From the NCBI GenBank assembly GCA_023382675.1, contig JAHDWN010000028.1, positions 1-64,000 on the forward strand: a DNA stretch of 64,000 nucleotides, read 5' to 3'. A program made the position numbers and the translations under genes. This stretch comes from Anaerolineae bacterium. Its GTDB lineage: Bacteria > Chloroflexota > Anaerolineae > Aggregatilineales > Phototrophicaceae. Numbering within the stretch: position 1 is the first letter of the stretch; each line of letters opens with the position of its first letter. Shown one piece after another: positions 1-64,000 of this stretch. The notes under the pieces are model-generated. The model was not told the DNA's origin. It saw nothing but the letters and a program-made list of their open reading frames with translations, and ran no database searches.

Positions 1-1988
1 TCCACCCGACTGGCGATCAACCTCAGGCAATTCAAGAACTGGTCGAAGGCCTCGGCAAGCAGTACAAACACCAGACTCTGCTCGGCGCAACCGGCACCGG
101 CAAGACGTACACGGTGGCGCAGGTCGTTCAGGCCATCCAGCGCCCAACGCTGGTGCTGGCACACAACAAGACCCTGGCCGCGCAGCTCTACGCGGAGTTC
201 AAGGAGTTCTTCCCACGCAACGCGGTCGAATACTACGTCAGCTACTACGATTATTACCAGCCAGAGTCCTACGTGCCGCGCTTCGACCTGTACATCGAGA
301 AGCAGACGGACATCAACGAGCAGATCGAGCGGCTGCGGATTGCGGCCAAGGCGGCGCTGCTCTCACGTCGGGACGTGCTGATCGTGGCGTCGGTGTCGTG
401 CATCTACGGCACGGGCGACCCGGAGACGTGGGGCAAGTCGATTGTCGAGTTCCGGGTTGGCGACTCGGTGCGGCGCGAGAATCTCCTGCGCGAGCTGGTG
501 CGGCTGCAATACACACGCGGCGAGATGGACATCACCAAAGGTACATTCAGGGCGCGCGGCGACGTCCTGGAAGTCTTCCCGCCCTACGAGGATGCGGCCT
601 ACCGGATCACGCTGTTCGGCGAGGAGATCGAGCGGATTGTCGAGTTCGACCCGGTGACGGGCGAGCTTTTGACGGCGCATGAAGTGCTGGTCGTCTTCCC
701 GGCGACGCAGTTCATGGCCGATCAGGACAAGCTGCAGAAAGCGCTGAACGACATCGAGAAGGAACTGGAAGAACAGATCCGCTTCTTCAAAAAAGAGGAC
801 AAGCTGATCGAAGCGCAGCGCATCGAACAGCGAACGCGCTACGACCTGGAGATGCTGCGCGAGATGGGCTTCACGGGCGGCATCGAAAACTACTCACGAC
901 ATCTGGAACAGCGCCCGGCGGGCAGCCCGCCCTGGACATTGATCGACTACTTTCCGAAAGACTTCCTGATGGTGATCGATGAAAGCCACATGACGATCCC
1001 ACAGTTGCGTGGAATGTACAACGGCGACCGTTCGCGCAAGGAGGTGTTGGTCGATTATGGCTTCCGGCTGCCGAGCGCGATGGACAACCGACCGCTGCGG
1101 TTCGAGGAGTTCGATGAGCGGACGAACCAGATCATTTACACGACGGCGACGCCCGGCCCCTATGAACGCGAACGCAGCGAGCGCGTCGTCCAGCAGGTGA
1201 TCCGCCCGACCGGCATCCTCGACCCGCAGGTGAGCGTACGTCCTATCGAAGGCCAGATCGACGATCTGTTGCAAGAAGTGGCGGCGCGGGTCAAGAACGG
1301 GCAGCGCGCGCTGATCACAACGCTGACGCAGCGCATGGCGGAAGAACTGGCGGGCTACATCAACGAAATGGGCATCAAAGCGCACTATTTGCACGCCGAG
1401 ATCGACACCCTGGAGCGCGTCGAGATCTTGCGTGATCTACGGCTGGGTGTCTACGACGCGGTCGTCGGGATTAATCTGCTGCGCGAAGGCATCGACCTGC
1501 CGGAAGTCTCGCTGGTGGTCATTCTAGACGCGGATAAAGAAGGCTTCCTCCGCTCCGAGTCGGCGCTGATCCAGACCATCGGGCGCGCGGCGCGGCATGT
1601 GGAAGGTCGGGTAATCATGTATGCCAACCGCATGACCGACTCGATGAAACGGGCACTGGATGAGACCGAACGCCGGCGCAACATCCAGGATGAATACAAC
1701 GTGGCGCACGGGATCACGCCGACGACGATTGTTAAGCAGGTGCGCGACCTGACCGACCGGGTGAAAGCGATGGTTCCGGAAGAACAGCGCACTCCGTCCG
1801 GCGAGGTTGACCTGGAGACGCTGCCGAAGGACGAACTGCACAAGATGGTCAAGGAGCTGGAAGCCGAGATGAAGCGCGCCGCCAAAGCACTCGAATTCGA
1901 GAAAGCGGCGATGCTGCGTGACCAGATGGTCGAACTCAAGGGGATGCTGGCGATGCGCGATGTGACGACGGATGTTGTGCCGCTGTAG
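1..1988 (+). CDS. uvrB: UvrABC excision nuclease subunit B, 5' end outside window
   Basis: UvrB is the helicase-like damage-verification subunit of nucleotide excision repair, working with UvrA and UvrC. The frame is open from base 3; the first visible residues (PTGDQPQAI) are the conserved start of the family, so probably only 15-30 residues are missing. Walker A GATGTGKT lies near bases 88-112, followed by the tyrosine-rich beta-hairpin [13 protein letters not shown] (about 232-275) that clamps DNA, the DESH Walker B box near 978, helicase C-terminal motifs ([21 protein letters not shown]) and a C-terminal UVR coiled hairpin that contacts UvrC. All expected motifs are intact. The gene ends 50 bases before a convergent aminopeptidase gene. 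Confidence 0.97.
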
Positions 1989-1997
1989 ATTGAGTCG

Positions 1998-2021
1998 AGG
2001 GCGGTTTTGGCTGACCGCCCT
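1998..2021. terminator. Stem-loop between convergent uvrB and aminopeptidase genes
   Basis: AGGGCGGT and ACCGCCCT form a perfect 8-bp stem around an 8-base loop in the 50-base gap between two convergent genes. Neither side carries a clear U-tract, so termination is inferred from position and stem strength only. Confidence 0.4.
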
Positions 2022-2039
2022 GCTTACGTTCGCCCGCCG

Positions 2040-3143
2040 TTAGATCACGAACTGGCCGTCCTTGTAGAACAGTTCGCCGTCAACGTGGATCGTGCTGTCC
2101 GTCCGCATATCACAGATCATGTCCCAGTGGACGGCGCTGACGTTCTTGCTGCCGGTGTCTGGGTAGCCGAGGCCGATGGCCGTGTGTACCGTGCCGCCGA
2201 TCTTCTCGTCGAACAGGATCTGCCCGGTGAAACGGTCGATGCCGAAGTTGGTGCCGATGGCAAACTCGCCCAGATACCGTGAACCGGGGTCGGTATCCAA
2301 CTGCGCGAGCAGGAGTTCTTCGTTCTTGGCAGCGCTGGCCTGCACGACCTTGCCCTGCTCGAAGCGTAGTTCAATGCCTTCGACCGCCCTGCCCTGCACC
2401 ATCGACGGATAGCTGTAGCGAATCCAGCCGTTGACAGACTCCTCCACCGGGCCGGTGAAGATCTCGCCGTCGGGCATGTTACGCTCGCCGCAGGCGTTGA
2501 TGAACACACGCCCGTCAATCGAGAGTTCAAGATCGGCATTCGGGCCTTGCAGTTTGACATGCCGCTTGCCCTTGAGCCAGTCGATCTTCTTCTGCTGCAT
2601 GTCGCCCATCGCTTGCCACGCTGCCACGGGATCATCTTTATCGACAAAGGTCGCGCTGAAGTAGAAGTCTTCGTATTCTTCGAGGCTCATCCCGGCATCT
2701 TGTGCCACACCATCAGTCGGGATGATGGTGCCGACCCACTTCATCTTGCCTTCGGCGGCACGCTGCATCCGTGTGCTCAACCAACTCCGACGCGCCGCCG
2801 TCACTTTGCGTGTGCGTTCGGCAGGCACATTCGTCAGCGCGCGCGTATTGCCCAGGCCACGAATCCGAATGTAGACATCGGCATTCTCGTAATACAATGT
2901 CTGGCTGGGGTCGAGCCAGGCGATCTGATCGTCGTTGGCTTCGCGGACAAACATTTGCTCGAGCGTCTCGTCGCTCAGCATCAATGCCGGATTGCCCCCC
3001 GCCTTGAGGACAGCCTGATAAACAGCGCGCAGGTAGGGCAGTGCCTCGACAGTACCCAGAATGCCGACCCATTCGCCGGGCTGAACGCGCGTCGAATAGT
3101 TGACCAAAACATCTGCTAACTTTTCGATTCGTGAATCTTTCAT
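2040..3143 (-). CDS. M29 family (AmpS/aminopeptidase T-type) metallopeptidase
   Basis: A 367-residue protein resembling thermophilic aminopeptidase T/AmpS, cytosolic dimetal enzymes that remove N-terminal residues from peptides. The C-terminal half carries the family's metal-site pattern: GEIFTGP (Glu), GEFAIGTN (Glu), GTVHTAIG (His) and the closing AVHWDMICD with His and Asp. I chose the ATG at 3143 because AAAGGA sits 10 bases upstream; the frame is open for 21 more codons with no better ribosome site. It follows tpx on the same strand after 72 bases and may be co-transcribed. Length and motifs are normal for the family; the substrate is not predictable. Confidence 0.9.
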   Translation of the reverse strand: MKDSRIEKLADVLVNYSTRVQPGEWVGILGTVEALPYLRAVYQAVLKAGGNPALMLSDETLEQMFVREANDDQIAWLDPSQTLYYENADVYIRIRGLGNTRALTNVPAERTRKVTAARRSWLSTRMQRAAEGKMKWVGTIIPTDGVAQDAGMSLEEYEDFYFSATFVDKDDPVAAWQAMGDMQQKKIDWLKGKRHVKLQGPNADLELSIDGRVFINACGERNMPDGEIFTGPVEESVNGWIRYSYPSMVQGRAVEGIELRFEQGKVVQASAAKNEELLLAQLDTDPGSRYLGEFAIGTNFGIDRFTGQILFDEKIGGTVHTAIGLGYPDTGSKNVSAVHWDMICDMRTDSTIHVDGELFYKDGQFVI

Positions 3144-3215
3144 GGCGTGAATGTCCTTTGGTGTATAACAAATGAGGCAAGTGATCTCCTGCCTCATCAA
3201 CTCCAACCGGTCCCG

Positions 3216-3725
3216 TTAGACGAGTATACGCGCCGCCGCCAGCGCCACCTCGTAGTCTGGTTCGTCGCCCATCTTGTAAACGTATTCGGCATAACGCACG
3301 AGGTTGTCGCGGTCGAGCACGAAGACGGAGCGCTGGCAGATGCGCAGATCCACGACGTTTACACCATAGGCTGTGGAAAAGTTCATCGTCTTGTGATCGG
3401 ATAATGTCTCGACGCGGTCGATGCCCTCGGCGGCACACCAGCGCCGCTGCGCATACGGCAGATCCGCGCTGACGGTGAGCACGACAATGTTATCGCTCAA
3501 GTTGCTGGCTTCTTGATTGAAACGGCGCGTTTGGGTCGCGCAGACGCGCGTATCGAGCGAGGGCACAATGCTGATGATTTTGATCTTGCCCGCATACTCG
3601 GCCAGAGTCTTCGCCTGCCAGTTGTTGGCGGTCAGGATGAAGTCCGGTGCGGGCTGCCCCACCTGAAGCATCTCGCCCTGCACGGTCAATTCGTTGCCCG
3701 CCAGTTCCATCCCGCGTCTCGCCAT
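3216..3725 (-). CDS. tpx: Thiol peroxidase (Tpx-type 2-Cys peroxiredoxin)
   Basis: Reduces hydrogen and alkyl peroxides using thioredoxin. The 169-residue protein has the Tpx signature SLDTRVCATQTRRFN with peroxidatic Cys62, and DLPYAQRRWC with resolving Cys97, which is the atypical 2-Cys Tpx arrangement. The N-terminal VGQPAPDF strand is also typical. The start at 3725 is preceded by GGAGGG at a 6-base spacing; 20 upstream codons in frame lack support. It lies 80 bases after the PfkB-family gene and before the aminopeptidase, all on the minus strand. The usual proline before the catalytic Cys (DTPVC) is arginine here (DTRVC). Confidence 0.92.
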   Translation of the reverse strand: MARRGMELAGNELTVQGEMLQVGQPAPDFILTANNWQAKTLAEYAGKIKIISIVPSLDTRVCATQTRRFNQEASNLSDNIVVLTVSADLPYAQRRWCAAEGIDRVETLSDHKTMNFSTAYGVNVVDLRICQRSVFVLDRDNLVRYAEYVYKMGDEPDYEVALAAARILV

Positions 3726-3805
3726 GCTCGACCCTCCGCTCGAGTTCTTTAGTGGCGCAGATCGTAACATGCGCATCATAACCACGCACGAAGACTCACT
3801 ACGCC

Positions 3806-4666
3806 CTAATCCGGAGAGAGTCGCACAGAGTCGAGCGCGGCCTGCACTTCATCCGGCGACGGCGTGCTCGCCAGTCCCGCACGTGTGACCGAACGTGCTG
3901 CCAGATAAGCAGCGACGCGCACGGCGCGCTCGTAATCCCCACCCACAAGACGCAAACTTGCGAGCAGCGCGGCGGCAAAAATATCACCCGCGCCGGTTGG
4001 GTGGACAAGCTCGACCTGCGGCGTTGGATAGGGACGCGGAACACCGCTCAGGTAAATCGTCCCGCCTTTTTCGGCGCGCGTGACGATGAGGCAGCGAACA
4101 CCTGCCGCGAATTCACGCTCCATCTCCGGCGCTTCGACGATGTCTTCTTCACTGAAGACGACAATATCGACGTGTTGAAGCGCATCCCGATCAAACCACT
4201 GCTTGAAGTGTACACGCTGGTCGGCATCCGTCCGGCGCAGGCAGCCCTGAAGCGTGAGCAGACTCGTCGCGTGTGGAAACGTATGAGCGATTGCGCCGAC
4301 GGTCTCGTCAAGCTCGCCAGCGATGGGCGCGATGTGGAGCATGGGTGCAGAGCGCCAGGCAGTCGGTATGTGCTCGACGCCTGGGCGGCTGGCCTGACCA
4401 CGCAAATACTGAACACGGCCTGAAGGCGTATAGATGTTTTCGAAGGTCGTCGTCTGCTCAGCATCGACAGTTTCAAGCGATAGAACAGATCGGAGCTGGT
4501 CGAGCAGCGGTTCGCCGGCAGCGGCGCTGGTCAGCAGCCCGACATGCAGGCCAAAAGCGACCGCCGTCAATGCGCTGTAGGAGACCGTCCCTCCCAACAG
4601 ACGACTATCCGGGGCAATATCAGCCGTGATATTGCCGATCAGCACATATTCGGGTGATGTGGTCAT
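3806..4666 (-). CDS. PfkB-family carbohydrate/nucleoside kinase
   Basis: A 286-residue ribokinase-fold protein. Near the C-terminus HPTGAGDIFAAAL is the PfkB signature 2 motif whose Asp is the catalytic base and whose Gly residues form the anion hole. The N-terminal GGTVSYSALTAVAFG matches the substrate-lid region where ribokinases have GGxxxN, but Asn is absent. The substrate cannot be named; sugar, inositol and nucleoside kinases share this fold. Its ATG overlaps the stop of jag by four bases (ATGA), so it is translationally coupled to the last gene of the rpmH-yidC-jag operon, an uncommon partner. Confidence 0.85.
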   Translation of the reverse strand: MTTSPEYVLIGNITADIAPDSRLLGGTVSYSALTAVAFGLHVGLLTSAAAGEPLLDQLRSVLSLETVDAEQTTTFENIYTPSGRVQYLRGQASRPGVEHIPTAWRSAPMLHIAPIAGELDETVGAIAHTFPHATSLLTLQGCLRRTDADQRVHFKQWFDRDALQHVDIVVFSEEDIVEAPEMEREFAAGVRCLIVTRAEKGGTIYLSGVPRPYPTPQVELVHPTGAGDIFAAALLASLRLVGGDYERAVRVAAYLAARSVTRAGLASTPSPDEVQAALDSVRLSPD

Positions 4667-5640
4667 TCGGACGGCTGTTCCGCCGGGACAATCGTGACTT
4701 TACGACCGGGACCTTCGCCGACACTCTTGGTCGATACATCCGTCCGATCCCGCAGGGCGAGATGGATAATGCGGCGTTCGTGCGGCGGCATGGGTTCCAG
4801 CGTGACCGTGCGTTTGTGTTCGACCGCATCCTCGGCCATGCGCAGCGCAAGATTGGTGAGTGCCTGAGCGCGTCGCGCCTTGTAACTGTTCACATCCACG
4901 ATGACATCGACACGGTGCTGCACCTCACGGCTGGTGATCAGCCGCGTGAGATATTGCAGCGCCGCCAGGGTTTCGCCTCGGCGACCGACGAGGCGGTTAG
5001 AATTGCCACTGCTCATGATGTCCAGAATGTGCGGCGCGCTGCCGGTCTGGTCGTCTGCCGACGCCTGACGCACAGCGATACGCCCGCGAATATCCATGCG
5101 TTCGAGCAGTTCGTTGAGCACCACCTTAGCGACGGTAATATCCTCGGATATTTCCTCTTCGGGAATTTCGGCTGCCTCGTTGACGAAGGGAAGGCTGTCG
5201 TCAAATTCCGGCTCAAGCGCATCTGCCGGCTGCTCGTCGTCTTCGTGCTGGCGCTGATGCGGCGCATCGGAACGGCGCTGACCACGACCACCGTTGCGGT
5301 TAGATCGCCGTGGGCGTTCGCGCTCTGGACGATCAGGATCTGAACGTTCGCGCTGGCCTTGCTGCTCACTGCGCGCAGGGCGTTCCTTCCAGGCAGTTGG
5401 CGCAGATTCTTGCGGCTCTGGCGGCGGGCTGGCAGGAACCGGTGGTGGGGTTGGGCGCAAGCCGAGCAATTGAAGGCGGACACGCGCGGGACGTGCTTCC
5501 ATGCCGAACATCGCCTGGCTGGGTTCGTCCAGCACCTCGACGATAACCTCCGAGGGGCCGACGCCGAGCTGTGCCAAGCCTTTAGCAATGGCGTCTTCTA
5601 TGCTATCGCCTGTAATCTCGATATATCGTTCTGAAGCCAT
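4663..5640 (-). CDS. jag: Jag/KhpB RNA-binding protein
   Basis: KhpB (Jag/EloR) is a cytoplasmic RNA-binding protein linked to cell elongation and normally encoded next to yidC. Of 325 residues, about 1-52 form the Jag-N domain (SERYIEITGDSIEDAIAKGL), about 60-155 are a low-complexity Pro/Arg/Glu-rich linker, about 160-245 a KH domain with NRLVGRRGETLAALQYL replacing the GxxG loop region, and about 250-320 an R3H domain (RRAQALTNLALRMAEDA, then the RRIIHLAL segment). AAGGA lies 8 bases before the ATG. The linker is longer than in many Jag proteins. The intergenic gap to yidC contains a small ACCGTC/GACGGT hairpin (5663-5679). Confidence 0.95.
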   Translation of the reverse strand: MASERYIEITGDSIEDAIAKGLAQLGVGPSEVIVEVLDEPSQAMFGMEARPARVRLQLLGLRPTPPPVPASPPPEPQESAPTAWKERPARSEQQGQRERSDPDRPERERPRRSNRNGGRGQRRSDAPHQRQHEDDEQPADALEPEFDDSLPFVNEAAEIPEEEISEDITVAKVVLNELLERMDIRGRIAVRQASADDQTGSAPHILDIMSSGNSNRLVGRRGETLAALQYLTRLITSREVQHRVDVIVDVNSYKARRAQALTNLALRMAEDAVEHKRTVTLEPMPPHERRIIHLALRDRTDVSTKSVGEGPGRKVTIVPAEQPSE

Positions 5641-5687
5641 ATGCGGAATCCTTAACCGTGCAACCGTCCTTTCGACGGTGTCCGCTA

Positions 5688-6494
5688 CTATTTAGATTTA
5701 GCCGCTCGCTTTGCTGGGCGAGCGGTTTTGTCTCTGGCACCGGCGGGAGGCGCAGTCACAACCGACGTGGCGGGTGGCTGATTGCGCTTCATAAGCCATG
5801 ATTGGGCAATGCCGATGGTGTTGGAGACGATGAAGTAAATCGACAAGCCGATAGAAAAACTGAGCGCGAAAAAGCCATACATGACGGGCATGATCGTGCC
5901 CATCGACTGAGTCATGGCCGCGCCCTGATCGGGTTTGCCGTCCGTCTTTTTCTGCGGTGCCGGTGACGTCATCTTGAACTGCAAGTAGGTCGTGACCACC
6001 ACCAGACCAATAATCGCCAGAGCGATTGGATTGCCCGTGTTCGGCGGCTGGGACAGGTTCATGCCCAGAAAGCTGTTGTTCATCGGGATAGCGCTGTCCA
6101 GTCCCGGCAAGAGCAAACGACCGGACAGATCCAGCAGTTGCGTCGGCGTTGCCGCGAGCGCGAAAATGATCGCCTGGTAAAGCGCGATGAAGATCGGAAG
6201 CTGGATGAACATAGGCAAGCAACCGCCGACGGGATTGACGCCATGCTCCCGGTAGAGTTCCATTTGCGCCTGGGCCAGCTTTTCACGGTCGTTCTTGTAC
6301 TTTTCTTGCAGCTCTTTCATCTTGGGCTGCACCTGCTGCATCGCTTTGGATGAGCGAAGCTGCTGCGCCGTCAACGGATAGGTGACGAGACGCACAAGCA
6401 CGGTGAAGACGATAATCGCCAACACCATGTTGTTCCCCAGCACCGAGTACAAGAAAGTGACCAGGGTGATAAAGGGATTGAGAATGAAGTCCAT
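5688..6494 (-). CDS. yidC: Membrane protein insertase YidC/Oxa1 family
   Basis: Inserts and folds membrane proteins, alone or with SecYEG. The 268-residue form has no large periplasmic P1 domain, as in Gram-positive-type YidC. The first core helix contains the conserved positively charged residue in VFTVLVRLVTYPLTAQQL, followed by a charged cytoplasmic hairpin (QVQPKMKELQEKYKNDREKL) and GGCLPMFIQLPIFIALYQAI. The tail is basic (RDKTARPAKRAAKSK), which commonly aids ribosome contact. It lacks the lipobox-bearing signal peptide of many Gram-positive homologues. GAGGAG stands 7 bases before the ATG. Gap to the upstream lipoprotein gene is 21 bases. Confidence 0.96.
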   Translation of the reverse strand: MDFILNPFITLVTFLYSVLGNNMVLAIIVFTVLVRLVTYPLTAQQLRSSKAMQQVQPKMKELQEKYKNDREKLAQAQMELYREHGVNPVGGCLPMFIQLPIFIALYQAIIFALAATPTQLLDLSGRLLLPGLDSAIPMNNSFLGMNLSQPPNTGNPIALAIIGLVVVTTYLQFKMTSPAPQKKTDGKPDQGAAMTQSMGTIMPVMYGFFALSFSIGLSIYFIVSNTIGIAQSWLMKRNQPPATSVVTAPPAGARDKTARPAKRAAKSK

Positions 6495-6515
6495 TCAGGA
6501 GCTCCTCGGACTCAT

Positions 6516-7712
6516 CTAGTGTCGGTACGCCCAGCGGCGCTCACCGGATTCCAGCGTGAAAGCAACCAGGGCCTCATCATTTGCCATGGTGCTGATGAGC
6601 ACGTATGGCTCAGGGATATTGACGTTCTCGCCTGGTTCAACGACGACCATATCCGCCAGAACTTCGCCGACAAGCTCGCGCCGGAAGAGTTCATTGCCGT
6701 CATCGCGTGACAGCCAGTAAGCGTTGTGATCGCGCGAGGCGACGACCAGTTTGTCATCAGCAACAAGCGGCGTCGCGCGAATCGCACGTTCCGCCACCTG
6801 ACGCTCCCAGACGAGGCGCATGTCCCTGCCGCTCACGTCCAGCGCATGAACCCAACCGGATGCATCGCCGACGTAGAGCATGTTGTCTGAGGCGAGCGCA
6901 GGAGAACCCCACACCCAGTTCTTAACTTCGAATTCTGCCGCAATCGTGCCGTCACTGGCAATTTTGAAGAGCTTGCGTCCGAACGATCCGACGTAGAGAT
7001 AGCCATCGGCATACACCGGCGTCGATGCGACTGCCCCCTGGAGATCGATCTTCCAAAGCATGTCACCGTTGTCGGCATCGAGCGCGTAAAGGAAGTGATC
7101 GAGCGAAGTGACGTAGAGCACACCATCGACCAGCAGCGGTTCTGCCCAGACACCGAATTCGGTATCGAACTTCCAGCGTTCGCTGTAATCATCCCTGTTG
7201 ACGGCGGTGACATCACCCTCGCTCAGAGGAACGTACAGCGTGTCGTCGGTCGCCAACACGTTCGCTACGATGTAGCTGGTGTCGGTATCGGCATTGATCA
7301 GACGACCTTCAGGATTGAGAATGCGGGCGGCCTCCACATCAACTTCATAGAAGCGACGGCTGAACGAAGGCAAGAGGAGCGTATTCGCATCAATCGTGAT
7401 AGGTTGGTAGTAAAAGACCGTGGCCGGGTTGGCCTGAATCTGAACCCGCCAGGTGAGCGCATTTCCCGTCTCGCTATCGACGCGAACGTTACCCGAGCTA
7501 TCGCGCAGTTCAACGAGCGAGCCATCGACCGGATCGATGAGCGTCACGTGATCATGAGACGCGAAGAAAATTTCCTGGCCGTTATCGACGAGGGACACCG
7601 AAGCCCAGCGTGGATCCAGCGGCAAGGGCACACAACTCGCCAACAAAAGCAGAAGCAGGACGAGTACAGCGACAGCGCCCTGATACTTTGATGCCATCAA
7701 CCGTGATTTCAA
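6516..7712 (-). CDS. Lipoprotein with PQQ-type beta-propeller repeats
   Basis: An exported lipoprotein of about 399 residues. Starting at the TTG at 7712 (GAGGAG 8 bases upstream) it opens with a hydrophobic segment ending in the lipobox LASC. The rest shows repeated PQQ/YWTD-like blades such as LLVDGVLYVTSLDHFLYALDADNG, PVYADGYLYVGSFGRKLFKI and ALASDNMLYVGDASGWVHAL, consistent with a propeller displayed outside the membrane. An ATG five codons later (7697) is an alternative start. It sits inside rpmH-rnpA-yidD-yidC-jag, between yidD and yidC, so a role near membrane-protein insertion is possible but unproven; BamB of Gram-negative bacteria has the same fold and lipid anchor. Confidence 0.85.
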   Translation of the reverse strand: MKSRLMASKYQGAVAVLVLLLLLLASCVPLPLDPRWASVSLVDNGQEIFFASHDHVTLIDPVDGSLVELRDSSGNVRVDSETGNALTWRVQIQANPATVFYYQPITIDANTLLLPSFSRRFYEVDVEAARILNPEGRLINADTDTSYIVANVLATDDTLYVPLSEGDVTAVNRDDYSERWKFDTEFGVWAEPLLVDGVLYVTSLDHFLYALDADNGDMLWKIDLQGAVASTPVYADGYLYVGSFGRKLFKIASDGTIAAEFEVKNWVWGSPALASDNMLYVGDASGWVHALDVSGRDMRLVWERQVAERAIRATPLVADDKLVVASRDHNAYWLSRDDGNELFRRELVGEVLADMVVVEPGENVNIPEPYVLISTMANDEALVAFTLESGERRWAYRH

Positions 7713-7734
7713 AGACTCACTCTCCTCATCGACA

Positions 7735-7944
7735 TCAAGGCACCGGATCGTAACCGCCGGGATTGAGCGGATGACAGCGCGAGATCCGCTTGACGCCAAG
7801 CCAGGATCCACGGATGACGCCGTACTTTTCGATAGCCTGGTAGGTGTACTGCGAGCACGTCGGCTCAAAACGGCACGCGGACGGAAGCATCGGGGAGATA
7901 AATCGCTTGTAGAAGCGAATCGCCGCCAGCGCCAGAGCTTTCAT
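7735..7944 (-). CDS. yidD: Membrane protein insertion efficiency factor YidD
   Basis: A small (69 aa) peripheral membrane protein that aids YidC-dependent insertion. It shows the full family pattern: [34 protein letters not shown], with three conserved cysteines (two near residues 24-30, one in [15 protein letters not shown] at the end). Its ATG overlaps the rnpA stop by four bases, and it is followed after 22 bases by the lipoprotein gene. Confidence 0.96.
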
Positions 7945-8288
7945 GCGGATTCATCCTTTAACAAACCAGCCTGTCGATACAACTCATCCACTGTCTTAAC
8001 TACAACATCCCACGGTTGATCCACCAATCCGGAACGCGCTATCCACAAAATGTCGAAACCGGGTCGGACATCTGCATGACGGAGGCGGATAGCCTCGCGC
8101 AGCCTGCGTCTCACCCGGTTTCGCGTTACGGCTCTGCCCAATTGTTTGCTGGTGATAAAACCGTAGCGATTGTAACCCACTTCATTCTGGACAACGCTCA
8201 ACGATAACAGCGCGCGGCGATAGGTGCGACCGTGACGCCGAAGGCGGGCGAAGTCTTCGCGCCGCCGCAATCTAAAGCGGGCGTCCAT
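7941..8288 (-). CDS. rnpA: Ribonuclease P protein component
   Basis: Protein subunit of RNase P, which trims tRNA 5' leaders. The 115 residues contain the conserved [19 protein letters not shown] start and the basic RNR-type helix [18 protein letters not shown] that binds the RNA subunit. Adjacent to rpmH (19-base gap), the near-universal bacterial arrangement. Confidence 0.96.
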
Positions 8289-8307
8289 TCATCGCTGCAT
8301 ACAAAAA

Positions 8308-8487
8308 TCAGTGCGATTTCCAGTTGATACGTTTTACGTGGCGCGAGGTCACGACCAGCTCGTGACGGCCACGCTGCCGCCGTGCCTTCAAAACTTTGCG
8401 CCCGTTGCGCGTCGCCATACGCGCGCGGAAGCCATGAACGCGCTGCCGACGGCGAATCTTGGGCTGGTAAGTACGCTTGGTTGCCAT
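8308..8487 (-). CDS. rpmH: 50S ribosomal protein L34
   Basis: A 59-residue, very basic protein translated from the ATG at 8487. It starts [20 protein letters not shown] and continues [20 protein letters not shown], the L34 core that binds 23S rRNA. The C-terminus ([19 protein letters not shown]) is longer than the typical 44-47 residue L34. First gene of the rpmH-rnpA-yidD-yidC-jag operon, driven by the promoter at 8529-8557. Confidence 0.95.
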
Positions 8488-8528
8488 TCAGTTGCTACCT
8501 CAAATCGTGAGAACGACTATGGGGGTTA

Positions 8529-8557
8529 AGTATAATCGCTCGATTCCGGGCGGTCAA
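8529..8557 (-). promoter_or_regulatory. Sigma70-type promoter for rpmH operon
   Basis: On the minus strand, TTGACC (8557-8552), a 17-base spacer and TATACT (8534-8529) stand about 42 bases before the rpmH ATG. Both hexamers differ from consensus by one base. Confidence 0.8.
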
Positions 8558-8565
8558 CCCGACGC

Positions 8566-8595
8566 TTGCAAAGGCGGAAGGCCCTCGGCTATACT
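8566..8595 (+). promoter_or_regulatory. Sigma70-type promoter for three-gene operon
   Basis: TTGCAA (8566-8571), an 18-base spacer and TATACT (8590-8595). It is back-to-back with the rpmH promoter, with only 8 bases between the two -35 boxes, so one regulator or supercoiling could affect both. Confidence 0.65.
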
Positions 8596-8650
8596 TAAAA
8601 TCAAGTAAAAGTACACTCACACGCAAAATCACCTCTGCAAGGAGTAAGCC

Positions 8651-10225
8651 TTGACCACCAGCCAGATATGGGCAGGCAAATTTAACGTTTCCGGTGCTGA
8701 CATTGATTACCTGACCAATCTGCTGCTCGAACGCGAGACCCCCTTGAGCCTGGAAGCGCTGGCGTTGGCCTTGATCGAAAAGCGTCAAACCGACGAAGTC
8801 GAGAAAGCGCGCAAGCGTTACGAAGATGTCCGGCCGTATCGCCCCTCAGAAATCTATGCGGTTGGGCAACGGATCATGTTTCCGGCGCTTGAACATTCGA
8901 TTGCGACCGTCACGCACGAACGCAAGGGTTTCAGCCCGGACAGCGGCGAATTCACTGTGATCGGGGTCGTCTTTGACGACACTGACGACAAAGAGCGTGA
9001 GTTCGCCTCTGCGCTGACAGTCGATCACGTGCTCAACCAGGTGGATGAGACAGCCATCGCTATGCCGGGCATCGAGCAGCAGAGCGCCGAGGAAATCCTG
9101 ACGGAGTACGGTGAAAAAATCATCGCCAGCTTGAAGAAACGCCTGCAAGAAAACGACGACTTGATTTCGGTTGCCGGTAAATGGTTCTCACGCAGCCTGA
9201 TACTCGACGTGAACGAAGGCCATCTAAACCTCGCGGAAGCCGTCCTCGACATCATGGGCGGTGGCCCGCTTGCGCCCCAAGCGATCCTTGAGCAGATTGG
9301 CTCTATTGGCAATGCGCCGGAAGAACTGCAAATCTACAGCCTGAATTATGCGTTGATGCACGATCCGCGTTTTGACGAGGTCGGCCCCGTCGGGCAGGTA
9401 TTGTGGTATCTGGCGCGGCTGGAGCCGGACGAAGTCAAGCAAGTGCCACAGATACTCCGCTATACGCCGATTGAATATGATCCAAAGCTGCTGACAGCGG
9501 AGATGGAAGCGCTGATCGCTGAACTGGACGACGAGCTATCGGGAATTGAGTCGGAGTCCTTGGGCGAACGTGAAGACGCCTCCATCGCGCTGATCTACCC
9601 ACACCGGCGCGCGGGAACGCTGCCCTTGAACGCCAAGATGCGCGTCGTGTTTCCAACTGCCCTGAGCACACCGCGCGTCTGGGTCACATTGGTCGATGGG
9701 CAGGACGGCGAGGAGTCTATCGGCTGGGTCGTGCGCGAACAGCGCTACGTCTACGGCCTTAACAGCCTGTATCGCAAACACACGCTGCCGGTCGGCGCAT
9801 TTGTCAGTGTGCGGCGTGGCGAGCAAGACGGTCACATCGTGATCGACTTTCGTTCGCACAAGCCCCGCACCGAGTGGGTCAAGCTGATCACGCCCAAAAA
9901 CAACCAGCTCGCGTTTGACGAGCAGAAGCGCTCCATCGGCGCAGAATATGACGATCTGTTGATCCTGGGTACAGATGACATCGCGGGTGTGGATGCCATG
10001 GGCGAACAGGCGCGGCAGCAGCGGCGGCCCCTGGCGTCGATCATCCGCACGATTCTGGGCGAGCTGGCACGATTCTCGCCGCAATCGGCTGTACACGCCA
10101 AAACGATTTACAGCGCCGTCAATGTGTTGCGGCGCTGTCCACCCGGCCCGATACTCGCGACGCTGGTGAGCAATCCGGACTTTGAGTACGTGGGCAATCA
10201 CTACTGGAAAATCAGCGAGCGATAA
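8651..10225 (+). CDS. Uncharacterised protein with two winged-helix-like segments
   Basis: Unrecognised 524-residue cytosolic protein; TTG start with AAGGAG 6 bases upstream. Visible parts: an N-terminal HTH-like stretch (LLERETPLSLEALALALIEKR), a beta-barrel-like segment (YAVGQRIMFPALEHSIATV, then GEFTVIGVVFDD), a first HARE-HTH-like winged helix around 195-255 (HLNLAEAVLDIMGGGPLA, then LMHDPRFDEVG), a beta-rich middle (about 310-410), and a second winged-helix-like C-terminus (LASIIRTILGELARF to FEYVGNHYWKI). No signal peptide or TM segment. This suggests nucleic-acid or complex binding, but no reaction can be assigned. It is followed by two small genes on the same strand after 12 and 23 bases. 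Confidence 0.8.
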   Translation: MTTSQIWAGKFNVSGADIDYLTNLLLERETPLSLEALALALIEKRQTDEVEKARKRYEDVRPYRPSEIYAVGQRIMFPALEHSIATVTHERKGFSPDSGEFTVIGVVFDDTDDKEREFASALTVDHVLNQVDETAIAMPGIEQQSAEEILTEYGEKIIASLKKRLQENDDLISVAGKWFSRSLILDVNEGHLNLAEAVLDIMGGGPLAPQAILEQIGSIGNAPEELQIYSLNYALMHDPRFDEVGPVGQVLWYLARLEPDEVKQVPQILRYTPIEYDPKLLTAEMEALIAELDDELSGIESESLGEREDASIALIYPHRRAGTLPLNAKMRVVFPTALSTPRVWVTLVDGQDGEESIGWVVREQRYVYGLNSLYRKHTLPVGAFVSVRRGEQDGHIVIDFRSHKPRTEWVKLITPKNNQLAFDEQKRSIGAEYDDLLILGTDDIAGVDAMGEQARQQRRPLASIIRTILGELARFSPQSAVHAKTIYSAVNVLRRCPPGPILATLVSNPDFEYVGNHYWKISER

Positions 10226-10237
10226 GAGTAATCCGCC

Positions 10238-10672
10238 ATGCAGCCTTCACCTGATAAGCCAAGCTTGCTCGTCAAACCCACTGTAGACACCAAATATCAC
10301 ATCGACTATTCGTGGTGGGAAACCAGCGGTGAAGACCTGCGCACGTATATTCTCAGCCATCTGCTGCCTGAGCAGCGCGATCAACTGAGCCAGACGACGG
10401 AAGAGCGCGTGATCGACCATGTCGATCCGGATACGGGCGAAGTGTTCCAGATGGACGAACTGGGGCTGGCGATCCAGCTTGCAGCCAAAGACCCGGATTA
10501 CGTTGGCCCACAAACAGCATTAGTGGACAGTATCTTTCGCGTCTTTCTGGCGAATGGTAATCGACCGCTTTCGATCCGGGATTTGGCTGAGCGAACGAAC
10601 CGCCCTGCCAACACAATTCTGAAAATGCTGAGTGGACACATCTGGAAAGGCATTCGCCCTTACCAATCGTAG
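10238..10672 (+). CDS. Uncharacterised small protein with C-terminal HTH-like region
   Basis: 144 residues, not recognised. The N-terminal half is acidic and contains YHIDYSWWETSGEDLRTYI and a segment DHVDPDTGEVFQMDEL. The last 45 residues (DSIFRVFLANGNRPLSIRDLAE and TNRPANTILKMLSG) look like a winged helix in which a recognition helix follows a turn, ending WKGIRPY. No TM segment. Placed 12 bases after the 524-residue gene and 23 bases before the next, so the three are likely one operon; two of the three products having HTH-like folds hints at a DNA- or RNA-associated complex. Confidence 0.75.
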   Translation: MQPSPDKPSLLVKPTVDTKYHIDYSWWETSGEDLRTYILSHLLPEQRDQLSQTTEERVIDHVDPDTGEVFQMDELGLAIQLAAKDPDYVGPQTALVDSIFRVFLANGNRPLSIRDLAERTNRPANTILKMLSGHIWKGIRPYQS

Positions 10673-10695
10673 ACGACTAAGGAGACAATGCGGGT

Positions 10696-11118
10696 ATGGG
10701 TCGCGTGATCAATACTGACAGCACTGGCAAGCAGCGCAATCAACTTATGCGCACGGCTGCCGAATTACTGCGCCGTTTGAGCCAACAACAAGACATCGAC
10801 GATAACGCCAAGGACATGCTGGCTGCCATGGTCTTTTGCTTCCGTGGCATTGACGAGGGCATTGAACAGTCGGCGCAGGCGTGGGAAAAACGCGACTATT
10901 GGATGAAGGCTGACGAACTGCGACAGCGTTGGTTCTGGGCGGGTGGCATGGCCGACGACTTGAAGGCGCTGCTGGTTGCCGAAGAATGGGATCGGCTGCC
11001 GGCGGTGCTGGCAAAACTGCTCCCGCGCTTCAATGAGTTCAAGATCACCAAGTTCACCCGCAGCGAAGAAGTCTGGGCCGGCAGTTACGCGCGCCTGCTG
11101 CGCGAGCAGGCCAGATAA
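10696..11118 (+). CDS. Uncharacterised alpha-helical protein, third gene of operon
   Basis: 140 residues, not recognised. Predicted mostly helical, with a tryptophan-rich centre (AWEKRDYWMKADELRQRWFW) and no cysteine pairs, TM helices or nucleotide motifs. AAGGAG lies 11 bases before the ATG. It is the last gene of the operon begun at 8651 and converges on the LCP gene; the 51-base gap holds no obvious terminator. Its helical, dimer-like character would suit an accessory or effector-binding subunit, but that is a guess. Confidence 0.75.
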   Translation: MGRVINTDSTGKQRNQLMRTAAELLRRLSQQQDIDDNAKDMLAAMVFCFRGIDEGIEQSAQAWEKRDYWMKADELRQRWFWAGGMADDLKALLVAEEWDRLPAVLAKLLPRFNEFKITKFTRSEEVWAGSYARLLREQAR

Positions 11119-11169
11119 GCGACGGGCGGCAGCGGCCTCTCATCAACCATAAATCATCGATGCTCGGTA

Positions 11170-12066
11170 TCAGTCGAAGCGCTCGGCTATCCATTCTGCC
11201 AGCGCATCTATATCTGGCGTCGGGTTGCCGTTGATCGTCGTGGTGATTAGCGACCGGTCGATCACCTGGCTATCAAAGCGGCCAAAACTCAGTAGCATCG
11301 CCGGGGCATATCGCAGCATATCGACGACGTTAATATCCGTATCGGTGGCGCGTCCGATAGCAGCAACGGCAGCAGGCCAGTTCCACGGCAAAATCAGCCG
11401 GGATGCCAACGCAGAGATGACCTGCTGCTGGCGCTCCGCGCGTCGGTAGTCGTCGTCGCCGTGACGGGTGCGGGCATAGATCAGAGCGCGCACACCATCC
11501 ATCGTCTGGACGCCCGGCTCAAAGCGCACCGTTGTCGTGCCACCGTCCTCTGTCGGATAGGCATAGTCTTCGACGACAGATTCAACATTGATCGTCACCC
11601 CACCCACGGCATCGACCAGCGCGACGAAGCCTTCAAAATCAAGGCGCAGGTAGCGGTCGAGCTGAATGTCGAAGGCAGTGTCAATGCTTTCCTCCATCAA
11701 GGTGACGCCCCGCCCTGGTGCTTCCATCTCGCCGAGCATATGGATCGCGTTGACACGCTGTTCGCCGTAGGTGTCCGCCTCCAGGAACAAATCGCGCGGG
11801 ATCGAGAGCAAGCTGATGCGATGACGCCCAGGCTGTATGCCCATCAGGATAATGCTGTCGGCGCGGCTGACTTCGCCCTCCCCTGGCCGCGAGTCCAGAC
11901 CCAGGATCAAGACATCGAACGGCGGCGGCGGAAAGATGGCGTAGGCCATCAGACCGAATCCGCACAGAAACAGCAGAACGACCAGAAACAGCAAACAGCC
12001 CCAGGCACAGCCTCTTGGGCGACGCGAGAGCGGTTTGGAGGGTTGTGTCGGATCAGATTCGATCAT
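11170..12066 (-). CDS. LytR-CpsA-Psr (LCP) family cell-envelope transferase
   Basis: LCP proteins attach polyprenyl-linked glycopolymers to the cell wall from the outer face of the membrane. 298 residues: short cytoplasmic tail with arginines, one TM helix (about 23-45), then the LCP domain beginning FDVLILGLDSRPGEGEVSRADSIIL, with SIPRDLFLE, YLRLDFEGFVALVDAVGGV and ARTRHGDDDYRRAERQQ, the conserved Asp/Arg residues that bind the pyrophosphate and metal. Gap to the upstream pfkA gene is 6 bases, so co-transcription is likely. The acceptor polymer cannot be told from sequence. Confidence 0.93.
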   Translation of the reverse strand: MIESDPTQPSKPLSRRPRGCAWGCLLFLVVLLFLCGFGLMAYAIFPPPPFDVLILGLDSRPGEGEVSRADSIILMGIQPGRHRISLLSIPRDLFLEADTYGEQRVNAIHMLGEMEAPGRGVTLMEESIDTAFDIQLDRYLRLDFEGFVALVDAVGGVTINVESVVEDYAYPTEDGGTTTVRFEPGVQTMDGVRALIYARTRHGDDDYRRAERQQQVISALASRLILPWNWPAAVAAIGRATDTDINVVDMLRYAPAMLLSFGRFDSQVIDRSLITTTINGNPTPDIDALAEWIAERFD

Positions 12067-12072
12067 CAGCCA

Positions 12073-13155
12073 TCAGCCAAAAACTATTCCGAGATGACGC
12101 GCCATACGTACCATTTCGCCATCGGGGTTAACACGATTGATCTTGGCGGCGTCCTGCATCGGTGCGGCGATCAGCTTCGTACCGCGCAGCGCGACCATGT
12201 GCCCCCAGCGTTCCTGCGCCACGAAGTGAACGGCGGCTGAGCCAAAGCGCGTCGCCAGCCAACGATCACGCGGAGTTGGCTGACCGCCCCGCTGCACATG
12301 CCCAAGCCGGGTGACACGGACTTCGGCTTCGAGGCAGTCAGCAATGGCATTGCCAACGAGATATCCGATGCCGCCGAGACGTGCCTGGGACATGGGATCG
12401 CCATGGAAGATGTATTCCTGCTCGCCATCAATCGGGTGTGCGCCTTCAGCAACCACGACCAGACTGTAGCGCCGTCCAGCCTCCTGGAGCGCCAGAATCT
12501 TGTCGCAGACGATGTTGATGTCGAACGGGATCTCCGGAACGAGGATGGCATCGGCCCCACCGGCGACCCCGGTCGTGAGCGCGATCCACCCCGCGTCGCG
12601 CCCCATGACTTCGAGCACCATCACGCGATGATGGCTCTCTGCGGTGGTTTGCAGTTTATCCAATGCTTCAGTCGCCGTCACGACCGCAGTATCGAACCCG
12701 AAGGTGACATCGGTTGCAGACAGATCGTTATCGATGGTCTTGGGAACACCGACAATGCGCGCCCCCAATTCGACCAGACGAAGCGCAGCAGCCATCGTGC
12801 CCGCACCGCCGGCGGCAATCATCGCATCCAGATTCAGCTCGTGCATACGGGTAATGACATCCTGCGCAGCATCGACCATGATCTGAGTGCCATCCGGCTG
12901 AACGACAGGGCGCATGAACGGATTGCCCCGATTGACTGCACCCAGAACCGTCCCGCCACGAGCGAGCAGATCGTAGGCATTGTGCGGCGAAAGCGTCATG
13001 ACCGGTGTCCCGGCCAGAAGACCATCGAAGCCCTGGCGGATACCAACAACTTCCCAGCCAAATGCGTTATACGCCGTGAGCACCACGGAGCGGATCACCG
13101 CGTTCAACCCAGGTGCGTCACCACCGCCGGTGAGGATGCCGATGCGCTTGGTCAC
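12073..13155 (-). CDS. pfkA: 6-phosphofructokinase with altered GGDGS motif
   Basis: Phosphorylates fructose 6-phosphate in glycolysis. 360 residues from the GTG at 13155 (AAGG 7 bases upstream; the earlier TTG is too close to it). Seen: GGGDAPGLNAVIR phosphate loop at 10-22, PKTIDND with the catalytic Asp, VMGRDAGWIAL substrate loop, and RLGHVQRGGQPTPRDR. Two features need care. The usual GGDGS/GGDGT loop reads GGAGT: the Mg-ATP-binding Asp (E. coli Asp103) is Ala118 (codon 12802-12804). Gly at the next position suggests ATP as donor, whereas Lys139 in PKTIDND is more usual in pyrophosphate-dependent enzymes. Phosphoryl donor is therefore uncertain. Confidence 0.9.
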   Translation of the reverse strand: MTKRIGILTGGGDAPGLNAVIRSVVLTAYNAFGWEVVGIRQGFDGLLAGTPVMTLSPHNAYDLLARGGTVLGAVNRGNPFMRPVVQPDGTQIMVDAAQDVITRMHELNLDAMIAAGGAGTMAAALRLVELGARIVGVPKTIDNDLSATDVTFGFDTAVVTATEALDKLQTTAESHHRVMVLEVMGRDAGWIALTTGVAGGADAILVPEIPFDINIVCDKILALQEAGRRYSLVVVAEGAHPIDGEQEYIFHGDPMSQARLGGIGYLVGNAIADCLEAEVRVTRLGHVQRGGQPTPRDRWLATRFGSAAVHFVAQERWGHMVALRGTKLIAAPMQDAAKINRVNPDGEMVRMARHLGIVFG

Positions 13156-13209
13156 AATCAAGCCTTGGTCAATTACAAAACTCGCGCGAATTCTATCATA
13201 GGCACCGAA

Positions 13210-13752
13210 TTATGATGCAGGCGAATCTGGCTCATACAAGAGCCAATCTGCACCGTCTGCATCCAGAACAAAGAGACCGCCATGACGCTCGCGTATGTAC
13301 ACCGTGCCATCGGCGGCAGTCTGGACAATGGTTTCGAAGGGGAACTCATATTCAGCTACGGCCCAGCCCAGCCGATTGCGCACTTCAGCGCGCTCGCGCC
13401 AGATCAGGCCCATACCCCGGCGCGGTTGATAGGTATAAGGTGGCTGATCGACATTCAGTGCGGGATCGTATTCGATCATGCCGTCCTCGAACGTATCCTC
13501 GAATGCCTGCCAACGGGGCGAGGACTGGCCAAGGTAGAGCACGTAAATGGTGTCCAGTTGCGTCACCCAGAGCATAAATCCGCTCTCAAATTGCATGAAC
13601 GTCGCGTGCGACCGGCGGCCGGGATCGCGCGCGCAATCTGTGGGCCTGTGGTCGCGCATGAACCAGGTATTCTCACAGGGCGGCACATCATCACAGGCAG
13701 ACAGCCCAACGAGCAAGATGGCAAGCACAGGTGCGTACCCAAGTCTTTTCAT
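13210..13752 (-). CDS. Putative lipoprotein of unknown function
   Basis: About 180 residues from the ATG at 13752 (AAGGA closely upstream). The N-terminus MKRLGYAPVLAILLVGLSAC is a signal peptide ending in the lipobox LSAC. The mature part starts with a cysteine-bearing segment (DDVPPCENTWF, then RPTDCARDP) and is otherwise beta-rich with many aromatic residues (FESGFMLWVTQLDTIYVLYLG). No family recognised. It precedes pfkA by 54 bases on the same strand and is divergent from the small membrane protein gene at 13886. Confidence 0.8.
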   Translation of the reverse strand: MKRLGYAPVLAILLVGLSACDDVPPCENTWFMRDHRPTDCARDPGRRSHATFMQFESGFMLWVTQLDTIYVLYLGQSSPRWQAFEDTFEDGMIEYDPALNVDQPPYTYQPRRGMGLIWRERAEVRNRLGWAVAEYEFPFETIVQTAADGTVYIRERHGGLFVLDADGADWLLYEPDSPAS

Positions 13753-13885
13753 ATCGATCCTTGTTTGGCCATGTACCACGAGCGACATCCAGCCCGCGAT
13801 AACAGGGAGTGCTCATCATGAGCGGGACCAATTATGGTACAATTCCACCCTCTGTGAACGGTGACATCAAGAGAGGATCAGATCC

Positions 13886-14269
13886 GTGGCACGTCGAAGG
13901 AGTTCTCGACGCAGGAGTGACAGTGATTATCGCGCCCGTGGCAAGAGCTACCGCGAAGCCCGTATTGAACTCATGACCTGGGCAGGACTCGTGATGATCT
14001 TCGCGGTCGGCGCGTTGGGACGCGAGAACAACATCAATATGCCGAACTGGTTTGTACCGTTCGCAGGTGCGGTGGTTCTGCTTGGCTCCGGGTTCTATCA
14101 ATATTCAAGCCGTTATCGCGTCAGCCCGATCACGTGGTTGGGCGGGCTGGTGCTGGTCTTGTTCGTTTTGTATAGCTGGTATGTGGATACGAACCAGCCA
14201 TTCGTCGGCGCATCGCTGATCGTCTTTTTCCTCGTCATCCTGTTTGGCGTCGTCACAGGCGACACATAG
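13886..14269 (+). CDS. Small integral membrane protein
   Basis: 127 residues from a GTG with GAGAGG upstream. A basic N-terminal tail (ARRRSSRRRSDSDYRARG) is followed by about four hydrophobic helices (MTWAGLVMIFAVGAL, WFVPFAGAVVLLGSGF, ITWLGGLVLVLFVLYSWY, ASLIVFFLVILFGVV). No functional motif is visible and the family is not recognised. A TACAAT -10-like element lies near 13836-13841, so the gene probably has its own promoter. Confidence 0.75.
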   Translation: MARRRSSRRRSDSDYRARGKSYREARIELMTWAGLVMIFAVGALGRENNINMPNWFVPFAGAVVLLGSGFYQYSSRYRVSPITWLGGLVLVLFVLYSWYVDTNQPFVGASLIVFFLVILFGVVTGDT

Positions 14270-14316
14270 CGGCAGCACGATCCAGTTAATCCGAAAGGCA
14301 ATGAGCGGCTGTTAGC

Positions 14317-14333
14317 ATGTGGTCAATCCACAT
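14317..14333. repeat. Short dyad ATGTGG-5-CCACAT
   Basis: Perfect 6-bp inverted repeat upstream of the first PucR gene. CCACAT recurs in the palindrome at 16203-16211 upstream of gltB, so a shared operator is possible; the match is short. Confidence 0.4.
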
Positions 14334-14348
14334 ATACCGCGCATATCT

Positions 14349-14395
14349 ATCAGTTGAGCGTGATCACGGTACAAAAGTCATCGCGCTCAACTGAT
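14349..14395. repeat. 16-bp inverted repeat upstream of pucR-like gene
   Basis: Arms 14349-14364 and 14380-14395 (outer 12 bases ATCAGTTGAGCG/CGCTCAACTGAT perfect; one mismatch in 16) flank a 15-base loop. No U-tract follows on either strand, so a simple terminator is unlikely. It could be an operator, a processed RNA hairpin or a remnant of a mobile repeat. Confidence 0.6.
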
Positions 14396-14440
14396 CAGCT
14401 TGAAAACATCTCTGGCCTCACGTTCCTGTATGTACTCCCC

Positions 14441-14469
14441 TTGACAATCTTGTAGGGATGCGTTATTTC
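14441..14469 (+). promoter_or_regulatory. Candidate promoter of first PucR gene
   Basis: Consensus -35 TTGACA (14441-14446), 17-base spacer, weak -10 TATTTC (14464-14469). A transcript from here would start near 14476, which excludes the ATG at 14458 and supports the start at 14509. Confidence 0.5.
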
Positions 14470-14508
14470 ATTGGCACTGAATTTGTGCAATTTGACCGAA
14501 GGCGCGGT

Positions 14509-16152
14509 ATGGACGAACAGGAACGGGTCACAGCCGAAGATGTGCGCAAATTGGCACTCCCACTCGGCACGCGAGTGATCGCCGGGAACGGCATGTTAAG
14601 CCGCGCCGTCAGTTGGGCGACGGTGATCTATCCTGAAAACGATACGCTGCCAAAATCGATTCAGCAAGACGAGATGATCCTGGTCGCGACGCCGGAGACA
14701 GGCAAACGGCATCTAACCGACCTGGAAATCGTGCGCTGGGCCTGTGATCTGAAAGCAGCGGCCATTGTCGTCAGCGAGACTCCCCCGCCGAACGTCATCG
14801 CCGAGGCGAACGCCTTCGAAATGCCGCTGATGCTCCTCCCCGCAGGCAGCCGCGCGCGAATGGTCGAAAAGGCAGTCGTCAGCCTGCTCGTCGACCGCAA
14901 AGGGCAGATAGAGCGGCGCGGCATCCAGATCTACCGGCAGCTAACCCAAATCTCCTCACGCAACGAGGGGATGCCCGAACTGATCAATGCGATTGCGCGG
15001 CTGACCAACAAGGCCATTGTCATTCAAGATAAGCGGCTTCAGTTTATCGGCAGTGTGCTTCAGCCTCAGTTCGCCGGGCTATGGGAGGAAGTGGAGACAT
15101 TCCTACGCAAGCTAGACAACCTGCCTGTCGAGTTGCAGGACCGGCACCGCGTGAGTGAAATCGAAAATCCCGCTCTGTTGCAGTCGCTGCCCACGCCGGG
15201 TCTGGCACGGCTGGTCGCCCCAATCGTCACCAAGGATGTCGGGCGCGGTTATCTCTCGATTATCGGCCACGACACCGAGCTTGACGATGTTGATCAACTG
15301 GTCGCTGAGCATGGCGCAGCAGCGTGTGCGCTTGAGATGGCAAAGGCCAAGATGGTCAGCGACACCGAAAAGCGCCTGCGTGGTACATTTCTCGACCGCG
15401 TGTTGATCGGCGACATCAGCCAGCAGGAAGCGCTCAAACAAGGAGAACGCTTCGAGCACAACATGGCGCGTCCGCACGTAGCTATTGTGCTGGCCTGGCG
15501 TGGTGACAGAGCGCTGTCGCTGCGCCGCATTGAAACGACTGTGAACACGCTCGTATCGTCGGGGAAATATCCGGCGCTCGTCTGGCAGCGCGAACGCGAA
15601 AACGAGGTCGTGGTCTTCCATGCCATCGACAGCGAGGTCAAAGACCCGCACCAGCATAGTATGCGTTTCGCCAAATCAATCACGGAAGAACTCTTGCGGC
15701 AAAACCCCGGTGCGCATCTTGCCGTGGGCATCGGACAGAAAGCCGAGGACATCGCGGGTTGGCGCGTGAGCTACAGTGAAGCGCACCAGGCGCTGGAACT
15801 GGCAGCGCGCTTGCACAGCGACACCCCCCTCTTCATCGGCGACCTGGGCGTTTACCAACTGATCCTGAGTCTGAGCGACAAGGACAAGCTTCTCAGTTTC
15901 TGTGATGCGATGCTTGGCCCGCTGCTGGATTATGATCACAAACAAAATGCGGATCTCATCAAGACGCTCGAAGCCTTCTTTCATAAGCACGGCAATTTGA
16001 GCCAGACCGCCGAAGCATTGATCGTGCATCGCAACACATTGTTGTACAGAATGTCCAGGATCAACGAGATCGCTGAGGTCGATTTCGACCGCCCGGAAAT
16101 CCGACTCGGACTGCATCTGGCGCTCACCATACGGCGACTTCTGGGTTATTAG
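14509..16152 (+). CDS. PucR-family transcriptional regulator (upstream of gltB)
   Basis: About 547 residues. N-terminal PucR domain (TAEDVRKLALPLGTRVIAGNG, then VSWATVIYP), a central GAF-/GGDEF-like sensory region, and a C-terminal PucR helix-turn-helix: LIKTLEAFFHKHGNLSQTAEAL followed by VHRNTLLYRMSRINEI. Such regulators usually control purine, amino-acid or nitrogen metabolism genes nearby. The start at 14509 has GAAGG 6 bases upstream; the ATG at 14458 lies within the predicted promoter. It is 220 bases upstream of gltB on the same strand, so control of gltB is likely but inferred. A similar regulator lies on the other side of gltB. Confidence 0.9.
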   Translation: MDEQERVTAEDVRKLALPLGTRVIAGNGMLSRAVSWATVIYPENDTLPKSIQQDEMILVATPETGKRHLTDLEIVRWACDLKAAAIVVSETPPPNVIAEANAFEMPLMLLPAGSRARMVEKAVVSLLVDRKGQIERRGIQIYRQLTQISSRNEGMPELINAIARLTNKAIVIQDKRLQFIGSVLQPQFAGLWEEVETFLRKLDNLPVELQDRHRVSEIENPALLQSLPTPGLARLVAPIVTKDVGRGYLSIIGHDTELDDVDQLVAEHGAAACALEMAKAKMVSDTEKRLRGTFLDRVLIGDISQQEALKQGERFEHNMARPHVAIVLAWRGDRALSLRRIETTVNTLVSSGKYPALVWQRERENEVVVFHAIDSEVKDPHQHSMRFAKSITEELLRQNPGAHLAVGIGQKAEDIAGWRVSYSEAHQALELAARLHSDTPLFIGDLGVYQLILSLSDKDKLLSFCDAMLGPLLDYDHKQNADLIKTLEAFFHKHGNLSQTAEALIVHRNTLLYRMSRINEIAEVDFDRPEIRLGLHLALTIRRLLGY

Positions 16153-16203
16153 ATTACAGTCGTCTTTCACTGCTTGAGTCTGCCAAACTGCATACGAAAT
16201 GCC

Positions 16204-16211
16204 CACATGTG
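16204..16211. promoter_or_regulatory. CACATGTG palindrome in gltB upstream region
   Basis: The 220-base gap before gltB (16153-16372) contains no gene. It holds this perfect palindrome, flanked by CATAC (16191) and GTATG (16218), and a TACAAT -10-like box at 16267-16272. Candidate binding site for a PucR regulator; inference only. Confidence 0.35.
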
Positions 16212-16372
16212 CAGATTGTATGAACAACTGCTCGAAAGTTCGGGCAGAAATTACCTGACGAATCATTACAATTAGAAGTTAACACCAATCTCGGGGATGT
16301 CTGCCTTGTTTAGAGGCGACAAACGCTCAATCCAACCAACGTAAGCAACACGGAAGTGAAAGGGACACCGCA

Positions 16373-19300
16373 GTGACCATAGAGCCACACCACTCCGTTC
16401 TACCCCAACACCCAGTTGACGACCGCGAACGCGATGCGTGCGCCCTGATCTGCGCGGTGCGCAAGGGCGGCCAGGCAACCCATGGCAACGTGAAGCGCAC
16501 GATCGAGGCCCTGACGCGCATGGGGCATCGCACGGGGATTGTCGATGGTGAAGGGGACGGCGTGGGCATCATGACGGATATTCCACGTCAGATCTGGTCT
16601 CGGATGCTGGCGCAGCGCAGCATTCGCTCTTCCATGGCAATTGATCCCAATTTCTGGGTCGCCCATCTGATGATCCCTACCCGTCTGCGTGCGGAGCATG
16701 GCGCGCTGGTGGATGAGATCCACAACCAGATAGCAGGGGCCGGCCTGCACATTCTGCACAGTGAGGCTGGCAGCGTCGATAGCTATATGCTGGGCAGAAG
16801 CGCGCTGAAGAACGAGCCGCTCTTCTGGCAGTTCGCGGGTATGGGCGGCAGCATCAATGTCGATGCGCTTGAGCCGACACTCTATCACTTGCAGACGCGC
16901 CTGGAGCGCGACTACGGCGTCCATTTCCCATCGTTTTCTTCGCGAAGTGTGGTCTACAAGGTGCAGGGCACGGTCGAAATCTTGCGCCGCTATTATCCAG
17001 AGCTGCGTGACCCGGAATATGCCTCAACCGTCACGCTCGGCCACGCGCGCTACAGCACCAACACGAATCCGATCTTCGAGCGCGTGCAGCCGTTCAACGT
17101 CATCGGGCACAACGGTGAGTTCAACACGATTTCGCGCTTCCGGCTGGAAGCGGCGATGTTGGGTGTGGATCTCGATCCGAAGAATTCCGACTCGCAAGAT
17201 GTTGACCGGATGATCGACGCCCTGTGCATGGAGTTCGGACTCGATCTGATCGAGGCGATGGAATACATCTTCCCGCCTTTTGAGCATGATCTGATCCAGA
17301 ATGCACCAGAAATTGTGGATGTCTACCAGAATGTGCGCCACGCGTTCGGGCCGTTCGCGCAGGGGCCAGCCGCGATAGCAGCGCGCATGGGTGACCAGTG
17401 CGTGTTTTCAGTCGATGCGCTGGGCTTGCGGCCACTCTGGTTCGGTGAATCGGAGAAAGAGTACTTCGCGTCTTCCGAGCGCGGTGTGTACCCGCTCGAT
17501 ACGATGTCCACCGATCCCAAACCCCTCGCTCCCGGCGAGAAGGTTGCCATTGTGATCAAGCCAGGGCGCCCCGTGGAAGTGCTCGACTACCCGGCTATCC
17601 AGCGCCACATGCTCCAGCGCAACCGTGAACGCATGATCATGCACGGCGGGTTGGGACAGCGATGGTCGTTGAACGATCTGCGCATGGGGAACGCGCCACA
17701 ACCTGCTTCTCCAGGGAATGGTCACGGAAACGGCCATAGCCTGACCAACGGCGGTCAATCATCAGGCCAGGTTGCAGTCGCCGAGGCGGTCATGACTGCG
17801 CCGGCGCGCGTCGTAGAAGCGCAGCCGCTGCCCTGGGTCGTGCAACCAGCAGCGCTGAACGCAACCACCATGGCGGCGCTCGGTTGGGAGCGCTATCACC
17901 TGACCATTGCCGAGACGATGGCTGAAGCAGCGAAAGAACTGGTGGGGTCTCTGGGATGGGATGGCCCGCTGGCCGCGCTGAGCCAGACGCGCGTCAACGC
18001 TGCCGACTTCTTCAAGGAAACTGTCGCGGTCGTGACCAATCCGGCCATCGACCGCGAACGCGAGCAGGCTCAGTTTTCGACGGCTGTCCTGGTCGGCGCG
18101 CGTCCATCCGTGAGCGCAAAATCGGGTGAAGGCGATCTATTGGTGTCGTTGAAGAGTCCGCTGCTGCTCGGCGGCCATCCGGTGCTCGGTACGCTGGATG
18201 AAATGCGCGCCGTGGCCGAGAAGTATGGCACCTGGACACTCGAAGATCTGATGACACACTTCGGCGAGCGTGCGGTGATTCTCTCCGTGACCGGCGCGCT
18301 GGACGAGACGGTCGAGCACGCGCTAAAGCGGCTGCGCCATGAGGCAATCGAGGCTGTGCGCGCTGGGGCACAGTGCTTGATCCTCGACGACAGCGATGTC
18401 TACACAGGTGAGCGCTTGTGGCTCGATCCGCTGTTGGTGACATCCACCATCGACCGCGCGCTCCGTGACGCCGGCGACAGACCCAACCTGCGTCGCCAGG
18501 CAGGGATTGTCTTGCGCTCCGGTTCGCTGCGTGATATGCACGATCTGGCGTTGGCGCTGGGGATGGGCGCAAATGCGCTCGTGCCCTACACCATGTATGC
18601 CGTCGCGCTGGGCGTGGCTCCGCGCGCTCCACGCGAACCGCTTGTCAGCAGCGAGATCATCCAGCACCTGACCAACCTGGTCAAAGGGGTGAATGCTGGC
18701 CTGGAGAAGATCACATCGACGATTGGCTGCCATGAACTGCGCGGCTATGGGCTGTCATTCAGTTCGATTGGCATCGCCCCATCGGTGGCGAGCACGTTCG
18801 GCACGTCAAACTACTGCGGCAGCGAAGGGCACGGGCTGACCTGGGAGCGCCTGTGCGATGACGCGCAGGAACGGGCAGCAGAACTGCGTGGCGAAAAGCC
18901 CAACAAAATGGAGAATCCTGATCGGCTGTATCCGAAGATGTGGAAGAAAGTCGAAGACATCGCGCACGGCAACATGACGCTGGACGAATACACGTCGATC
19001 ATGCTCGACCTTGAACGTGAAAAGCCGGTCGCGCTGCGCCACATTATCGGATTGAAGGCCGGTGAAAGCGATGTCGAGCCGGAAAACGTGGACATCAGCG
19101 TGAGCGATCACTCAATGCCGATCCTGATCGGCGCGATGTCGTTCGGCTCACAGGGTGAGCTGGCGTACAAGGCGTATGCCGAAGCAGCCTACAAGCTCGA
19201 CATCCTGTGCATGAATGGCGAGGGTGGCGAACTGCCGGAAATGCTCAATCGCTATCCGCGCAACCGGGGGCAGCAGATCGCATCGGGCCGCTTCGGCGTG

Positions 19301-21067
19301 AATATCGCCTTCTTGAACTCAGCTGCTGTGCTGGAGATCAAGATCGGCCAGGGCGCGAAACCGGGTGAAGGCGGCCAGCTTCCCGGAGCCAAGGTAACGC
19401 CGCAAGTAGCCCTGGCCCGCAGCACCAACCCGTGGGTTGACCTGATCTCGCCAAGCAACAATCACGATCTGTACTCGATTGAGGATCTGGCGCAGCTCGT
19501 CGAAGAACTGAAGACGGCCAATCCGCGCGCAAAAGTCTCGGTCAAGATCCCCGTCGTGCCAGGCGTCGGCATCATCGCGGTCGGCATCGCCAAGGCGGGC
19601 GCGGACATCATCAATATCGCCGGCTACGAGGGCGGCACGGGCGCGGCACGCGCGCACGCGCTCCGCCACGTCGGGCTGCCCGCAGAGCTGGGCGTCTGGC
19701 TGGCACATCATGCGCTGACCGAGAGCGGCTTGCGCAATGACGTGGAGATTTGGTGCGACGGCGGCATGAAGAGTGGGCGCGACGTGGTCAAGATGTTATG
19801 CCTGGGCGCAAATCGAGTCGCCTTTGGCACGATGGCGATGGTTGCCGTAGGCTGCACGATTTGCCGCAAGTGTCATGAGGGTACATGCCACGTCGGCATC
19901 ACGACGCACCTCAGAACCGTGGAAGAGGCGCTCGACAAGGGTGTCAAGCACTTCGAGCCGCGTGATTACGAGGCATCGGTCAACGGTATCTGCAACGTTT
20001 TCCACCTACTTGCCGATGACATCCGCCGCTGGACAGCTGCACTCGGCTTCACACGGACACAAGACCTGGTCGGGCGTGTGGATATGATCGAGCAGATTGC
20101 CATGCACGACCGCATCAATCTGAGTGCCCTGCTGACGCCTGCGCCAGATGTGCCGCAGCGCGAACTGCTGCCCGGAGTCGGACGACGTCTCGTGCGCCCG
20201 CGCAACTCGCTCACGCGGCAGATCACCCGCCTTATCGGCGAACACACGCAGAACGGCGACCGAGAACTGACCTATGACGACGAAGCCGTGATGGCGATGG
20301 ATCGGGCGCTGGGGACACATCTTTGCGGGGCGTTCAAGCGCGGGGAAATCGCCAACCGTGACGAAATCAAAGCTGTTCACCTGAGCTTCAGCAACTCAGC
20401 TGTACCTGGCAACGGCCTGGGCGCATTCATGGATGCGCCGGTCGATATTCTCGTCGAAGGTGGAGCGCAGGACGGCGTCGCCAAGTGCTCAAAAGGTGGC
20501 AAGCTAACCGTGCTCCGAGGGCTGAATCACAACGGCCAGCGGCTTGACGGCTCGGTGGGCAAAAGCTTTGCTTATGGCGCACAGGGCGGCAGACTGATCG
20601 TACAGGGCAACGCCGACACACGCGCCTGCATCCGTTTCAGCGGCGCAGACGTGATCTTCGGCGGCGAAATTACGACGCCGCTGCGGGATCATCTCGGCGG
20701 GCTGGCGGCACGCGCGAATTTGAAGGGCTACGCCTTCGAGTACATGACGAGCGGGCGGGCGTTGGTTCTCGGCGACCCAGGCCCATGGTTGTGCGCAGGC
20801 ATGTCCGGCGGCATCATCTACCAGCGAGTTCACACCGAGATGGGCCTGGATGTTGACGCGATCCGGCGGCGCATTGCCAGGGGCGCGAAGGTGGAAATCT
20901 TCCCGCTCGACCAGCAGGGTGTCGATGACGTGCGCGATCTGCTCGGCGATTACATCGTGACGTTGCAGCAGAACAATCAGGCCGACGCCGTGCGCCATCT
21001 GTATCCGCTGTTCGACGATCCGGCAGCGCACTTCGTCAAGATCGCACCGCCGACGCGGGCCAATTAG
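16373..21067 (+). CDS. gltB: Glutamate synthase large subunit
   Basis: Makes two glutamates from glutamine and 2-oxoglutarate. 1564 residues from a GTG. Order: 22-residue propeptide, Cys23 as the expected N-terminal nucleophile of the glutaminase domain (RERDACALIC), GHARYSTNTNP and PFNVIGHNGEFNTI; a low-complexity Gly/Asn/His linker near 440-465; central domain; FMN/2-oxoglutarate barrel with ISPSNNHDLYSIEDL and AGYEGGTGAARA; the [3Fe-4S] cysteines in GCTICRKCHEGTC (near 1162-1173); and the GXGXG beta-helix domain. Divergent points: the family's HRGA segment reads GHRTG, and the linker insertion. No gltD small subunit is in the window, so the electron donor partner is unknown. Flanked by two PucR regulator genes. 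Confidence 0.95.
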   Translation: MTIEPHHSVLPQHPVDDRERDACALICAVRKGGQATHGNVKRTIEALTRMGHRTGIVDGEGDGVGIMTDIPRQIWSRMLAQRSIRSSMAIDPNFWVAHLMIPTRLRAEHGALVDEIHNQIAGAGLHILHSEAGSVDSYMLGRSALKNEPLFWQFAGMGGSINVDALEPTLYHLQTRLERDYGVHFPSFSSRSVVYKVQGTVEILRRYYPELRDPEYASTVTLGHARYSTNTNPIFERVQPFNVIGHNGEFNTISRFRLEAAMLGVDLDPKNSDSQDVDRMIDALCMEFGLDLIEAMEYIFPPFEHDLIQNAPEIVDVYQNVRHAFGPFAQGPAAIAARMGDQCVFSVDALGLRPLWFGESEKEYFASSERGVYPLDTMSTDPKPLAPGEKVAIVIKPGRPVEVLDYPAIQRHMLQRNRERMIMHGGLGQRWSLNDLRMGNAPQPASPGNGHGNGHSLTNGGQSSGQVAVAEAVMTAPARVVEAQPLPWVVQPAALNATTMAALGWERYHLTIAETMAEAAKELVGSLGWDGPLAALSQTRVNAADFFKETVAVVTNPAIDREREQAQFSTAVLVGARPSVSAKSGEGDLLVSLKSPLLLGGHPVLGTLDEMRAVAEKYGTWTLEDLMTHFGERAVILSVTGALDETVEHALKRLRHEAIEAVRAGAQCLILDDSDVYTGERLWLDPLLVTSTIDRALRDAGDRPNLRRQAGIVLRSGSLRDMHDLALALGMGANALVPYTMYAVALGVAPRAPREPLVSSEIIQHLTNLVKGVNAGLEKITSTIGCHELRGYGLSFSSIGIAPSVASTFGTSNYCGSEGHGLTWERLCDDAQERAAELRGEKPNKMENPDRLYPKMWKKVEDIAHGNMTLDEYTSIMLDLEREKPVALRHIIGLKAGESDVEPENVDISVSDHSMPILIGAMSFGSQGELAYKAYAEAAYKLDILCMNGEGGELPEMLNRYPRNRGQQIASGRFGVNIAFLNSAAVLEIKIGQGAKPGEGGQLPGAKVTPQVALARSTNPWVDLISPSNNHDLYSIEDLAQLVEELKTANPRAKVSVKIPVVPGVGIIAVGIAKAGADIINIAGYEGGTGAARAHALRHVGLPAELGVWLAHHALTESGLRNDVEIWCDGGMKSGRDVVKMLCLGANRVAFGTMAMVAVGCTICRKCHEGTCHVGITTHLRTVEEALDKGVKHFEPRDYEASVNGICNVFHLLADDIRRWTAALGFTRTQDLVGRVDMIEQIAMHDRINLSALLTPAPDVPQRELLPGVGRRLVRPRNSLTRQITRLIGEHTQNGDRELTYDDEAVMAMDRALGTHLCGAFKRGEIANRDEIKAVHLSFSNSAVPGNGLGAFMDAPVDILVEGGAQDGVAKCSKGGKLTVLRGLNHNGQRLDGSVGKSFAYGAQGGRLIVQGNADTRACIRFSGADVIFGGEITTPLRDHLGGLAARANLKGYAFEYMTSGRALVLGDPGPWLCAGMSGGIIYQRVHTEMGLDVDAIRRRIARGAKVEIFPLDQQGVDDVRDLLGDYIVTLQQNNQADAVRHLYPLFDDPAAHFVKIAPPTRAN

Positions 21068-21106
21068 CCGATCAGCAACCGGCGCTCACCCGATAATTTC
21101 GAAAAG

Positions 21107-21137
21107 ACGGGACATACATCACGATGTCCCGTTTTTT
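21107..21137. terminator. Rho-independent terminator, probably bidirectional
   Basis: ACGGGACAT (21107-21115) pairs perfectly with ATGTCCCGT (21124-21132) around an 8-base loop, followed by six T. An AAAA run precedes the stem, giving a U-tract on the minus strand too. It sits between the convergent gltB and second PucR genes. Confidence 0.88.
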
Positions 21138-21159
21138 GTTGCTCAAGCTGTCAGGGTTT

Positions 21160-22788
21160 TCACATCTCCGGCACGGTCGCCAGGACGCGCTGGATCTTGA
21201 GGGCGAGATGCAGAATCAGCCGGTTCTCGGCGTCGTTCAAATCCAGACCGGTCAGGTCTTTGATGCGATCTAGCCGGTAAACGAGCGTGTTCCGATGGAC
21301 TTTGAGGTCGTCCGACGCTTTTGCCAGATTGCCGTTCGCCTCGAAGAAGCCATTGAGTGTGCGTATCAATTCACCCTGCTTGCGCTCATCGTGCTCGAAG
21401 AGTGCGCCGAGCGTCTCGTCGTGGAAGCGCCGCAGGCTGTCGAGGTTGTGCTCTTTGAGCGCGAGGAGAAATTGAAACAACTTGAGTTCGCCAAAGAAGG
21501 TGGTCTGCTCGCGTTCACCTAACTCGAAGGCGATACTGAGCGCGTTTTTCGCCTCTCGATAAGCTTCACGCAAGGCGGCTAAGCCAGAAGCCGGGCGGCT
21601 GATGCCGGACGCGACCAGGCCACCAGGTGTGCGCGAGGCAAGCTGCGCACGCACTTCTTCCACGACGATCTTCAGACGGTCGTTGACGGCATAAAGTGCC
21701 ACAATCGAGTCGACGTAGTGGCCGACTGCCCCGGCAAGCTGCCGCCGAGTCATGTCATCGCGCACCAGCCCGACCAGGCCTTCCAGCGGCAGCGATACGC
21801 CGGCAGCAGTACTGGCGCGAAAAACGACTACATAATAGGCTTGTGATAGATCAAAACCCGCCTGCTGAGCGCGGGCGCGCATGAGATCATCATCGGCGGG
21901 CGTGCGACTGAGCCAGACCTGCACCCAATCGCCACGGGTTTGTTCAACCGCAAAGGCAATCGCGCGATTCTTTGCCAGTTCAATCGCGCAGACCTCAGCG
22001 CCATGCGTCAGGACGAGGCGGTCGAATTCTTCGAGCCACTCGCTGCCATCGACCAACGACAAGTAGCCTGCAACCCGTTTCTCGACCTTGAGCACTGTCG
22101 TGAATCCGAGCGGGCTGCGGACGATCACCCCCTCGTTGGACGGCGATTCTTTCATGAGCCAGTTCTGAAACTCGCCATATGGCAGGTTCTGTGGCGTAGG
22201 CCGATTGCCCGGGGTGGCAACCACGCGCCGGATGGTATTCGGGTAGACCTGCGCCATCGTCACCCCCGCGTCATCATGCACAATGATGGGTTTGGCGGCG
22301 GCGCGCGCCATCACCTGCAAGAGGCTGTTGAGATCGCGGTTATCCGCAGCGAGACGCACCAATTGGCGCTGCACTTCAAGCGCGCGTTCCTGCATCTGGG
22401 CTTTCTGGTTGACGATCAGCGTGTTGATAGCGCGTTCGATGCGCGCGAGGTTCGCCTCTTTGGGCAGTGCAACCAGCGCGATTTGATGCTGGTTGGCGAC
22501 AGTGGTCGCGCTGTGCGGAATATCATCATCGACAGCCACTGCATGAACACCGGCTGTCGCAAGCGCCTCCACAACCTCGGCGAGCGTAATGCGCGTGTCA
22601 AAGCCGCGCAGCACGTCCATCGAGATCAGCGCCAATTCACCACCAGCAATATGGGGAAACGCAGGCGGCTGCGCGCGCACCATGATCGACCAGGTGACCA
22701 ACGTTTCTGGCGTGCCAGTCACCAATGTGGAGCCGAAGGGGAGCGCCAACTGAAGCACTTCCGCGAGGCTCGCCGAACTTGTAGACAT
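21160..22788 (-). CDS. PucR-family transcriptional regulator (downstream of gltB, convergent)
   Basis: About 542 residues with the same layout as the regulator at 14509: N-terminal PucR domain (SLAEVLQLALPFGSTLVTG), central sensory region with LGFTTVLKVEKRVAGYLSLVD, and C-terminal HTH (LIRTLNGFFEANGNLAKASD, VHRNTLVYRLDRIKDLTG). The two proteins are clearly paralogous at both ends but differ in the sensor region. Starts at 22788 (GAGGA 10 bases upstream), 22806 (GGAG 6 bases upstream) and 22818 are all possible; 22788 best matches the paralogue's N-terminus. It follows ileS on the same strand, separated by a terminator. Confidence 0.9.
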   Translation of the reverse strand: MSTSSASLAEVLQLALPFGSTLVTGTPETLVTWSIMVRAQPPAFPHIAGGELALISMDVLRGFDTRITLAEVVEALATAGVHAVAVDDDIPHSATTVANQHQIALVALPKEANLARIERAINTLIVNQKAQMQERALEVQRQLVRLAADNRDLNSLLQVMARAAAKPIIVHDDAGVTMAQVYPNTIRRVVATPGNRPTPQNLPYGEFQNWLMKESPSNEGVIVRSPLGFTTVLKVEKRVAGYLSLVDGSEWLEEFDRLVLTHGAEVCAIELAKNRAIAFAVEQTRGDWVQVWLSRTPADDDLMRARAQQAGFDLSQAYYVVVFRASTAAGVSLPLEGLVGLVRDDMTRRQLAGAVGHYVDSIVALYAVNDRLKIVVEEVRAQLASRTPGGLVASGISRPASGLAALREAYREAKNALSIAFELGEREQTTFFGELKLFQFLLALKEHNLDSLRRFHDETLGALFEHDERKQGELIRTLNGFFEANGNLAKASDDLKVHRNTLVYRLDRIKDLTGLDLNDAENRLILHLALKIQRVLATVPEM

Positions 22789-22852
22789 GATCTGTCGTTC
22801 CTCAAGCATCAGTCGCTCCATTGTAGAGGGTGCAGCGCAGTAAGTTTTCGAC

Positions 22853-22903
22853 AAAACGCGCCCGACTTTTCGCGCGCGTTTTCGGTTAATTGCGACAAGT
22901 ATA
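22853..22903 (-). promoter_or_regulatory. Leader of second PucR gene: -10 box and inverted repeat
   Basis: Minus-strand TATACT (22903-22898) is a good -10 element, with no clear -35. Downstream in the untranslated leader, AAAACGCGC (22853-22861) pairs with GCGCGTTTT (22874-22882) around 12 bases. It could be an operator for autoregulation or an early hairpin. Confidence 0.45.
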
Positions 22904-22917
22904 GCGTAAAATCAGAC

Positions 22918-22956
22918 AAAACAAACAGGGCAGACCTTGAAATTAAGCGTCTGCCC
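22918..22956 (-). terminator. Rho-independent terminator of ileS
   Basis: On the minus strand GGGCAGAC, a 13-base loop and GTCTGCCC are followed by the T-rich tract TGTTTGTTTTG. It lies 36 bases after the ileS stop. Confidence 0.8.
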
Positions 22957-22991
22957 CATCGAATAATTGGTGAGAGTACACAAGCGAGCGA

Positions 22992-25900
22992 TTACGAACC
23001 GTTGACGCGCTTGACTCCAAGCCACAGCATTTCGCCGTCGATGTCGCTCTGGTCGTCAGCGGTGAAGACACGCGCGAAGTAGCCGTTCTCCGGTTCCGCC
23101 TGCTCCAGCTTGACGGCGAGCGTCTCGCTCTGGATGTAATCGGAGAAGCGGGTGATGGCCTTCGCCAATCGCTCGCTGGCGACGTAGCGCAGTTGAATGT
23201 TATCGGCGATGTCGAAATCGGCATCCTTGCGCATGGCCTGGACGCGGCGGACAACCTCGCGCGCCAGACCTTCCAGGATCAGGTCTTCGCTCAACTGCGT
23301 GTTGACGACGGCCATGTAACCGCCCTCTTCCGCGTAAGCGTAGCCTTCCGGCGCTTTCATCAGCACCTGACACTCTTCAGGCAAGACTTCGAACATCTGC
23401 CCATCGAGCGTGACAGTTACGTTTTCGCCAGCGAGCAGCGTTTTGGCCCAGCGCTGTACATCTTCGCGTCCGCCTTCGCGCAGCGTCTTCTGCACGCGCG
23501 GGAAGTCCTTGCCGAACTTCTTACCCAGCACCTGCGGCAGCGGGTTGAGCACGTACATCGGCTCTTCCAGCACGCTGACCGCCTTGACATTGAGTTCGTT
23601 CATGATCAGGTCGGCCATGTGCGCAACGGTCGCGCGCTCGGCGTCGTCGCGTGTGACAAACTGCGCCTCCGCCAATGGCTGGCGCACGCCGATCTTGACC
23701 GTCTCACGCGCGGCGCGCCCCAGGCTCACCAAGCGCTGCACCAGGCGCATCTCGGCGATGCGCGTGCTGTCGATCAGTGCTTCGTCATATGCTGGCCACT
23801 CGGACAGGTGAACGCTGTCCGGCGCGCCGTCCTGCATCCCGGCGACAAGATTGCGATAGAGCGCCTCGCTCAGGAAAGGCATGGCCGGGGCGATCAGCTT
23901 GGAGACGGTGACAAGGCATTCGTAGAGCGTCGCATAGGCGCTCAGTTTGTCGGTGTCTTCCTCATTCTTCCAGAAGCGGCGGCGGCTCAAGCGCACGTAC
24001 CAGTTGCTGAGCGCTTCGACGAAGACCTGGATCGGGCGTGTGGCGTTTGGTGCGTCGTAGTTCTCGTAAGCGTCCGTCACTTCTTTGACAAGTTCGTTCA
24101 GCTCCGCCAGCACCCAGCGGTCGAGCGGATCGCGCTCGCTGACCGGCGGCTGTGCCTTCGCCGGTGTCCAGCCGTCGAGGTTGGCATAGGTGACGAAGAA
24201 GCTGTAGGTATTCCACAGCGTCAGCCAGAACTTGCTGACGACTTCGCCCACCAGATCAGCGGAGAAACGACGCGGCTCGCCGGGCGGGCTGGCCGTATAC
24301 AGATACCAGCGGAACGCATCCGCGCCGTGCGCATTGAGCACATCCCACGGATCGACCACATTGCCCTTGGATTTCGACATCTTCTGGCCGTTGCCGTCGA
24401 GGATCAGCCCCAGGCAGATGACGTTCTTGAAAGCGACCGATTCCATGAGCATCGCACCGATGGCGTGCAAGCTGTAGAACCAGCCGCGCGTCTGATCGAC
24501 CGCCTCGCAGATGTAGTCCGCCGGGAATTGGTGCATGAACATGTCTTCGCCATGCTCCGGGTAGCCCCACTGCGCGTAGGGCATTGAGCCGCTGTCGAAC
24601 CAGACATCGATCAATTCTTTGACGCGGCGCATCGTCCCGCCCGATCCATTCGGATTGGGGAACGTGATCTCATCGACGTAAGGCCGGTGCAGATCGAGTT
24701 CGCTCAAATCGCGTCCGGCGAGACGGCTCAACTCGGCCACACTGCCAACACAGAGCATGTCGCCGGTCTTGTCATCCACCCAGACGGGCAGCGGTGTGCC
24801 CCAATAGCGCTCGCGCCCCAACGCCCAGTCTTTCACATCATCGAGCCAGTTGCCAAAACGCCCGTCGCGCACATGCTTCGGCACCCAGTTGATCGTCTGG
24901 TTGAGGGCGATCATCTTGTCGCGGTAAGCCGTGCTGCGGATGAACCAGGTATCGCGGGCGAAATAGAGCAGCGGTGTGTTACAGCGCCAGCAGAACGGGT
25001 AGCTGTGCTCGTACTTCTCGCTCTTATACATCAAGCCGCGACGCTTGAGATCGGTAATGATCTCCGGATCGGCGTCCTTGACCCACATTCCCCGAAACTC
25101 GGTCACGGCGTCGATGAAGCGGCCATCCGGCGCGACCGTCTGGAGCACGGGCAGGCCATATTTCTTGCCCGCTTCCATGTCGTCCGCGCCGTAGGCAGGC
25201 GCCAGGTGAACGATGCCGGAGCCGTCTTCTGTGCTGACGAAATCGCCACCAACGACGTAGGCGTAATCCTGCTCGACGGGCAAGAAGGTATAGAGCGGGC
25301 TGTAATGCATACCCAGCAGGTCTTTGCCCTTCATGCGCTTGACCACCCGATACTGATCGGCACTGCGCAGGACTTTACCCATCAGCGCTTCGGCCAGGAT
25401 CAATTGCTCTGTGCCTTCGCCATCCGCAGCCGGCCCCTCGACCTGGACGTAATCGACCTTCTCACCCACCGCCAGTGCAACGTTCGCGGGCAGCGTCCAG
25501 GGGGTCGTCGTCCAGACAAGGAAATAGACACCCGGTTGATCGCGCAGTGGAAAACGGACGAAAACACTGGGGTCTTTGACGTCCTGGTAGCCGAGCGAGA
25601 CTTCGTGGCTGCTGAGCGGCGTGCCGCAGCGCGCGCAGTAGGGAACGACCTTCAGCCCCTTGTAGAGGAGATCCTTCTCCCAGAGCGACTTGAGAATCCA
25701 CCAGACGCTTTCGATGTAATCGTTGGTGAAGGTCACGTAGGCTTCGTCGAGATCCGTCCAGTAGGCGATGCGCTCGGTGAGCTTCTCCCAGTCAGAGATA
25801 TAGCGAAAGACGCTTGAGCGGCACTTCTCATTGAAAGCGGCGATGCCGTATTCTTCGATCTGATGCTTGTGGGTGATGCCGAGTTCTTTCTCGACCTCGA

Positions 25901-26183
25901 TTTCGACCGGCAGGCCATGCGTATCCCAGCCGCCCTTGCGCAGCGAGTAGAAGCCGCGCATGGTCTTGTAGCGAGGGAACATGTCCTTGAAGGCACGCGC
26001 CAGCACATGATGCGTCCCTGGCTTGCCATTCGCAGTCGGCGGCCCTTCATAGAAAACGTAGTTCGGACGACCTTCGCGCTCGGTCATCGTGCGCTTGAAG
26101 ATGTCGTTCGTGCGCCAGTAGTCGAGCTGATCGCGCTCGACCTTCTGGATATCGACTTTCGGATTCACAGGTTGAAACGGCAT
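22992..26183 (-). CDS. ileS: Isoleucyl-tRNA synthetase
   Basis: Charges tRNA-Ile. 1063 residues from the ATG at 26183 (GGAG 6 bases upstream; the frame also opens at a GTG four codons earlier). The HIGH signature is in EGPPTANGKPGTHHVLAR (GTHH form), editing-domain residues in VWTTTPWTLPANVALAVG, RDTWFIR and WALGRERYWGTPLP are typical, and KMSKSKGNVVDPWD is the KMSKS loop near 600. The KMSKS and N-terminal pattern resembles the eukaryote-like type-2 IleRS, the class often insensitive to mupirocin; this subtype call is inference. It is transcribed alone, between two minus-strand terminators, with a possible leader ORF upstream. Confidence 0.96.
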   Translation of the reverse strand: MPFQPVNPKVDIQKVERDQLDYWRTNDIFKRTMTEREGRPNYVFYEGPPTANGKPGTHHVLARAFKDMFPRYKTMRGFYSLRKGGWDTHGLPVEIEVEKELGITHKHQIEEYGIAAFNEKCRSSVFRYISDWEKLTERIAYWTDLDEAYVTFTNDYIESVWWILKSLWEKDLLYKGLKVVPYCARCGTPLSSHEVSLGYQDVKDPSVFVRFPLRDQPGVYFLVWTTTPWTLPANVALAVGEKVDYVQVEGPAADGEGTEQLILAEALMGKVLRSADQYRVVKRMKGKDLLGMHYSPLYTFLPVEQDYAYVVGGDFVSTEDGSGIVHLAPAYGADDMEAGKKYGLPVLQTVAPDGRFIDAVTEFRGMWVKDADPEIITDLKRRGLMYKSEKYEHSYPFCWRCNTPLLYFARDTWFIRSTAYRDKMIALNQTINWVPKHVRDGRFGNWLDDVKDWALGRERYWGTPLPVWVDDKTGDMLCVGSVAELSRLAGRDLSELDLHRPYVDEITFPNPNGSGGTMRRVKELIDVWFDSGSMPYAQWGYPEHGEDMFMHQFPADYICEAVDQTRGWFYSLHAIGAMLMESVAFKNVICLGLILDGNGQKMSKSKGNVVDPWDVLNAHGADAFRWYLYTASPPGEPRRFSADLVGEVVSKFWLTLWNTYSFFVTYANLDGWTPAKAQPPVSERDPLDRWVLAELNELVKEVTDAYENYDAPNATRPIQVFVEALSNWYVRLSRRRFWKNEEDTDKLSAYATLYECLVTVSKLIAPAMPFLSEALYRNLVAGMQDGAPDSVHLSEWPAYDEALIDSTRIAEMRLVQRLVSLGRAARETVKIGVRQPLAEAQFVTRDDAERATVAHMADLIMNELNVKAVSVLEEPMYVLNPLPQVLGKKFGKDFPRVQKTLREGGREDVQRWAKTLLAGENVTVTLDGQMFEVLPEECQVLMKAPEGYAYAEEGGYMAVVNTQLSEDLILEGLAREVVRRVQAMRKDADFDIADNIQLRYVASERLAKAITRFSDYIQSETLAVKLEQAEPENGYFARVFTADDQSDIDGEMLWLGVKRVNGS

Positions 26184-26236
26184 GTAACGCTCCACGTTTG
26201 TTGATCTGCTTACGAGGGTAAATTCATGATTGGCAA

Positions 26237-26296
26237 TCAGCGTATTCGCAGCAGACCGACAATGACACGCGGCGTGAGTAGTTCTCCCACGGCCAC
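26237..26296 (-). CDS. Possible 19-codon leader ORF upstream of ileS
   Basis: GTG at 26296 preceded by AAGGAGGTG at a 5-base spacing, an almost perfect complement of the 16S rRNA 3' end. It encodes MAVGELLTPRVIVGLLRIR and stops at 26237, 53 bases before the ileS ATG. It is rich in branched-chain residues, with ATT and ATA Ile codons. No terminator or T-box motif separates it from ileS, so any regulation would have to be translational. The 26184-26431 interval contains no other gene. Confidence 0.45.
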   Translation of the reverse strand: MAVGELLTPRVIVGLLRIR

Positions 26297-26431
26297 GTAT
26301 GCACCTCCTTCAAGGATCGTCTGAATTGAGTGATCTGAGATCGTTGGTTTCATTATCGCCAAACTTTGCCATTTCGGGAAGTCTGAAGCGCAGAATGAAG
26401 AGGAAAGCGTGTGAAAGCTGTTCGAATGCAC

Positions 26432-26471
26432 ACAAAAACCACAGCCGGGCGTCATCGTCGCGGCTGTGGTT
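26432..26471 (-). terminator. Rho-independent terminator after TPR operon
   Basis: Minus strand: AACCACAGCCG (26471-26461), 13-base loop, CGGCTGTGGTT (26447-26437), then TTTGTGTG. An 11-bp GC-rich stem 30 bases after the stop of the last TPR-operon gene. Confidence 0.88.
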
Positions 26472-26501
26472 GTGCTCAAACGTACTGGCTATGAAAAGAG
26501 C

Positions 26502-27005
26502 TTAGGGCTGCCAGACCTGCACATACTGAACAACCGTCAGGCCTTCGGTGTTGTATTCAGGATCGCTGTTGTACAACCCGGGGCTGACCGTCACCTGGGT
26601 ATACTGCGTGGATTGGAAACCAGAGTTATCGAACAGACAGCGGAACGCATAAGGTGGCACGCCGGGCCCCAGTTCACTCGCGGGGAATTCTCCTTCTGCA
26701 GGCAACCGTACACAGGCTTCCTCAGTGCCTTTGGTGTGGTCGTTGAGCCGACTCTGATAGTACTCGGCCACGACATCTGGCGACGCATCCCGAATCTTGT
26801 AGTAGACCTCGCGCGAAGACGTCTGACGATTACGATACCCCCAGAGTTCGGCACTGGGATAAGGTAAGATCTCCAGCGGCGACTTCCGCGACGCTTGATC
26901 GGCAAGAAACGACAAGACTCCACCACCGACCAGAATCACGCCGATCACTGCAATGATGATGATATTTCGAAGCAGCGATCCACCTTTGTTGTTTCTACGG
27001 TTCAT
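26502..27005 (-). CDS. Membrane-anchored protein of unknown function
   Basis: About 167 residues from the ATG at 27005 (GGGGGA 9 bases upstream), overlapping the preceding TPR gene by 11 bases. One N-terminal TM helix (IIIIAVIGVILVGGGVLSFL) after a basic tail, then an extracytoplasmic domain with two cysteines (EACVRLP, AFRCLFD) that could form a disulfide. Segment YYKIRDASPDVVAEYYQSRL resembles small lipoprotein/TIGR-type surface domains but is not identifiable. Last gene of a minus-strand operon, followed by a strong terminator. Confidence 0.8.
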   Translation of the reverse strand: MNRRNNKGGSLLRNIIIIAVIGVILVGGGVLSFLADQASRKSPLEILPYPSAELWGYRNRQTSSREVYYKIRDASPDVVAEYYQSRLNDHTKGTEEACVRLPAEGEFPASELGPGVPPYAFRCLFDNSGFQSTQYTQVTVSPGLYNSDPEYNTEGLTVVQYVQVWQP

Positions 27006-27810
27006 CGCCATCATTCCCCCATGCGTTTAGAAGCGATTTGAGATAAGTGACGTCATTCCCGACTGATGCGCCATAAGGTGTGGCAGCGAATCGTTCTGCC
27101 TGCACTTCCCAAAAGACAATCCCACCTTCGAGCAACTCCCGGCGCGGTGACGGGGCACCAGCATAACGCCAGCGCCAGAGAGACAGCAACAGTTCGCGCG
27201 GCTCCTCACCTGCCACATCGACATCGGACAATACAGCCACAAGATCTTCGATATTTCCCTGGCGATAATATGCCTCGGCAATATCGAAGCGAACAGCCGG
27301 CGGCGCACCGGCTTCCAGCGCACGCTTAACAAAAGCCACGCCGTCGGCATAATTTCCTTGCACTATCAGTGTACGTCCAAAGCCATAGAGCGGATAATGA
27401 TGATTTGGCGAATTGTCAACGGCTTCTGACAAGATTGCAGCGCTTTCGTCAAGACGCCCCAATTGGCGATAAGCATTGCCAAGCAACGTGAGTGTCCGCG
27501 CATCGGCCTCCCCTGAGGCGCGCATCGGCTCCAACAATGCGACTGCCCCCTCCAGATCGCCACGCAGAAAGGCGCGCTGTGCCTGGGTCAGCGGCGCAAC
27601 CATGGTTCGGTTGCCCCACATGACGAGTATCTGGGTCACGATGATGAGCGCACCGATACCGATGAGGATCGTCTGGCGTTGCTCTTGCGGCGCAATGAAA
27701 AAGAGCAGTACCGCGATAGCGAGCAGACCAAGCGCCAAAACGAAACCGGCCTGTGTCGGGCGATCCCAGGCAGAGACATCACGGCGCAAGCGCGCGATCA
27801 ACCAGATCAC
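26995..27810 (-). CDS. TPR membrane protein (third of three)
   Basis: About 271 residues from a GTG at 27810 with TGAGG 6 bases upstream, 8 bases after the previous stop; the frame is open further upstream but that part overlaps the neighbouring gene. Two TM helices (AGFVLALGLLAIAVLLFFI, TILIGIGALIIVTQILVMW) then TPR-like helices: AFLRGDLEGAVALLEPM, TLLGNAYRQLGRLDESAAIL, YGFGRTLIVQGNYADGVAFV, DIAEAYYRQGNIEDLVAVL. Likely a scaffold in a membrane complex with the two adjacent TPR proteins; substrate unknown. Confidence 0.82.
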   Translation of the reverse strand: MIWLIARLRRDVSAWDRPTQAGFVLALGLLAIAVLLFFIAPQEQRQTILIGIGALIIVTQILVMWGNRTMVAPLTQAQRAFLRGDLEGAVALLEPMRASGEADARTLTLLGNAYRQLGRLDESAAILSEAVDNSPNHHYPLYGFGRTLIVQGNYADGVAFVKRALEAGAPPAVRFDIAEAYYRQGNIEDLVAVLSDVDVAGEEPRELLLSLWRWRYAGAPSPRRELLEGGIVFWEVQAERFAATPYGASVGNDVTYLKSLLNAWGNDGDEP

Positions 27811-27818
27811 GATCTGCC

Positions 27819-28697
27819 TCAGCCGAGATTGCCGGAATCGGCGTCGGCGATGGCTTGCTCGATGGCCTCGACCTCGTAGCGGAGTGTTTGACCATAAGCC
27901 GTCCCCTGAAGAGCACGCAAGCCGCTGCGCCACGCAGCCAGACCATCGCGCGCGCTCATCATTTTGGCTGCTGCGCGCGCTGCCTTGCGCGAATCGCCCT
28001 GCTGCTGATAGGCGTGCATGAGATGGTAGTAGGCGCGGACACCGTAAGCGGCTGGCAGCGCCTGGCCGGTTGCGCGTTCAAGCGACTGCTGTGCGCCAGC
28101 CTCATCGCCGGTGATCCGCTGCAAGAAGCCCAATTCTGCCCAGGCGACCGAGCGATCCGGATCGAGCGACACGGCCTGCCGCAGCGCATAAACGGCTTCG
28201 TCATAGGCCGCTTGCAGGCGATAGCCGTTGGCAAGCGTGACGTAGGCATTTGGATCGTCTGGAAATAACTGCACAGCGCGGTCGGCAGTCGCCTGGGCTT
28301 TGGCAAGCTGCCCGGCATAGGCATAGGCGCTTGTCAGCAACATCAGGACTTCGGCGGTCTCTTTGCCTTCGCTGATCGAGCGTTCAAGCAGCGGAATCGC
28401 ATCGCGAAAGCGAAATGATTCGATCAGCCGGTACGCATCGCCATAGCCGGAGCCGCGCGCGCGCGTCTGGCGCGCGAGAGACCAGGCCACAATCGTGAAC
28501 CAGATCAAAACCATGATGGCGGCCAGGCACAAACCGGTTACGGCTATCGAGAGCGCGGGCGAAAGCTCATCGATTAAAGGATTGCGGCGCGTCGCGAAGA
28601 ACTCGAAACCCACTCCGCCAATGAAGGCCAGAATGCCAACGATTGCCAGGGCAACCGTCAACACCAACAACCACCAGCGGAGACGACCGCTCCTCAT
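27819..28697 (-). CDS. TPR membrane protein (second of three)
   Basis: 292 residues; ATG overlaps the previous stop (ATGA). Two N-terminal TM helices (LVLTVALAIVGILAFIGGV; SIAVTGLCLAAIMVLIWF) separated by a short loop, then four or more TPR units: RFRDAIPLLERSISEGK, LLTSAYAYAGQLAKAQATAD, VTLANGYRLQAAYDEAVYAL, AELGFLQRITGDEAGAQQSL, and a final helical part. Same general plan as its two neighbours, with low apparent sequence identity, which suggests an old duplication or a heteromeric assembly. Confidence 0.83.
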   Translation of the reverse strand: MRSGRLRWWLLVLTVALAIVGILAFIGGVGFEFFATRRNPLIDELSPALSIAVTGLCLAAIMVLIWFTIVAWSLARQTRARGSGYGDAYRLIESFRFRDAIPLLERSISEGKETAEVLMLLTSAYAYAGQLAKAQATADRAVQLFPDDPNAYVTLANGYRLQAAYDEAVYALRQAVSLDPDRSVAWAELGFLQRITGDEAGAQQSLERATGQALPAAYGVRAYYHLMHAYQQQGDSRKAARAAAKMMSARDGLAAWRSGLRALQGTAYGQTLRYEVEAIEQAIADADSGNLG

Positions 28698-29698
28698 GAG
28701 CGCGCCTCCGAATCCACCGTCGCCAGATCGCGTTTGCCGTCCGCGACCGCCTGCGCCAGAAGAATGTCCTCTCCCAAGACTTTCTCCAGCGTGGCGGCCT
28801 GATCACTTTCGAGGATTTTCTGCCACTCCTCCAGGCCGGTGCGTTCACGCTTGAGCGCGTCAATTTCGGCGTGGGCGGAGGCGGTGTCGCCCAGGCGCTG
28901 ATACGCGCGTGCTCTGTAGAAATAGATCAGAGCACGATGACGTGCATCGCGCACCTTCTTTTGCAGCGCCAATTCCAGATGAGCGATGACCTGTTCCGAC
29001 TCCTGCAGCCGATCTTCGATCATGCCGAGATTGTAGTATGCCACCCAGTCATCGGGCGCAAGTTCAACGGCTTTCTGGGCAGCATCCAGGGCGGCGTGAT
29101 AATCGCCGGATTGCAGGTAGACTTCGGCAAGTCCATTGAAGGCCAGCGGCGAATCCGGCGCAAGATCCGTCATCTTCAGGTAATCGCGACGTGCGCGGTC
29201 GAGCTTGCCCCACACACGCAAGACCTCGGCGCGGAAGCGATAATGATTAGCGTCGTTCGGTTCCTGCTTGATCAGCACATCCAGGTTCTTGACAGCTTCC
29301 GCATAGTCATTCTTGCGCAGGAGTTTAACCGCCTGCCGGTAGGCCATGGGCGCACGTGCGCGAAAGATGAAGAGACCGGCGACCAGCCAACCAAGCGAGG
29401 CGCCGCCAAGCAGCCACAAATAATCTTGCAGAAAGAAAACGCCCAGAAACAGCGCACCGATAGCAGGCAGCAGGATAGCCGTCCAGCGCGCGCGATCCTC
29501 TGGCTCCATGCGTCCGCCGATGATGATGGCTGAGCCGACAATCGCGGCGATGGCGAGCAGCGTCTGGACGGGTCGCACCCAGTCGCCGGCGTCGATGGCA
29601 GCATTGAGCACCAGACTCAGCGCGCCAGTAGCGCCAATCAGGATGAAGAGTGCGCGGCTGCGCGCAGGGCCGAGGAAAAGAAGAAACCGCTGGATCAT
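28694..29698 (-). CDS. TPR membrane protein (first of three)
   Basis: 334 residues with about four N-terminal hydrophobic helices (ALFILIGATGALSLVLNA, TLLAIAAIVGSAIIIGG, LLPAIGALFLGVFFL, LLGGASLGWLVAGLFIF) and then TPRs: AVKLLRKNDYAEAVKNLDVLI, HYRFRAEVLRVWGKLDRARR, AFNGLAEVYLQSGDYHAALD, AYYNLGMIEDRLQESEQVI, and an acidic helical tail. It starts 84 bases after alaX on the same strand. The gap has a GGCGG-TTCG-CCGCC hairpin without a U-tract. Confidence 0.83.
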   Translation of the reverse strand: MIQRFLLFLGPARSRALFILIGATGALSLVLNAAIDAGDWVRPVQTLLAIAAIVGSAIIIGGRMEPEDRARWTAILLPAIGALFLGVFFLQDYLWLLGGASLGWLVAGLFIFRARAPMAYRQAVKLLRKNDYAEAVKNLDVLIKQEPNDANHYRFRAEVLRVWGKLDRARRDYLKMTDLAPDSPLAFNGLAEVYLQSGDYHAALDAAQKAVELAPDDWVAYYNLGMIEDRLQESEQVIAHLELALQKKVRDARHRALIYFYRARAYQRLGDTASAHAEIDALKRERTGLEEWQKILESDQAATLEKVLGEDILLAQAVADGKRDLATVDSEARS

Positions 29699-29782
29699 GG
29701 TAGCGCATCCGCTCTCAATCGGCGGCGAACCGCCCTGGAAAAATTACGCCGCTGTCAGAAATCTCGGGCGATCTTACAGGAA

Positions 29783-30496
29783 TTACAGCTCTAACTCCAC
29801 GTAGATCCGCTTGTTGATACCGCCCTTGCTCTTATAGTCGGTGATGCGAATCGGTCCGACTTCACGCGTATTGGCGACATGCGTGCCGCCATCCGCCTGC
29901 AAATCCAGCCCGATGATTTCGACTGTGCGAACTTCGGTGATGCCTTCCGGCAGCAGGTTGATCTTGGTGCGAATAAGATCAGGGATCTGGAAGGCTTCTT
30001 CACGCGGCAGAATGCGCACCTGAAGATCGCGCGCGGCTGCAACTTCTGCGTTGATGCTGGCTTCAATTTCGCGTACCAGATCGCCTTGAAGGCGTTCAAA
30101 CTCGAAATCCATGCGTCCCTGGAGCGGTTCCATGTTACCGCCGGTCACGCTCGCGCCATAATCGCGCCAGACGACGCCGCAGAGAATGTGCATGGCTGTG
30201 TGGGTGCGCATGAGCTTGTAGCGCCGATCCCAATCAATGACGCCGCGCACCTGCGTGCCGACGCCGGGCAGGTCGTCGCCTTCAAGCACGTGGACATTGC
30301 CCCGCTCGACTTTAGTCAGGGGATAGCGCCTGTCGCCAACCTCAATGTAGCCAAGATCATACGGCTGACCGCCGCCACCAGGATAGAAAGCGGTCTGATC
30401 CAGCAAGACGCCGCGCTGATCCGGGCGCACCTCCACGACCTGGGCGGTAAATTCACGCAGATAGCTATCGGTCTGATACAGCAGCTTTGTCATCAT
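29783..30496 (-). CDS. alaX: AlaX-like alanyl-tRNA editing protein
   Basis: Free-standing relative of the AlaRS editing domain, expected to deacylate Ser- or Gly-tRNA-Ala. 237 residues: an N-terminal AlaRS second-additional-domain beta barrel (FYPGGGGQPYDLG) and the editing core with HTAMH (His99, His103). The second zinc half-site, CGGTH in AlaRS, reads DGGTH here: Asp202 replaces Cys, His206 is kept. Whether zinc is still bound is unclear. The ATG overlaps the upstream GNAT stop (ATGA), so the two are coupled. Confidence 0.9.
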   Translation of the reverse strand: MMTKLLYQTDSYLREFTAQVVEVRPDQRGVLLDQTAFYPGGGGQPYDLGYIEVGDRRYPLTKVERGNVHVLEGDDLPGVGTQVRGVIDWDRRYKLMRTHTAMHILCGVVWRDYGASVTGGNMEPLQGRMDFEFERLQGDLVREIEASINAEVAAARDLQVRILPREEAFQIPDLIRTKINLLPEGITEVRTVEIIGLDLQADGGTHVANTREVGPIRITDYKSKGGINKRIYVELEL

Positions 30497-31002
30497 GAGT
30501 TCCCCTTGTTGACAGGCGTGCGCATTCGCACCATGACCGGCTCACTTTCCAGCGCGCGCCAGAACGCCAGCCCTTCGGCATTGAGCGCCGCCACGTGCAG
30601 CTCATAATAGGTAACACCGCGCTCCTGAAACCAGGTCATCAACGCCTCGACCAGCCGCCGTCCAATGCCATGCCGGCGATAGGCTGCATCGACGTAAATA
30701 TCGGCCAGAAAACCACTGGGCTCCTGCTCGAAAACGTCAGGCACGAGATCAACAATCATCCCCAGCACAAAACCGACAACCTGACCACCGGCATCCGCGA
30801 CCAGCAAGCGCGCGAACGGATCGTCGAGCTTGTCGTACAAACGGCGGGCATAACGCCGCCCGCCATTGGGCACAGCGGATGGCAAACGATCATCCAGAGC
30901 AACGTGATAATCTACGAGGCGAGTCCACAGACGGCCAACAGCTTCGATGTCCGCCGTTACCGCCGGGCGAATTACGACCGAATCCACAACCACTCCATCC
31001 AT
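30493..31002 (-). CDS. GNAT N-acetyltransferase
   Basis: 169 residues, acetyl-CoA-dependent acyltransferase fold. Motif A is YVDAAYRRHGIGRRLVEALM, with the RxxGxG pyrophosphate loop intact; the C-terminal ALNAEGLAFWRAL strand-helix is typical. GGGAG lies 7 bases before the ATG at 31002; a GTG at 30987 is an alternative. It overlaps the upstream GNAT gene by 31 bases and alaX by 4. Adjacent tRNA-editing function raises the idea of aminoacyl or protein acylation, but the substrate is unknown. Confidence 0.88.
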   Translation of the reverse strand: MDGVVVDSVVIRPAVTADIEAVGRLWTRLVDYHVALDDRLPSAVPNGGRRYARRLYDKLDDPFARLLVADAGGQVVGFVLGMIVDLVPDVFEQEPSGFLADIYVDAAYRRHGIGRRLVEALMTWFQERGVTYYELHVAALNAEGLAFWRALESEPVMVRMRTPVNKGNS

Positions 31003-31445
31003 GGTGCCGCTCCCAGGGATCGCCAGAAGGCCTGTTCGACCGCGCTTTGCCGGTGTACCTGGACGACGATATGTTCAACAGACTGTGCATTAAACCATGT
31101 ACGCGCTGCATCGACCAGAGCACGGGCCGCGCCAGGATGATAATCATGCAAATCAACGGCCATATCGATAATGACGCCAAGCTGTGCGGGACTCATCCCC
31201 GGCAGCACCCATTGAATCTGCCCGACCAGATAGCCACAGAGCGCCTGATTGCTTTCAACAACGAATATGCCGTAGTGCGGATCGACCAACCAGCGTGCAA
31301 GTGCGTGCTCCCACGCAGTGCGGGCATCCGGTGCAAGCTGGATGCGCTGATCTTGCTGCGCCAGCAGGACAGCTTTGTCATACCAGACACCGCTCAGAAC
31401 GGATAAATCATCGGGCGTAGCGAGGCGTGTGAGTAGCTGGTTCAT
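30972..31445 (-). CDS. Divergent GNAT-type acetyltransferase
   Basis: About 157 residues from the ATG at 31445. GNAT-like pattern: TRLATPDDLSVLSGVWYDKA at the N-terminus, GIFVVESNQALCGYLVGQI for beta-4, LGVIIDMAVDLHDYHPGAARALVDAA in place of motif A (no clear RxxGxG), and QSAVEQAFWRSLGA. The weak acetyl-CoA loop means catalysis is uncertain. First gene of a seven-gene minus-strand run ending at 26502. Confidence 0.75.
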   Translation of the reverse strand: MNQLLTRLATPDDLSVLSGVWYDKAVLLAQQDQRIQLAPDARTAWEHALARWLVDPHYGIFVVESNQALCGYLVGQIQWVLPGMSPAQLGVIIDMAVDLHDYHPGAARALVDAARTWFNAQSVEHIVVQVHRQSAVEQAFWRSLGAAPWMEWLWIRS

Positions 31446-31471
31446 ACGAGTCTTGGGCCTGATCCGGGCGA

Positions 31472-31500
31472 AGCATAGCATCCTAGACACCACGAATCAA
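31472..31500 (-). promoter_or_regulatory. Promoter of GNAT-alaX-TPR operon
   Basis: Minus strand TTGATT (31500-31495), 17-base spacer, TATGCT (31477-31472), about 26 bases before the ATG at 31445. Confidence 0.6.
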
Positions 31501-31579
31501 GCGCAGCATCGTTTTGAGGAAATCCTCTCAGTACATTGTTCGTACATACATCAGCGCTGAAATCGCGTAGACTTGAACT

Positions 31580-33871
31580 ATGGCGATTTCAACGGCTCCT
31601 ACAAGCGACCTGCCGATCTGGATGCGGCGCGCTCTGCGCAAGACCGATTGGGCTGGGCTGCTGAGCATAGCCTTCAGCGTGTTGATCGCGCTGCCAATGC
31701 TGCTGCAGCCAGGTTTGCCGCGCACCAACGACAGCGAACATTATGTATTCCAGACCGAGAACACTGCCGCCGCGCTGCAAGAAGGCCGCTGGTATCCGCG
31801 CTGGTCGCCTCACGTCCTGGGTGGCTACGGCGCACCGCTGCCGCATTATTATCCCCAGGGCGCGGCTTACGCAGCAGCACTCACGCAAATCGTGATCGCG
31901 GGCGATCCGGTTGCCGCCGTTCAGATCGTCTCCGCGCTCGCCTTGACCTTCGCCGGGATGACCGTTTATACGCTGGTAGCCCGGCGCGCGGGCGCGGCTG
32001 CCGGTCTGATCGCCAATCTGTTGTACAGCTTCAGCCCATATACCGGCCTGATCGCGCCTTATGTCCTGGGCGACTTGCCCGCCGTGATCAGCCTCTGGCT
32101 GCTGCCGGCGCTGCTCTGGGGTCTCGACCGCCTGCTAAGCGGTCGCCAGCCATTCGACTTCGCGCTTGTGAGCCTGACAATCGGCGCGCTCGTCATGACC
32201 GACCTCCGCTTCACCGCTGCCGGTTTGTGTCTTGGCGCGATCCTTATCGCCTGGCGTGTGACCGCCCCGGATCGCCAGGGTGTGCGCTGGCGAGCAGCAA
32301 TCGTGGCGCTTGGATCGGGCGTCGGATTGGCTGCCTGTTTCTGGCTACCGGCGCTGGTCGAAATCAATGCAGTTCGCTGGCAGATGGTGAGCGCCCCCAT
32401 GAACGGCAGACTGAGTTTGCCGGGACTGCTGGCCCCTCTCGGTCAACCTGATCCGGCGCTGCTTTTCCCCACCCCGCAATGGACGCTGGGCACACCACTG
32501 GTGCTCTTCAGTCTGGCAGCCGGGCTGCTGATGCTGCGCAGGCGATCACGCGGGTCATTCCAGGCGTTGTTTCTGATGGTAGGGCTGCTGACCGGGCTGA
32601 TCGCCCTCGTGATCATGCCGGAGCAGACCTGGCTGCTCGGCGTCATGACGCTGTGCCTGTCGATTGGTGCAAGCAGTGTCGCCGAGGTCTACCTGGACGC
32701 ATCCGCGCGCCGTCGTGGCTGGCTGTTCACTCTCCTCTGCCTGGTGATCGTCGCGGCTGCGCTGCCGATCTGGCTGTTTCCGTTTTCTACCAAATCCTTC
32801 GGGAGCGCTGCGCCCGCTGCGCAGATAGAGTATGAACTCCAGGGCTTCGGGATCGCAGGTCTGCCGCGCGGTCTGCTCCTGCCTACAACGCTGTCACCGG
32901 GCCTGGGTCTGAACCGCGCGCTGATTAATGGCTATCGAACGGGCGACATCAGCAAGATCGACATGCTGTATCTCAATTCCAACGTGCAGATTGGATTTCT
33001 GGAGCACACTTCGCACAGCGACCGCCTGCAAGTGCAAACGTATGCCCCGACCGAATTCACGGTGCTGACCGCTTATTTTCCCGGCTGGACAGCGAGCACC
33101 AACAGCGGCAGAGTCAGACTGGAACAAGACGCCGACACCGGACTGATTTCGATTGCGTTCGACGAGGCATTGACGACAGAGCTGAACCTGCGGCTCGACA
33201 CGACTCCGATTCGCGCCATCGCCTGGGCAGGGAGTTGGGCATCGTTGGCGCTGGTGGCTTTGATGACAAGACGGCGCGCGAAACATCACCAGCCGTTCCT
33301 GACCGAATATCCTCTCTTGCGTCACCAGGAAATTCGCGCGGTGACGGTGCTTTTCGTGCTCGTAGCACTCACCGCCCTTTTAGGCTTTTCCGGCGTGCTC
33401 GATGGCCTGCGAACAGAATCCGGCAGTTCGCTCAGCGGCAGCACGCCGATTTGGGCGCGCACGGACTCAGGTTTGGAAATGGCCTCATTCCAGATCGCTA
33501 ATCCCACCGTTCGGCCTGGAGACACGCTGAACCTGACAAGCTACTGGCGAACCGTTCGCGCCTTAACAGAGGATTACCACATCAGCATCGATCTGGTCGA
33601 TGCCGGCACGGGGCAATTGATTACGTATACTAATCCTCATGAGCCAGGCAATTATCCGACCCCGCGCTGGTCAACAGCGCGCCTCGTCCGCGATGACTAC
33701 GCCCTGGCAATCCCCGACGATGCACCGGCAGCAGACGCAATCGTGCGTATCGAGGTCATCGCGTGCGATAATGTCTGCGACCCGGCTACGCGGCTGACGT
33801 TCTTCGACAGCAACGGCGCTGTGCTGGGTCAGACTCTGGAGCTTTCCACGCGGGTCTCTATCGCGCCATAG
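31580..33871 (+). CDS. PTPS-related polytopic membrane protein, GT-C-like
   Basis: 763 residues with roughly 11-13 hydrophobic helices. The N-terminal loop NDSEHYVFQTENTAAALQEG and WYPRWSPHVLGGYGAPLPHYY matches the membrane family named 6-pyruvoyl-tetrahydropterin synthase-related (PF10131), which resembles GT-C glycosyltransferases with an acidic first loop. A C-terminal extracytoplasmic beta domain (about 620-760; RPGDTLNLTSYWRT, VIACDNVCDPATRL) may bind polymer. Function, probably sugar transfer or envelope polysaccharide assembly, is inferred. ATG at 31580; the 86-base gap to the divergent gene holds GAGGAAATCCTC and GTAC-N7-GTAC repeats but no clear plus-strand promoter. Confidence 0.82.
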   Translation: MAISTAPTSDLPIWMRRALRKTDWAGLLSIAFSVLIALPMLLQPGLPRTNDSEHYVFQTENTAAALQEGRWYPRWSPHVLGGYGAPLPHYYPQGAAYAAALTQIVIAGDPVAAVQIVSALALTFAGMTVYTLVARRAGAAAGLIANLLYSFSPYTGLIAPYVLGDLPAVISLWLLPALLWGLDRLLSGRQPFDFALVSLTIGALVMTDLRFTAAGLCLGAILIAWRVTAPDRQGVRWRAAIVALGSGVGLAACFWLPALVEINAVRWQMVSAPMNGRLSLPGLLAPLGQPDPALLFPTPQWTLGTPLVLFSLAAGLLMLRRRSRGSFQALFLMVGLLTGLIALVIMPEQTWLLGVMTLCLSIGASSVAEVYLDASARRRGWLFTLLCLVIVAAALPIWLFPFSTKSFGSAAPAAQIEYELQGFGIAGLPRGLLLPTTLSPGLGLNRALINGYRTGDISKIDMLYLNSNVQIGFLEHTSHSDRLQVQTYAPTEFTVLTAYFPGWTASTNSGRVRLEQDADTGLISIAFDEALTTELNLRLDTTPIRAIAWAGSWASLALVALMTRRRAKHHQPFLTEYPLLRHQEIRAVTVLFVLVALTALLGFSGVLDGLRTESGSSLSGSTPIWARTDSGLEMASFQIANPTVRPGDTLNLTSYWRTVRALTEDYHISIDLVDAGTGQLITYTNPHEPGNYPTPRWSTARLVRDDYALAIPDDAPAADAIVRIEVIACDNVCDPATRLTFFDSNGAVLGQTLELSTRVSIAP

Positions 33872-33924
33872 CCACAAGATCGTTATAATGGCGCGGTTCG
33901 TGTCATCGATAAGGACAAAACGCA

Positions 33925-34221
33925 GTGGAAGATCAATACGCCGCAGAAATCGGACGGGCTTGGGCGCATTTGCGTCAGGGAAACGCGACAGACGCCTTGC
34001 ACGAGTTCGAGGAAATCCTGAAATCAGCGCCGAGCCACGTCGATGCCCTGTATGGGCTGGGCCTGACACGCGTGGCACAAGGACAAAAAGAAACCGCGCA
34101 CAGCACCTTTCAGAAATGCCTGGAAATAGTCGATAAAGAGCGTGCCAAGGGCCATAACGACCGCTGGGAAATGCTCCAGCGCATGATCAGCCAGCGCGTA
34201 AAAGAGACAAAATCAGCTTGA
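33925..34221 (+). CDS. Small TPR-containing protein
   Basis: 98 residues from a GTG preceded by AAGGACA. Contains two TPR helix pairs: IGRAWAHLRQGNATDALHEF and YGLGLTRVAQGQKETAHSTF, with a polar C-terminal helix. No export signal, so probably a cytosolic adaptor. It stands 7 bases before the URO-D-like gene and 53 after the PTPS-related gene. Confidence 0.8.
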   Translation: MEDQYAAEIGRAWAHLRQGNATDALHEFEEILKSAPSHVDALYGLGLTRVAQGQKETAHSTFQKCLEIVDKERAKGHNDRWEMLQRMISQRVKETKSA

Positions 34222-34228
34222 TGGGACA

Positions 34229-35215
34229 ATGAACAAACGCGAGCGTCTGGAACGCACGATTGCTGGAGAGCCGAGCGACCGCCCCCCCGTTGCGCTTTGG
34301 CGGCATTATCCAGGTGATGATCTACGCGCCGCCGATCTGGCCCAGACGTTCATTGAGGAGCAACGTGCGTTTGATTGGGACATCGCGTGCCTGATGCCGG
34401 GATCGACCTATCAGGTGATCGATTATGGCATCCACGAAATCTGGCACGGCACCGCTGATGGCGAGCGCGAGATCACGCGGCGCAGTGTTGCGCGGTCGCT
34501 CGACTGGACGGAGCTGCGCAGCCTTGACCCAACACGCGGCGGGCACGGGCGACAGATTGAGTGCGTACGCATGGTGTGCGCGGCGCTTGAAGATACGCCG
34601 GTGCTGCTGACGATATACAGCCCGCTGGCGCAGGCGGAGATGCTGGCAGGCCAGGAATTGTTGCTGCGCCATCTACGGACACAAAGCGACCGCCTCAAGA
34701 GTGGATTGAACATTCTGACGGAAAATCTGCTCCGCTTCATTGAAGCATTGCGCAAACTGCCGCTGGCCGGAGTATGCTACGTGATACGCCATGCCAATTA
34801 CGACACGCTGGCGGAAGATGAGTACCGGGCATTTGGTTATCCATACGACAAACAGATTCTGGCGGCGGTGCCGCAGCGCTGGTGGCTGAATACCATGTGT
34901 GTGCAAGGAGTAACACCGATGCTTCGCCTGACGAGCAGCCTGCCGGGGCAAGTCATGCAGTGGCGTGATCGTGATGGCGAGCCGGATATTGCCGCAGGCA
35001 AATCGCTGTGTACGGGTGCAGTCTGCGGTGGGTTATCGAGTGAGCAAGATCTGTACCTGGGTACACCAACGAGCATCCGTGACACCGCACGCGACGCGCT
35101 GCAGCGAGTCAACCAGCGGCGATTGATCCTCTCGACGGGCAGCCCGGCGCTGCCTGCGACTCCGCGTTCGAACGCACGTGCCCTGCGCGCCGTCGTTGAA
35201 CCCGCGAGCGTGTAA
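34229..35215 (+). CDS. Uroporphyrinogen decarboxylase (URO-D) family protein
   Basis: 328 residues, TIM-barrel family that includes HemE and corrinoid methyltransferases such as MtaA/CmuA. It opens MNKRERLERTIAGEPSDRPPVALWRHYPG, characteristic of the non-HemE branch, and contains PVLLTIYSPLAQAEMLAG and SLCTGAVCGGLSSEQDLYLG (which looks like the G-loop near the active site). The HemE substrate Arg/Asp pattern is not obvious, and there are no other heme or corrinoid genes nearby, so heme synthesis should not be assumed. It overlaps none of its neighbours; rsmD follows after one base. Confidence 0.82.
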   Translation: MNKRERLERTIAGEPSDRPPVALWRHYPGDDLRAADLAQTFIEEQRAFDWDIACLMPGSTYQVIDYGIHEIWHGTADGEREITRRSVARSLDWTELRSLDPTRGGHGRQIECVRMVCAALEDTPVLLTIYSPLAQAEMLAGQELLLRHLRTQSDRLKSGLNILTENLLRFIEALRKLPLAGVCYVIRHANYDTLAEDEYRAFGYPYDKQILAAVPQRWWLNTMCVQGVTPMLRLTSSLPGQVMQWRDRDGEPDIAAGKSLCTGAVCGGLSSEQDLYLGTPTSIRDTARDALQRVNQRRLILSTGSPALPATPRSNARALRAVVEPASV

Positions 35216-35216
35216 A

Positions 35217-35801
35217 ATGTCTATTCGTGTCATCGCCGGTAGCGCCAAAGGTAAACAGCTTAAACTCGTGCCGGGCGACAGCACACGCCCGATCATGGAT
35301 CGCGTCAAGGAAGCGCTGTTCAACATCATTGGCCGGGATATATACGATGCCGTCGTCTGCGATCTGTTTGCGGGCACAGGTAGCGTCGGCATCGAGGCGC
35401 TGAGCCGGGGTGCGCGCCGTGCCTGGTTTTACGACCTTGACCGCAAAGCGATTGAGACGATCCACACCAATCTGGCGCTGACGAAGCTCGCCGACAAGGC
35501 CAGCGTCCGGCGCGCTGACGCCTTCGCACTGTTGAAGCAACCGCCAGCCGCGCCGTTCACGCTGATCTACATCGCCCCACCACAGTACAAGGGAATGTGG
35601 TCGAAAATCTTGCAGCTTCTCGATGAGGAAGCCGCGTGGACGCCAACAGGAACGACTATCATCGCCCAGATCGACCCCAGCGAACATGAGACACTGGCGC
35701 TCAAGCGGTTGCATCTCTACGACGAGCGCAAATATGGGAACACGCTGCTCCTGTTTTACGAAGCAGCGCCACAAACGCCAGAGGACGCCCAGGCAGAATA
35801 G
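35217..35801 (+). CDS. rsmD: RsmD-type 16S rRNA guanine-N2 methyltransferase
   Basis: SAM-dependent methyltransferase expected to modify G966 of 16S rRNA. 194 residues from the ATG at 35217, one base after the URO-D stop. MSIRVIAGSAKGKQLKLVPG and RPIMDRVKEALFNI are diagnostic of RsmD; motif I is CDLFAGTGSVGIEAL and motif II WFYDLDRKAIE. Motif IV, DPPY/DPPF in characterised enzymes, reads APPQ here (IYIAPPQYKGM, Ala120, codon 35574-35576). Because that Asp contacts the target amine, activity could differ. Confidence 0.9.
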   Translation: MSIRVIAGSAKGKQLKLVPGDSTRPIMDRVKEALFNIIGRDIYDAVVCDLFAGTGSVGIEALSRGARRAWFYDLDRKAIETIHTNLALTKLADKASVRRADAFALLKQPPAAPFTLIYIAPPQYKGMWSKILQLLDEEAAWTPTGTTIIAQIDPSEHETLALKRLHLYDERKYGNTLLLFYEAAPQTPEDAQAE

Positions 35802-35806
35802 CGCGC

Positions 35807-37228
35807 TTAATCTTGAGGAGACTCTAAATGCTTGCGCGCGAACGCCAGCGCATCATCCGCTGTTGTCACAGTACCGATGACCTGTGCCTCGCGAATGGCT
35901 TCGAGCAGCCTGCCGACAATCGGGCCAGGCTTGAGCGAAAGGGCTTTCATCAACGCACCACCATCGACCAGAACCGGCGGCTCTACCACCTCGACGTAGT
36001 GATCGAAATAGGCTTCGAGGCGCGTACGGGCGCGCTCAATCCGCCGAATCCAATCGTCCTGATCGATTTCAAGGCCTTTGTCCGCGAGATAGCCAGCAAG
36101 TTCAAGGATAACAACGTCGATGCCCGCGGCGCCCAGCCTGCGCCAGTAGCGATGAAGCCCCAGCACAGACAGATCATCTTGCGGCTGATCCTCGGCGAAA
36201 TAGCGCAGGATCAGATTCAGGCGGTCGCGTTCCCGGTTGCTGAGCGGCATCAGGGCGGCGCGCTTGTCGGCAGCGTCCGGCGGGACGGCATGTAAGAGCA
36301 ATATCGCAAACGTGAGCAGCGCCAGGTGAGATCTATCGTCAGCCCAGCCTTCATCCAGGTGTACCTGCACCTGTTGGCGATAGCGATCCAGGCCCATCAC
36401 GATCATGCCCAGGCTGAAGCGGGCAGCCGTTTCGTCCGTGCGCCGCGGACTGATAGTCAGGTAGACGTCGCCGAGCCGTTCGATCATCGTCAGCGCGCGC
36501 TGCCAGGTGTTGCGCTCGTGCAGATGCTGCGCTTCCGGCAGGATAATCTTGAGCAGGCCGAGCACATCCGCGACTTTGAGCGCAGCGGCAGCTTTCGGCA
36601 GCGCCAACAGCCGGAAGAACTCGTCGCGGGCGCGCTCTGGTGACACGTTTTCCAGACGGGACGCTTGCGCACGCACTGCCGCCAGCGTTGTGGGTTCAAT
36701 GCGGAAACCCAGTTGGACGCTCTGGCGCACCGCCCGCAGCGCCCGCACCGGATCGTCCGCGATTGCGCCGGGTTTGCACTGGCGCAGCAGCCTGACGCGC
36801 GCATCCTCTGCGCCGCCCATGGGATCGATGAGGCGCTGTGGATCATCCAGCAGATCGACGGCCATCGCGTTGATAGTGAAATCGCGATCAACGAGATCGG
36901 CGGTGAGGCCATCACCACGGAAACGTGCCACATCGATGACGAGTTTGCCTTGCGGCAGCTCAACGATGGCGCGCCCGACGCTGCGCTCAGTGTCGAGCGG
37001 ATAGTACGCACCGCCGAGTGCGTTGGCGATCCGGCGCGCCAGCCTCAGGCCATCATCCGGCGTGGCCAGATCCAGGTCTTTGAGCGGCAGGCGCAGCCAG
37101 GCATCGCGCACCGCCCCTCCGACCGCGTAAGCCGGGATCTGTAAGGACGCGATTTGTTCGAAAAGATCCAGCGCTGCATCCGACCAGACAAGCGGCAAAG
37201 GCATCGGGCGGCGTTCGTCGTCACCCAT
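35807..37228 (-). CDS. cca: CCA tRNA nucleotidyltransferase / poly(A) polymerase family
   Basis: Adds or repairs 3'-CCA on tRNA. 473 residues: class II head with AVGGAVRDAWL (GG-VRD), KDLDLATPD containing the metal-binding DxD, RDFTINAMAVDL, and RLLRQCKPGAIADDPVRALRAVR for the neck. The C-terminal half has helical and HD-like features (YLADKGLEIDQDDWIRRI). Plain CCA-adding, A-adding and PAP enzymes look alike in sequence, so exact activity is not certain. Its ATG lies 8 bases inside the end of hpt. Confidence 0.92.
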   Translation of the reverse strand: MGDDERRPMPLPLVWSDAALDLFEQIASLQIPAYAVGGAVRDAWLRLPLKDLDLATPDDGLRLARRIANALGGAYYPLDTERSVGRAIVELPQGKLVIDVARFRGDGLTADLVDRDFTINAMAVDLLDDPQRLIDPMGGAEDARVRLLRQCKPGAIADDPVRALRAVRQSVQLGFRIEPTTLAAVRAQASRLENVSPERARDEFFRLLALPKAAAALKVADVLGLLKIILPEAQHLHERNTWQRALTMIERLGDVYLTISPRRTDETAARFSLGMIVMGLDRYRQQVQVHLDEGWADDRSHLALLTFAILLLHAVPPDAADKRAALMPLSNRERDRLNLILRYFAEDQPQDDLSVLGLHRYWRRLGAAGIDVVILELAGYLADKGLEIDQDDWIRRIERARTRLEAYFDHYVEVVEPPVLVDGGALMKALSLKPGPIVGRLLEAIREAQVIGTVTTADDALAFARKHLESPQD

Positions 37229-37781
37229 TCAGGACGACTCCCGGCTTGACGACGCCGATAAAGGGCAAGTTGCGGAACTTCTCATCCAGATCGAGGCCGT
37301 AGCCGAAAACGAACTTGTCCTCGATGACGAAGCCAATGTAATCGATAGGAATGTCGATGGTGCGGCGTGAGGGCTTATCGAGCAGCGTGCAGAGTTTGAC
37401 GCTGGCGGGATTGCGCGCTGCCAGCATGTCCATGACGAACTTGAGCGTGTGCCCACTGTCGATGATGTCTTCGACAATCAACAGGTGTTTATCGCTGACC
37501 TGCTCCGATAGATCCATGACGATGCGAACGTCGCCAGTCGACGCCCGCGCGCCCCGCCCATAAGCGCTGACCGCCAGGAAGTCGATCTCGTGAGGCACGT
37601 CGATGTGGCGCATCAAGTCGGTCAGGAACATGACGCCACCTTTCAAGATGCAGATGAGCATAAGCTGGCCAACGTTGGCGTAATCATGGGAGATTGAGAC
37701 ACCTAATTCGGCGATCCGGGCTTGCAGCCGCACTTCATCGATCAACACCTCTTGCAAGTAAGGTTCATAGGCTGGGGTCAT
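37221..37781 (-). CDS. hpt: Hypoxanthine phosphoribosyltransferase
   Basis: Purine salvage: hypoxanthine or guanine + PRPP to IMP/GMP. 186 residues, with the PRPP-binding signature LLIVEDIIDSGHT, the preceding VSAYGRG flexible loop and KFVFGYGLDLDEKFRNLPFIGVV at the C-terminus. TATAAT lies at 37817-37812 on the minus strand, about 30 bases upstream, with AAGGAG before the ATG. Overlaps cca by 8 bases. Confidence 0.95.
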   Translation of the reverse strand: MTPAYEPYLQEVLIDEVRLQARIAELGVSISHDYANVGQLMLICILKGGVMFLTDLMRHIDVPHEIDFLAVSAYGRGARASTGDVRIVMDLSEQVSDKHLLIVEDIIDSGHTLKFVMDMLAARNPASVKLCTLLDKPSRRTIDIPIDYIGFVIEDKFVFGYGLDLDEKFRNLPFIGVVKPGVVLNG

Positions 37782-37909
37782 CTTCGAGGCTCCTTACGCG
37801 ACTTATCGCGGATTATACCGTCAATGGGCACACAATTCGCCATCCTCCGCGCGCAGAAACTGAGAGTAGAATGTGTAGGTAAGTTTCTAAGAAGTTCGAG
37901 AGCTGTTTT

Positions 37910-39700
37910 ATGATTCCGCAGATTATCGATTCCATTGAACGATCACAACCACGCGAGACGGTGCGTGTGACTTTTGACGATGGCGTTGTCCTGGAAGGCA
38001 AGGTCGGCCAGACGATTGAAGCTTTCTTGCAGGCCAAACAGGCGTTATTCAACGCCGCCTATGATACAGCCATCATGGGCGGCATCCTCGACGGCAAGCT
38101 GCGGGAGTTGTCTTACCCGATACGACGCGACGGTTCGCTTGCGCCGGTGCTTTTCAGCCACAGTGATGGCCGCCGCATTTACCGCCGTTCGCTGGTCTTG
38201 CTGTTGACGACGGCGGTGGAAGAAGTCTTTCCGGGCACGGGCGTGAACGTGGGCTATGCCATCTCCGGAGGCGGCTTCTACTGCACCGTCACCAAGCGAC
38301 CACCACTCTCCGAGGCAGAACTGGCGCGTTTGGCAGCCCATATGCATCAGCTTGTCGAAGACAATCATCCAATCACCAAAGAGATCGTCTCGCTGGAAGA
38401 AGCGCGCAGCTATTTCGCCACGCGCGGCGCAAGTGACAAGCTGCGGCTGCTGGAAGCGCGGCTGCGTGATGATCTGACACTGTATACGCTGCGCGGGCGC
38501 TCGGACTATTTCTACGGTTACATGGTGCCCTCAACCGGGTACCTGCCCCATTTCAAGCTGCATCACACCGAGACGGCGTTCTACCTCCAATACCCGGTTG
38601 CCGAGTCCCCGACAGAACTGCGCGAATTCGACCCGGAGACGAAGATCAGCGCGGTTTTTCACGAGGCGGAAGAGTGGCTGTACCGCATGGGCATCGAGGA
38701 CATCGGGCGGCTGAACCGGATCGTGCGCCGTAATGCGACGCAGGAGCTGATCCTCGTCGCTGAGGCGCTGCACGAACAGCGGATCGCGGCGATTGCCAGC
38801 ACCGTCAGCCGACAGCACGCCGAGCGCGGTGTAAGGCTCGTCTTGATCGCCGGCCCCTCGTCGTCGGGAAAGACGACCTTCGCCAAACGGCTGGCGATCC
38901 AGTTGCTGGCGCATGGTTTACGCCCGTTCACGCTCGAACTGGACAACTATTTCGTTGACCGCGACCTAACGCCACGCGATGCCAACGGCAATTTCGACTT
39001 CGAGGCTCTGGAGGCGGTCAATCTGCCGCTGTTCAATGAGCATCTGGCGGCGCTGGTGCGCGGCGACGCCGTGAATCTGCCCCATTTCGATTTCGTCAAT
39101 GGCAAGAGTATTCATGGTCGTCTGGCACAACTGGCTCAGAATCAGATCCTGATTATCGAGGGCATCCACGGGCTAAATCCACGCCTGGTCTATTCTGTCC
39201 CCCGCGACAACCTGTTCCGTATTTACATCTCGCCGCTGACGGCGCTCAACATCGATATGCACAACCGCGTGCCGACGACAGACGTGCGCCTGCTGCGCCG
39301 AATCGTGCGCGACGCGGCAACCCGCGGCAACGACGCGACGACGACGCTCAACCGCTGGGAAAGCGTGCGCGCGGGCGAAAAGCGCAACATCTTCCCGTAC
39401 CAGGAAAATGCCGACGCGATCTTCAACTCCGCGCTCACCTACGAATTGGCGGCGCTACGCCCTCTGGCTGAGCCGCTGCTTTTGCAGGTTGAACCGAAGA
39501 CCTCTGCGCACCTGGAAGCCAACCGGTTGCTCTCGTTTGTGCGCTGGGTCGAGCCGCTGGCTCCGGGGCAGCGCGATCTGATTCCCGATACGTCGCTGCT
39601 GCGCGAGTTCATCGGCAGTTCGATTCTGTCGGATTATCACCCGGCGGACTTGCAGAAGCAGGATCAGACGCAGGAGATCCGAGCGCTCCGGCAAGATTAG
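37910..39700 (+). CDS. Uridine kinase-like protein with ThrRS-like TGS and SAD domains
   Basis: 596 residues: N-terminal TGS-like segment (about 15-75, VTFDDGVVLEGKVGQTIEAFL), a ThrRS/AlaRS second-additional-domain-like region (about 80-240; SDGRRIYRRSLVLLLTTAVEEVFPG, VGYAISGGGFYCTV), then a phosphoribulokinase/uridine kinase domain (about 300-500) with Walker A GPSSSGKTTFAKRL, ELDNYFVDRDLTPRD and IIEGIHGLNP. Probably phosphorylates uridine/cytidine or another nucleoside. The usual histidines of the ThrRS editing site (HSLA/HxxxH) are mostly missing (YRRSL), so tRNA editing is unlikely. Known architecture, but the job of the ThrRS-like half is not established. Confidence 0.88.
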   Translation: MIPQIIDSIERSQPRETVRVTFDDGVVLEGKVGQTIEAFLQAKQALFNAAYDTAIMGGILDGKLRELSYPIRRDGSLAPVLFSHSDGRRIYRRSLVLLLTTAVEEVFPGTGVNVGYAISGGGFYCTVTKRPPLSEAELARLAAHMHQLVEDNHPITKEIVSLEEARSYFATRGASDKLRLLEARLRDDLTLYTLRGRSDYFYGYMVPSTGYLPHFKLHHTETAFYLQYPVAESPTELREFDPETKISAVFHEAEEWLYRMGIEDIGRLNRIVRRNATQELILVAEALHEQRIAAIASTVSRQHAERGVRLVLIAGPSSSGKTTFAKRLAIQLLAHGLRPFTLELDNYFVDRDLTPRDANGNFDFEALEAVNLPLFNEHLAALVRGDAVNLPHFDFVNGKSIHGRLAQLAQNQILIIEGIHGLNPRLVYSVPRDNLFRIYISPLTALNIDMHNRVPTTDVRLLRRIVRDAATRGNDATTTLNRWESVRAGEKRNIFPYQENADAIFNSALTYELAALRPLAEPLLLQVEPKTSAHLEANRLLSFVRWVEPLAPGQRDLIPDTSLLREFIGSSILSDYHPADLQKQDQTQEIRALRQD

Positions 39701-39718
39701 GCCGCGCAGCACAGTGCC

Positions 39719-42925
<3,207 letters not shown>

Positions 42926-42960
42926 GAGATGATCTGCTTACTCGATAGGGTCGAATGGCT

Positions 42961-43377
42961 TTAGCGTTTTCTCATAGTGGCTTCTATTAAATTACCGAGA
43001 CGCAATATCGCACTATTAATCGCCTCTAGTTTCTCATTATGGTTTTCCGTTATTTGCCCTTTCATGACCTGCTCGGTAACTTTGCGAATATCTTCATCAG
43101 GTATTGAAAGCATGATTGCGTAGGCTTCCCCATAGGCTTCCTCTCGTTCGCGGACTTCTTCCTTAAATTCCCACTTGTCTTGGAGATATTGGAGTCTAGA
43201 ACGAAGTCGAATTAATGTCCTCATGGTTTCAATCAAGTACATCTGCTGTTCTTGTAGGCGAGCATCCTTACGTTCGGTATTGGTTTGGCGAATGCTGAAA
43301 AATCCCGCAATGACAGGGGTAACGATCACACCAAGTAAAACTGCAATCGAAACGATCAAGCTAAGTTCAGGTTGCAA
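42961..43377 (-). CDS. Orphan membrane-anchored coiled-coil protein
   Basis: 138 residues from a TTG start preceded by GGGAGG at 9 bases. One N-terminal TM helix (LIVSIAVLLGVIVTPVIAGFF) and a charged coiled-coil-like remainder. Composition is clearly more AT-rich than the flanking genes, with codons such as ATA/TTA and AGA used, which suggests recent acquisition. No family recognised. It lies 36 bases before carB. Confidence 0.7.
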   Translation of the reverse strand: MQPELSLIVSIAVLLGVIVTPVIAGFFSIRQTNTERKDARLQEQQMYLIETMRTLIRLRSRLQYLQDKWEFKEEVREREEAYGEAYAIMLSIPDEDIRKVTEQVMKGQITENHNEKLEAINSAILRLGNLIEATMRKR

Positions 43378-43412
43378 GTTCTTTTTCCTCCCTTACCCGC
43401 CCAACGAGATAG

Positions 43413-44027
43413 TCAAAACAAAGCCGACAGATCGAGCATGAAACCCGGCAACAAATCTCCGCCCGGTATAGATTGCCCTACATGATAGGTCGTTGCCGTT
43501 CCGTCAATCTCATGAACAATCACTTTCTGTTCAACAGGATAGACGAGCCAAACCTGCTGCGTTCCGTAGGCGAAATAGTCGGAGAGCTTTTTGTAGATCT
43601 CTTTCGGAGTATCGGATGGCGAGATGATCTCGACAGCCAGATCAGGCGCGGCGTAAATGTAGCCTTTCGACGGTTTGACGCGCGCGCGGCTCACGAACGC
43701 GAGGTCGGGCCGCCGTTTGAGCTGAATATCGTCCGGCGAACCACGCAGCACGAACACCGTATCGCCTGGATAGACCATACCCAGATGCTGCTGCTGAACA
43801 TGGTTGCCGAGGCTCAGGAGCAATTTGAACTCGATGCGCCCATGTTCTTCGCCCGCCATGTATTCATCCTCATCGAAACCGACCCACTGTCCATCCACGA
43901 TTTCAAGGTGCTCAAAACCCTCATGGGTCTCGACTTCCATCGCGACGGTCTCGGTGATCGGGCGCTTCATCAGCAGCGCGATGATCGTGCGCACTTCTTT
44001 CTGTACCTGCATCGTGTCGACAGCCAT
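43413..44027 (-). CDS. Uma2-family (DUF820) putative nuclease
   Basis: 204 residues of the Uma2 family, a PD-(D/E)XK nuclease fold common in Cyanobacteria and Chloroflexota and often present in many copies. Active-site-like residues: RRPDLAFV (Asp108), APDLAVEIISPSDT (Glu133) and KEIYKKLSDYFAYGTQQVWLV with the lysines that follow. Biological role is not established for the family. Inserted between carA and carB, 15 bases after carA and 35 before the orphan gene. Confidence 0.88.
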   Translation of the reverse strand: MAVDTMQVQKEVRTIIALLMKRPITETVAMEVETHEGFEHLEIVDGQWVGFDEDEYMAGEEHGRIEFKLLLSLGNHVQQQHLGMVYPGDTVFVLRGSPDDIQLKRRPDLAFVSRARVKPSKGYIYAAPDLAVEIISPSDTPKEIYKKLSDYFAYGTQQVWLVYPVEQKVIVHEIDGTATTYHVGQSIPGGDLLPGFMLDLSALF

Positions 44028-44042
44028 AGCACGCTTACCGTT

Positions 44043-45185
44043 TCATCCTCGATCTCCAACCGTATCCTGGTTCTTCACCCGGCCAACGAACTCGTCAAAC
44101 AGATAGAGTGAGTCGTGCGGGCCGGGCGAGGCTTCCGGGTGATATTGCACGCTGAACGCACCAAGATCGACATGACGCAGGCCTTCGATGGTGTTGTCGT
44201 TGAGATTGACGTGTGTGACCTCCGCGCCATGCAGATCGCTGTCGGCAGTGACAGCGAAACCGTGGTTGTGTGCACTGATCTCGACCACGCCGGTGAGGAG
44301 ATTCTTGACCGGCTGGTTGCCGCCGCGATGGCCGAAGCGCATCTTTTCGGTCTTGCCACCGAGCGCAAGCGCGAGAATCTGGTGTCCGAGACAGATGCCG
44401 AAAACCGGCGTCTTGCCAAGCAAATCGCGCACGCTGTCGATCAGATAGGTGACGGCGGCGGGATCACCGGGGCCATTGCTGAGAAAAACACCGGCAGGTT
44501 TCAGCGCCAGCACGTCGGCGGCAGGGGTGCGCGCCGGCACAATTGTCACTCGCAAGCCACGGTCGGTCATCATGCGCAGGATATTGCGTTTAATGCCCGT
44601 GTCATAGGCGACGATCAGCGGCCCCTGCGGATCATAATGCTGCTGCGGATACCAGGCGACGTTGCTCGTCTCCGTCCAGTTGTAGATTTCGGCGCAGGTC
44701 ACGTCATCAACGAGGTTCGCGCCGCTCATATCCGGGGCACTGCGCGCCAGTTCGACCAGTGCTGCGGCATCCGCAGCCGCCTCACCGTGGGCGATGGCGG
44801 CACGCATCGCGCCTTTTTCGCGGATGTGGCGGACGAGCGCGCGAGTGGCGACGCCGCTCAAGCCGATAATGCCCTGATCGCGCAGATACTCGTAGAGATC
44901 GATCTGGCTGCGCCAGTTGCTGACGACCGGGCTTAAAGCGCGGACGACAAACCCCGCCACCCAGACGCGTTCAGATTCGACATCCTCAGGGTTAATCCCG
45001 GTGTTGCCGACATGCGGCACGGTCATCGTCACGATCTGTTTGTGATACGACGGATCGGTAAGGATTTCCTGGTAGCCGGTCATCGAAGTATTAAAGACGA
45101 TCTCGCCGGTCTGCGTGCCTTCCGCGCCGAAGCCCAGGCCCGCGAACGTTCGCCCATCTTCGAGTGCTAACAAGCCTGGTTTCAC
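44043..45185 (-). CDS. carA: Carbamoyl-phosphate synthase small subunit
   Basis: Glutamine amidotransferase subunit supplying ammonia to CarB. 380 residues from a GTG (AGGAG 10 bases upstream). N-terminal CPSase domain ([37 protein letters not shown]) and class-I glutaminase with nucleophile [22 protein letters not shown] and [11 protein letters not shown] (His/Glu). Complete. Follows argJ after 71 bases that hold a REP-like palindrome. Confidence 0.97.
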
Positions 45186-45212
45186 GGTCGTTTTGCTCCT
45201 GCCCGTTTGTTT

Positions 45213-45236
45213 GGGCGGTATGTATGCCGCCCCTAC
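45213..45236. repeat. REP-like palindrome between carA and argJ
   Basis: GGGCGG-TATGTATG-CCGCCC followed by CTAC. Read on the minus strand it begins GTAGGGGCGG, a form similar to short dispersed repeats in Chloroflexota and Cyanobacteria genomes. No second copy was found in this window. On the arg-car transcript it would form a 6-bp hairpin between two genes, possibly stabilising mRNA. Confidence 0.55.
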
Positions 45237-45256
45237 CTATCAAATCTCATGTGGCG

Positions 45257-46453
45257 CTAACTGCGGTAGTGGCCGTTGATCGAGACGTAATCGTGGCTGA
45301 GGTCGCACGTCCAGACGACGGCATGGCCTTTGCCCTGGCCGCAGTCCAGCGTCACGTAGATGGAAGGTTCATGCACAATCGCGGTCGCCCGTTCTTCGGA
45401 ATAATCGGTCGGCAGGCCGTCGGCAAAGAGCAACAGCTCGCGCCGTTCGGTGTCACCGCCCGCCATCCACAGCTTCATCTGCTTCGGATCGAGCGTCACG
45501 CCCGACCGCCCTGCCGCCATCATGATCCGTCCCCAGTTGGCATCGCCGCCATAGAAAGCGGTCTTGACCAGCGGCGACGTGGCGATGGTGTTGGCGATGG
45601 CTTTCGCGGACGCGTCGCTCTCCGCGCCGAACACCTGGATGGTGATGAACTTGGTCGCGCCTTCGCCATCCCGCACGACCCCCTGTGCCAGCTTGCGGCA
45701 GACATCTACTAACGGCTGCGCGATCTCCCCACCGGTCGCCTTGCCCGTGGACAGCAGCAGAACCGTGTCGTTGGTGCTGGTGTCGCCATCGACCGAGATG
45801 CAGTTGAAGCTTTTGTCACACGCCTTCTGGAGCGTGGGCAAAATGGCGGCTTCTTCCAACGCAGCATCGGTAACAACAATGCCGAGCATGGTCGCCATGT
45901 TGGGGGCGATCATGCCCGCGCCTTTGGCGATGCCTGCGACCGTGAATTGATCGTCCTGTTTCAACGATGCGATCTTGGGGCGCGTGTCGGTGGTCATGAT
46001 GGCTTCGGCTGTGCGCTGCCAGGCCTCGCGCCCGCCGTCCAGCTTTTCGGCGGCGAGTTCGATGCCGCGCTTGATCTTGTCCATCGGCAGCTGCGTGCCG
46101 ATGACACCCGTAGACATGACCAGCACTTCATCTTCCGCGCAGCCAACCTTCTCCGCCACCCAACGCGCCATCTGCAACGCATTGTCGATGCCCTGCTGCC
46201 CGGTGCAGGCGTTGGCACACTTGGTGTTGACGGCGACAGCGCGGTAGCCTGTCCGCTTCTTCTCAAGGCGCTCCATGTCTACGAGCACATGCGCAGATTT
46301 CACCTGATTGGTCGTGAACACCCCGGCGGCGGTGCAGGGAGTGTCACTCACGAGCAGAGCAAAATCGAGCGCCACGTCATCTTTGAGACCGGCGTGGACG
46401 CCTGCCACTTTGAAGCCAGGCACCCCGTCGATATGAGGCAATACGTCCGTCAT
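45257..46453 (-). CDS. argJ: Glutamate N-acetyltransferase / ornithine acetyltransferase ArgJ
   Basis: Transfers acetyl from N-acetylornithine to glutamate, making the arginine pathway cyclic. 398 residues, Ntn-hydrolase-like; APNMATMLGIVVTDA contains the ATML autocleavage site, whose Thr becomes the nucleophile of the beta chain. VNTKCANACTGQQG and CISVDGDTSTNDTVLLLSTG are typical, and the C-terminus NGHYRS is conserved. No separate argA or argE is present in the window, in line with an ArgJ-based cycle. ATGA overlap with argD. Confidence 0.96.
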   Translation of the reverse strand: MTDVLPHIDGVPGFKVAGVHAGLKDDVALDFALLVSDTPCTAAGVFTTNQVKSAHVLVDMERLEKKRTGYRAVAVNTKCANACTGQQGIDNALQMARWVAEKVGCAEDEVLVMSTGVIGTQLPMDKIKRGIELAAEKLDGGREAWQRTAEAIMTTDTRPKIASLKQDDQFTVAGIAKGAGMIAPNMATMLGIVVTDAALEEAAILPTLQKACDKSFNCISVDGDTSTNDTVLLLSTGKATGGEIAQPLVDVCRKLAQGVVRDGEGATKFITIQVFGAESDASAKAIANTIATSPLVKTAFYGGDANWGRIMMAAGRSGVTLDPKQMKLWMAGGDTERRELLLFADGLPTDYSEERATAIVHEPSIYVTLDCGQGKGHAVVWTCDLSHDYVSINGHYRS

Positions 46454-47688
46454 GAGCGTGCGCCTCCTGTGGCGGCGAGAATGTCGGTCAAACGCTCGAT
46501 CAGCACATCGACGTGCTGCTTTTCAACGATCAGCGGCGGTACGAAGCGAATCACACTCGGCCCGGCGTTGACCATCAACAGGCCATGTTGATAACCCGCC
46601 TCGATGACCGGCGCAACATCGACGGTCAGCTCCAACCCCACCATCAAGCCGCGCCCACGCACTTCCTTAATCAGCGGGCTGTTGATCTCCTGGAGGCGTT
46701 CTTTGAGATAATCGCCGACTTCGCGCACGTGCGCCATGAACTCCGGCTGGCTGATGCGGTCGAAGACGTAGTGCGCCACGCTGGTTATGAACGGGCCGCC
46801 GGCGTAGGTCGTGCCGTGATCGCCGGGGTGGATATGATCGGCGACTGCGTTGGTCGTGAGGATCGCGCCGATGGGCATCCCCGCGCCGAGCGCCTTCGCC
46901 AGCACTTGCACATCCGGCGTGACGCCGCTCGGCTCGCTCGACCAGAGCGTACCCGTGCGCCCCATGCCTGCCTGCACCTCATCAAAGATCAGTAATGCCC
47001 CGCGCTCGTCGCAGAAGCGGCGCAGCGCCTGGAGGAATGCATCCGTCGCCGGGTTGATGCCCCCTTCGCCCTGAATCGGTTCGGCGATGACCGCCGCCGT
47101 GCGCTCGGTGATGGCGGCGTCGGCGCTGGCGATGTCGTTGTACTCGGCGACGACGACACCGGGCATGAGCGGCGAAAACGGCTTCTGATATTTCTCCTTG
47201 GGTGTCAGCGAGAGCGACCCCAGCGTGCGGCCATGGAACGCGCCGGAGAAGCAAACGATCTCCTTGCGCTCGCTGTCGCCACGGTCGTAATGATATTTGC
47301 GGACGAACTTGATCGCGCCTTCGTTGGCTTCCGTGCCGCTGTTGGTGAAGAAGACCCGATCCGCAAACGATTTTTCACAGATGGCTGCGGCCAGCCGCGC
47401 CTGGGCTTCGGTGTAATACAAGTTACTCGTATGCAGCAGCCCGGACGCCGCCGTCTGGATCGCATTGACCATCCCCGGTTCGGCATAGCCCAGGGCATTG
47501 ACGGCGATGCCCGCCACCCAATCCAGATAGGCTTTGCCCTCAGCATCGTAGACCGTCACACCTTCGCCGCGCACGAGCACAAACGGCGGGCGCTTGTAGG
47601 ATTGAACGATGTGTGCGTTCTCCAAACCGATAATTTCATCTGTCAAATTCAGATCGATCACGTGGCCCATCCTCTCTGTGATGCTCAT
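46450..47688 (-). CDS. argD: Acetylornithine aminotransferase
   Basis: PLP-dependent class-III aminotransferase forming N-acetylornithine. 412 residues: FFTNSGTEANEGAIKFVRKY phosphate-binding loop, FDEVQAGMGRTG with the cofactor Asp, and QVLAKALGAGMPIGA with the Schiff-base Lys. ATG overlaps the HNH gene stop by four bases; an internal ATG six codons in has GAGAGG directly beside it and is less likely. Confidence 0.95.
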   Translation of the reverse strand: MSITERMGHVIDLNLTDEIIGLENAHIVQSYKRPPFVLVRGEGVTVYDAEGKAYLDWVAGIAVNALGYAEPGMVNAIQTAASGLLHTSNLYYTEAQARLAAAICEKSFADRVFFTNSGTEANEGAIKFVRKYHYDRGDSERKEIVCFSGAFHGRTLGSLSLTPKEKYQKPFSPLMPGVVVAEYNDIASADAAITERTAAVIAEPIQGEGGINPATDAFLQALRRFCDERGALLIFDEVQAGMGRTGTLWSSEPSGVTPDVQVLAKALGAGMPIGAILTTNAVADHIHPGDHGTTYAGGPFITSVAHYVFDRISQPEFMAHVREVGDYLKERLQEINSPLIKEVRGRGLMVGLELTVDVAPVIEAGYQHGLLMVNAGPSVIRFVPPLIVEKQHVDVLIERLTDILAATGGARS

Positions 47689-48272
47689 ACCGCACTGCGC
47701 GCATGGCGCTGATAGTCCGACCAGCGCAGTGTGAGTTCAATCCATTCATCGGTCGCTTTTTCGGCGGCGACCCAACCCTGCTTGACTTCGTAGCGGATGG
47801 TCGCCCGGCAGTATTCAAGCACAAGCTCGACCGCCGCTGGATCAACCCGCTCGCTGTACATGATGTGATTAACCAGTTTGCGACTATATTCACTTCCGTT
47901 GACCAGCGCGTTGTACATCAGGTGCTGCAGCTCATGGCAGTTAGCGCACAACGCCACCGTGCGCTCGCTTTCGCCATGCGTCGCCACATCATAGACGTGA
48001 TGGCGGTGCGAAGCGGGATAGCCACAGGCGGCACAGGCGGTCGTGCGCTCCTGATAGGTCGGGCGGCGGCGCTGGCGGTCACGGCGATACTTGCGCAGGC
48101 GATAAAAATCGACCCAGTGCGTCAGGATATTCATCCGTTCGTCGGCCTGCGTGTGCGACTTCAGACTCGCCTGAAACGCCTCGACGATTTCCGCCGCTTC
48201 CTCGCCGTGATACAGCTCACCGATCAGCAGCACCAGCTCGTCATATAACGCTTGCTCTGATGGCTCGCCCAT
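47685..48272 (-). CDS. HNH-like zinc-binding protein inside the arg operon
   Basis: 195 residues. Central HNH/zinc module: CAACGYPASHRHHVYD (Cys80, Cys83, His91/His92) and VALCANCHELQH (Cys109, Cys112, His113). Around it are long helical flanks, basic before (RLRKYRRDRQRRR, about 58-70) and acidic after. The metal-finger order fits an HNH nuclease, but DNA binding without cleavage is equally possible. Coupled to argD by ATGA overlap, 44 bases after argB. No obvious metabolic role; not a known arginine gene. Confidence 0.82.
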   Translation of the reverse strand: MGEPSEQALYDELVLLIGELYHGEEAAEIVEAFQASLKSHTQADERMNILTHWVDFYRLRKYRRDRQRRRPTYQERTTACAACGYPASHRHHVYDVATHGESERTVALCANCHELQHLMYNALVNGSEYSRKLVNHIMYSERVDPAAVELVLEYCRATIRYEVKQGWVAAEKATDEWIELTLRWSDYQRHARSAV

Positions 48273-48316
48273 AGCCCGTGCGCCTCCAACTCAACTCCGC
48301 CTCGCGGTCGCCTGCG

Positions 48317-49063
48317 CTACGTGCGCTGGAATACCGTTCCTCCCCCTATGCGCAGTCCCTCCAGGTTCGTGATAACCGCCTGTGTAACCCCATGATCCAG
48401 GGCAGACAACGCCGTCCGCACCTTCGGGATCATGCCGCCAAAGATCGTACCATCTTTGACCAGCGCTTCACACGTCGAAGGTGTCAGGGTTGGCACGACT
48501 GCATCATCAACCAGGACGCCGGGCACGTTGGTCAGGAAGACGACGCGCTCGGCATCCACCGCCGCCGCCACCGCGCCCGCGACGTGATCCGCATTGACGT
48601 TGTAGGCGCTGTCACTGCCGAGGCAGATGGGCGCGATCACAGGCGTGACGCCATTTGCCAGCAGGTCGCGCAGCACGTCGCCGCGCACGCTCGCCACCTC
48701 GCCCGTGAAACCCATGTCCTGCTGCGGGTGCTGCATCTGGGTCGCGCGCACCAAGCCGCGATCCACACCGCTCATGCCGAGCGCCTCGACGCCAGCATTG
48801 ACGAGCAGGCGCGTCAGCCGCGTATTGACGACGCCGCAGAGCACCATCTCGACCAGGGCGAGCGAGGCTGCGTCGGTGATGCGCAGGCCGTCGGCGTAAC
48901 GCGGCTCGATGCCCATCTTCTGCTGTAACTCACTAATTTCGCGTCCGCCGCCATGAACGACAATCACGGGCTGAGTCATCGCCGCGATGGTTTGTGCGAA
49001 ATCGGCCAGAAACTGGGCATCATCCAATTCATGTCCACTGACTTTGACGACCACCGACTGCAT
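48317..49063 (-). CDS. argB: Acetylglutamate kinase
   Basis: Phosphorylates N-acetylglutamate, second step of arginine synthesis. 248 residues from the ATG at 49063 (GAGGAG 8 bases upstream). Amino-acid kinase fold: VVVKVSGHEL, VHGGGREISELQQKMGIEPRY, GLRITDAASLALVEMVL and the ATP-site VVFLTNVPGVL. The usual KxGG loop starts KVSGHE, slightly divergent from KLGGSA. It lacks the N-terminal helix linked to arginine-inhibited hexamers, so feedback inhibition by arginine may be weak; that is inference. Confidence 0.93.
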   Translation of the reverse strand: MQSVVVKVSGHELDDAQFLADFAQTIAAMTQPVIVVHGGGREISELQQKMGIEPRYADGLRITDAASLALVEMVLCGVVNTRLTRLLVNAGVEALGMSGVDRGLVRATQMQHPQQDMGFTGEVASVRGDVLRDLLANGVTPVIAPICLGSDSAYNVNADHVAGAVAAAVDAERVVFLTNVPGVLVDDAVVPTLTPSTCEALVKDGTIFGGMIPKVRTALSALDHGVTQAVITNLEGLRIGGGTVFQRT

Positions 49064-49078
49064 TAAGATCACTCCTCA

Positions 49079-49921
49079 TCAAAGTGCGATTAAGGCCACG
49101 GCAACCAAGCCCAGGACGATGCCGATCAACTGCCAGCGGCCAATGCGCTCGCCGCGTAACAGGAATGCCCATGTGATCGTGACAGCCGGATAGAGCGATG
49201 ACACCACCCCGGCGATGTCCAACCGGCCTGAGCGTTCAGCCAACGAGAAAAACATGTTCCCCACGACATCGAGCGTGCCCGCCAGCAGAATCGCGCCCCA
49301 CATCGCCAGGGATGATGGGCGAGCGATGCGGCGCGTCCCCAGCGCGATTGTGAGCATGAGCGTCGATGATGCGAGGCGAGCGACCGCCAGCGGCAAAAAG
49401 ACAGCGTCGCTCTCGAGCCGCGCGATCATAATGAAGAAGACGCCAAAGCCCAGGCCAGCGCCGAGCGCCAGCGCCAGGCCGCTAGTTGCAAACGCGCCTG
49501 ATGCCGACACGAGCAGGACACTGACAAAGGCCAGCCCAAACCCGATCAGCGTCACATCGCCGGGCAAGCCGGCGGTGGTAATGCCAACGATGACCGGCAG
49601 TGACGTGGCGATGATCGACGTGACCGGCGCGACGACGCCCGCGCGGCCAGTCGCCAGCGCGCGGTAGAGCATCGCCAGCGCAATCCCGCCCGCTGCGCCC
49701 GCGACCAATCCCCATATCCAGTCGTTCGGCTCGATGCCGACTTCACCGTTGATGCGCGCCAATATCAGCAAGAGCACCAGACCCACCGGGTGCGAAATCG
49801 CCAGCACCGACGCGACCGACATCCGGCGTGAGGCGACACTCCCGCTGAAGTCGCCGCTGCCCCAGGAGGCCGCCGCCAGCAAGCTGAAGAATACGACCGA
49901 GAGTTCAGGTGCGAACGCCAC
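49079..49921 (-). CDS. EamA/DMT-family transporter between argC and argB
   Basis: About 280 residues from a GTG at 49921 (GAGG 5 bases upstream), 11 bases after argC. About ten TM helices in two EamA repeats: FFSLLAAASWGSGDFSGS opens the first; GAGLGFGVFFIMIAR begins the second; the last helix is LIGIVLGLVAVALIAL. Such proteins export amino acids or other metabolites; position in the arginine operon suggests an overflow exporter for an arginine-pathway product, not demonstrated. Confidence 0.88.
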   Translation of the reverse strand: MAFAPELSVVFFSLLAAASWGSGDFSGSVASRRMSVASVLAISHPVGLVLLLILARINGEVGIEPNDWIWGLVAGAAGGIALAMLYRALATGRAGVVAPVTSIIATSLPVIVGITTAGLPGDVTLIGFGLAFVSVLLVSASGAFATSGLALALGAGLGFGVFFIMIARLESDAVFLPLAVARLASSTLMLTIALGTRRIARPSSLAMWGAILLAGTLDVVGNMFFSLAERSGRLDIAGVVSSLYPAVTITWAFLLRGERIGRWQLIGIVLGLVAVALIAL

Positions 49922-49932
49922 TATCGCCTCGC

Positions 49933-50937
49933 TTAGAGTAAAGCCGTCGTTTCTGGGAAGCCGAACATGAGATTGAAACACTGCACGGCCTGCCCGCTCG
50001 CGCCTTTGCGCAAATTATCGGTCACGCTGGTGACGTGCAGATATTCCGGCGTGACGGGCGTGAGGCTGATGGCTGCGCCGTTGGTGCGCACGACGTGGCG
50101 CAGAGTCGCCTGCGCTTTTGGCGGCAGCACCTTGACCAGCGGCTCTTGCGAGTAGGTCTCTTCGTAGAGTTCCTGCGCCTGATCGCTCGTGTGCCCGTCG
50201 CCCATTTCGACGTAGATGCTCGCCATCAGGCCACGATCCACCGGCAGCAGATGCGGCGTGAAGATGAGCGTGCCAACCGAATCGTCGAGCTTGTGGATTT
50301 CCTGCTCGATTTCGCCGACATGGCGATGCGAGCGCCCCGGATTGTAGGGTGAGAAGTTGCCAAAGACCTCGACAAAATGGGTGTTGGGTTTGGGTTCGCG
50401 CCCAGCCCCGCTGACGCCGGATTTCGCATCGACGATGATCGGGCGGCCAGGCTTGAGCCAGCCGTGTTTGAGCAGTGGGTACAGCCCCAGGAGCGTGGTC
50501 GTCGGGTAGCAGCCCGGCGCGGCAACGACACGCTGACCAGCAATCTGTGCGCGGTGGATCTCAGGCAAGCCATAGGGCGCGTCGAGCATGTCCGGGTAGG
50601 GGTGTACGTGCCCGTACCACTGCTGATACGCTTCGGCGCTGTCCAGGCGCAAGTCTGCCGAGAGATCGATGACCGCGACGCCAGCATCCACCGCTCGACG
50701 AGCGACCTCAGCAGAAACGCCATGGGGCAGTGCCAGGAAAACGACATCGACATCCGCCAGCGAAGCCTCGTCCGTCTTGACATAGGTCAGTGCTGTGTGT
50801 TCGACTGGCTGACCGGCGTAGGTATTCGAGACCGCAAAAACGAGTTCGACGTAGGGATGCCGCGCCAGAATCTCGACCAGATCCAGGCCAGCGTAACCCG
50901 ACGCACCGTATACCCCAACCCGCAGTGTTTGATGCAT
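49933..50937 (-). CDS. argC: N-acetyl-gamma-glutamyl-phosphate reductase
   Basis: NADPH-dependent third step of arginine synthesis. 334 residues from the ATG at 50937 (AGGAG 8 bases upstream; the upstream TTG has none). VGVYGASGYAGLDLVEIL is the Rossmann loop, AAPGCYPTTTLLGLYPLL holds the catalytic Cys, and RSHRHVGEIEQEI the His-rich active-site stretch. First structural gene of the arg-car run; preceded by the attenuator-like leader. Confidence 0.96.
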   Translation of the reverse strand: MHQTLRVGVYGASGYAGLDLVEILARHPYVELVFAVSNTYAGQPVEHTALTYVKTDEASLADVDVVFLALPHGVSAEVARRAVDAGVAVIDLSADLRLDSAEAYQQWYGHVHPYPDMLDAPYGLPEIHRAQIAGQRVVAAPGCYPTTTLLGLYPLLKHGWLKPGRPIIVDAKSGVSGAGREPKPNTHFVEVFGNFSPYNPGRSHRHVGEIEQEIHKLDDSVGTLIFTPHLLPVDRGLMASIYVEMGDGHTSDQAQELYEETYSQEPLVKVLPPKAQATLRHVVRTNGAAISLTPVTPEYLHVTSVTDNLRKGASGQAVQCFNLMFGFPETTALL

Positions 50938-50978
50938 AGACAACGCTCCTGAACTCAGGTATCACCAATGAAAGAAAC

Positions 50979-51009
50979 AAAAAAAACCCCTGCCGGTCGA
51001 GGTCAGGGG
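50979..51009 (-). terminator. Attenuator terminator in argC leader
   Basis: Minus strand: CCCCTG (51009-51004), 11-base loop, CAGGGG (50992-50987), then eight T (50986-50979). No gene ends upstream on this strand, so it lies within the argC transcript leader, 42 bases before the argC ATG. GAGGTC (51072-51067) could instead pair with GACCTC (51004-50999), taking over one stem base and the loop, a possible antiterminator. Confidence 0.85.
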
Positions 51010-51045
51010 GTGGGTCTGCGTCAATGATGCCCGGCTGTCGTGCCG

Positions 51046-51147
51046 CTAACGCAAAACTCCCAACCAGACCTCTCGTGTCTGTGGGCGGCGGCTACGGCGA
51101 CGACGCAATGCCGTTGGTTGATTGCACGACAGCGACAAATCACTCAC
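51046..51147 (-). CDS. Arginine-rich leader peptide of arg operon (putative)
   Basis: 33-codon ORF (GTG start at 51147, TAG at 51048-51046) in the argC leader. Its middle is ALRRRRSRRPQTRE: consecutive codons CGT CGT CGC CGT AGC CGC CGC, then CGA, and a final CGT before the stop; eight Arg codons in 33. The start overlaps (GTGA) the stop of a 11-codon ORF beginning ATG 51179, almost at the predicted transcription start. Ribosome site GAGTGAG is weak. The Arg run lies about 75-100 bases before the terminator, typical of attenuation control. Interpretation is inference. Confidence 0.6.
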   Translation of the reverse strand: MSDLSLSCNQPTALRRRRSRRPQTREVWLGVLR

Positions 51148-51183
51148 GATTTTCTCACTCGGAATGTGGGCAACGTCATCGTG

Positions 51184-51212
51184 AGTTTATGTTTTTCCGG
51201 CCTGATTGTCAA
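51184..51212 (-). promoter_or_regulatory. Promoter of arg-car operon
   Basis: Minus strand TTGACA (51212-51207), exact 17-base spacer, TAAACT (51189-51184). Predicted start near 51177, giving a leader of about 240 bases before argC. Consensus -35 box; -10 matches four of six. Confidence 0.8.
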
Positions 51213-51281
51213 CAAATTCGCTAAATGGCGCACGATCTCGCTCAGGCAGACACATTCACAATTTACGTACACAAACCTTCC

Positions 51282-51310
51282 TTGACGCGCACGCATTCCA
51301 CCCCTACCAT
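51282..51310 (+). promoter_or_regulatory. Promoter of ABC exporter operon
   Basis: TTGACG (51282-51287), 17-base spacer, TACCAT (51305-51310). Transcription would begin near 51317, just before the ATG at 51326. Divergent from the arg promoter, with about 70 bases between the -35 boxes. Confidence 0.6.
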
Positions 51311-51325
51311 GCAGAGAGAACAGGA

Positions 51326-52264
51326 ATGCACACGGACGCAACCCCTGCGATGATCGAAGTCAAACATCTGACCAAGCGTTATGGCACCCGCGTGGCGGTC
51401 GATAACATCAGCTTCAAGGCCAACTCCGGGGAAATCGTCGGGCTGCTCGGCCCGAACGGCGCGGGCAAGACTACCACGATGCGCGTCCTCACGGGCTTTA
51501 TGCCGCCATCGGCTGGCAGCGCCACAATTGCCGGTTATGACATAATGCGCGAGTCGGCCAGCGCGCGCGGCCAGGTCGGCTATCTGCCCGAACGGGTGCC
51601 CGTGTACCCGGATATGACCGTCCATGGTTACGTCGCCTTCTGGGCAAAACTCCGCGGTGTGCGCAACCCACGCGCGCAGGCCGACGTTGCCCTGGAGCAT
51701 GTGCAACTCAGCGACCGCAGAAATACACTGGTACGCAATCTTTCCAAAGGGATGCGGCAGCGCTTGGGCCTGGCGCAGGCGCTCGTGCATAACCCGCCGG
51801 TGATCATCCTCGACGAGCCGACCATCGGCATCGATCCGCAGCAGGTCATCGAGGTGCGCGACGCGGTGCGCGAACTCGGCCAGGATCACACCGTGCTCTT
51901 GAGCACGCACATTCTGTCGGAGGCGGAGCAGGTCTGCGACCGGGTGATCATCATCAACAAAGGCCACATCGTCGCTCAGGGAAAACCTGCGGAACTGCGG
52001 CGCAAGCTCCAGCCAGAAATGCATCTCTACGTCGTTCTCGGCGGCAAGAAAGACCGAGGAGAAAAGCTCCTGCGTTCAATACCCGGCATCGAGGCGGTCG
52101 AAGCAGCCGGCGAAGGTTTTAACGTGCGCGTCAAGAAGGGCGCGGACATTCGCACTGAGTTGATCGATCAGGCGCTGCATGCAGGCTATACGATCCAGGA
52201 AATGCGTCCGGTGATGATGACGTTAGAGAATATGTTTCTTGACATCATCGGCAGGGAGGCATAA
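51326..52264 (+). CDS. ABC transporter ATP-binding protein (Gld/ABC-2 type)
   Basis: 312-residue nucleotide-binding subunit. MIEVKHLTKRYG, Walker A LLGPNGAGKTTTMRVLTG, signature NLSKGMRQRLGLAQAL (KG in place of SGG), Walker B VIILDEPTIGIDP and STHILSEAEQV. The C-terminal extension (about 225-312) is a small regulatory domain as in GldA/NatA-like proteins. The ATG at 51326 is preferred; another at 51350 fits the domain start too. Works with the permease and GldG-like protein downstream. Confidence 0.93.
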   Translation: MHTDATPAMIEVKHLTKRYGTRVAVDNISFKANSGEIVGLLGPNGAGKTTTMRVLTGFMPPSAGSATIAGYDIMRESASARGQVGYLPERVPVYPDMTVHGYVAFWAKLRGVRNPRAQADVALEHVQLSDRRNTLVRNLSKGMRQRLGLAQALVHNPPVIILDEPTIGIDPQQVIEVRDAVRELGQDHTVLLSTHILSEAEQVCDRVIIINKGHIVAQGKPAELRRKLQPEMHLYVVLGGKKDRGEKLLRSIPGIEAVEAAGEGFNVRVKKGADIRTELIDQALHAGYTIQEMRPVMMTLENMFLDIIGREA

Positions 52265-52267
52265 GCG

Positions 52268-52993
52268 ATGGCCGGTGTATTTACCGTCTTTCAACGCGAA
52301 ATCGGCAGCTATTTTTCATCGCTGTATGCCTATTTGATCGCATTCGCCCTGCTGGTGATCATGGGCATTCTGTTCATCACTGATCTCGACAACGCCGCAG
52401 GGCAAAGACCGCCTGATCCGTCCGTCATTCCGACGTTTCTCTCGTTCGCGATGATCTTCTTCGCCCCGCTGCTGACCATGCGCTTGCTGGCGGAAGAAAA
52501 GCGCGAAGGCACACTTGAACTCTTGTTGACAGCCCCGGCCAGCGATACAGGCATCGTCGTCGGCAAATTCCTGGGCGCGTGGACGTATTACACGTTGATC
52601 CTGGCGATCTCATTCCTGTACCAACTGATTCTGATGGGAATCGCCCAACCCGACCTGGCGCGTGCCATCGCCGCCTATATTGGCATCTGGCTCTATGGCG
52701 GCGCGTGTATGTCCGTCGGCATGGTGTTTTCGGCGATCACAGAGAATCAGATCGTGGCTGCGTTTCTGGCGTCGGCCATGCTGTTCTTGTTCTGGATCGG
52801 CGACCGTGTCGGCCAGGTAGTCACTAATATCGAGGTGGCGCAGGTCTTGCGCGAACTCACGCTGCAAGGGCACTTTTCGACCTCCTTCGCCTACGGCTTG
52901 CTGCACGCGGAGGACGTGGTTTACTTTGCGGGCATCATCGTCGTTATGTTGTTTATCACAGTGCGGCTAGTCGAATCGAATCGGTGGCGTTAA
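52268..52993 (+). CDS. ABC-2 type permease (GldF-like)
   Basis: 241 residues with six TM helices: YLIAFALLVIMGILFI, FAMIFFAPLLTMRLLAEEKREGTLELLLTAP (the EExxGTLELLLxxP amphipathic motif of ABC-2 permeases), TLILAISFLYQLILMG, WLYGGACMSVGMVFSA, AFLASAMLFLFW and the last helix VVYFAGIIVVMLFITV. Starts 3 bases after the ATPase gene and directly abuts the next. Confidence 0.92.
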   Translation: MAGVFTVFQREIGSYFSSLYAYLIAFALLVIMGILFITDLDNAAGQRPPDPSVIPTFLSFAMIFFAPLLTMRLLAEEKREGTLELLLTAPASDTGIVVGKFLGAWTYYTLILAISFLYQLILMGIAQPDLARAIAAYIGIWLYGGACMSVGMVFSAITENQIVAAFLASAMLFLFWIGDRVGQVVTNIEVAQVLRELTLQGHFSTSFAYGLLHAEDVVYFAGIIVVMLFITVRLVESNRWR

Positions 52994-54625
52994 ATGCGGC
53001 AGCAGAACAGCGATGTAGTGATCACACGCCAGCGTGTCGGCCAGATCGGCAGTTATGCTTTCGGCCTGGCGCTGCTCATTGGCGTTCTTGGCCTCGTCTG
53101 GACAGGCTGGTCAACGCCAGTCATCATCGCCTTTCTGGTGGCGGCGGTCGGCCTGGCGACATGGGCTACCTTTACACCCCGCGATTTCGCCGCATTCATC
53201 ACGGGACGTCAGGCGCGCTACGGGACGATTGCCTTCTTTTCAGTCATCCTGCTCAGCGGCATCGTCGCCATGACCTACCTGCTGGTGCGCGAGCGCGCGC
53301 TCACATTCGATCTGACGATGAGCGAGGAATTTACCCTCAGCCCAGAGACGAAAGACATGCTGCGGCGGGTCACACGCCCGGTGCAAATCACAGGCTTCTA
53401 TTCCTCGCAGAACCTGCTCTTGCGCGCGATTGACGACCAGTTTTTCCGCCTGTACGAAACTGAGACAAACGGGCTGATCCGGCGTGTCTATATCGACCCG
53501 GATGAAGCACCCGCCGTGGCAGCCAGCTTCGGCGCGACCGATGGCTCGGTCTATATCTCCTACGTGAATGACGATGGCAGCGTCGATACAGCGACTCTGG
53601 CACGGGTGCCGCGCAGCGACAGCCAGGAACGCGACATGACGGAAGCGATCCTCCGGCTCCAGATTGCAGGGACGGTCACGGTCTATTTCGACACCAGCCA
53701 CAGCGCGCGCGATCCACTGGATACCTCGCCGGAAGGTCTCTCCGGCATCCACGCCGGCATTCAGGAGAGCGGCCTGATCACAGCGCCGCTGGACATGACC
53801 ACACTGGGGGAGGCGAATGGCGATGTGCCCGCTGATGCCGCTGCCGTGCTGCTGGTGCGCCCGCTGACGGATTATTCTGAGGCCGAGATCGCCGTCATGG
53901 ATCGCTATCTCGATAGGGGCGGCGGGCTGTTCATCATGGCCGATGTGCTCTTCAACGACGATCCATTCTTGAAGCAGGACGGCGCATTCGACCAGTATTT
54001 GTGGGTCAACTTCGGCATTCGCGCGCTCGACGCCGCCATTGTCGATCCGGTGGCGAGCGACCGCTCTGCGCTGGATGTGTACAGCGCCGCCGCTTTCACG
54101 GGCACTGTCACCGACCGCTTCGATCCGCAAACAGACCCGGCCCTATTTCGGCTGGCACGGGTGATTGAAGTCAATCTTGAGAGTGCGCCGGCCAATGTGG
54201 CGAATGGCAAGCTGGTGCTGACCTCCGAACTCGCCTACGGCGAAACCAATTTGCCGCAGTTAGGGCAGACCAACACCTTTGCCTTTGACGACGGCGTGGA
54301 CTTGCGTGGGCCGCTGACCATTGCCGGTTGGTCATGGGATCAGACGACCAATGGGCGTGTTTTGTTGATTGGCGACAGCGATTTCGTCAGCAACGGCATG
54401 GTCGAACAGTATCTCGGCAATGGCATTCTCTTCACGGATGGCGTTGTCTGGCTCACCGACTTGAACGACGAGATTACCTTCCAGCCGCAGACCATCGGTG
54501 TCGTCCCCTTCTTCCCGCTTGACCAGCCGACGCGCAGCGCGCTCCTGTTCGGAGTCATCTTTCTCGTGCCCGGACTTGTGCTGGCGGCGGGTATCGTTAT
54601 CTCGGCGAGGCGCGCTCGCCAATGA
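52994..54625 (+). CDS. GldG-like ABC exporter accessory protein
   Basis: 543 residues: N-terminal TM helices (about 20-70 and 84-107), an extracytoplasmic GldG/ABC-type uncharacterised domain (VTRPVQITGFYSSQ, then DMTEAILRLQ, TVTVYFDTSHSARD, LLVRPLTDYSEAEIAVMDRYLDRGGGLFIMAD), and a C-terminal TM helix (LLFGVIFLVPGLVLAAGIVI). In gliding Bacteroidetes GldFG belongs to the gliding system; in other phyla such modules exist without gliding, so motility should not be inferred. Confidence 0.87.
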   Translation: MRQQNSDVVITRQRVGQIGSYAFGLALLIGVLGLVWTGWSTPVIIAFLVAAVGLATWATFTPRDFAAFITGRQARYGTIAFFSVILLSGIVAMTYLLVRERALTFDLTMSEEFTLSPETKDMLRRVTRPVQITGFYSSQNLLLRAIDDQFFRLYETETNGLIRRVYIDPDEAPAVAASFGATDGSVYISYVNDDGSVDTATLARVPRSDSQERDMTEAILRLQIAGTVTVYFDTSHSARDPLDTSPEGLSGIHAGIQESGLITAPLDMTTLGEANGDVPADAAAVLLVRPLTDYSEAEIAVMDRYLDRGGGLFIMADVLFNDDPFLKQDGAFDQYLWVNFGIRALDAAIVDPVASDRSALDVYSAAAFTGTVTDRFDPQTDPALFRLARVIEVNLESAPANVANGKLVLTSELAYGETNLPQLGQTNTFAFDDGVDLRGPLTIAGWSWDQTTNGRVLLIGDSDFVSNGMVEQYLGNGILFTDGVVWLTDLNDEITFQPQTIGVVPFFPLDQPTRSALLFGVIFLVPGLVLAAGIVISARRARQ

Positions 54626-55176
54626 GAGACGGACGTCGAACACTCCTCCTGCTGGCGGCCATTTTCGGCGTTCTGCTGGTGGCAACACTATTGCGCGATA
54701 GAAGTTCAGACCAAGTGGAAGCGCCCACGCTGAATGACCTGCCATTCGAGCGCGTGTTTCCAGCCCTCGCAGACGGCGATATTCAGGCGATCCGGCTTCA
54801 GGACCTGGCCGATAACAGTTTTCTGACTCTTGTCCGCGACGAGACAGGCCAGTGGACTGCGCCGGATCTGCCCGGCGTGCTTGATCAGGAAATCGCCGCG
54901 TTGATCGTCCGCACGGTGGTCATCCTCCCGGTTCAGGGGATCTTCAGTTTGGCGGGCAATCCTGATCTGGCCGATTATGGCTTCAACCCTGACGGCAATC
55001 TCTTGATTCAGATTGTGCTCGCCAATGGCACACAACACGGCATCGTCGTCGGCGGCATATCGCCATCCGGCAACGGCGTCTATGCACTGGTAGATAGCCA
55101 ACCCTCAATGTACTTGCTCGAACGCGCCGCAATCGCCTTCCTGGTCGCACAAATTCAGGCCCCGCCAACTGCTTGA
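54622..55176 (+). CDS. DUF4340-like membrane-anchored protein
   Basis: 184 residues; ATG overlaps the GldG-like stop (ATGA). N-terminal TM segment TLLLLAAIFGVLLVATLL, then an extracytoplasmic beta-rich domain: LADNSFLTLVRDETGQWTAPD, NPDLADYGFNPDG, IQIVLANGTQHGIVVGG, VYALVDSQPSMYLLERA. This pattern fits DUF4340, frequent beside GldG-like genes. Role in the exporter is unknown. Shorter than many DUF4340 proteins. Confidence 0.82.
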   Translation: MRDGRRTLLLLAAIFGVLLVATLLRDRSSDQVEAPTLNDLPFERVFPALADGDIQAIRLQDLADNSFLTLVRDETGQWTAPDLPGVLDQEIAALIVRTVVILPVQGIFSLAGNPDLADYGFNPDGNLLIQIVLANGTQHGIVVGGISPSGNGVYALVDSQPSMYLLERAAIAFLVAQIQAPPTA

Positions 55177-55201
55177 CATTAATCTTTAATGCGAGTATTG
55201 T
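55173..55201 (+). promoter_or_regulatory. Promoter upstream of sigA
   Basis: TTGACA (55173-55178), 17-base spacer, TATTGT (55196-55201). The -35 box overlaps the stop of the previous gene. Transcription would start near 55208, giving a leader of about 150 bases to the ATG at 55356. The interval 55177-55355 holds no gene. Confidence 0.7.
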
Positions 55202-55305
55202 AATTGATTGCACTGCCAAAATGCATTGCATGTCGGTATTCGACTTCTCGCATCAGTTATCTCACCCTACGTCAGTAATCCAAGACGTAACCTTGTATCT
55301 ACACC

Positions 55306-55326
55306 ATAACACGTGTTGCGTGTTAT
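55306..55326. repeat. 8-bp inverted repeat in sigA leader
   Basis: ATAACACG-TGTTG-CGTGTTAT, perfect arms with a 5-base spacer, 30 bases upstream of the sigA ATG. No U-tract follows. Possible operator or 5' UTR hairpin affecting translation. Confidence 0.55.
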
Positions 55327-55355
55327 AGTCTCAGTATTGTCTAGTGGTGTAACGT

Positions 55356-56618
55356 ATGTTCAAAGAAATGGTCAGTAATAAGGACGAACTGCGCAAGCAA
55401 CTGATCGAAAAGGCACAGCGTCAAGGTGCGATTACCTTCGACGAGATTCTGTCTTCGCTGCCTGAAGCAGAGCGCGACGTAGCGCTGCTTGACGACATTA
55501 TCGACGAGCTGATGGACCTGGGGATTGAGATCTCCACGCCGACTGAGCACGACGATGAGCAGTTCCTGTCCACTGGCGGCTCGCGCCGGTCACGCAAGCC
55601 CGACTTCGATCTCGATCTCGCGGAACTCGACGAAGAGGAAATGAGCTTCGATTGGTTCAACGAGGAATTGATCGATGACGCGGGCTATCAGCATGCGCTC
55701 GATAGCGATGACGTTGTCGGCCTGTATCTTAAAGAAGCAGGCCGGGTTCCGCTGTTGACCGCCGAAGAAGAAGTGTCGCTGGCGAAACGTATGGAAAAGG
55801 CGGAGATGGCGCGTGAAATGCTCGAAACGCGCGGGTCTGAGCTGCCGCTTGACGATGTCTATACCCTGAAGGACATGATCACGGACGGCGAAGAAGCCCA
55901 GGAGCACCTCGTGCGCGCCAACGCGCGTCTGGTGATCAGCGTCGCCAAGAAATACATTGGCCGCGGCGTGCCCTTTCTGGATTTGATCCAGGAAGGCAAC
56001 ATCGGCTTGATCCGCGCGACCAACAAGTTCGAATACCAGCGCGGGCACAAGTTCAGTACCTATGCAACCTGGTGGATTCGCCAGGCCGTCAGCCGCGCCG
56101 TGGCCGACCAGGGACGCACGATTCGCGTGCCTGTTCACATGGGCGACCAGCTCAATCGTATGCGCCGCATCCAGCTCCAACTGACACAGGAATTGGGGCG
56201 TGAGCCGTCGATTGAGGAACTGGCGCAAGGCATGGAGACTACGCCTGACAAGGTTGAAAACCTGATGGAGATCGCCCGCAGGCCGATCAGCCTTGAGACG
56301 CCAATTGACGATGAAGGCGATTCGACCTTCGGCGATTTCGTCGAGGACGTGAACAGTCCTGCGCCGACGGAAGAAGTCGCGACAAACATGCTGCAAGAGC
56401 ATCTTAAGAAGTCGCTTGATCGTCTGCCAGCACGCGAAGCTCAGATCCTGCGGCTTCGTTATGGTCTGGAAGATGGTCGCGTTTACACGCTGGAAGAGGT
56501 TGGGCAGGCGATTGGCGTGACGCGCGAGCGCGTTCGCCAACTGGAAGCCCAGGCGCTCAATCGTTTGCGCCAATCTTCCGCACATTTGATCCTCCGAGAT
56601 TACCTCTACGAGGAGTAA
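55356..56618 (+). CDS. sigA: Primary RNA polymerase sigma factor (sigma70/SigA)
   Basis: Promoter-recognition subunit of RNA polymerase. 420 residues: region 1.1-like helical start and acidic stretch, region 1.2 (DDVVGLYLKEAGRVPLLTAEEE), region 2 (LVISVAKKYIGRGVPFLDLIQ, NKFEYQRGHKFSTYATWWIR) around 190-260, region 3 (LGREPSIEELAQGM), and region 4 (LPAREAQILRLRYGLEDGRV, YTLEEVGQAIGVTRERVRQLE). Complete, with all DNA-contact motifs. Little ribosome-site signal before ATG; a second ATG five codons on is also possible. LiaF-like gene follows after 6 bases. Confidence 0.97.
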   Translation: MFKEMVSNKDELRKQLIEKAQRQGAITFDEILSSLPEAERDVALLDDIIDELMDLGIEISTPTEHDDEQFLSTGGSRRSRKPDFDLDLAELDEEEMSFDWFNEELIDDAGYQHALDSDDVVGLYLKEAGRVPLLTAEEEVSLAKRMEKAEMAREMLETRGSELPLDDVYTLKDMITDGEEAQEHLVRANARLVISVAKKYIGRGVPFLDLIQEGNIGLIRATNKFEYQRGHKFSTYATWWIRQAVSRAVADQGRTIRVPVHMGDQLNRMRRIQLQLTQELGREPSIEELAQGMETTPDKVENLMEIARRPISLETPIDDEGDSTFGDFVEDVNSPAPTEEVATNMLQEHLKKSLDRLPAREAQILRLRYGLEDGRVYTLEEVGQAIGVTRERVRQLEAQALNRLRQSSAHLILRDYLYEE

Positions 56619-56624
56619 AGGTCG

Positions 56625-57410
56625 GTGCGCACGCGAGGCTCACGCGGCGTCAACTTGCTGGCGTTTCTGGCGCTGGCAGTCGGCGTGCTGCTGCTGCTGA
56701 GCAATTTTCTACTGCTCAGCGGCTTCAATGCGACATCGCTCTGGCCCTTGCTGCTGGTCATCGCCGGGGTGATCATCCTGTTTCAGGGTGACATCACCGA
56801 TGCCAGCCAGGTGCGCCCGTTTGGGATCACACGCGGAACCGTTGAATCGGGTACACTTGAGATCAGTGCAGGCGAGATCGATGTCGTAGTACACGATCTC
56901 GCCCGCGAAGGTCGTCTCGCCGCCGGCCAATACGCGGCAGACGCGCGCCCTGCCCTCGACCTCACCGATACGCACGCCATGCTGCGCATGAACCGCAGCG
57001 CCACCCCCTGGCTGTCATTTGGCGATTGGGATGTGGGGTTGGCCCAGGATTTGCCTTGGGATGTCTACGTGAGCACCAGTCTTGGGCAAGTTTCCGCCGA
57101 TTTGGGCAACACCATCGTGCAAAAGGTCGTCATCGCCACGGGCATTGGTGACGTTCGCCTCACTGCCCCACGCGAAGCCTTCGAACCGCTCATCCTGCGC
57201 TCGGCTGTCGGCGATCTGCATATCTATACACCGGCCGGAACCCGCGCGGTCATTCATGTTCACAAATCGCCGTTCCTGGGCATTCACGCCAACATGAGCC
57301 GTTACAGCCAGACGGAAACCGGCGAGTACGTGGCACGAAATGCCGATTTTTCGCTGAAACCCGTCGAAATCCATGTGAGCGGAACGTTCGGCGAAGTCTA
57401 TCTCGCCTGA
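56625..57410 (+). CDS. LiaF/LiaI-like membrane protein
   Basis: 261 residues from a GTG. Two hydrophobic helices at the start (LLAFLALAVGVLLLLSNFLLL; LWPLLLVIAGVIILFQG), as in the DUF5668/LiaI-LiaF transmembrane region, then a beta-rich domain like the cell-wall-active-antibiotic response domain, with repeated short strands (TSLGQVSADLGN, ATGIGDVRLTAP, SAVGDLHIYTP, SGTFGEVYL). The beta domain likely folds as a helix-like scaffold. LiaF is known to inhibit the LiaRS envelope-stress sensor, but no LiaS kinase is adjacent. Confidence 0.82.
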   Translation: MRTRGSRGVNLLAFLALAVGVLLLLSNFLLLSGFNATSLWPLLLVIAGVIILFQGDITDASQVRPFGITRGTVESGTLEISAGEIDVVVHDLAREGRLAAGQYAADARPALDLTDTHAMLRMNRSATPWLSFGDWDVGLAQDLPWDVYVSTSLGQVSADLGNTIVQKVVIATGIGDVRLTAPREAFEPLILRSAVGDLHIYTPAGTRAVIHVHKSPFLGIHANMSRYSQTETGEYVARNADFSLKPVEIHVSGTFGEVYLA

Positions 57411-57417
57411 AAATCCT

Positions 57418-57975
57418 ATGTCCACGAGTTTGCGCTTCATCATTCGGGATGGTCTTGAAGGTGATATTGCCGGTTGCATGGCGCTCGATCACACCTACGA
57501 GACCGATCACGTCTGGCAGGTCTTCATCGAGCGCGAAGAGCCACTCTTTCACCAGATCAATTTTCAAACTGAACGGCTGCCGCGAACACTCGAAGTCGCC
57601 TATCCGGCGGACGAACGACGCCTCCGTCTGGCGCTGCCGGAAGCGCACGGCTTCCTGGTCGCGGCGACTCAGGACAGCAGCGATCTGCTTGGCTACCTGA
57701 CACTCGGGAATGACCCCAGCTTGCGCAACGTCATGGTTAACGACATTGTTGTGAACCGCCCCTATCGACGCAACCGGATTGGCTCGCGTTTGATGCACAT
57801 TGCGCGGCGCTGGGCGCGCGAGCGCGAGGCTGAACGCCTGATTGTGGCACTCCACACGAAGAATTATCCCGGCATTCTCTTTTGTCAGGCTTCCGGTCTC
57901 GTATTTTGTGGATACAATGAACGGCACTTCAACAATCAGGACATGGCTCTCTTTTTCGGCCAAACACTCCGCTAA
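57418..57975 (+). CDS. GNAT-family N-acetyltransferase
   Basis: 185 residues. GNAT core with FIIRDGLEGDIAGCMALDHTY, LLGYLTLGNDPSLRNVMVNDIVVN and motif A RPYRRNRIGSRLMHIARRWA, where the usual RxxGxG glycine is Arg (RRNRIG). C-terminal ALHTKNYPGILFCQASGLVFCGY is typical of motif B and the beta-6 strand. Substrate unknown. 7 bases after the LiaF-like gene and 15 before the receptor gene. Confidence 0.87.
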   Translation: MSTSLRFIIRDGLEGDIAGCMALDHTYETDHVWQVFIEREEPLFHQINFQTERLPRTLEVAYPADERRLRLALPEAHGFLVAATQDSSDLLGYLTLGNDPSLRNVMVNDIVVNRPYRRNRIGSRLMHIARRWAREREAERLIVALHTKNYPGILFCQASGLVFCGYNERHFNNQDMALFFGQTLR

Positions 57976-57990
57976 ACGCGAGATAATGGC

Positions 57991-59919
57991 GTGGATTTTC
58001 TTGTGCTGTTACTTGATCCGATCAATGAGACGCTTGCGACCGCAATCGTCATTCTGGCGTCGTCCATACTGCTCTATAACGTCACCCGCAATCTGCGCAA
58101 CCGGGTGGCGCGCACGTCTGCGGTGGTGCTCGGCTGTGTGACCGTCACCTACATCGGCGACGTATTCATCTCACTTGAACCGGGTATCGCCGCTCACGAA
58201 GCCGCCCTGCGCTTCCAGTGGATTGGCATTGCCTTTGTCCCGGCTGCCCTGTTTCACCTCTCAGACGCGCTGTTGGCGACGACGGGCCTACCCTCGCGCG
58301 GACGCCGCCGTCGGATTGCACGAATGCTGTATGCCATCAGCACTGCGTTCCTATTCGCGGCAATCTTCACGAATGTATTGATCGAACCCGTAGTGCTCAG
58401 CCCGGCGATCACGCATAACAATGTGGCCGTGGGGATTCGAGCAGGCCTGTTGTTCCCGGTCTACGTCGCCTACTTCCTGGTGGCGCTGGTTGTCGCCCTG
58501 ATCAACGTACAACGTGCGCGGCAGCGCTGTTTAGCTCGAAGTACACGGCGCAGGATGGGTTATCTCCAGTTCGCCCTGGTGACGCCCGCAGTCGGCTTGT
58601 TTCCGTTTTCAATCGTACTCGGCGCAGGGACGGAATACACTCTCGTCGGGCTGATCCTGGTGAACCTCGCCAACTTCGGCGTGGTGTTGATGCTGCTGTT
58701 TCTGGCCTACCCATTGTCTTTCTTCGGCTCATCGATCCCGGATCGCGCCGTCAAAACCGAACTCCTGCGCTTCGTCCTGCGCGGCCCGATCACGGGCATG
58801 TTGGCGTTGGGCACATACATCTTTACCAATGCCACCAGCCAGATCTTTGGACTACAGGGGGAGCAGTTCACCCCTTTCGCCATCGTCGCCATCATCCTGC
58901 TCTGGCAGTGGCTGATCGCGATTATCCTACCTTACCTGGAGCGCCGCCTCGTTTATGGCGACGAGGAATTCGACCAACTGGCAAAACTCCAGGATTTGAG
59001 CGAACGGCTGCTGACCGAGAGCGATCTCGTCCAGCTCATCGACGCTATTCTTAGCTCAGTTTGTGATTATCTGCGGGTGGACACGGCCTTCGTCGCGGCC
59101 TTCAATGAAAACAACCTCGAATTAGTGACGGCGGTCGGGCCGAATGTGCCGGAAAACGCAACCCTGAGCGAGGATGCTGCCCAGATTCGCCAGTTGTCGG
59201 CAGGCGGCGAAATCGATACACCGGCACACCCATGGCAAAGTTACTGGCTTGTGCCGCTAACGGGACAGCGGCGCGCCAATGGCGGCTCTGCAATCGGCGC
59301 GTTGGGCATTCAAGCGCGTGGCGCTACGATTGATTTGAGCGAAGACGAGCAAACCGTGCTGGAAGTCTTTGCGCGGCGCGCGGCGCAAGCCCTGGAAGAT
59401 ATGGCGCTGCAAAATGAGATTTACGCTGCGCTTGAAGGGCTGCTGCCACAGATCCATCTCAACCGCCGCAGCGCCGTTGACATTGAGTATCGCCCTGGAC
59501 GAACACTTGTCCCGCAACTTGGGAGCGACCTCACCGAAGATCGCAATCAATTCAACGATCAGGTGCGCGCAGCCCTGCGCCACTACTGGGGTGGCCCTGG
59601 CCTGACGAAGAGCCGCCTGCTGGAACTTTGCGTCGTGCAATCGGCGCTCGAGGCGAATGATTCCAACGCGACCAACGCGCTCAGAGCCGTGCTCGTCGAT
59701 GCCATCGAAATGCTGCGCCCCGAAGGCGAACGACGTCCGCTCAATCCAGAGTGGACGCTCTACAGCATCCTTGAGCTCCGCTATCTGAAAGGTCTCAAGG
59801 TTCGGGAAGCAGCCCACCGCCTCGCCTTAAGCGAACCGGATTTTTATCGCAAACAACGTCTCGCCATCGACATGATCGCTGACGTCCTCTGGGAAATGGA
59901 GCGCACCTGCCGCTCATGA
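57991..59919 (+). CDS. Membrane receptor with GAF domain and C-terminal HTH-like region
   Basis: 642 residues from a GTG. N-terminal half is about seven to eight TM helices resembling the 7TM sensor of some histidine kinases (ATAIVILASSILLYNVTRNL, LFPVYVAYFLVALVVALINV, LVGLILVNLANFGVVLMLLFL). Then a GAF domain (about 350-490: LLTESDLVQLIDAILSSVCD and AFAAFN-like VDTAFVAAFNENN), and a C-terminal helical region (about 560-640) with LYSILELRYLKGLKVREAAHR and LALSEPDFYRKQRLAIDMIA, which looks like a helix-turn-helix. No kinase HATPase or DHp motif is present, so this may be a membrane-tethered one-component regulator. Confidence 0.78.
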   Translation: MDFLVLLLDPINETLATAIVILASSILLYNVTRNLRNRVARTSAVVLGCVTVTYIGDVFISLEPGIAAHEAALRFQWIGIAFVPAALFHLSDALLATTGLPSRGRRRRIARMLYAISTAFLFAAIFTNVLIEPVVLSPAITHNNVAVGIRAGLLFPVYVAYFLVALVVALINVQRARQRCLARSTRRRMGYLQFALVTPAVGLFPFSIVLGAGTEYTLVGLILVNLANFGVVLMLLFLAYPLSFFGSSIPDRAVKTELLRFVLRGPITGMLALGTYIFTNATSQIFGLQGEQFTPFAIVAIILLWQWLIAIILPYLERRLVYGDEEFDQLAKLQDLSERLLTESDLVQLIDAILSSVCDYLRVDTAFVAAFNENNLELVTAVGPNVPENATLSEDAAQIRQLSAGGEIDTPAHPWQSYWLVPLTGQRRANGGSAIGALGIQARGATIDLSEDEQTVLEVFARRAAQALEDMALQNEIYAALEGLLPQIHLNRRSAVDIEYRPGRTLVPQLGSDLTEDRNQFNDQVRAALRHYWGGPGLTKSRLLELCVVQSALEANDSNATNALRAVLVDAIEMLRPEGERRPLNPEWTLYSILELRYLKGLKVREAAHRLALSEPDFYRKQRLAIDMIADVLWEMERTCRS

Positions 59920-60124
59920 TCCTGACCTGGCGTGACCGCATGGTCGCACGCAGCGTCAAACCCCAAAACGCATCACCTGCCCGGATCACCTCCGTACCGC
60001 GTTGCTCATCATCCATCACTCACCGTTCATCATTTCTTTGGCTGTCCTACGCTTGCGCTCACACCATGTCGTGTCAGGCTGTTAGTCGCCCAACTGTCGA
60101 ACTCTATTGAGAAACGTCGAACGA

Positions 60125-60133
60125 TGATATACT
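60125..60133 (+). promoter_or_regulatory. Extended -10 promoter of S1 gene
   Basis: TGA followed by TATACT (extended -10, five of six consensus). The non-coding interval 59920-60217 (about 300 bases) contains no credible gene or RNA; a 64-residue open frame at its start shows no coding signs. The TTGAGA at 60107 is 15 bases from this -10. Confidence 0.5.
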
Positions 60134-60217
60134 TGCCAGAATTGCTCATGTAATCCTCAGAATCAGGTCAGATGTTCCAAACTGTATCGTATGAAAAATA
60201 GATAGAGGGAAGTGCTC

Positions 60218-61222
60218 ATGTCCGCCAGTATTCAACGTCGCGAGCATCTTTCGCAGCCAGAGCCGCTGGAAGAGGGCTACTGGGCGTCGCTTCTGGAAGA
60301 GGGGGAATTTTCAGAAGATGAAGATGCGCAACACTCAGAGGATTGGAACCGGCAAAACGAACCAGCGACCGAGATGACCGACCACCACCACAACCCGATA
60401 CAGCCTGCCCTGCAAGATGACTGGGAGGCGATGCAGCAGATGATGGACGCGGATGAGGTCATCGAACTCCCTGTGATAGGTTACAACCGTGGCGGATTAC
60501 TGGTGGAGTGGCGCAGCCTGCGCGGCTTTGTGCCAGCCAGCCAGTTGATCGAATTCAACGGCAATGCGCACCCGTCTGTGCGGCGCAACGCCTTGACCGA
60601 ACACATCGGCCACTCATTGACACTGCGGGTGATTGAACTGGACGCGGAGCAGAACCGGTTGATATTTTCTGAGCGTGCGGCGCGCGCCCAACCCGGTGAA
60701 CGCGCCGATTTGCTGGCCACTTTGCAGCCAGGCGATCACGTCTCCGGTGTGATCACGAATCTGTGCGATTTCGGCGCATTCGTCGATCTGGGCGGCCTGG
60801 AAGGACTGATCCACATCAGCGAATTGAGTTGGGGACGTGTTGGGCATCCGGCGGACGTGCTTGATCGCGGTCAGGTCGTGGAAACGCAGGTGCTCGAGGT
60901 GCGTCCTGAAGTCGGGCGCATCGCCTTGAGTCTGAAGCGTATGCATCCTGATCCCTGGCAAGACGTTCACCTGCGCTATCGCGTTGGCGAAATCGTCGAG
61001 GGAATCATCACCAACGTGGTGGATTTTGGCGCGTTCGCGCGGGTTGAGGCCGGTCTTGAAGGCTTAATTCACGTCTCCGAACTGGCAGAAGGCCATTTCT
61101 TGCATCCGCGCAACGTCGTCAGCGAAGGGCAACAGATCCATGCGCGTATCTTGAGTATCGATGGCCGCGCCCGTCGCCTGGGATTGAGCCTGCGCGCGCT
61201 TGAACAGAACGGTCACGCGTAG
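60218..61222 (+). CDS. S1 RNA-binding domain protein (three repeats)
   Basis: 334 residues from the ATG at 60218 (GAGGG 8 bases upstream). An acidic, disordered N-terminal 75 residues rich in Glu/Asp/His is followed by three S1 repeats: a divergent first (about 80-150; [22 protein letters not shown]), a canonical second (about 170-240; [32 protein letters not shown]) and third (about 255-327; [33 protein letters not shown]). Related to ribosomal protein S1, which usually has four to six repeats; it could be a short S1 or an S1-like translation or mRNA-binding factor. Lies 123 bases before ftsK. Confidence 0.88.
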
Positions 61223-61345
61223 GCGCCGCCGCCACGCTTGCATGGACAAAACGTAGACTTCTTTCGCGGTCAGAGGCGCAAGTATGTTATGATTCGCTAT
61301 GTTTACGCAGGGCAGTGATCGTGCGGTAGGGGAGTATTGTAACGC

Positions 61346-63943
61346 GTGGCACGCCAGACGCCTGCCAACAAACTGAACAACAACGACGGGAAAAGCAGCG
61401 CCAGGTCAAAGAAGACGACCAACGAGCAGCAGAAACCGCCAATTCGACAGGATAACGTCGATAAGTACACCCTGAAAGCGGAGTTCTGGGACTCGATCTT
61501 CGATCTTATCCCACCGTGGGCAGATGAAATCGCAGCCATCGTGCTGATTGTCTTCGGCATTGTCTCTTTCCTATCCCTTCTGAATGTGTCGTCAGACGCC
61601 ACAATCGCAAATGCGTGGTCGAATGCACTCACTTCAGCATTCGGCTACGGCGCGGCGATTATCAGCGGCGGCATTCTGGTATTGGGCATCATCCTGCTGC
61701 TGCCCAAACTCGGCATCGTCATCCGTTTTCCCACCAGCCGGATTCTGGCGCTGGAAGTCATATTTGTGGCGCTGCTGGCGCTCATGCATCTGGCGTTGGG
61801 CGGTACGGAGCCGCGCAGTGTTGCTCGCGCCGGCCAGGGTGGCGGCGCGCTGGGCTGGGCACTGAGTGCCCTGGTGGCGAATCTTTTCGGCCCCATCGTC
61901 GCTGCCGCGCTGTTCACTTTGCTGATGCTGTTTGGGCTGGCACTTTTTACCGGCATCCGGCGCGAGAAACTGGTTGACTGGCTGCAAAGGACGGGCGCGC
62001 GGCTGCATGGATTCGCGGATAGCAGTGCTGCGCGGATTGCTCAAACGCGCCGCCTGCAAGAAGAGCGAAAAGCCATTGCCGTGGCGGCAGTCGCTGCTGC
62101 GTCGAAACCCGCCGCCGCCGATGTGCCGCCGCCGCGTGTTGTGACACAGACCATCCTGCGCATCCGCCCCGATCATGCCAGCCTACCGCCATCGCTGCGC
62201 CCTGGCGCGACGCCCGATCCCACCACCGAGGATCGGGCCAGCCCCGAAGAAGATCTCTCGCAGCATCCGCTGTTTACCCGGCGCGAAGAAAGCCCGGTGT
62301 CTGCCAATATCGGCGAAGTCAAAGGCAAACGCGGCAAAGGCCAGCCGCTGGAGGTTGAACGCCCGGATGGACGCGTGAAGCGTTACTTCACAGTCGAAGG
62401 CATGAAAGAAGCACGGGCGAACCTCAAACGTGATACCACCCAGTTGCCGCCGCTCGATTTGCTGCGTGACATCCAAATGAATCTGCCTGACGAAACGGAG
62501 ATCAACACCAACGTCGTGCTGATCGAGAATACGCTGCTGGAATTCGACATCGATGTCGATGTGGTCGACGTCAAAGTCGGGCCAACCGTCACCCAGTTCG
62601 CCGTGCAACCGTTCCGCGAGATCGCCTCGAAAGAAGGCGATAGCGTTCAGGGGCGCACCCGTATCAGCAAAATCGCGTCGCTGCAAAGCGATCTTGCGCT
62701 GTCGCTTTCGGCCAAGCGTCTGCGTTTGGAAACGCCTGTCCCTGGGCATAGTTACATCGGCATCGAAGTTCCAAACAAGAATCCCAGCGTGGTCGCGCTG
62801 CGCTCGGTTTACGAGAGCAAAGCCTACCAGGACATGGCGATCAAGAAGAAATCGCCGCTGTTCGTGCCGTTGGGGCGCGATGTCTCCGGCGCGCCCGTCG
62901 GCATCGACCTGGCGCAAATGCCCCACCTGCTGATCGCCGGGACAACCGGCTCTGGCAAGTCGGTCTGTATCGCTGCACTGGCGACCGCCCTGGTGCTGGA
63001 AAACACGCCCGACCTGATGAAGATGATCATGCTCGATCCGAAGATGGTGGAACTCAGCCGTTTCAACGGACTGCCCCATCTGCTGGGGCCGGTCGAAACC
63101 GATCAGGAACGGATCATCGGTGTGCTGCGCTGGTGTACGCGCGAGATGGATCGGCGTTACAAGCTGCTCGAAGAAAACGCCGCCCGCAATATCGACATCT
63201 TCAATTCGCGCCTGGGCCGCCGACGCAAGGACGAGTATCTACCCTACATCGTCATCATGGTCGATGAGATCGGCGACTTGATGCTCTCCAGGCCGGAAGA
63301 AACGGAGAAGACGATCACCCGCCTGGCGCAGATGGCACGCGCCGTCGGTATGCACCTGGTCGTGGCGACGCAGCGCCCCAGCGTGGATGTAATCACCGGT
63401 TTGATCAAAGCCAACTTCCCGTCGCGCATCTCGTTCGCGGTGGCGTCCGGCGTCGACTCGCGCGTGATCCTCGATTCAGTTGGCGCAGAATCGCTGATGG
63501 GGCGCGGCGACATGCTCTACCAGCCTGCCGACTCCCCCTTCCCGCGCCGTCTTCAGGGCTGTTTTGTGTCTGACGACGAGGTGCGCAAGATCGTAGACTT
63601 CTGGCAGGAATGGCAGGACGAACAGATCGAAGCGGGCAAGATGGAAGCGATCACGATTGGCCCCTGGGAGCGCGGGCTGACGCGGCGCGAATTCCTGGCT
63701 GAAACCGACCCGATGCTTGAACAGGCGATTTCACTCGTGGTCGAGGCCGGCGAAGCATCGGCCTCGCTGATCCAGCGGCGGCTCGGCGTCGGCTACCCGC
63801 GTGCGGCGCGCATCATGGATCTGATGGAAGAACTCGGCGTGATCGGCGAGGCCAAAGGCGGCGGACGCAACCGCGAAGTGCTGATCAAGCCCGGACGCGA
63901 TCCGTTCAAGGATGTGATCGACAGACGCATGGGCGGCCAGTGA
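61346..63943 (+). CDS. ftsK: FtsK/SpoIIIE-type DNA translocase
   Basis: Septum-located motor that moves chromosome DNA during division. 865 residues from a GTG with GGGGAG 11 bases upstream. About four N-terminal TM helices (IAAIVLIVFGIVSFLSLL, AAIISGGILVLGIILLL, LALEVIFVALLALMHLAL, IVAAALFTLLMLFGLALF), a Pro/Ala/Glu linker (about 230-330), alpha and beta motor domains with Walker A AGTTGSGKSVC (near 530) and Walker B IVIMVDEIGDLM (near 640), and the C-terminal winged-helix gamma domain (about 795-850; ASASLIQRRLGVGYPRAARIM) that reads orientation sequences. Complete. TATGAT at 61290-61295 may be its -10 element. Confidence 0.96.
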   Translation: MARQTPANKLNNNDGKSSARSKKTTNEQQKPPIRQDNVDKYTLKAEFWDSIFDLIPPWADEIAAIVLIVFGIVSFLSLLNVSSDATIANAWSNALTSAFGYGAAIISGGILVLGIILLLPKLGIVIRFPTSRILALEVIFVALLALMHLALGGTEPRSVARAGQGGGALGWALSALVANLFGPIVAAALFTLLMLFGLALFTGIRREKLVDWLQRTGARLHGFADSSAARIAQTRRLQEERKAIAVAAVAAASKPAAADVPPPRVVTQTILRIRPDHASLPPSLRPGATPDPTTEDRASPEEDLSQHPLFTRREESPVSANIGEVKGKRGKGQPLEVERPDGRVKRYFTVEGMKEARANLKRDTTQLPPLDLLRDIQMNLPDETEINTNVVLIENTLLEFDIDVDVVDVKVGPTVTQFAVQPFREIASKEGDSVQGRTRISKIASLQSDLALSLSAKRLRLETPVPGHSYIGIEVPNKNPSVVALRSVYESKAYQDMAIKKKSPLFVPLGRDVSGAPVGIDLAQMPHLLIAGTTGSGKSVCIAALATALVLENTPDLMKMIMLDPKMVELSRFNGLPHLLGPVETDQERIIGVLRWCTREMDRRYKLLEENAARNIDIFNSRLGRRRKDEYLPYIVIMVDEIGDLMLSRPEETEKTITRLAQMARAVGMHLVVATQRPSVDVITGLIKANFPSRISFAVASGVDSRVILDSVGAESLMGRGDMLYQPADSPFPRRLQGCFVSDDEVRKIVDFWQEWQDEQIEAGKMEAITIGPWERGLTRREFLAETDPMLEQAISLVVEAGEASASLIQRRLGVGYPRAARIMDLMEELGVIGEAKGGGRNREVLIKPGRDPFKDVIDRRMGGQ

Positions 63944-64000
63944 TCACCCCACCTCTCAGGATGCCAGCGGCTGGATTAACTCCGGCGAGCTATAGCCAGC

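Follow-up and report, generated by a model that had tools for sequence, protein, structure and literature searches.

The window, as we call the whole stretch of 64,000 nucleotides that was analyzed, carries on its minus strand a string of genes headed by argC (49936..50937, with the ATG at 50937), which matched TIGR01850 with 360.6 bits against a cut-off of 233.6. On the same strand follow an EamA-family transporter gene (49079..49981; PF00892), argB, encoding acetylglutamate kinase (48317..49072; TIGR00761), a small gene encoding a protein of 195 aa (47685..48272), argD, encoding acetylornithine transaminase (46450..47688; TIGR00707), argJ (45257..46453; NF003802/TIGR00120) and carA, encoding the small subunit of carbamoyl-phosphate synthase (44043..45185; TIGR01368). 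The profile matches of argC, argB, argD, argJ and carA indicate that the genes behind the leader described below make arginine. No family could be assigned to the small gene between argB and argD, which had no Pfam match and a single NCBIfam match far under its cut-off; its product has two CxxC motifs and several histidines. The nearest ArgC protein, with 90% identity, is encoded in an Anaerolineae MAG. A second argC-like gene of this genome (G000:C4:90568-91593, minus strand, locus L192) shows 35% identity and has no leader, and matches with a similar identity were obtained in many relatives.

Upstream of argC, also on the minus strand, a sigma-70-like promoter was read from the sequence at 51184..51212, with TTGACA (51212-51207) as the -35 element and TAAACT (51189-51184) as the -10 element, separated by a 17-nt spacer. 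It is followed by an ORF of 33 codons with a GTG start (51046..51147), the translation of which, MSDLSLSCNQPTALRRRRSRRPQTREVWLGVLR, had no Pfam match. The codon run CGT CGT CGC CGT AGC CGC CGC (51085..51105), encoding RRRRSRR, places six of the eight Arg residues of this peptide within seven codons; given that Arg makes up 219 of 3745 codons in 11 genes of the window, the chance of finding at least six Arg in a given 7-codon window is about 2.7e-7. An intrinsic terminator (50979..51009; -13.0 kcal/mol) follows, consisting of the hairpin CCCCTG-11 nt-CAGGGG (51009-50987) and eight T (50986-50979).

Three competing helices were recognized in this leader. Strand 1 (CCCACAGAC, 51077..51085) lies where the Arg run ends, and its pairing with strand 2 (GAGGTCTGGTTGGG, 51059..51072) in the minimum-energy fold and in the RNAalifold consensus gives helix 1:2. 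Strand 2 is also the 5' half of an antiterminator (helix 2:3), a role assigned from co-variation and a family-permutation test, and its partner, strand 3 (CCCACCCCCTGACCTC, 50999..51014), placed by co-variation and permutation, serves both as the 3' half of the antiterminator and as the 5' arm of the terminator (helix 3:4). Within 2:3, GAGGTC (51072-51067) is able to pair with GACCTC (51004-50999). The promoter, the GTG-initiated ORF, the 6-bp GC stem with its 8-T tract and the alternative GAGGTC/GACCTC pairing had been pointed out in the initial annotation and were all found in place, and strands 2 and 3 proved to co-vary among relatives. Its run of seven Arg codons stood as a cluster broken by one Ser, with a count of six Arg in seven codons, not seven. 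The assignment of the terminator to the argC leader was also upheld, since the gene upstream of the leader, encoding an ABC transporter, is divergent.

The conservation of this layout was analyzed in 61 relatives, 53 of which gave an ArgC match (genomes with only the paralogue included). The same-order set drawn from these 53 genomes comprised 50 argC upstream regions, one per genome; G017 entered by an N-terminal piece, G016 and G027 had only distant matches and the split gene of G025 was omitted. An Arg-rich leader, a terminator and a matching antiterminator were present before argC in 46 of the 50 regions. Five of these leaders (L006, L024, L040, L045 and L048) were placed or adjusted by hand, and the weakest, L006 and L050, have three Arg each. 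The four regions without such a leader (L020, L023, L032 and L034) were counted in the 50 and excluded from the 46-row alignment. The leader peptide 5' of the Arg run is unrelated in sequence between loci, so that the alignment suggested in the initial annotation gave the expected picture of an Arg-rich leader and a terminator that persist while the 5' half of the peptide drifts. Lack of conservation of the Arg run, which was to refute the proposal, can be discarded because the leader is kept in nearly all same-order regions.

The layout was also scored by a conjunction test that demanded an ORF with four or more Arg among eight codons and a hairpin of -12 kcal/mol or lower followed by T4, 35-115 nt apart. 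This test was passed by 44 of the 50 same-order argC regions, against 5 of 1000 shuffles, and by all eight further named Anaerolineae loci (0/160 shuffles), which were kept after removal of 12 duplicates; L114 was also removed as a duplicate. In the other orders of the class only 30 of 73 argC regions passed (8/1460 shuffles); this set started from 75 of the 78 genomes with a match (G076, G150 and G197 were left out), and L154 and L167 were removed for having less than 200 nt upstream. No pass was obtained among 41 of 43 distant argC regions (3/820 shuffles; L107 and L110 lacked upstream DNA) or among five argC-paralogue regions (0/100 shuffles). No region was dominated by N.

The phylum sample comprised 63 of the 120 non-class genomes with a match, none of which was dropped. 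Five of the 63 loci passed the conjunction test, four of them belonging to family f77; the fifth, L344, may be a chance pass. The remaining two f77 loci have the same peptide and hairpin as judged by eye. The f77 leader (RLRRPRTNEVRW) is similar to that of the window (RRSRRPQTREVW), and this likeness of the core suggests that the leader is very old or that the operon was transferred. Loci L273-L278 (f77, from another class of Chloroflexota) carry the closely similar leader core RRPRTNEVRW. One record, JAHHHY010000001.1 (L052), bears the title Pleurocapsa minor, a cyanobacterial name, and its argC upstream region is the same as that of the same-genus relative L005; the title looks wrong, or is the name of the culture.

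The coding signal of the leader ORF was examined together with its promoter and start codon. Of the 46 leaders, 36 have the pattern TTGAC-N17-19-TANNNT ahead of the Arg run, compared to 33 of 4600 shuffles, and the start-codon tests cover these 36 promoter-bearing leaders only. Between the predicted start site and the Arg run, an open ATG occurred in the Arg frame of 34 leaders and in the other two frames of 1/36 and 0/36, with a shuffle background of 623/3600. When GTG and TTG were also counted the Arg frame was open in 36/36, against 9 and 14 in the other frames (shuffles 1436/3600). All 36 leaders have an in-frame start, which is ATG in 34 and GTG in two, those of the window and of L002, the relative nearest to it, and the predicted starts leave 5-21 codons ahead of the Arg run. 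An SD-like motif was detected in only 4 of the 36, so that the window, with its weak ribosome site, is no exception but typical. The main weakness flagged in the initial annotation, a GTG start with a poor ribosome site, is not peculiar to this leader. Arg positions are kept among relatives while the codons exchange between CGT and CGC. By these measures the leader ORF looks like a gene; translation itself was not observed. CGT made up 121 of 226 leader Arg codons in the 46 genomes versus 31 of the 219 Arg codons in 11 genes taken only from the window, and CGG (1/226) and AGR (5/226) were rare in the leaders.

The three helices were compared for co-variation in the 46-row alignment, which misplaces the rows of family f4 in strand 3. 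The antiterminator 2:3 showed changes on both sides at 6 of 7 pairs, with 83.5% of cells paired as against 20.5-45.9% when the strands were slid by 1-3 columns, and its covariation score was matched by none of 500 shuffles. In the terminator 3:4, both-side changes were seen at 7 of 10 pairs and 78.8% of cells were paired; the covariation score was matched by 1/500 shuffles, and the number of pair types was no better than in shuffles (259/500). Helix 1:2 had both-side changes at 3 of 4 pairs and 78.8% of cells paired, with a pair count matched by 146/500 shuffles. Sliding it by +1 to +3 or by -3 gave more both-side cells than the unslid helix, and 1:2 is the least supported of the three because most of its slid versions show equal or more both-side cells. 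In several loci the antiterminator continues apically with TTTGCG/CGCAAA; this extension was excluded from the counts.

Strands 2 and 3 were also permuted between seven families without use of an alignment. The native pairing was the most stable of all 5040 permutations, with a mean of -21.98 kcal/mol compared to -16.84 kcal/mol over the permutations, and self-pairing beat the average foreign-family pairing in 43 of 46 loci. In 153 of 1270 comparisons, pairing with a foreign strand 3 equalled or exceeded the locus' own pairing in stability, and families f3 and f4 each paired slightly better with one foreign family than with themselves. When permutations were made within sets, none of 5000 was as stable as the native arrangement for the 44 loci of the order or for the 30 loci of the class, and 1 of 5000 was for the 10 argG loci described below. 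The stretch ahead of the Arg run paired poorly with strand 3. As far as sequence alone can tell, a mutually exclusive antiterminator sharing the 5' arm of the terminator, as attenuation demands, is met by the predicted helices, and so is a putative intrinsic terminator between the leader ORF and the first structural gene.

Minimum-energy and alternative folds, suggested in the initial annotation as a further check, were computed for these leaders. The unconstrained minimum-energy fold of the window leader is 1:2 plus 3:4, the terminating state, and the same helices were predicted by RNAalifold from 22 leaders with no structure supplied; the alternative helix 2:3 has its support from co-variation. 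A co-transcriptional model was then used in which the RNA ends before strand 4 and is masked up to 12 nt beyond the Arg codon occupied by the ribosome. With the ribosome on the best Arg codon P(2:3) exceeded 0.5 in 45 of 46 loci, and the 46-locus mean (over codons) was 0.78 with a stalled ribosome compared to 0.52 with none. In the window P(2:3) barely shifted, being 0.65 without a ribosome and 0.67 with a stalled one. The value for a ribosome at the stop codon is zero by construction in this model, since the RNA 5' of the ribosome is removed. At full equilibrium, on the other hand, the terminator won in most loci despite a stalled ribosome, and P(terminator) fell below 0.2 at the best stall in only 15 of 46 loci; in the window it was 0.99 for the free RNA and stayed at 0.74-0.99 with the ribosome on any of the first four Arg codons, dropping only on the last two, to 0.27 and 0.14. 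The switch was reproduced in most loci by the co-transcriptional model and in a minority by equilibrium folding. Attenuator switches are usually kinetic, and the switch considered here, if real, would be largely kinetic.

We are highly confident that the leader is a classical ribosome-mediated transcription attenuator with arginyl-tRNA as the signal sensed, and that it controls argC and, in all probability, the genes that follow on the same strand (the EamA-family gene, argB, the small ORF, argD, argJ and carA). The trp/his/leu type of layout, proposed for arginine in the initial annotation, is thereby supported by a conserved leader, a terminator, a co-varying antiterminator and an upstream promoter. 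In the mechanism inferred, a ribosome would translate the leader ORF behind RNA polymerase. When Arg-tRNA is plentiful, it would read past the Arg codons and go on across strand 2 in the direction of the stop codon; with strand 2 covered or re-paired with strand 1, 3:4 could form and end transcription at the T tract. A shortage of Arg-tRNA would make the ribosome stall in the Arg run and cover strand 1, leaving strand 2 free to pair with the emerging strand 3, so that the terminator would come too late and argC would be transcribed. The stop codon of the window leader lies about 20 nt past the strand-2 core, which means that the ribosome would translate through strand 2; in f3 and f4 the stop is within or right after strand 2. 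In the absence of expression data, ribosome stalling, the termination switch and its direction, the single transcript and a rise in readthrough with uncharged tRNA remain inferences.

The Arg-rich peptide could instead act as a nascent-peptide sensor, in which ribosome arrest is brought about by the peptide together with free arginine or by its positive charge within the exit tunnel. There are precedents in the fungal arginine attenuator peptide and in SpeFL. The fungal peptide is encoded by an arginine-responsive uORF and causes eukaryotic translational arrest by free arginine plus the nascent peptide; the arginine response is a feature in common with the argC leader, where it is inferred, and the fungal system has no terminator. 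In the family of the window the peptide is conserved past the Arg run as RRPxTxEVxxGxLR (24 loci anchored on RRP....V), as such a sensor would have it, but this conserved tail also encodes strands 1 and 2, and in other families the tail changes to unrelated amino acids without loss of the pairing. Moreover, arrest by abundant arginine would favor the antiterminator, which we infer to be the wrong sign for a biosynthetic operon. We therefore consider a nascent-peptide sensor improbable.

Still less likely is control by a protein or small molecule, through an ArgR operator, a T-box or a riboswitch, with the ORF being incidental. ArgR/AhrC is a common form of control of arginine operons, and the initial annotation had named it as the usual arginine regulator. 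The C-terminal domain of ArgR (PF02863) was not detected in any of 61 relatives or 199 class genomes, the controls giving 8/14, and was present in 30 of 161 phylum genomes. Partial matches to the N-terminal domain (PF01316) were found in 5 of 61 genomes, four of them above the cut-off, and none in this genome. The six f77 genomes are not among the 30 with ArgR, and the leader test was failed by all nine argC regions that were read from genomes with ArgR. Arginine T-boxes are cited in the accessible part of one survey (PMC1262725), but a Rfam search of the leader gave no match at E<=5, whether T-box or riboswitch, and the ORF carries a coding signal of its own. Finally, a chance ORF in a GC-rich leader, with a terminator that is unregulated or belongs to the upstream gene, is hardly tenable, for although GC-rich DNA often contains Arg-rich ORFs by chance (windows with 4-5 Arg occurred among the distant argC regions), the upstream ABC transporter gene is divergent and the conservation, frame and co-variation tests speak against it.

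Leader-peptide attenuation by Arg codons, our preferred reading, has to be compared with known systems. Leader-peptide attenuation is textbook knowledge for several amino acids, with the trp, his, leu, ilv, thr and phe leaders as examples. The argC leader is like these classical attenuators in having a promoter, a short ORF with cognate codons, mutually exclusive helices and an intrinsic terminator before the first biosynthetic gene, and differs from them in that arginine would be sensed and the host belongs to the Chloroflexota; the position of the window's stop codon beyond the core of strand 2 is a further difference. The mechanism of his attenuation is described in the available portion of PMC9413887. 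In Salmonella orf34/speF, as far as the consulted sections of PMC6386406 describe it, ribosomes pause at consecutive Arg codons of the leader ORF in low arginine. Pausing at Arg codons is common to both, inferred in the case of argC, but according to the same sections orf34/speF has an ornithine decarboxylase gene as target and two consecutive Arg codons, and it works by Rho-dependent termination, RBS sequestration and RNase G, with no intrinsic terminator before arginine biosynthesis genes. A leader of the SpeFL/orf34 type was rejected for the window, where the gene downstream is argC and not ornithine decarboxylase. The Pseudomonas carA leader shares a leader peptide and a proposed attenuation before an arginine/pyrimidine gene; the excerpts of PMC4997734 at hand link attenuation with pyrimidines, ascribe the response to arginine to transcription, and mention no Arg-codon run.

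According to the accessible text of a 2010 survey (PMC2965389), leader-peptide attenuators were found only in Proteobacteria, Actinobacteria and, newly, Firmicutes; neither "arginine" nor "Chloroflex" is mentioned in its main text in the form available. A 2005 survey (PMC1262725), in the available part, observed no conservation of RNA structure upstream of actinobacterial arginine operons. Our literature search revealed no Arg-codon attenuator of arginine biosynthesis, with subscription journals mostly uncovered, so a prior mention is possible. If the attenuator is real, it extends attenuation to a new amino acid, arginine, and a new phylum, Chloroflexota; it would also provide a genome-encoded sensor of arginine starvation and, in genomes without detectable ArgR, a natural test of the replacement of a repressor by an RNA switch.

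A search of this genome with a covariance model based on 22 leaders, one of them that of the window, detected one strong site, before argC (E 2.3e-22), the next having E 0.3. Of 41 genomes, 28 had their best match immediately upstream of argC; in the others it was before argG (G041), next to neighbours that were not checked (five genomes) or missing at E<=1 (seven genomes). The conjunction test was also applied to other arginine genes. An Arg-rich leader with a terminator was present before argG in 10 of 23 relatives, against 0 of 460 shuffles (23 of 26 loci were used, one being partial and two not argG); no leader was found at argG of the window's own genome. As further targets, argF (1/24 vs 2/480 shuffles; 24 of 26 loci used) and argH (1/8 vs 2/160 shuffles) were unconvincing. 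The argH test used 8 of the 23 strongest loci, a restriction made because argH mostly sits behind argG.

It seems likely that in the Anaerolineae and part of another class ArgR was lost or never present, and that arginine biosynthesis there forms an attenuation regulon with leaders at the argC operon and often at argG, representing an old arginine-specific branch of attenuators. The argG leaders were those of L198, L199, L201, L202, L203, L205, L207, L209, L211 and L216, and examples of the argG leader peptides are CLRIRRRRTQ and RLRRRIRR.
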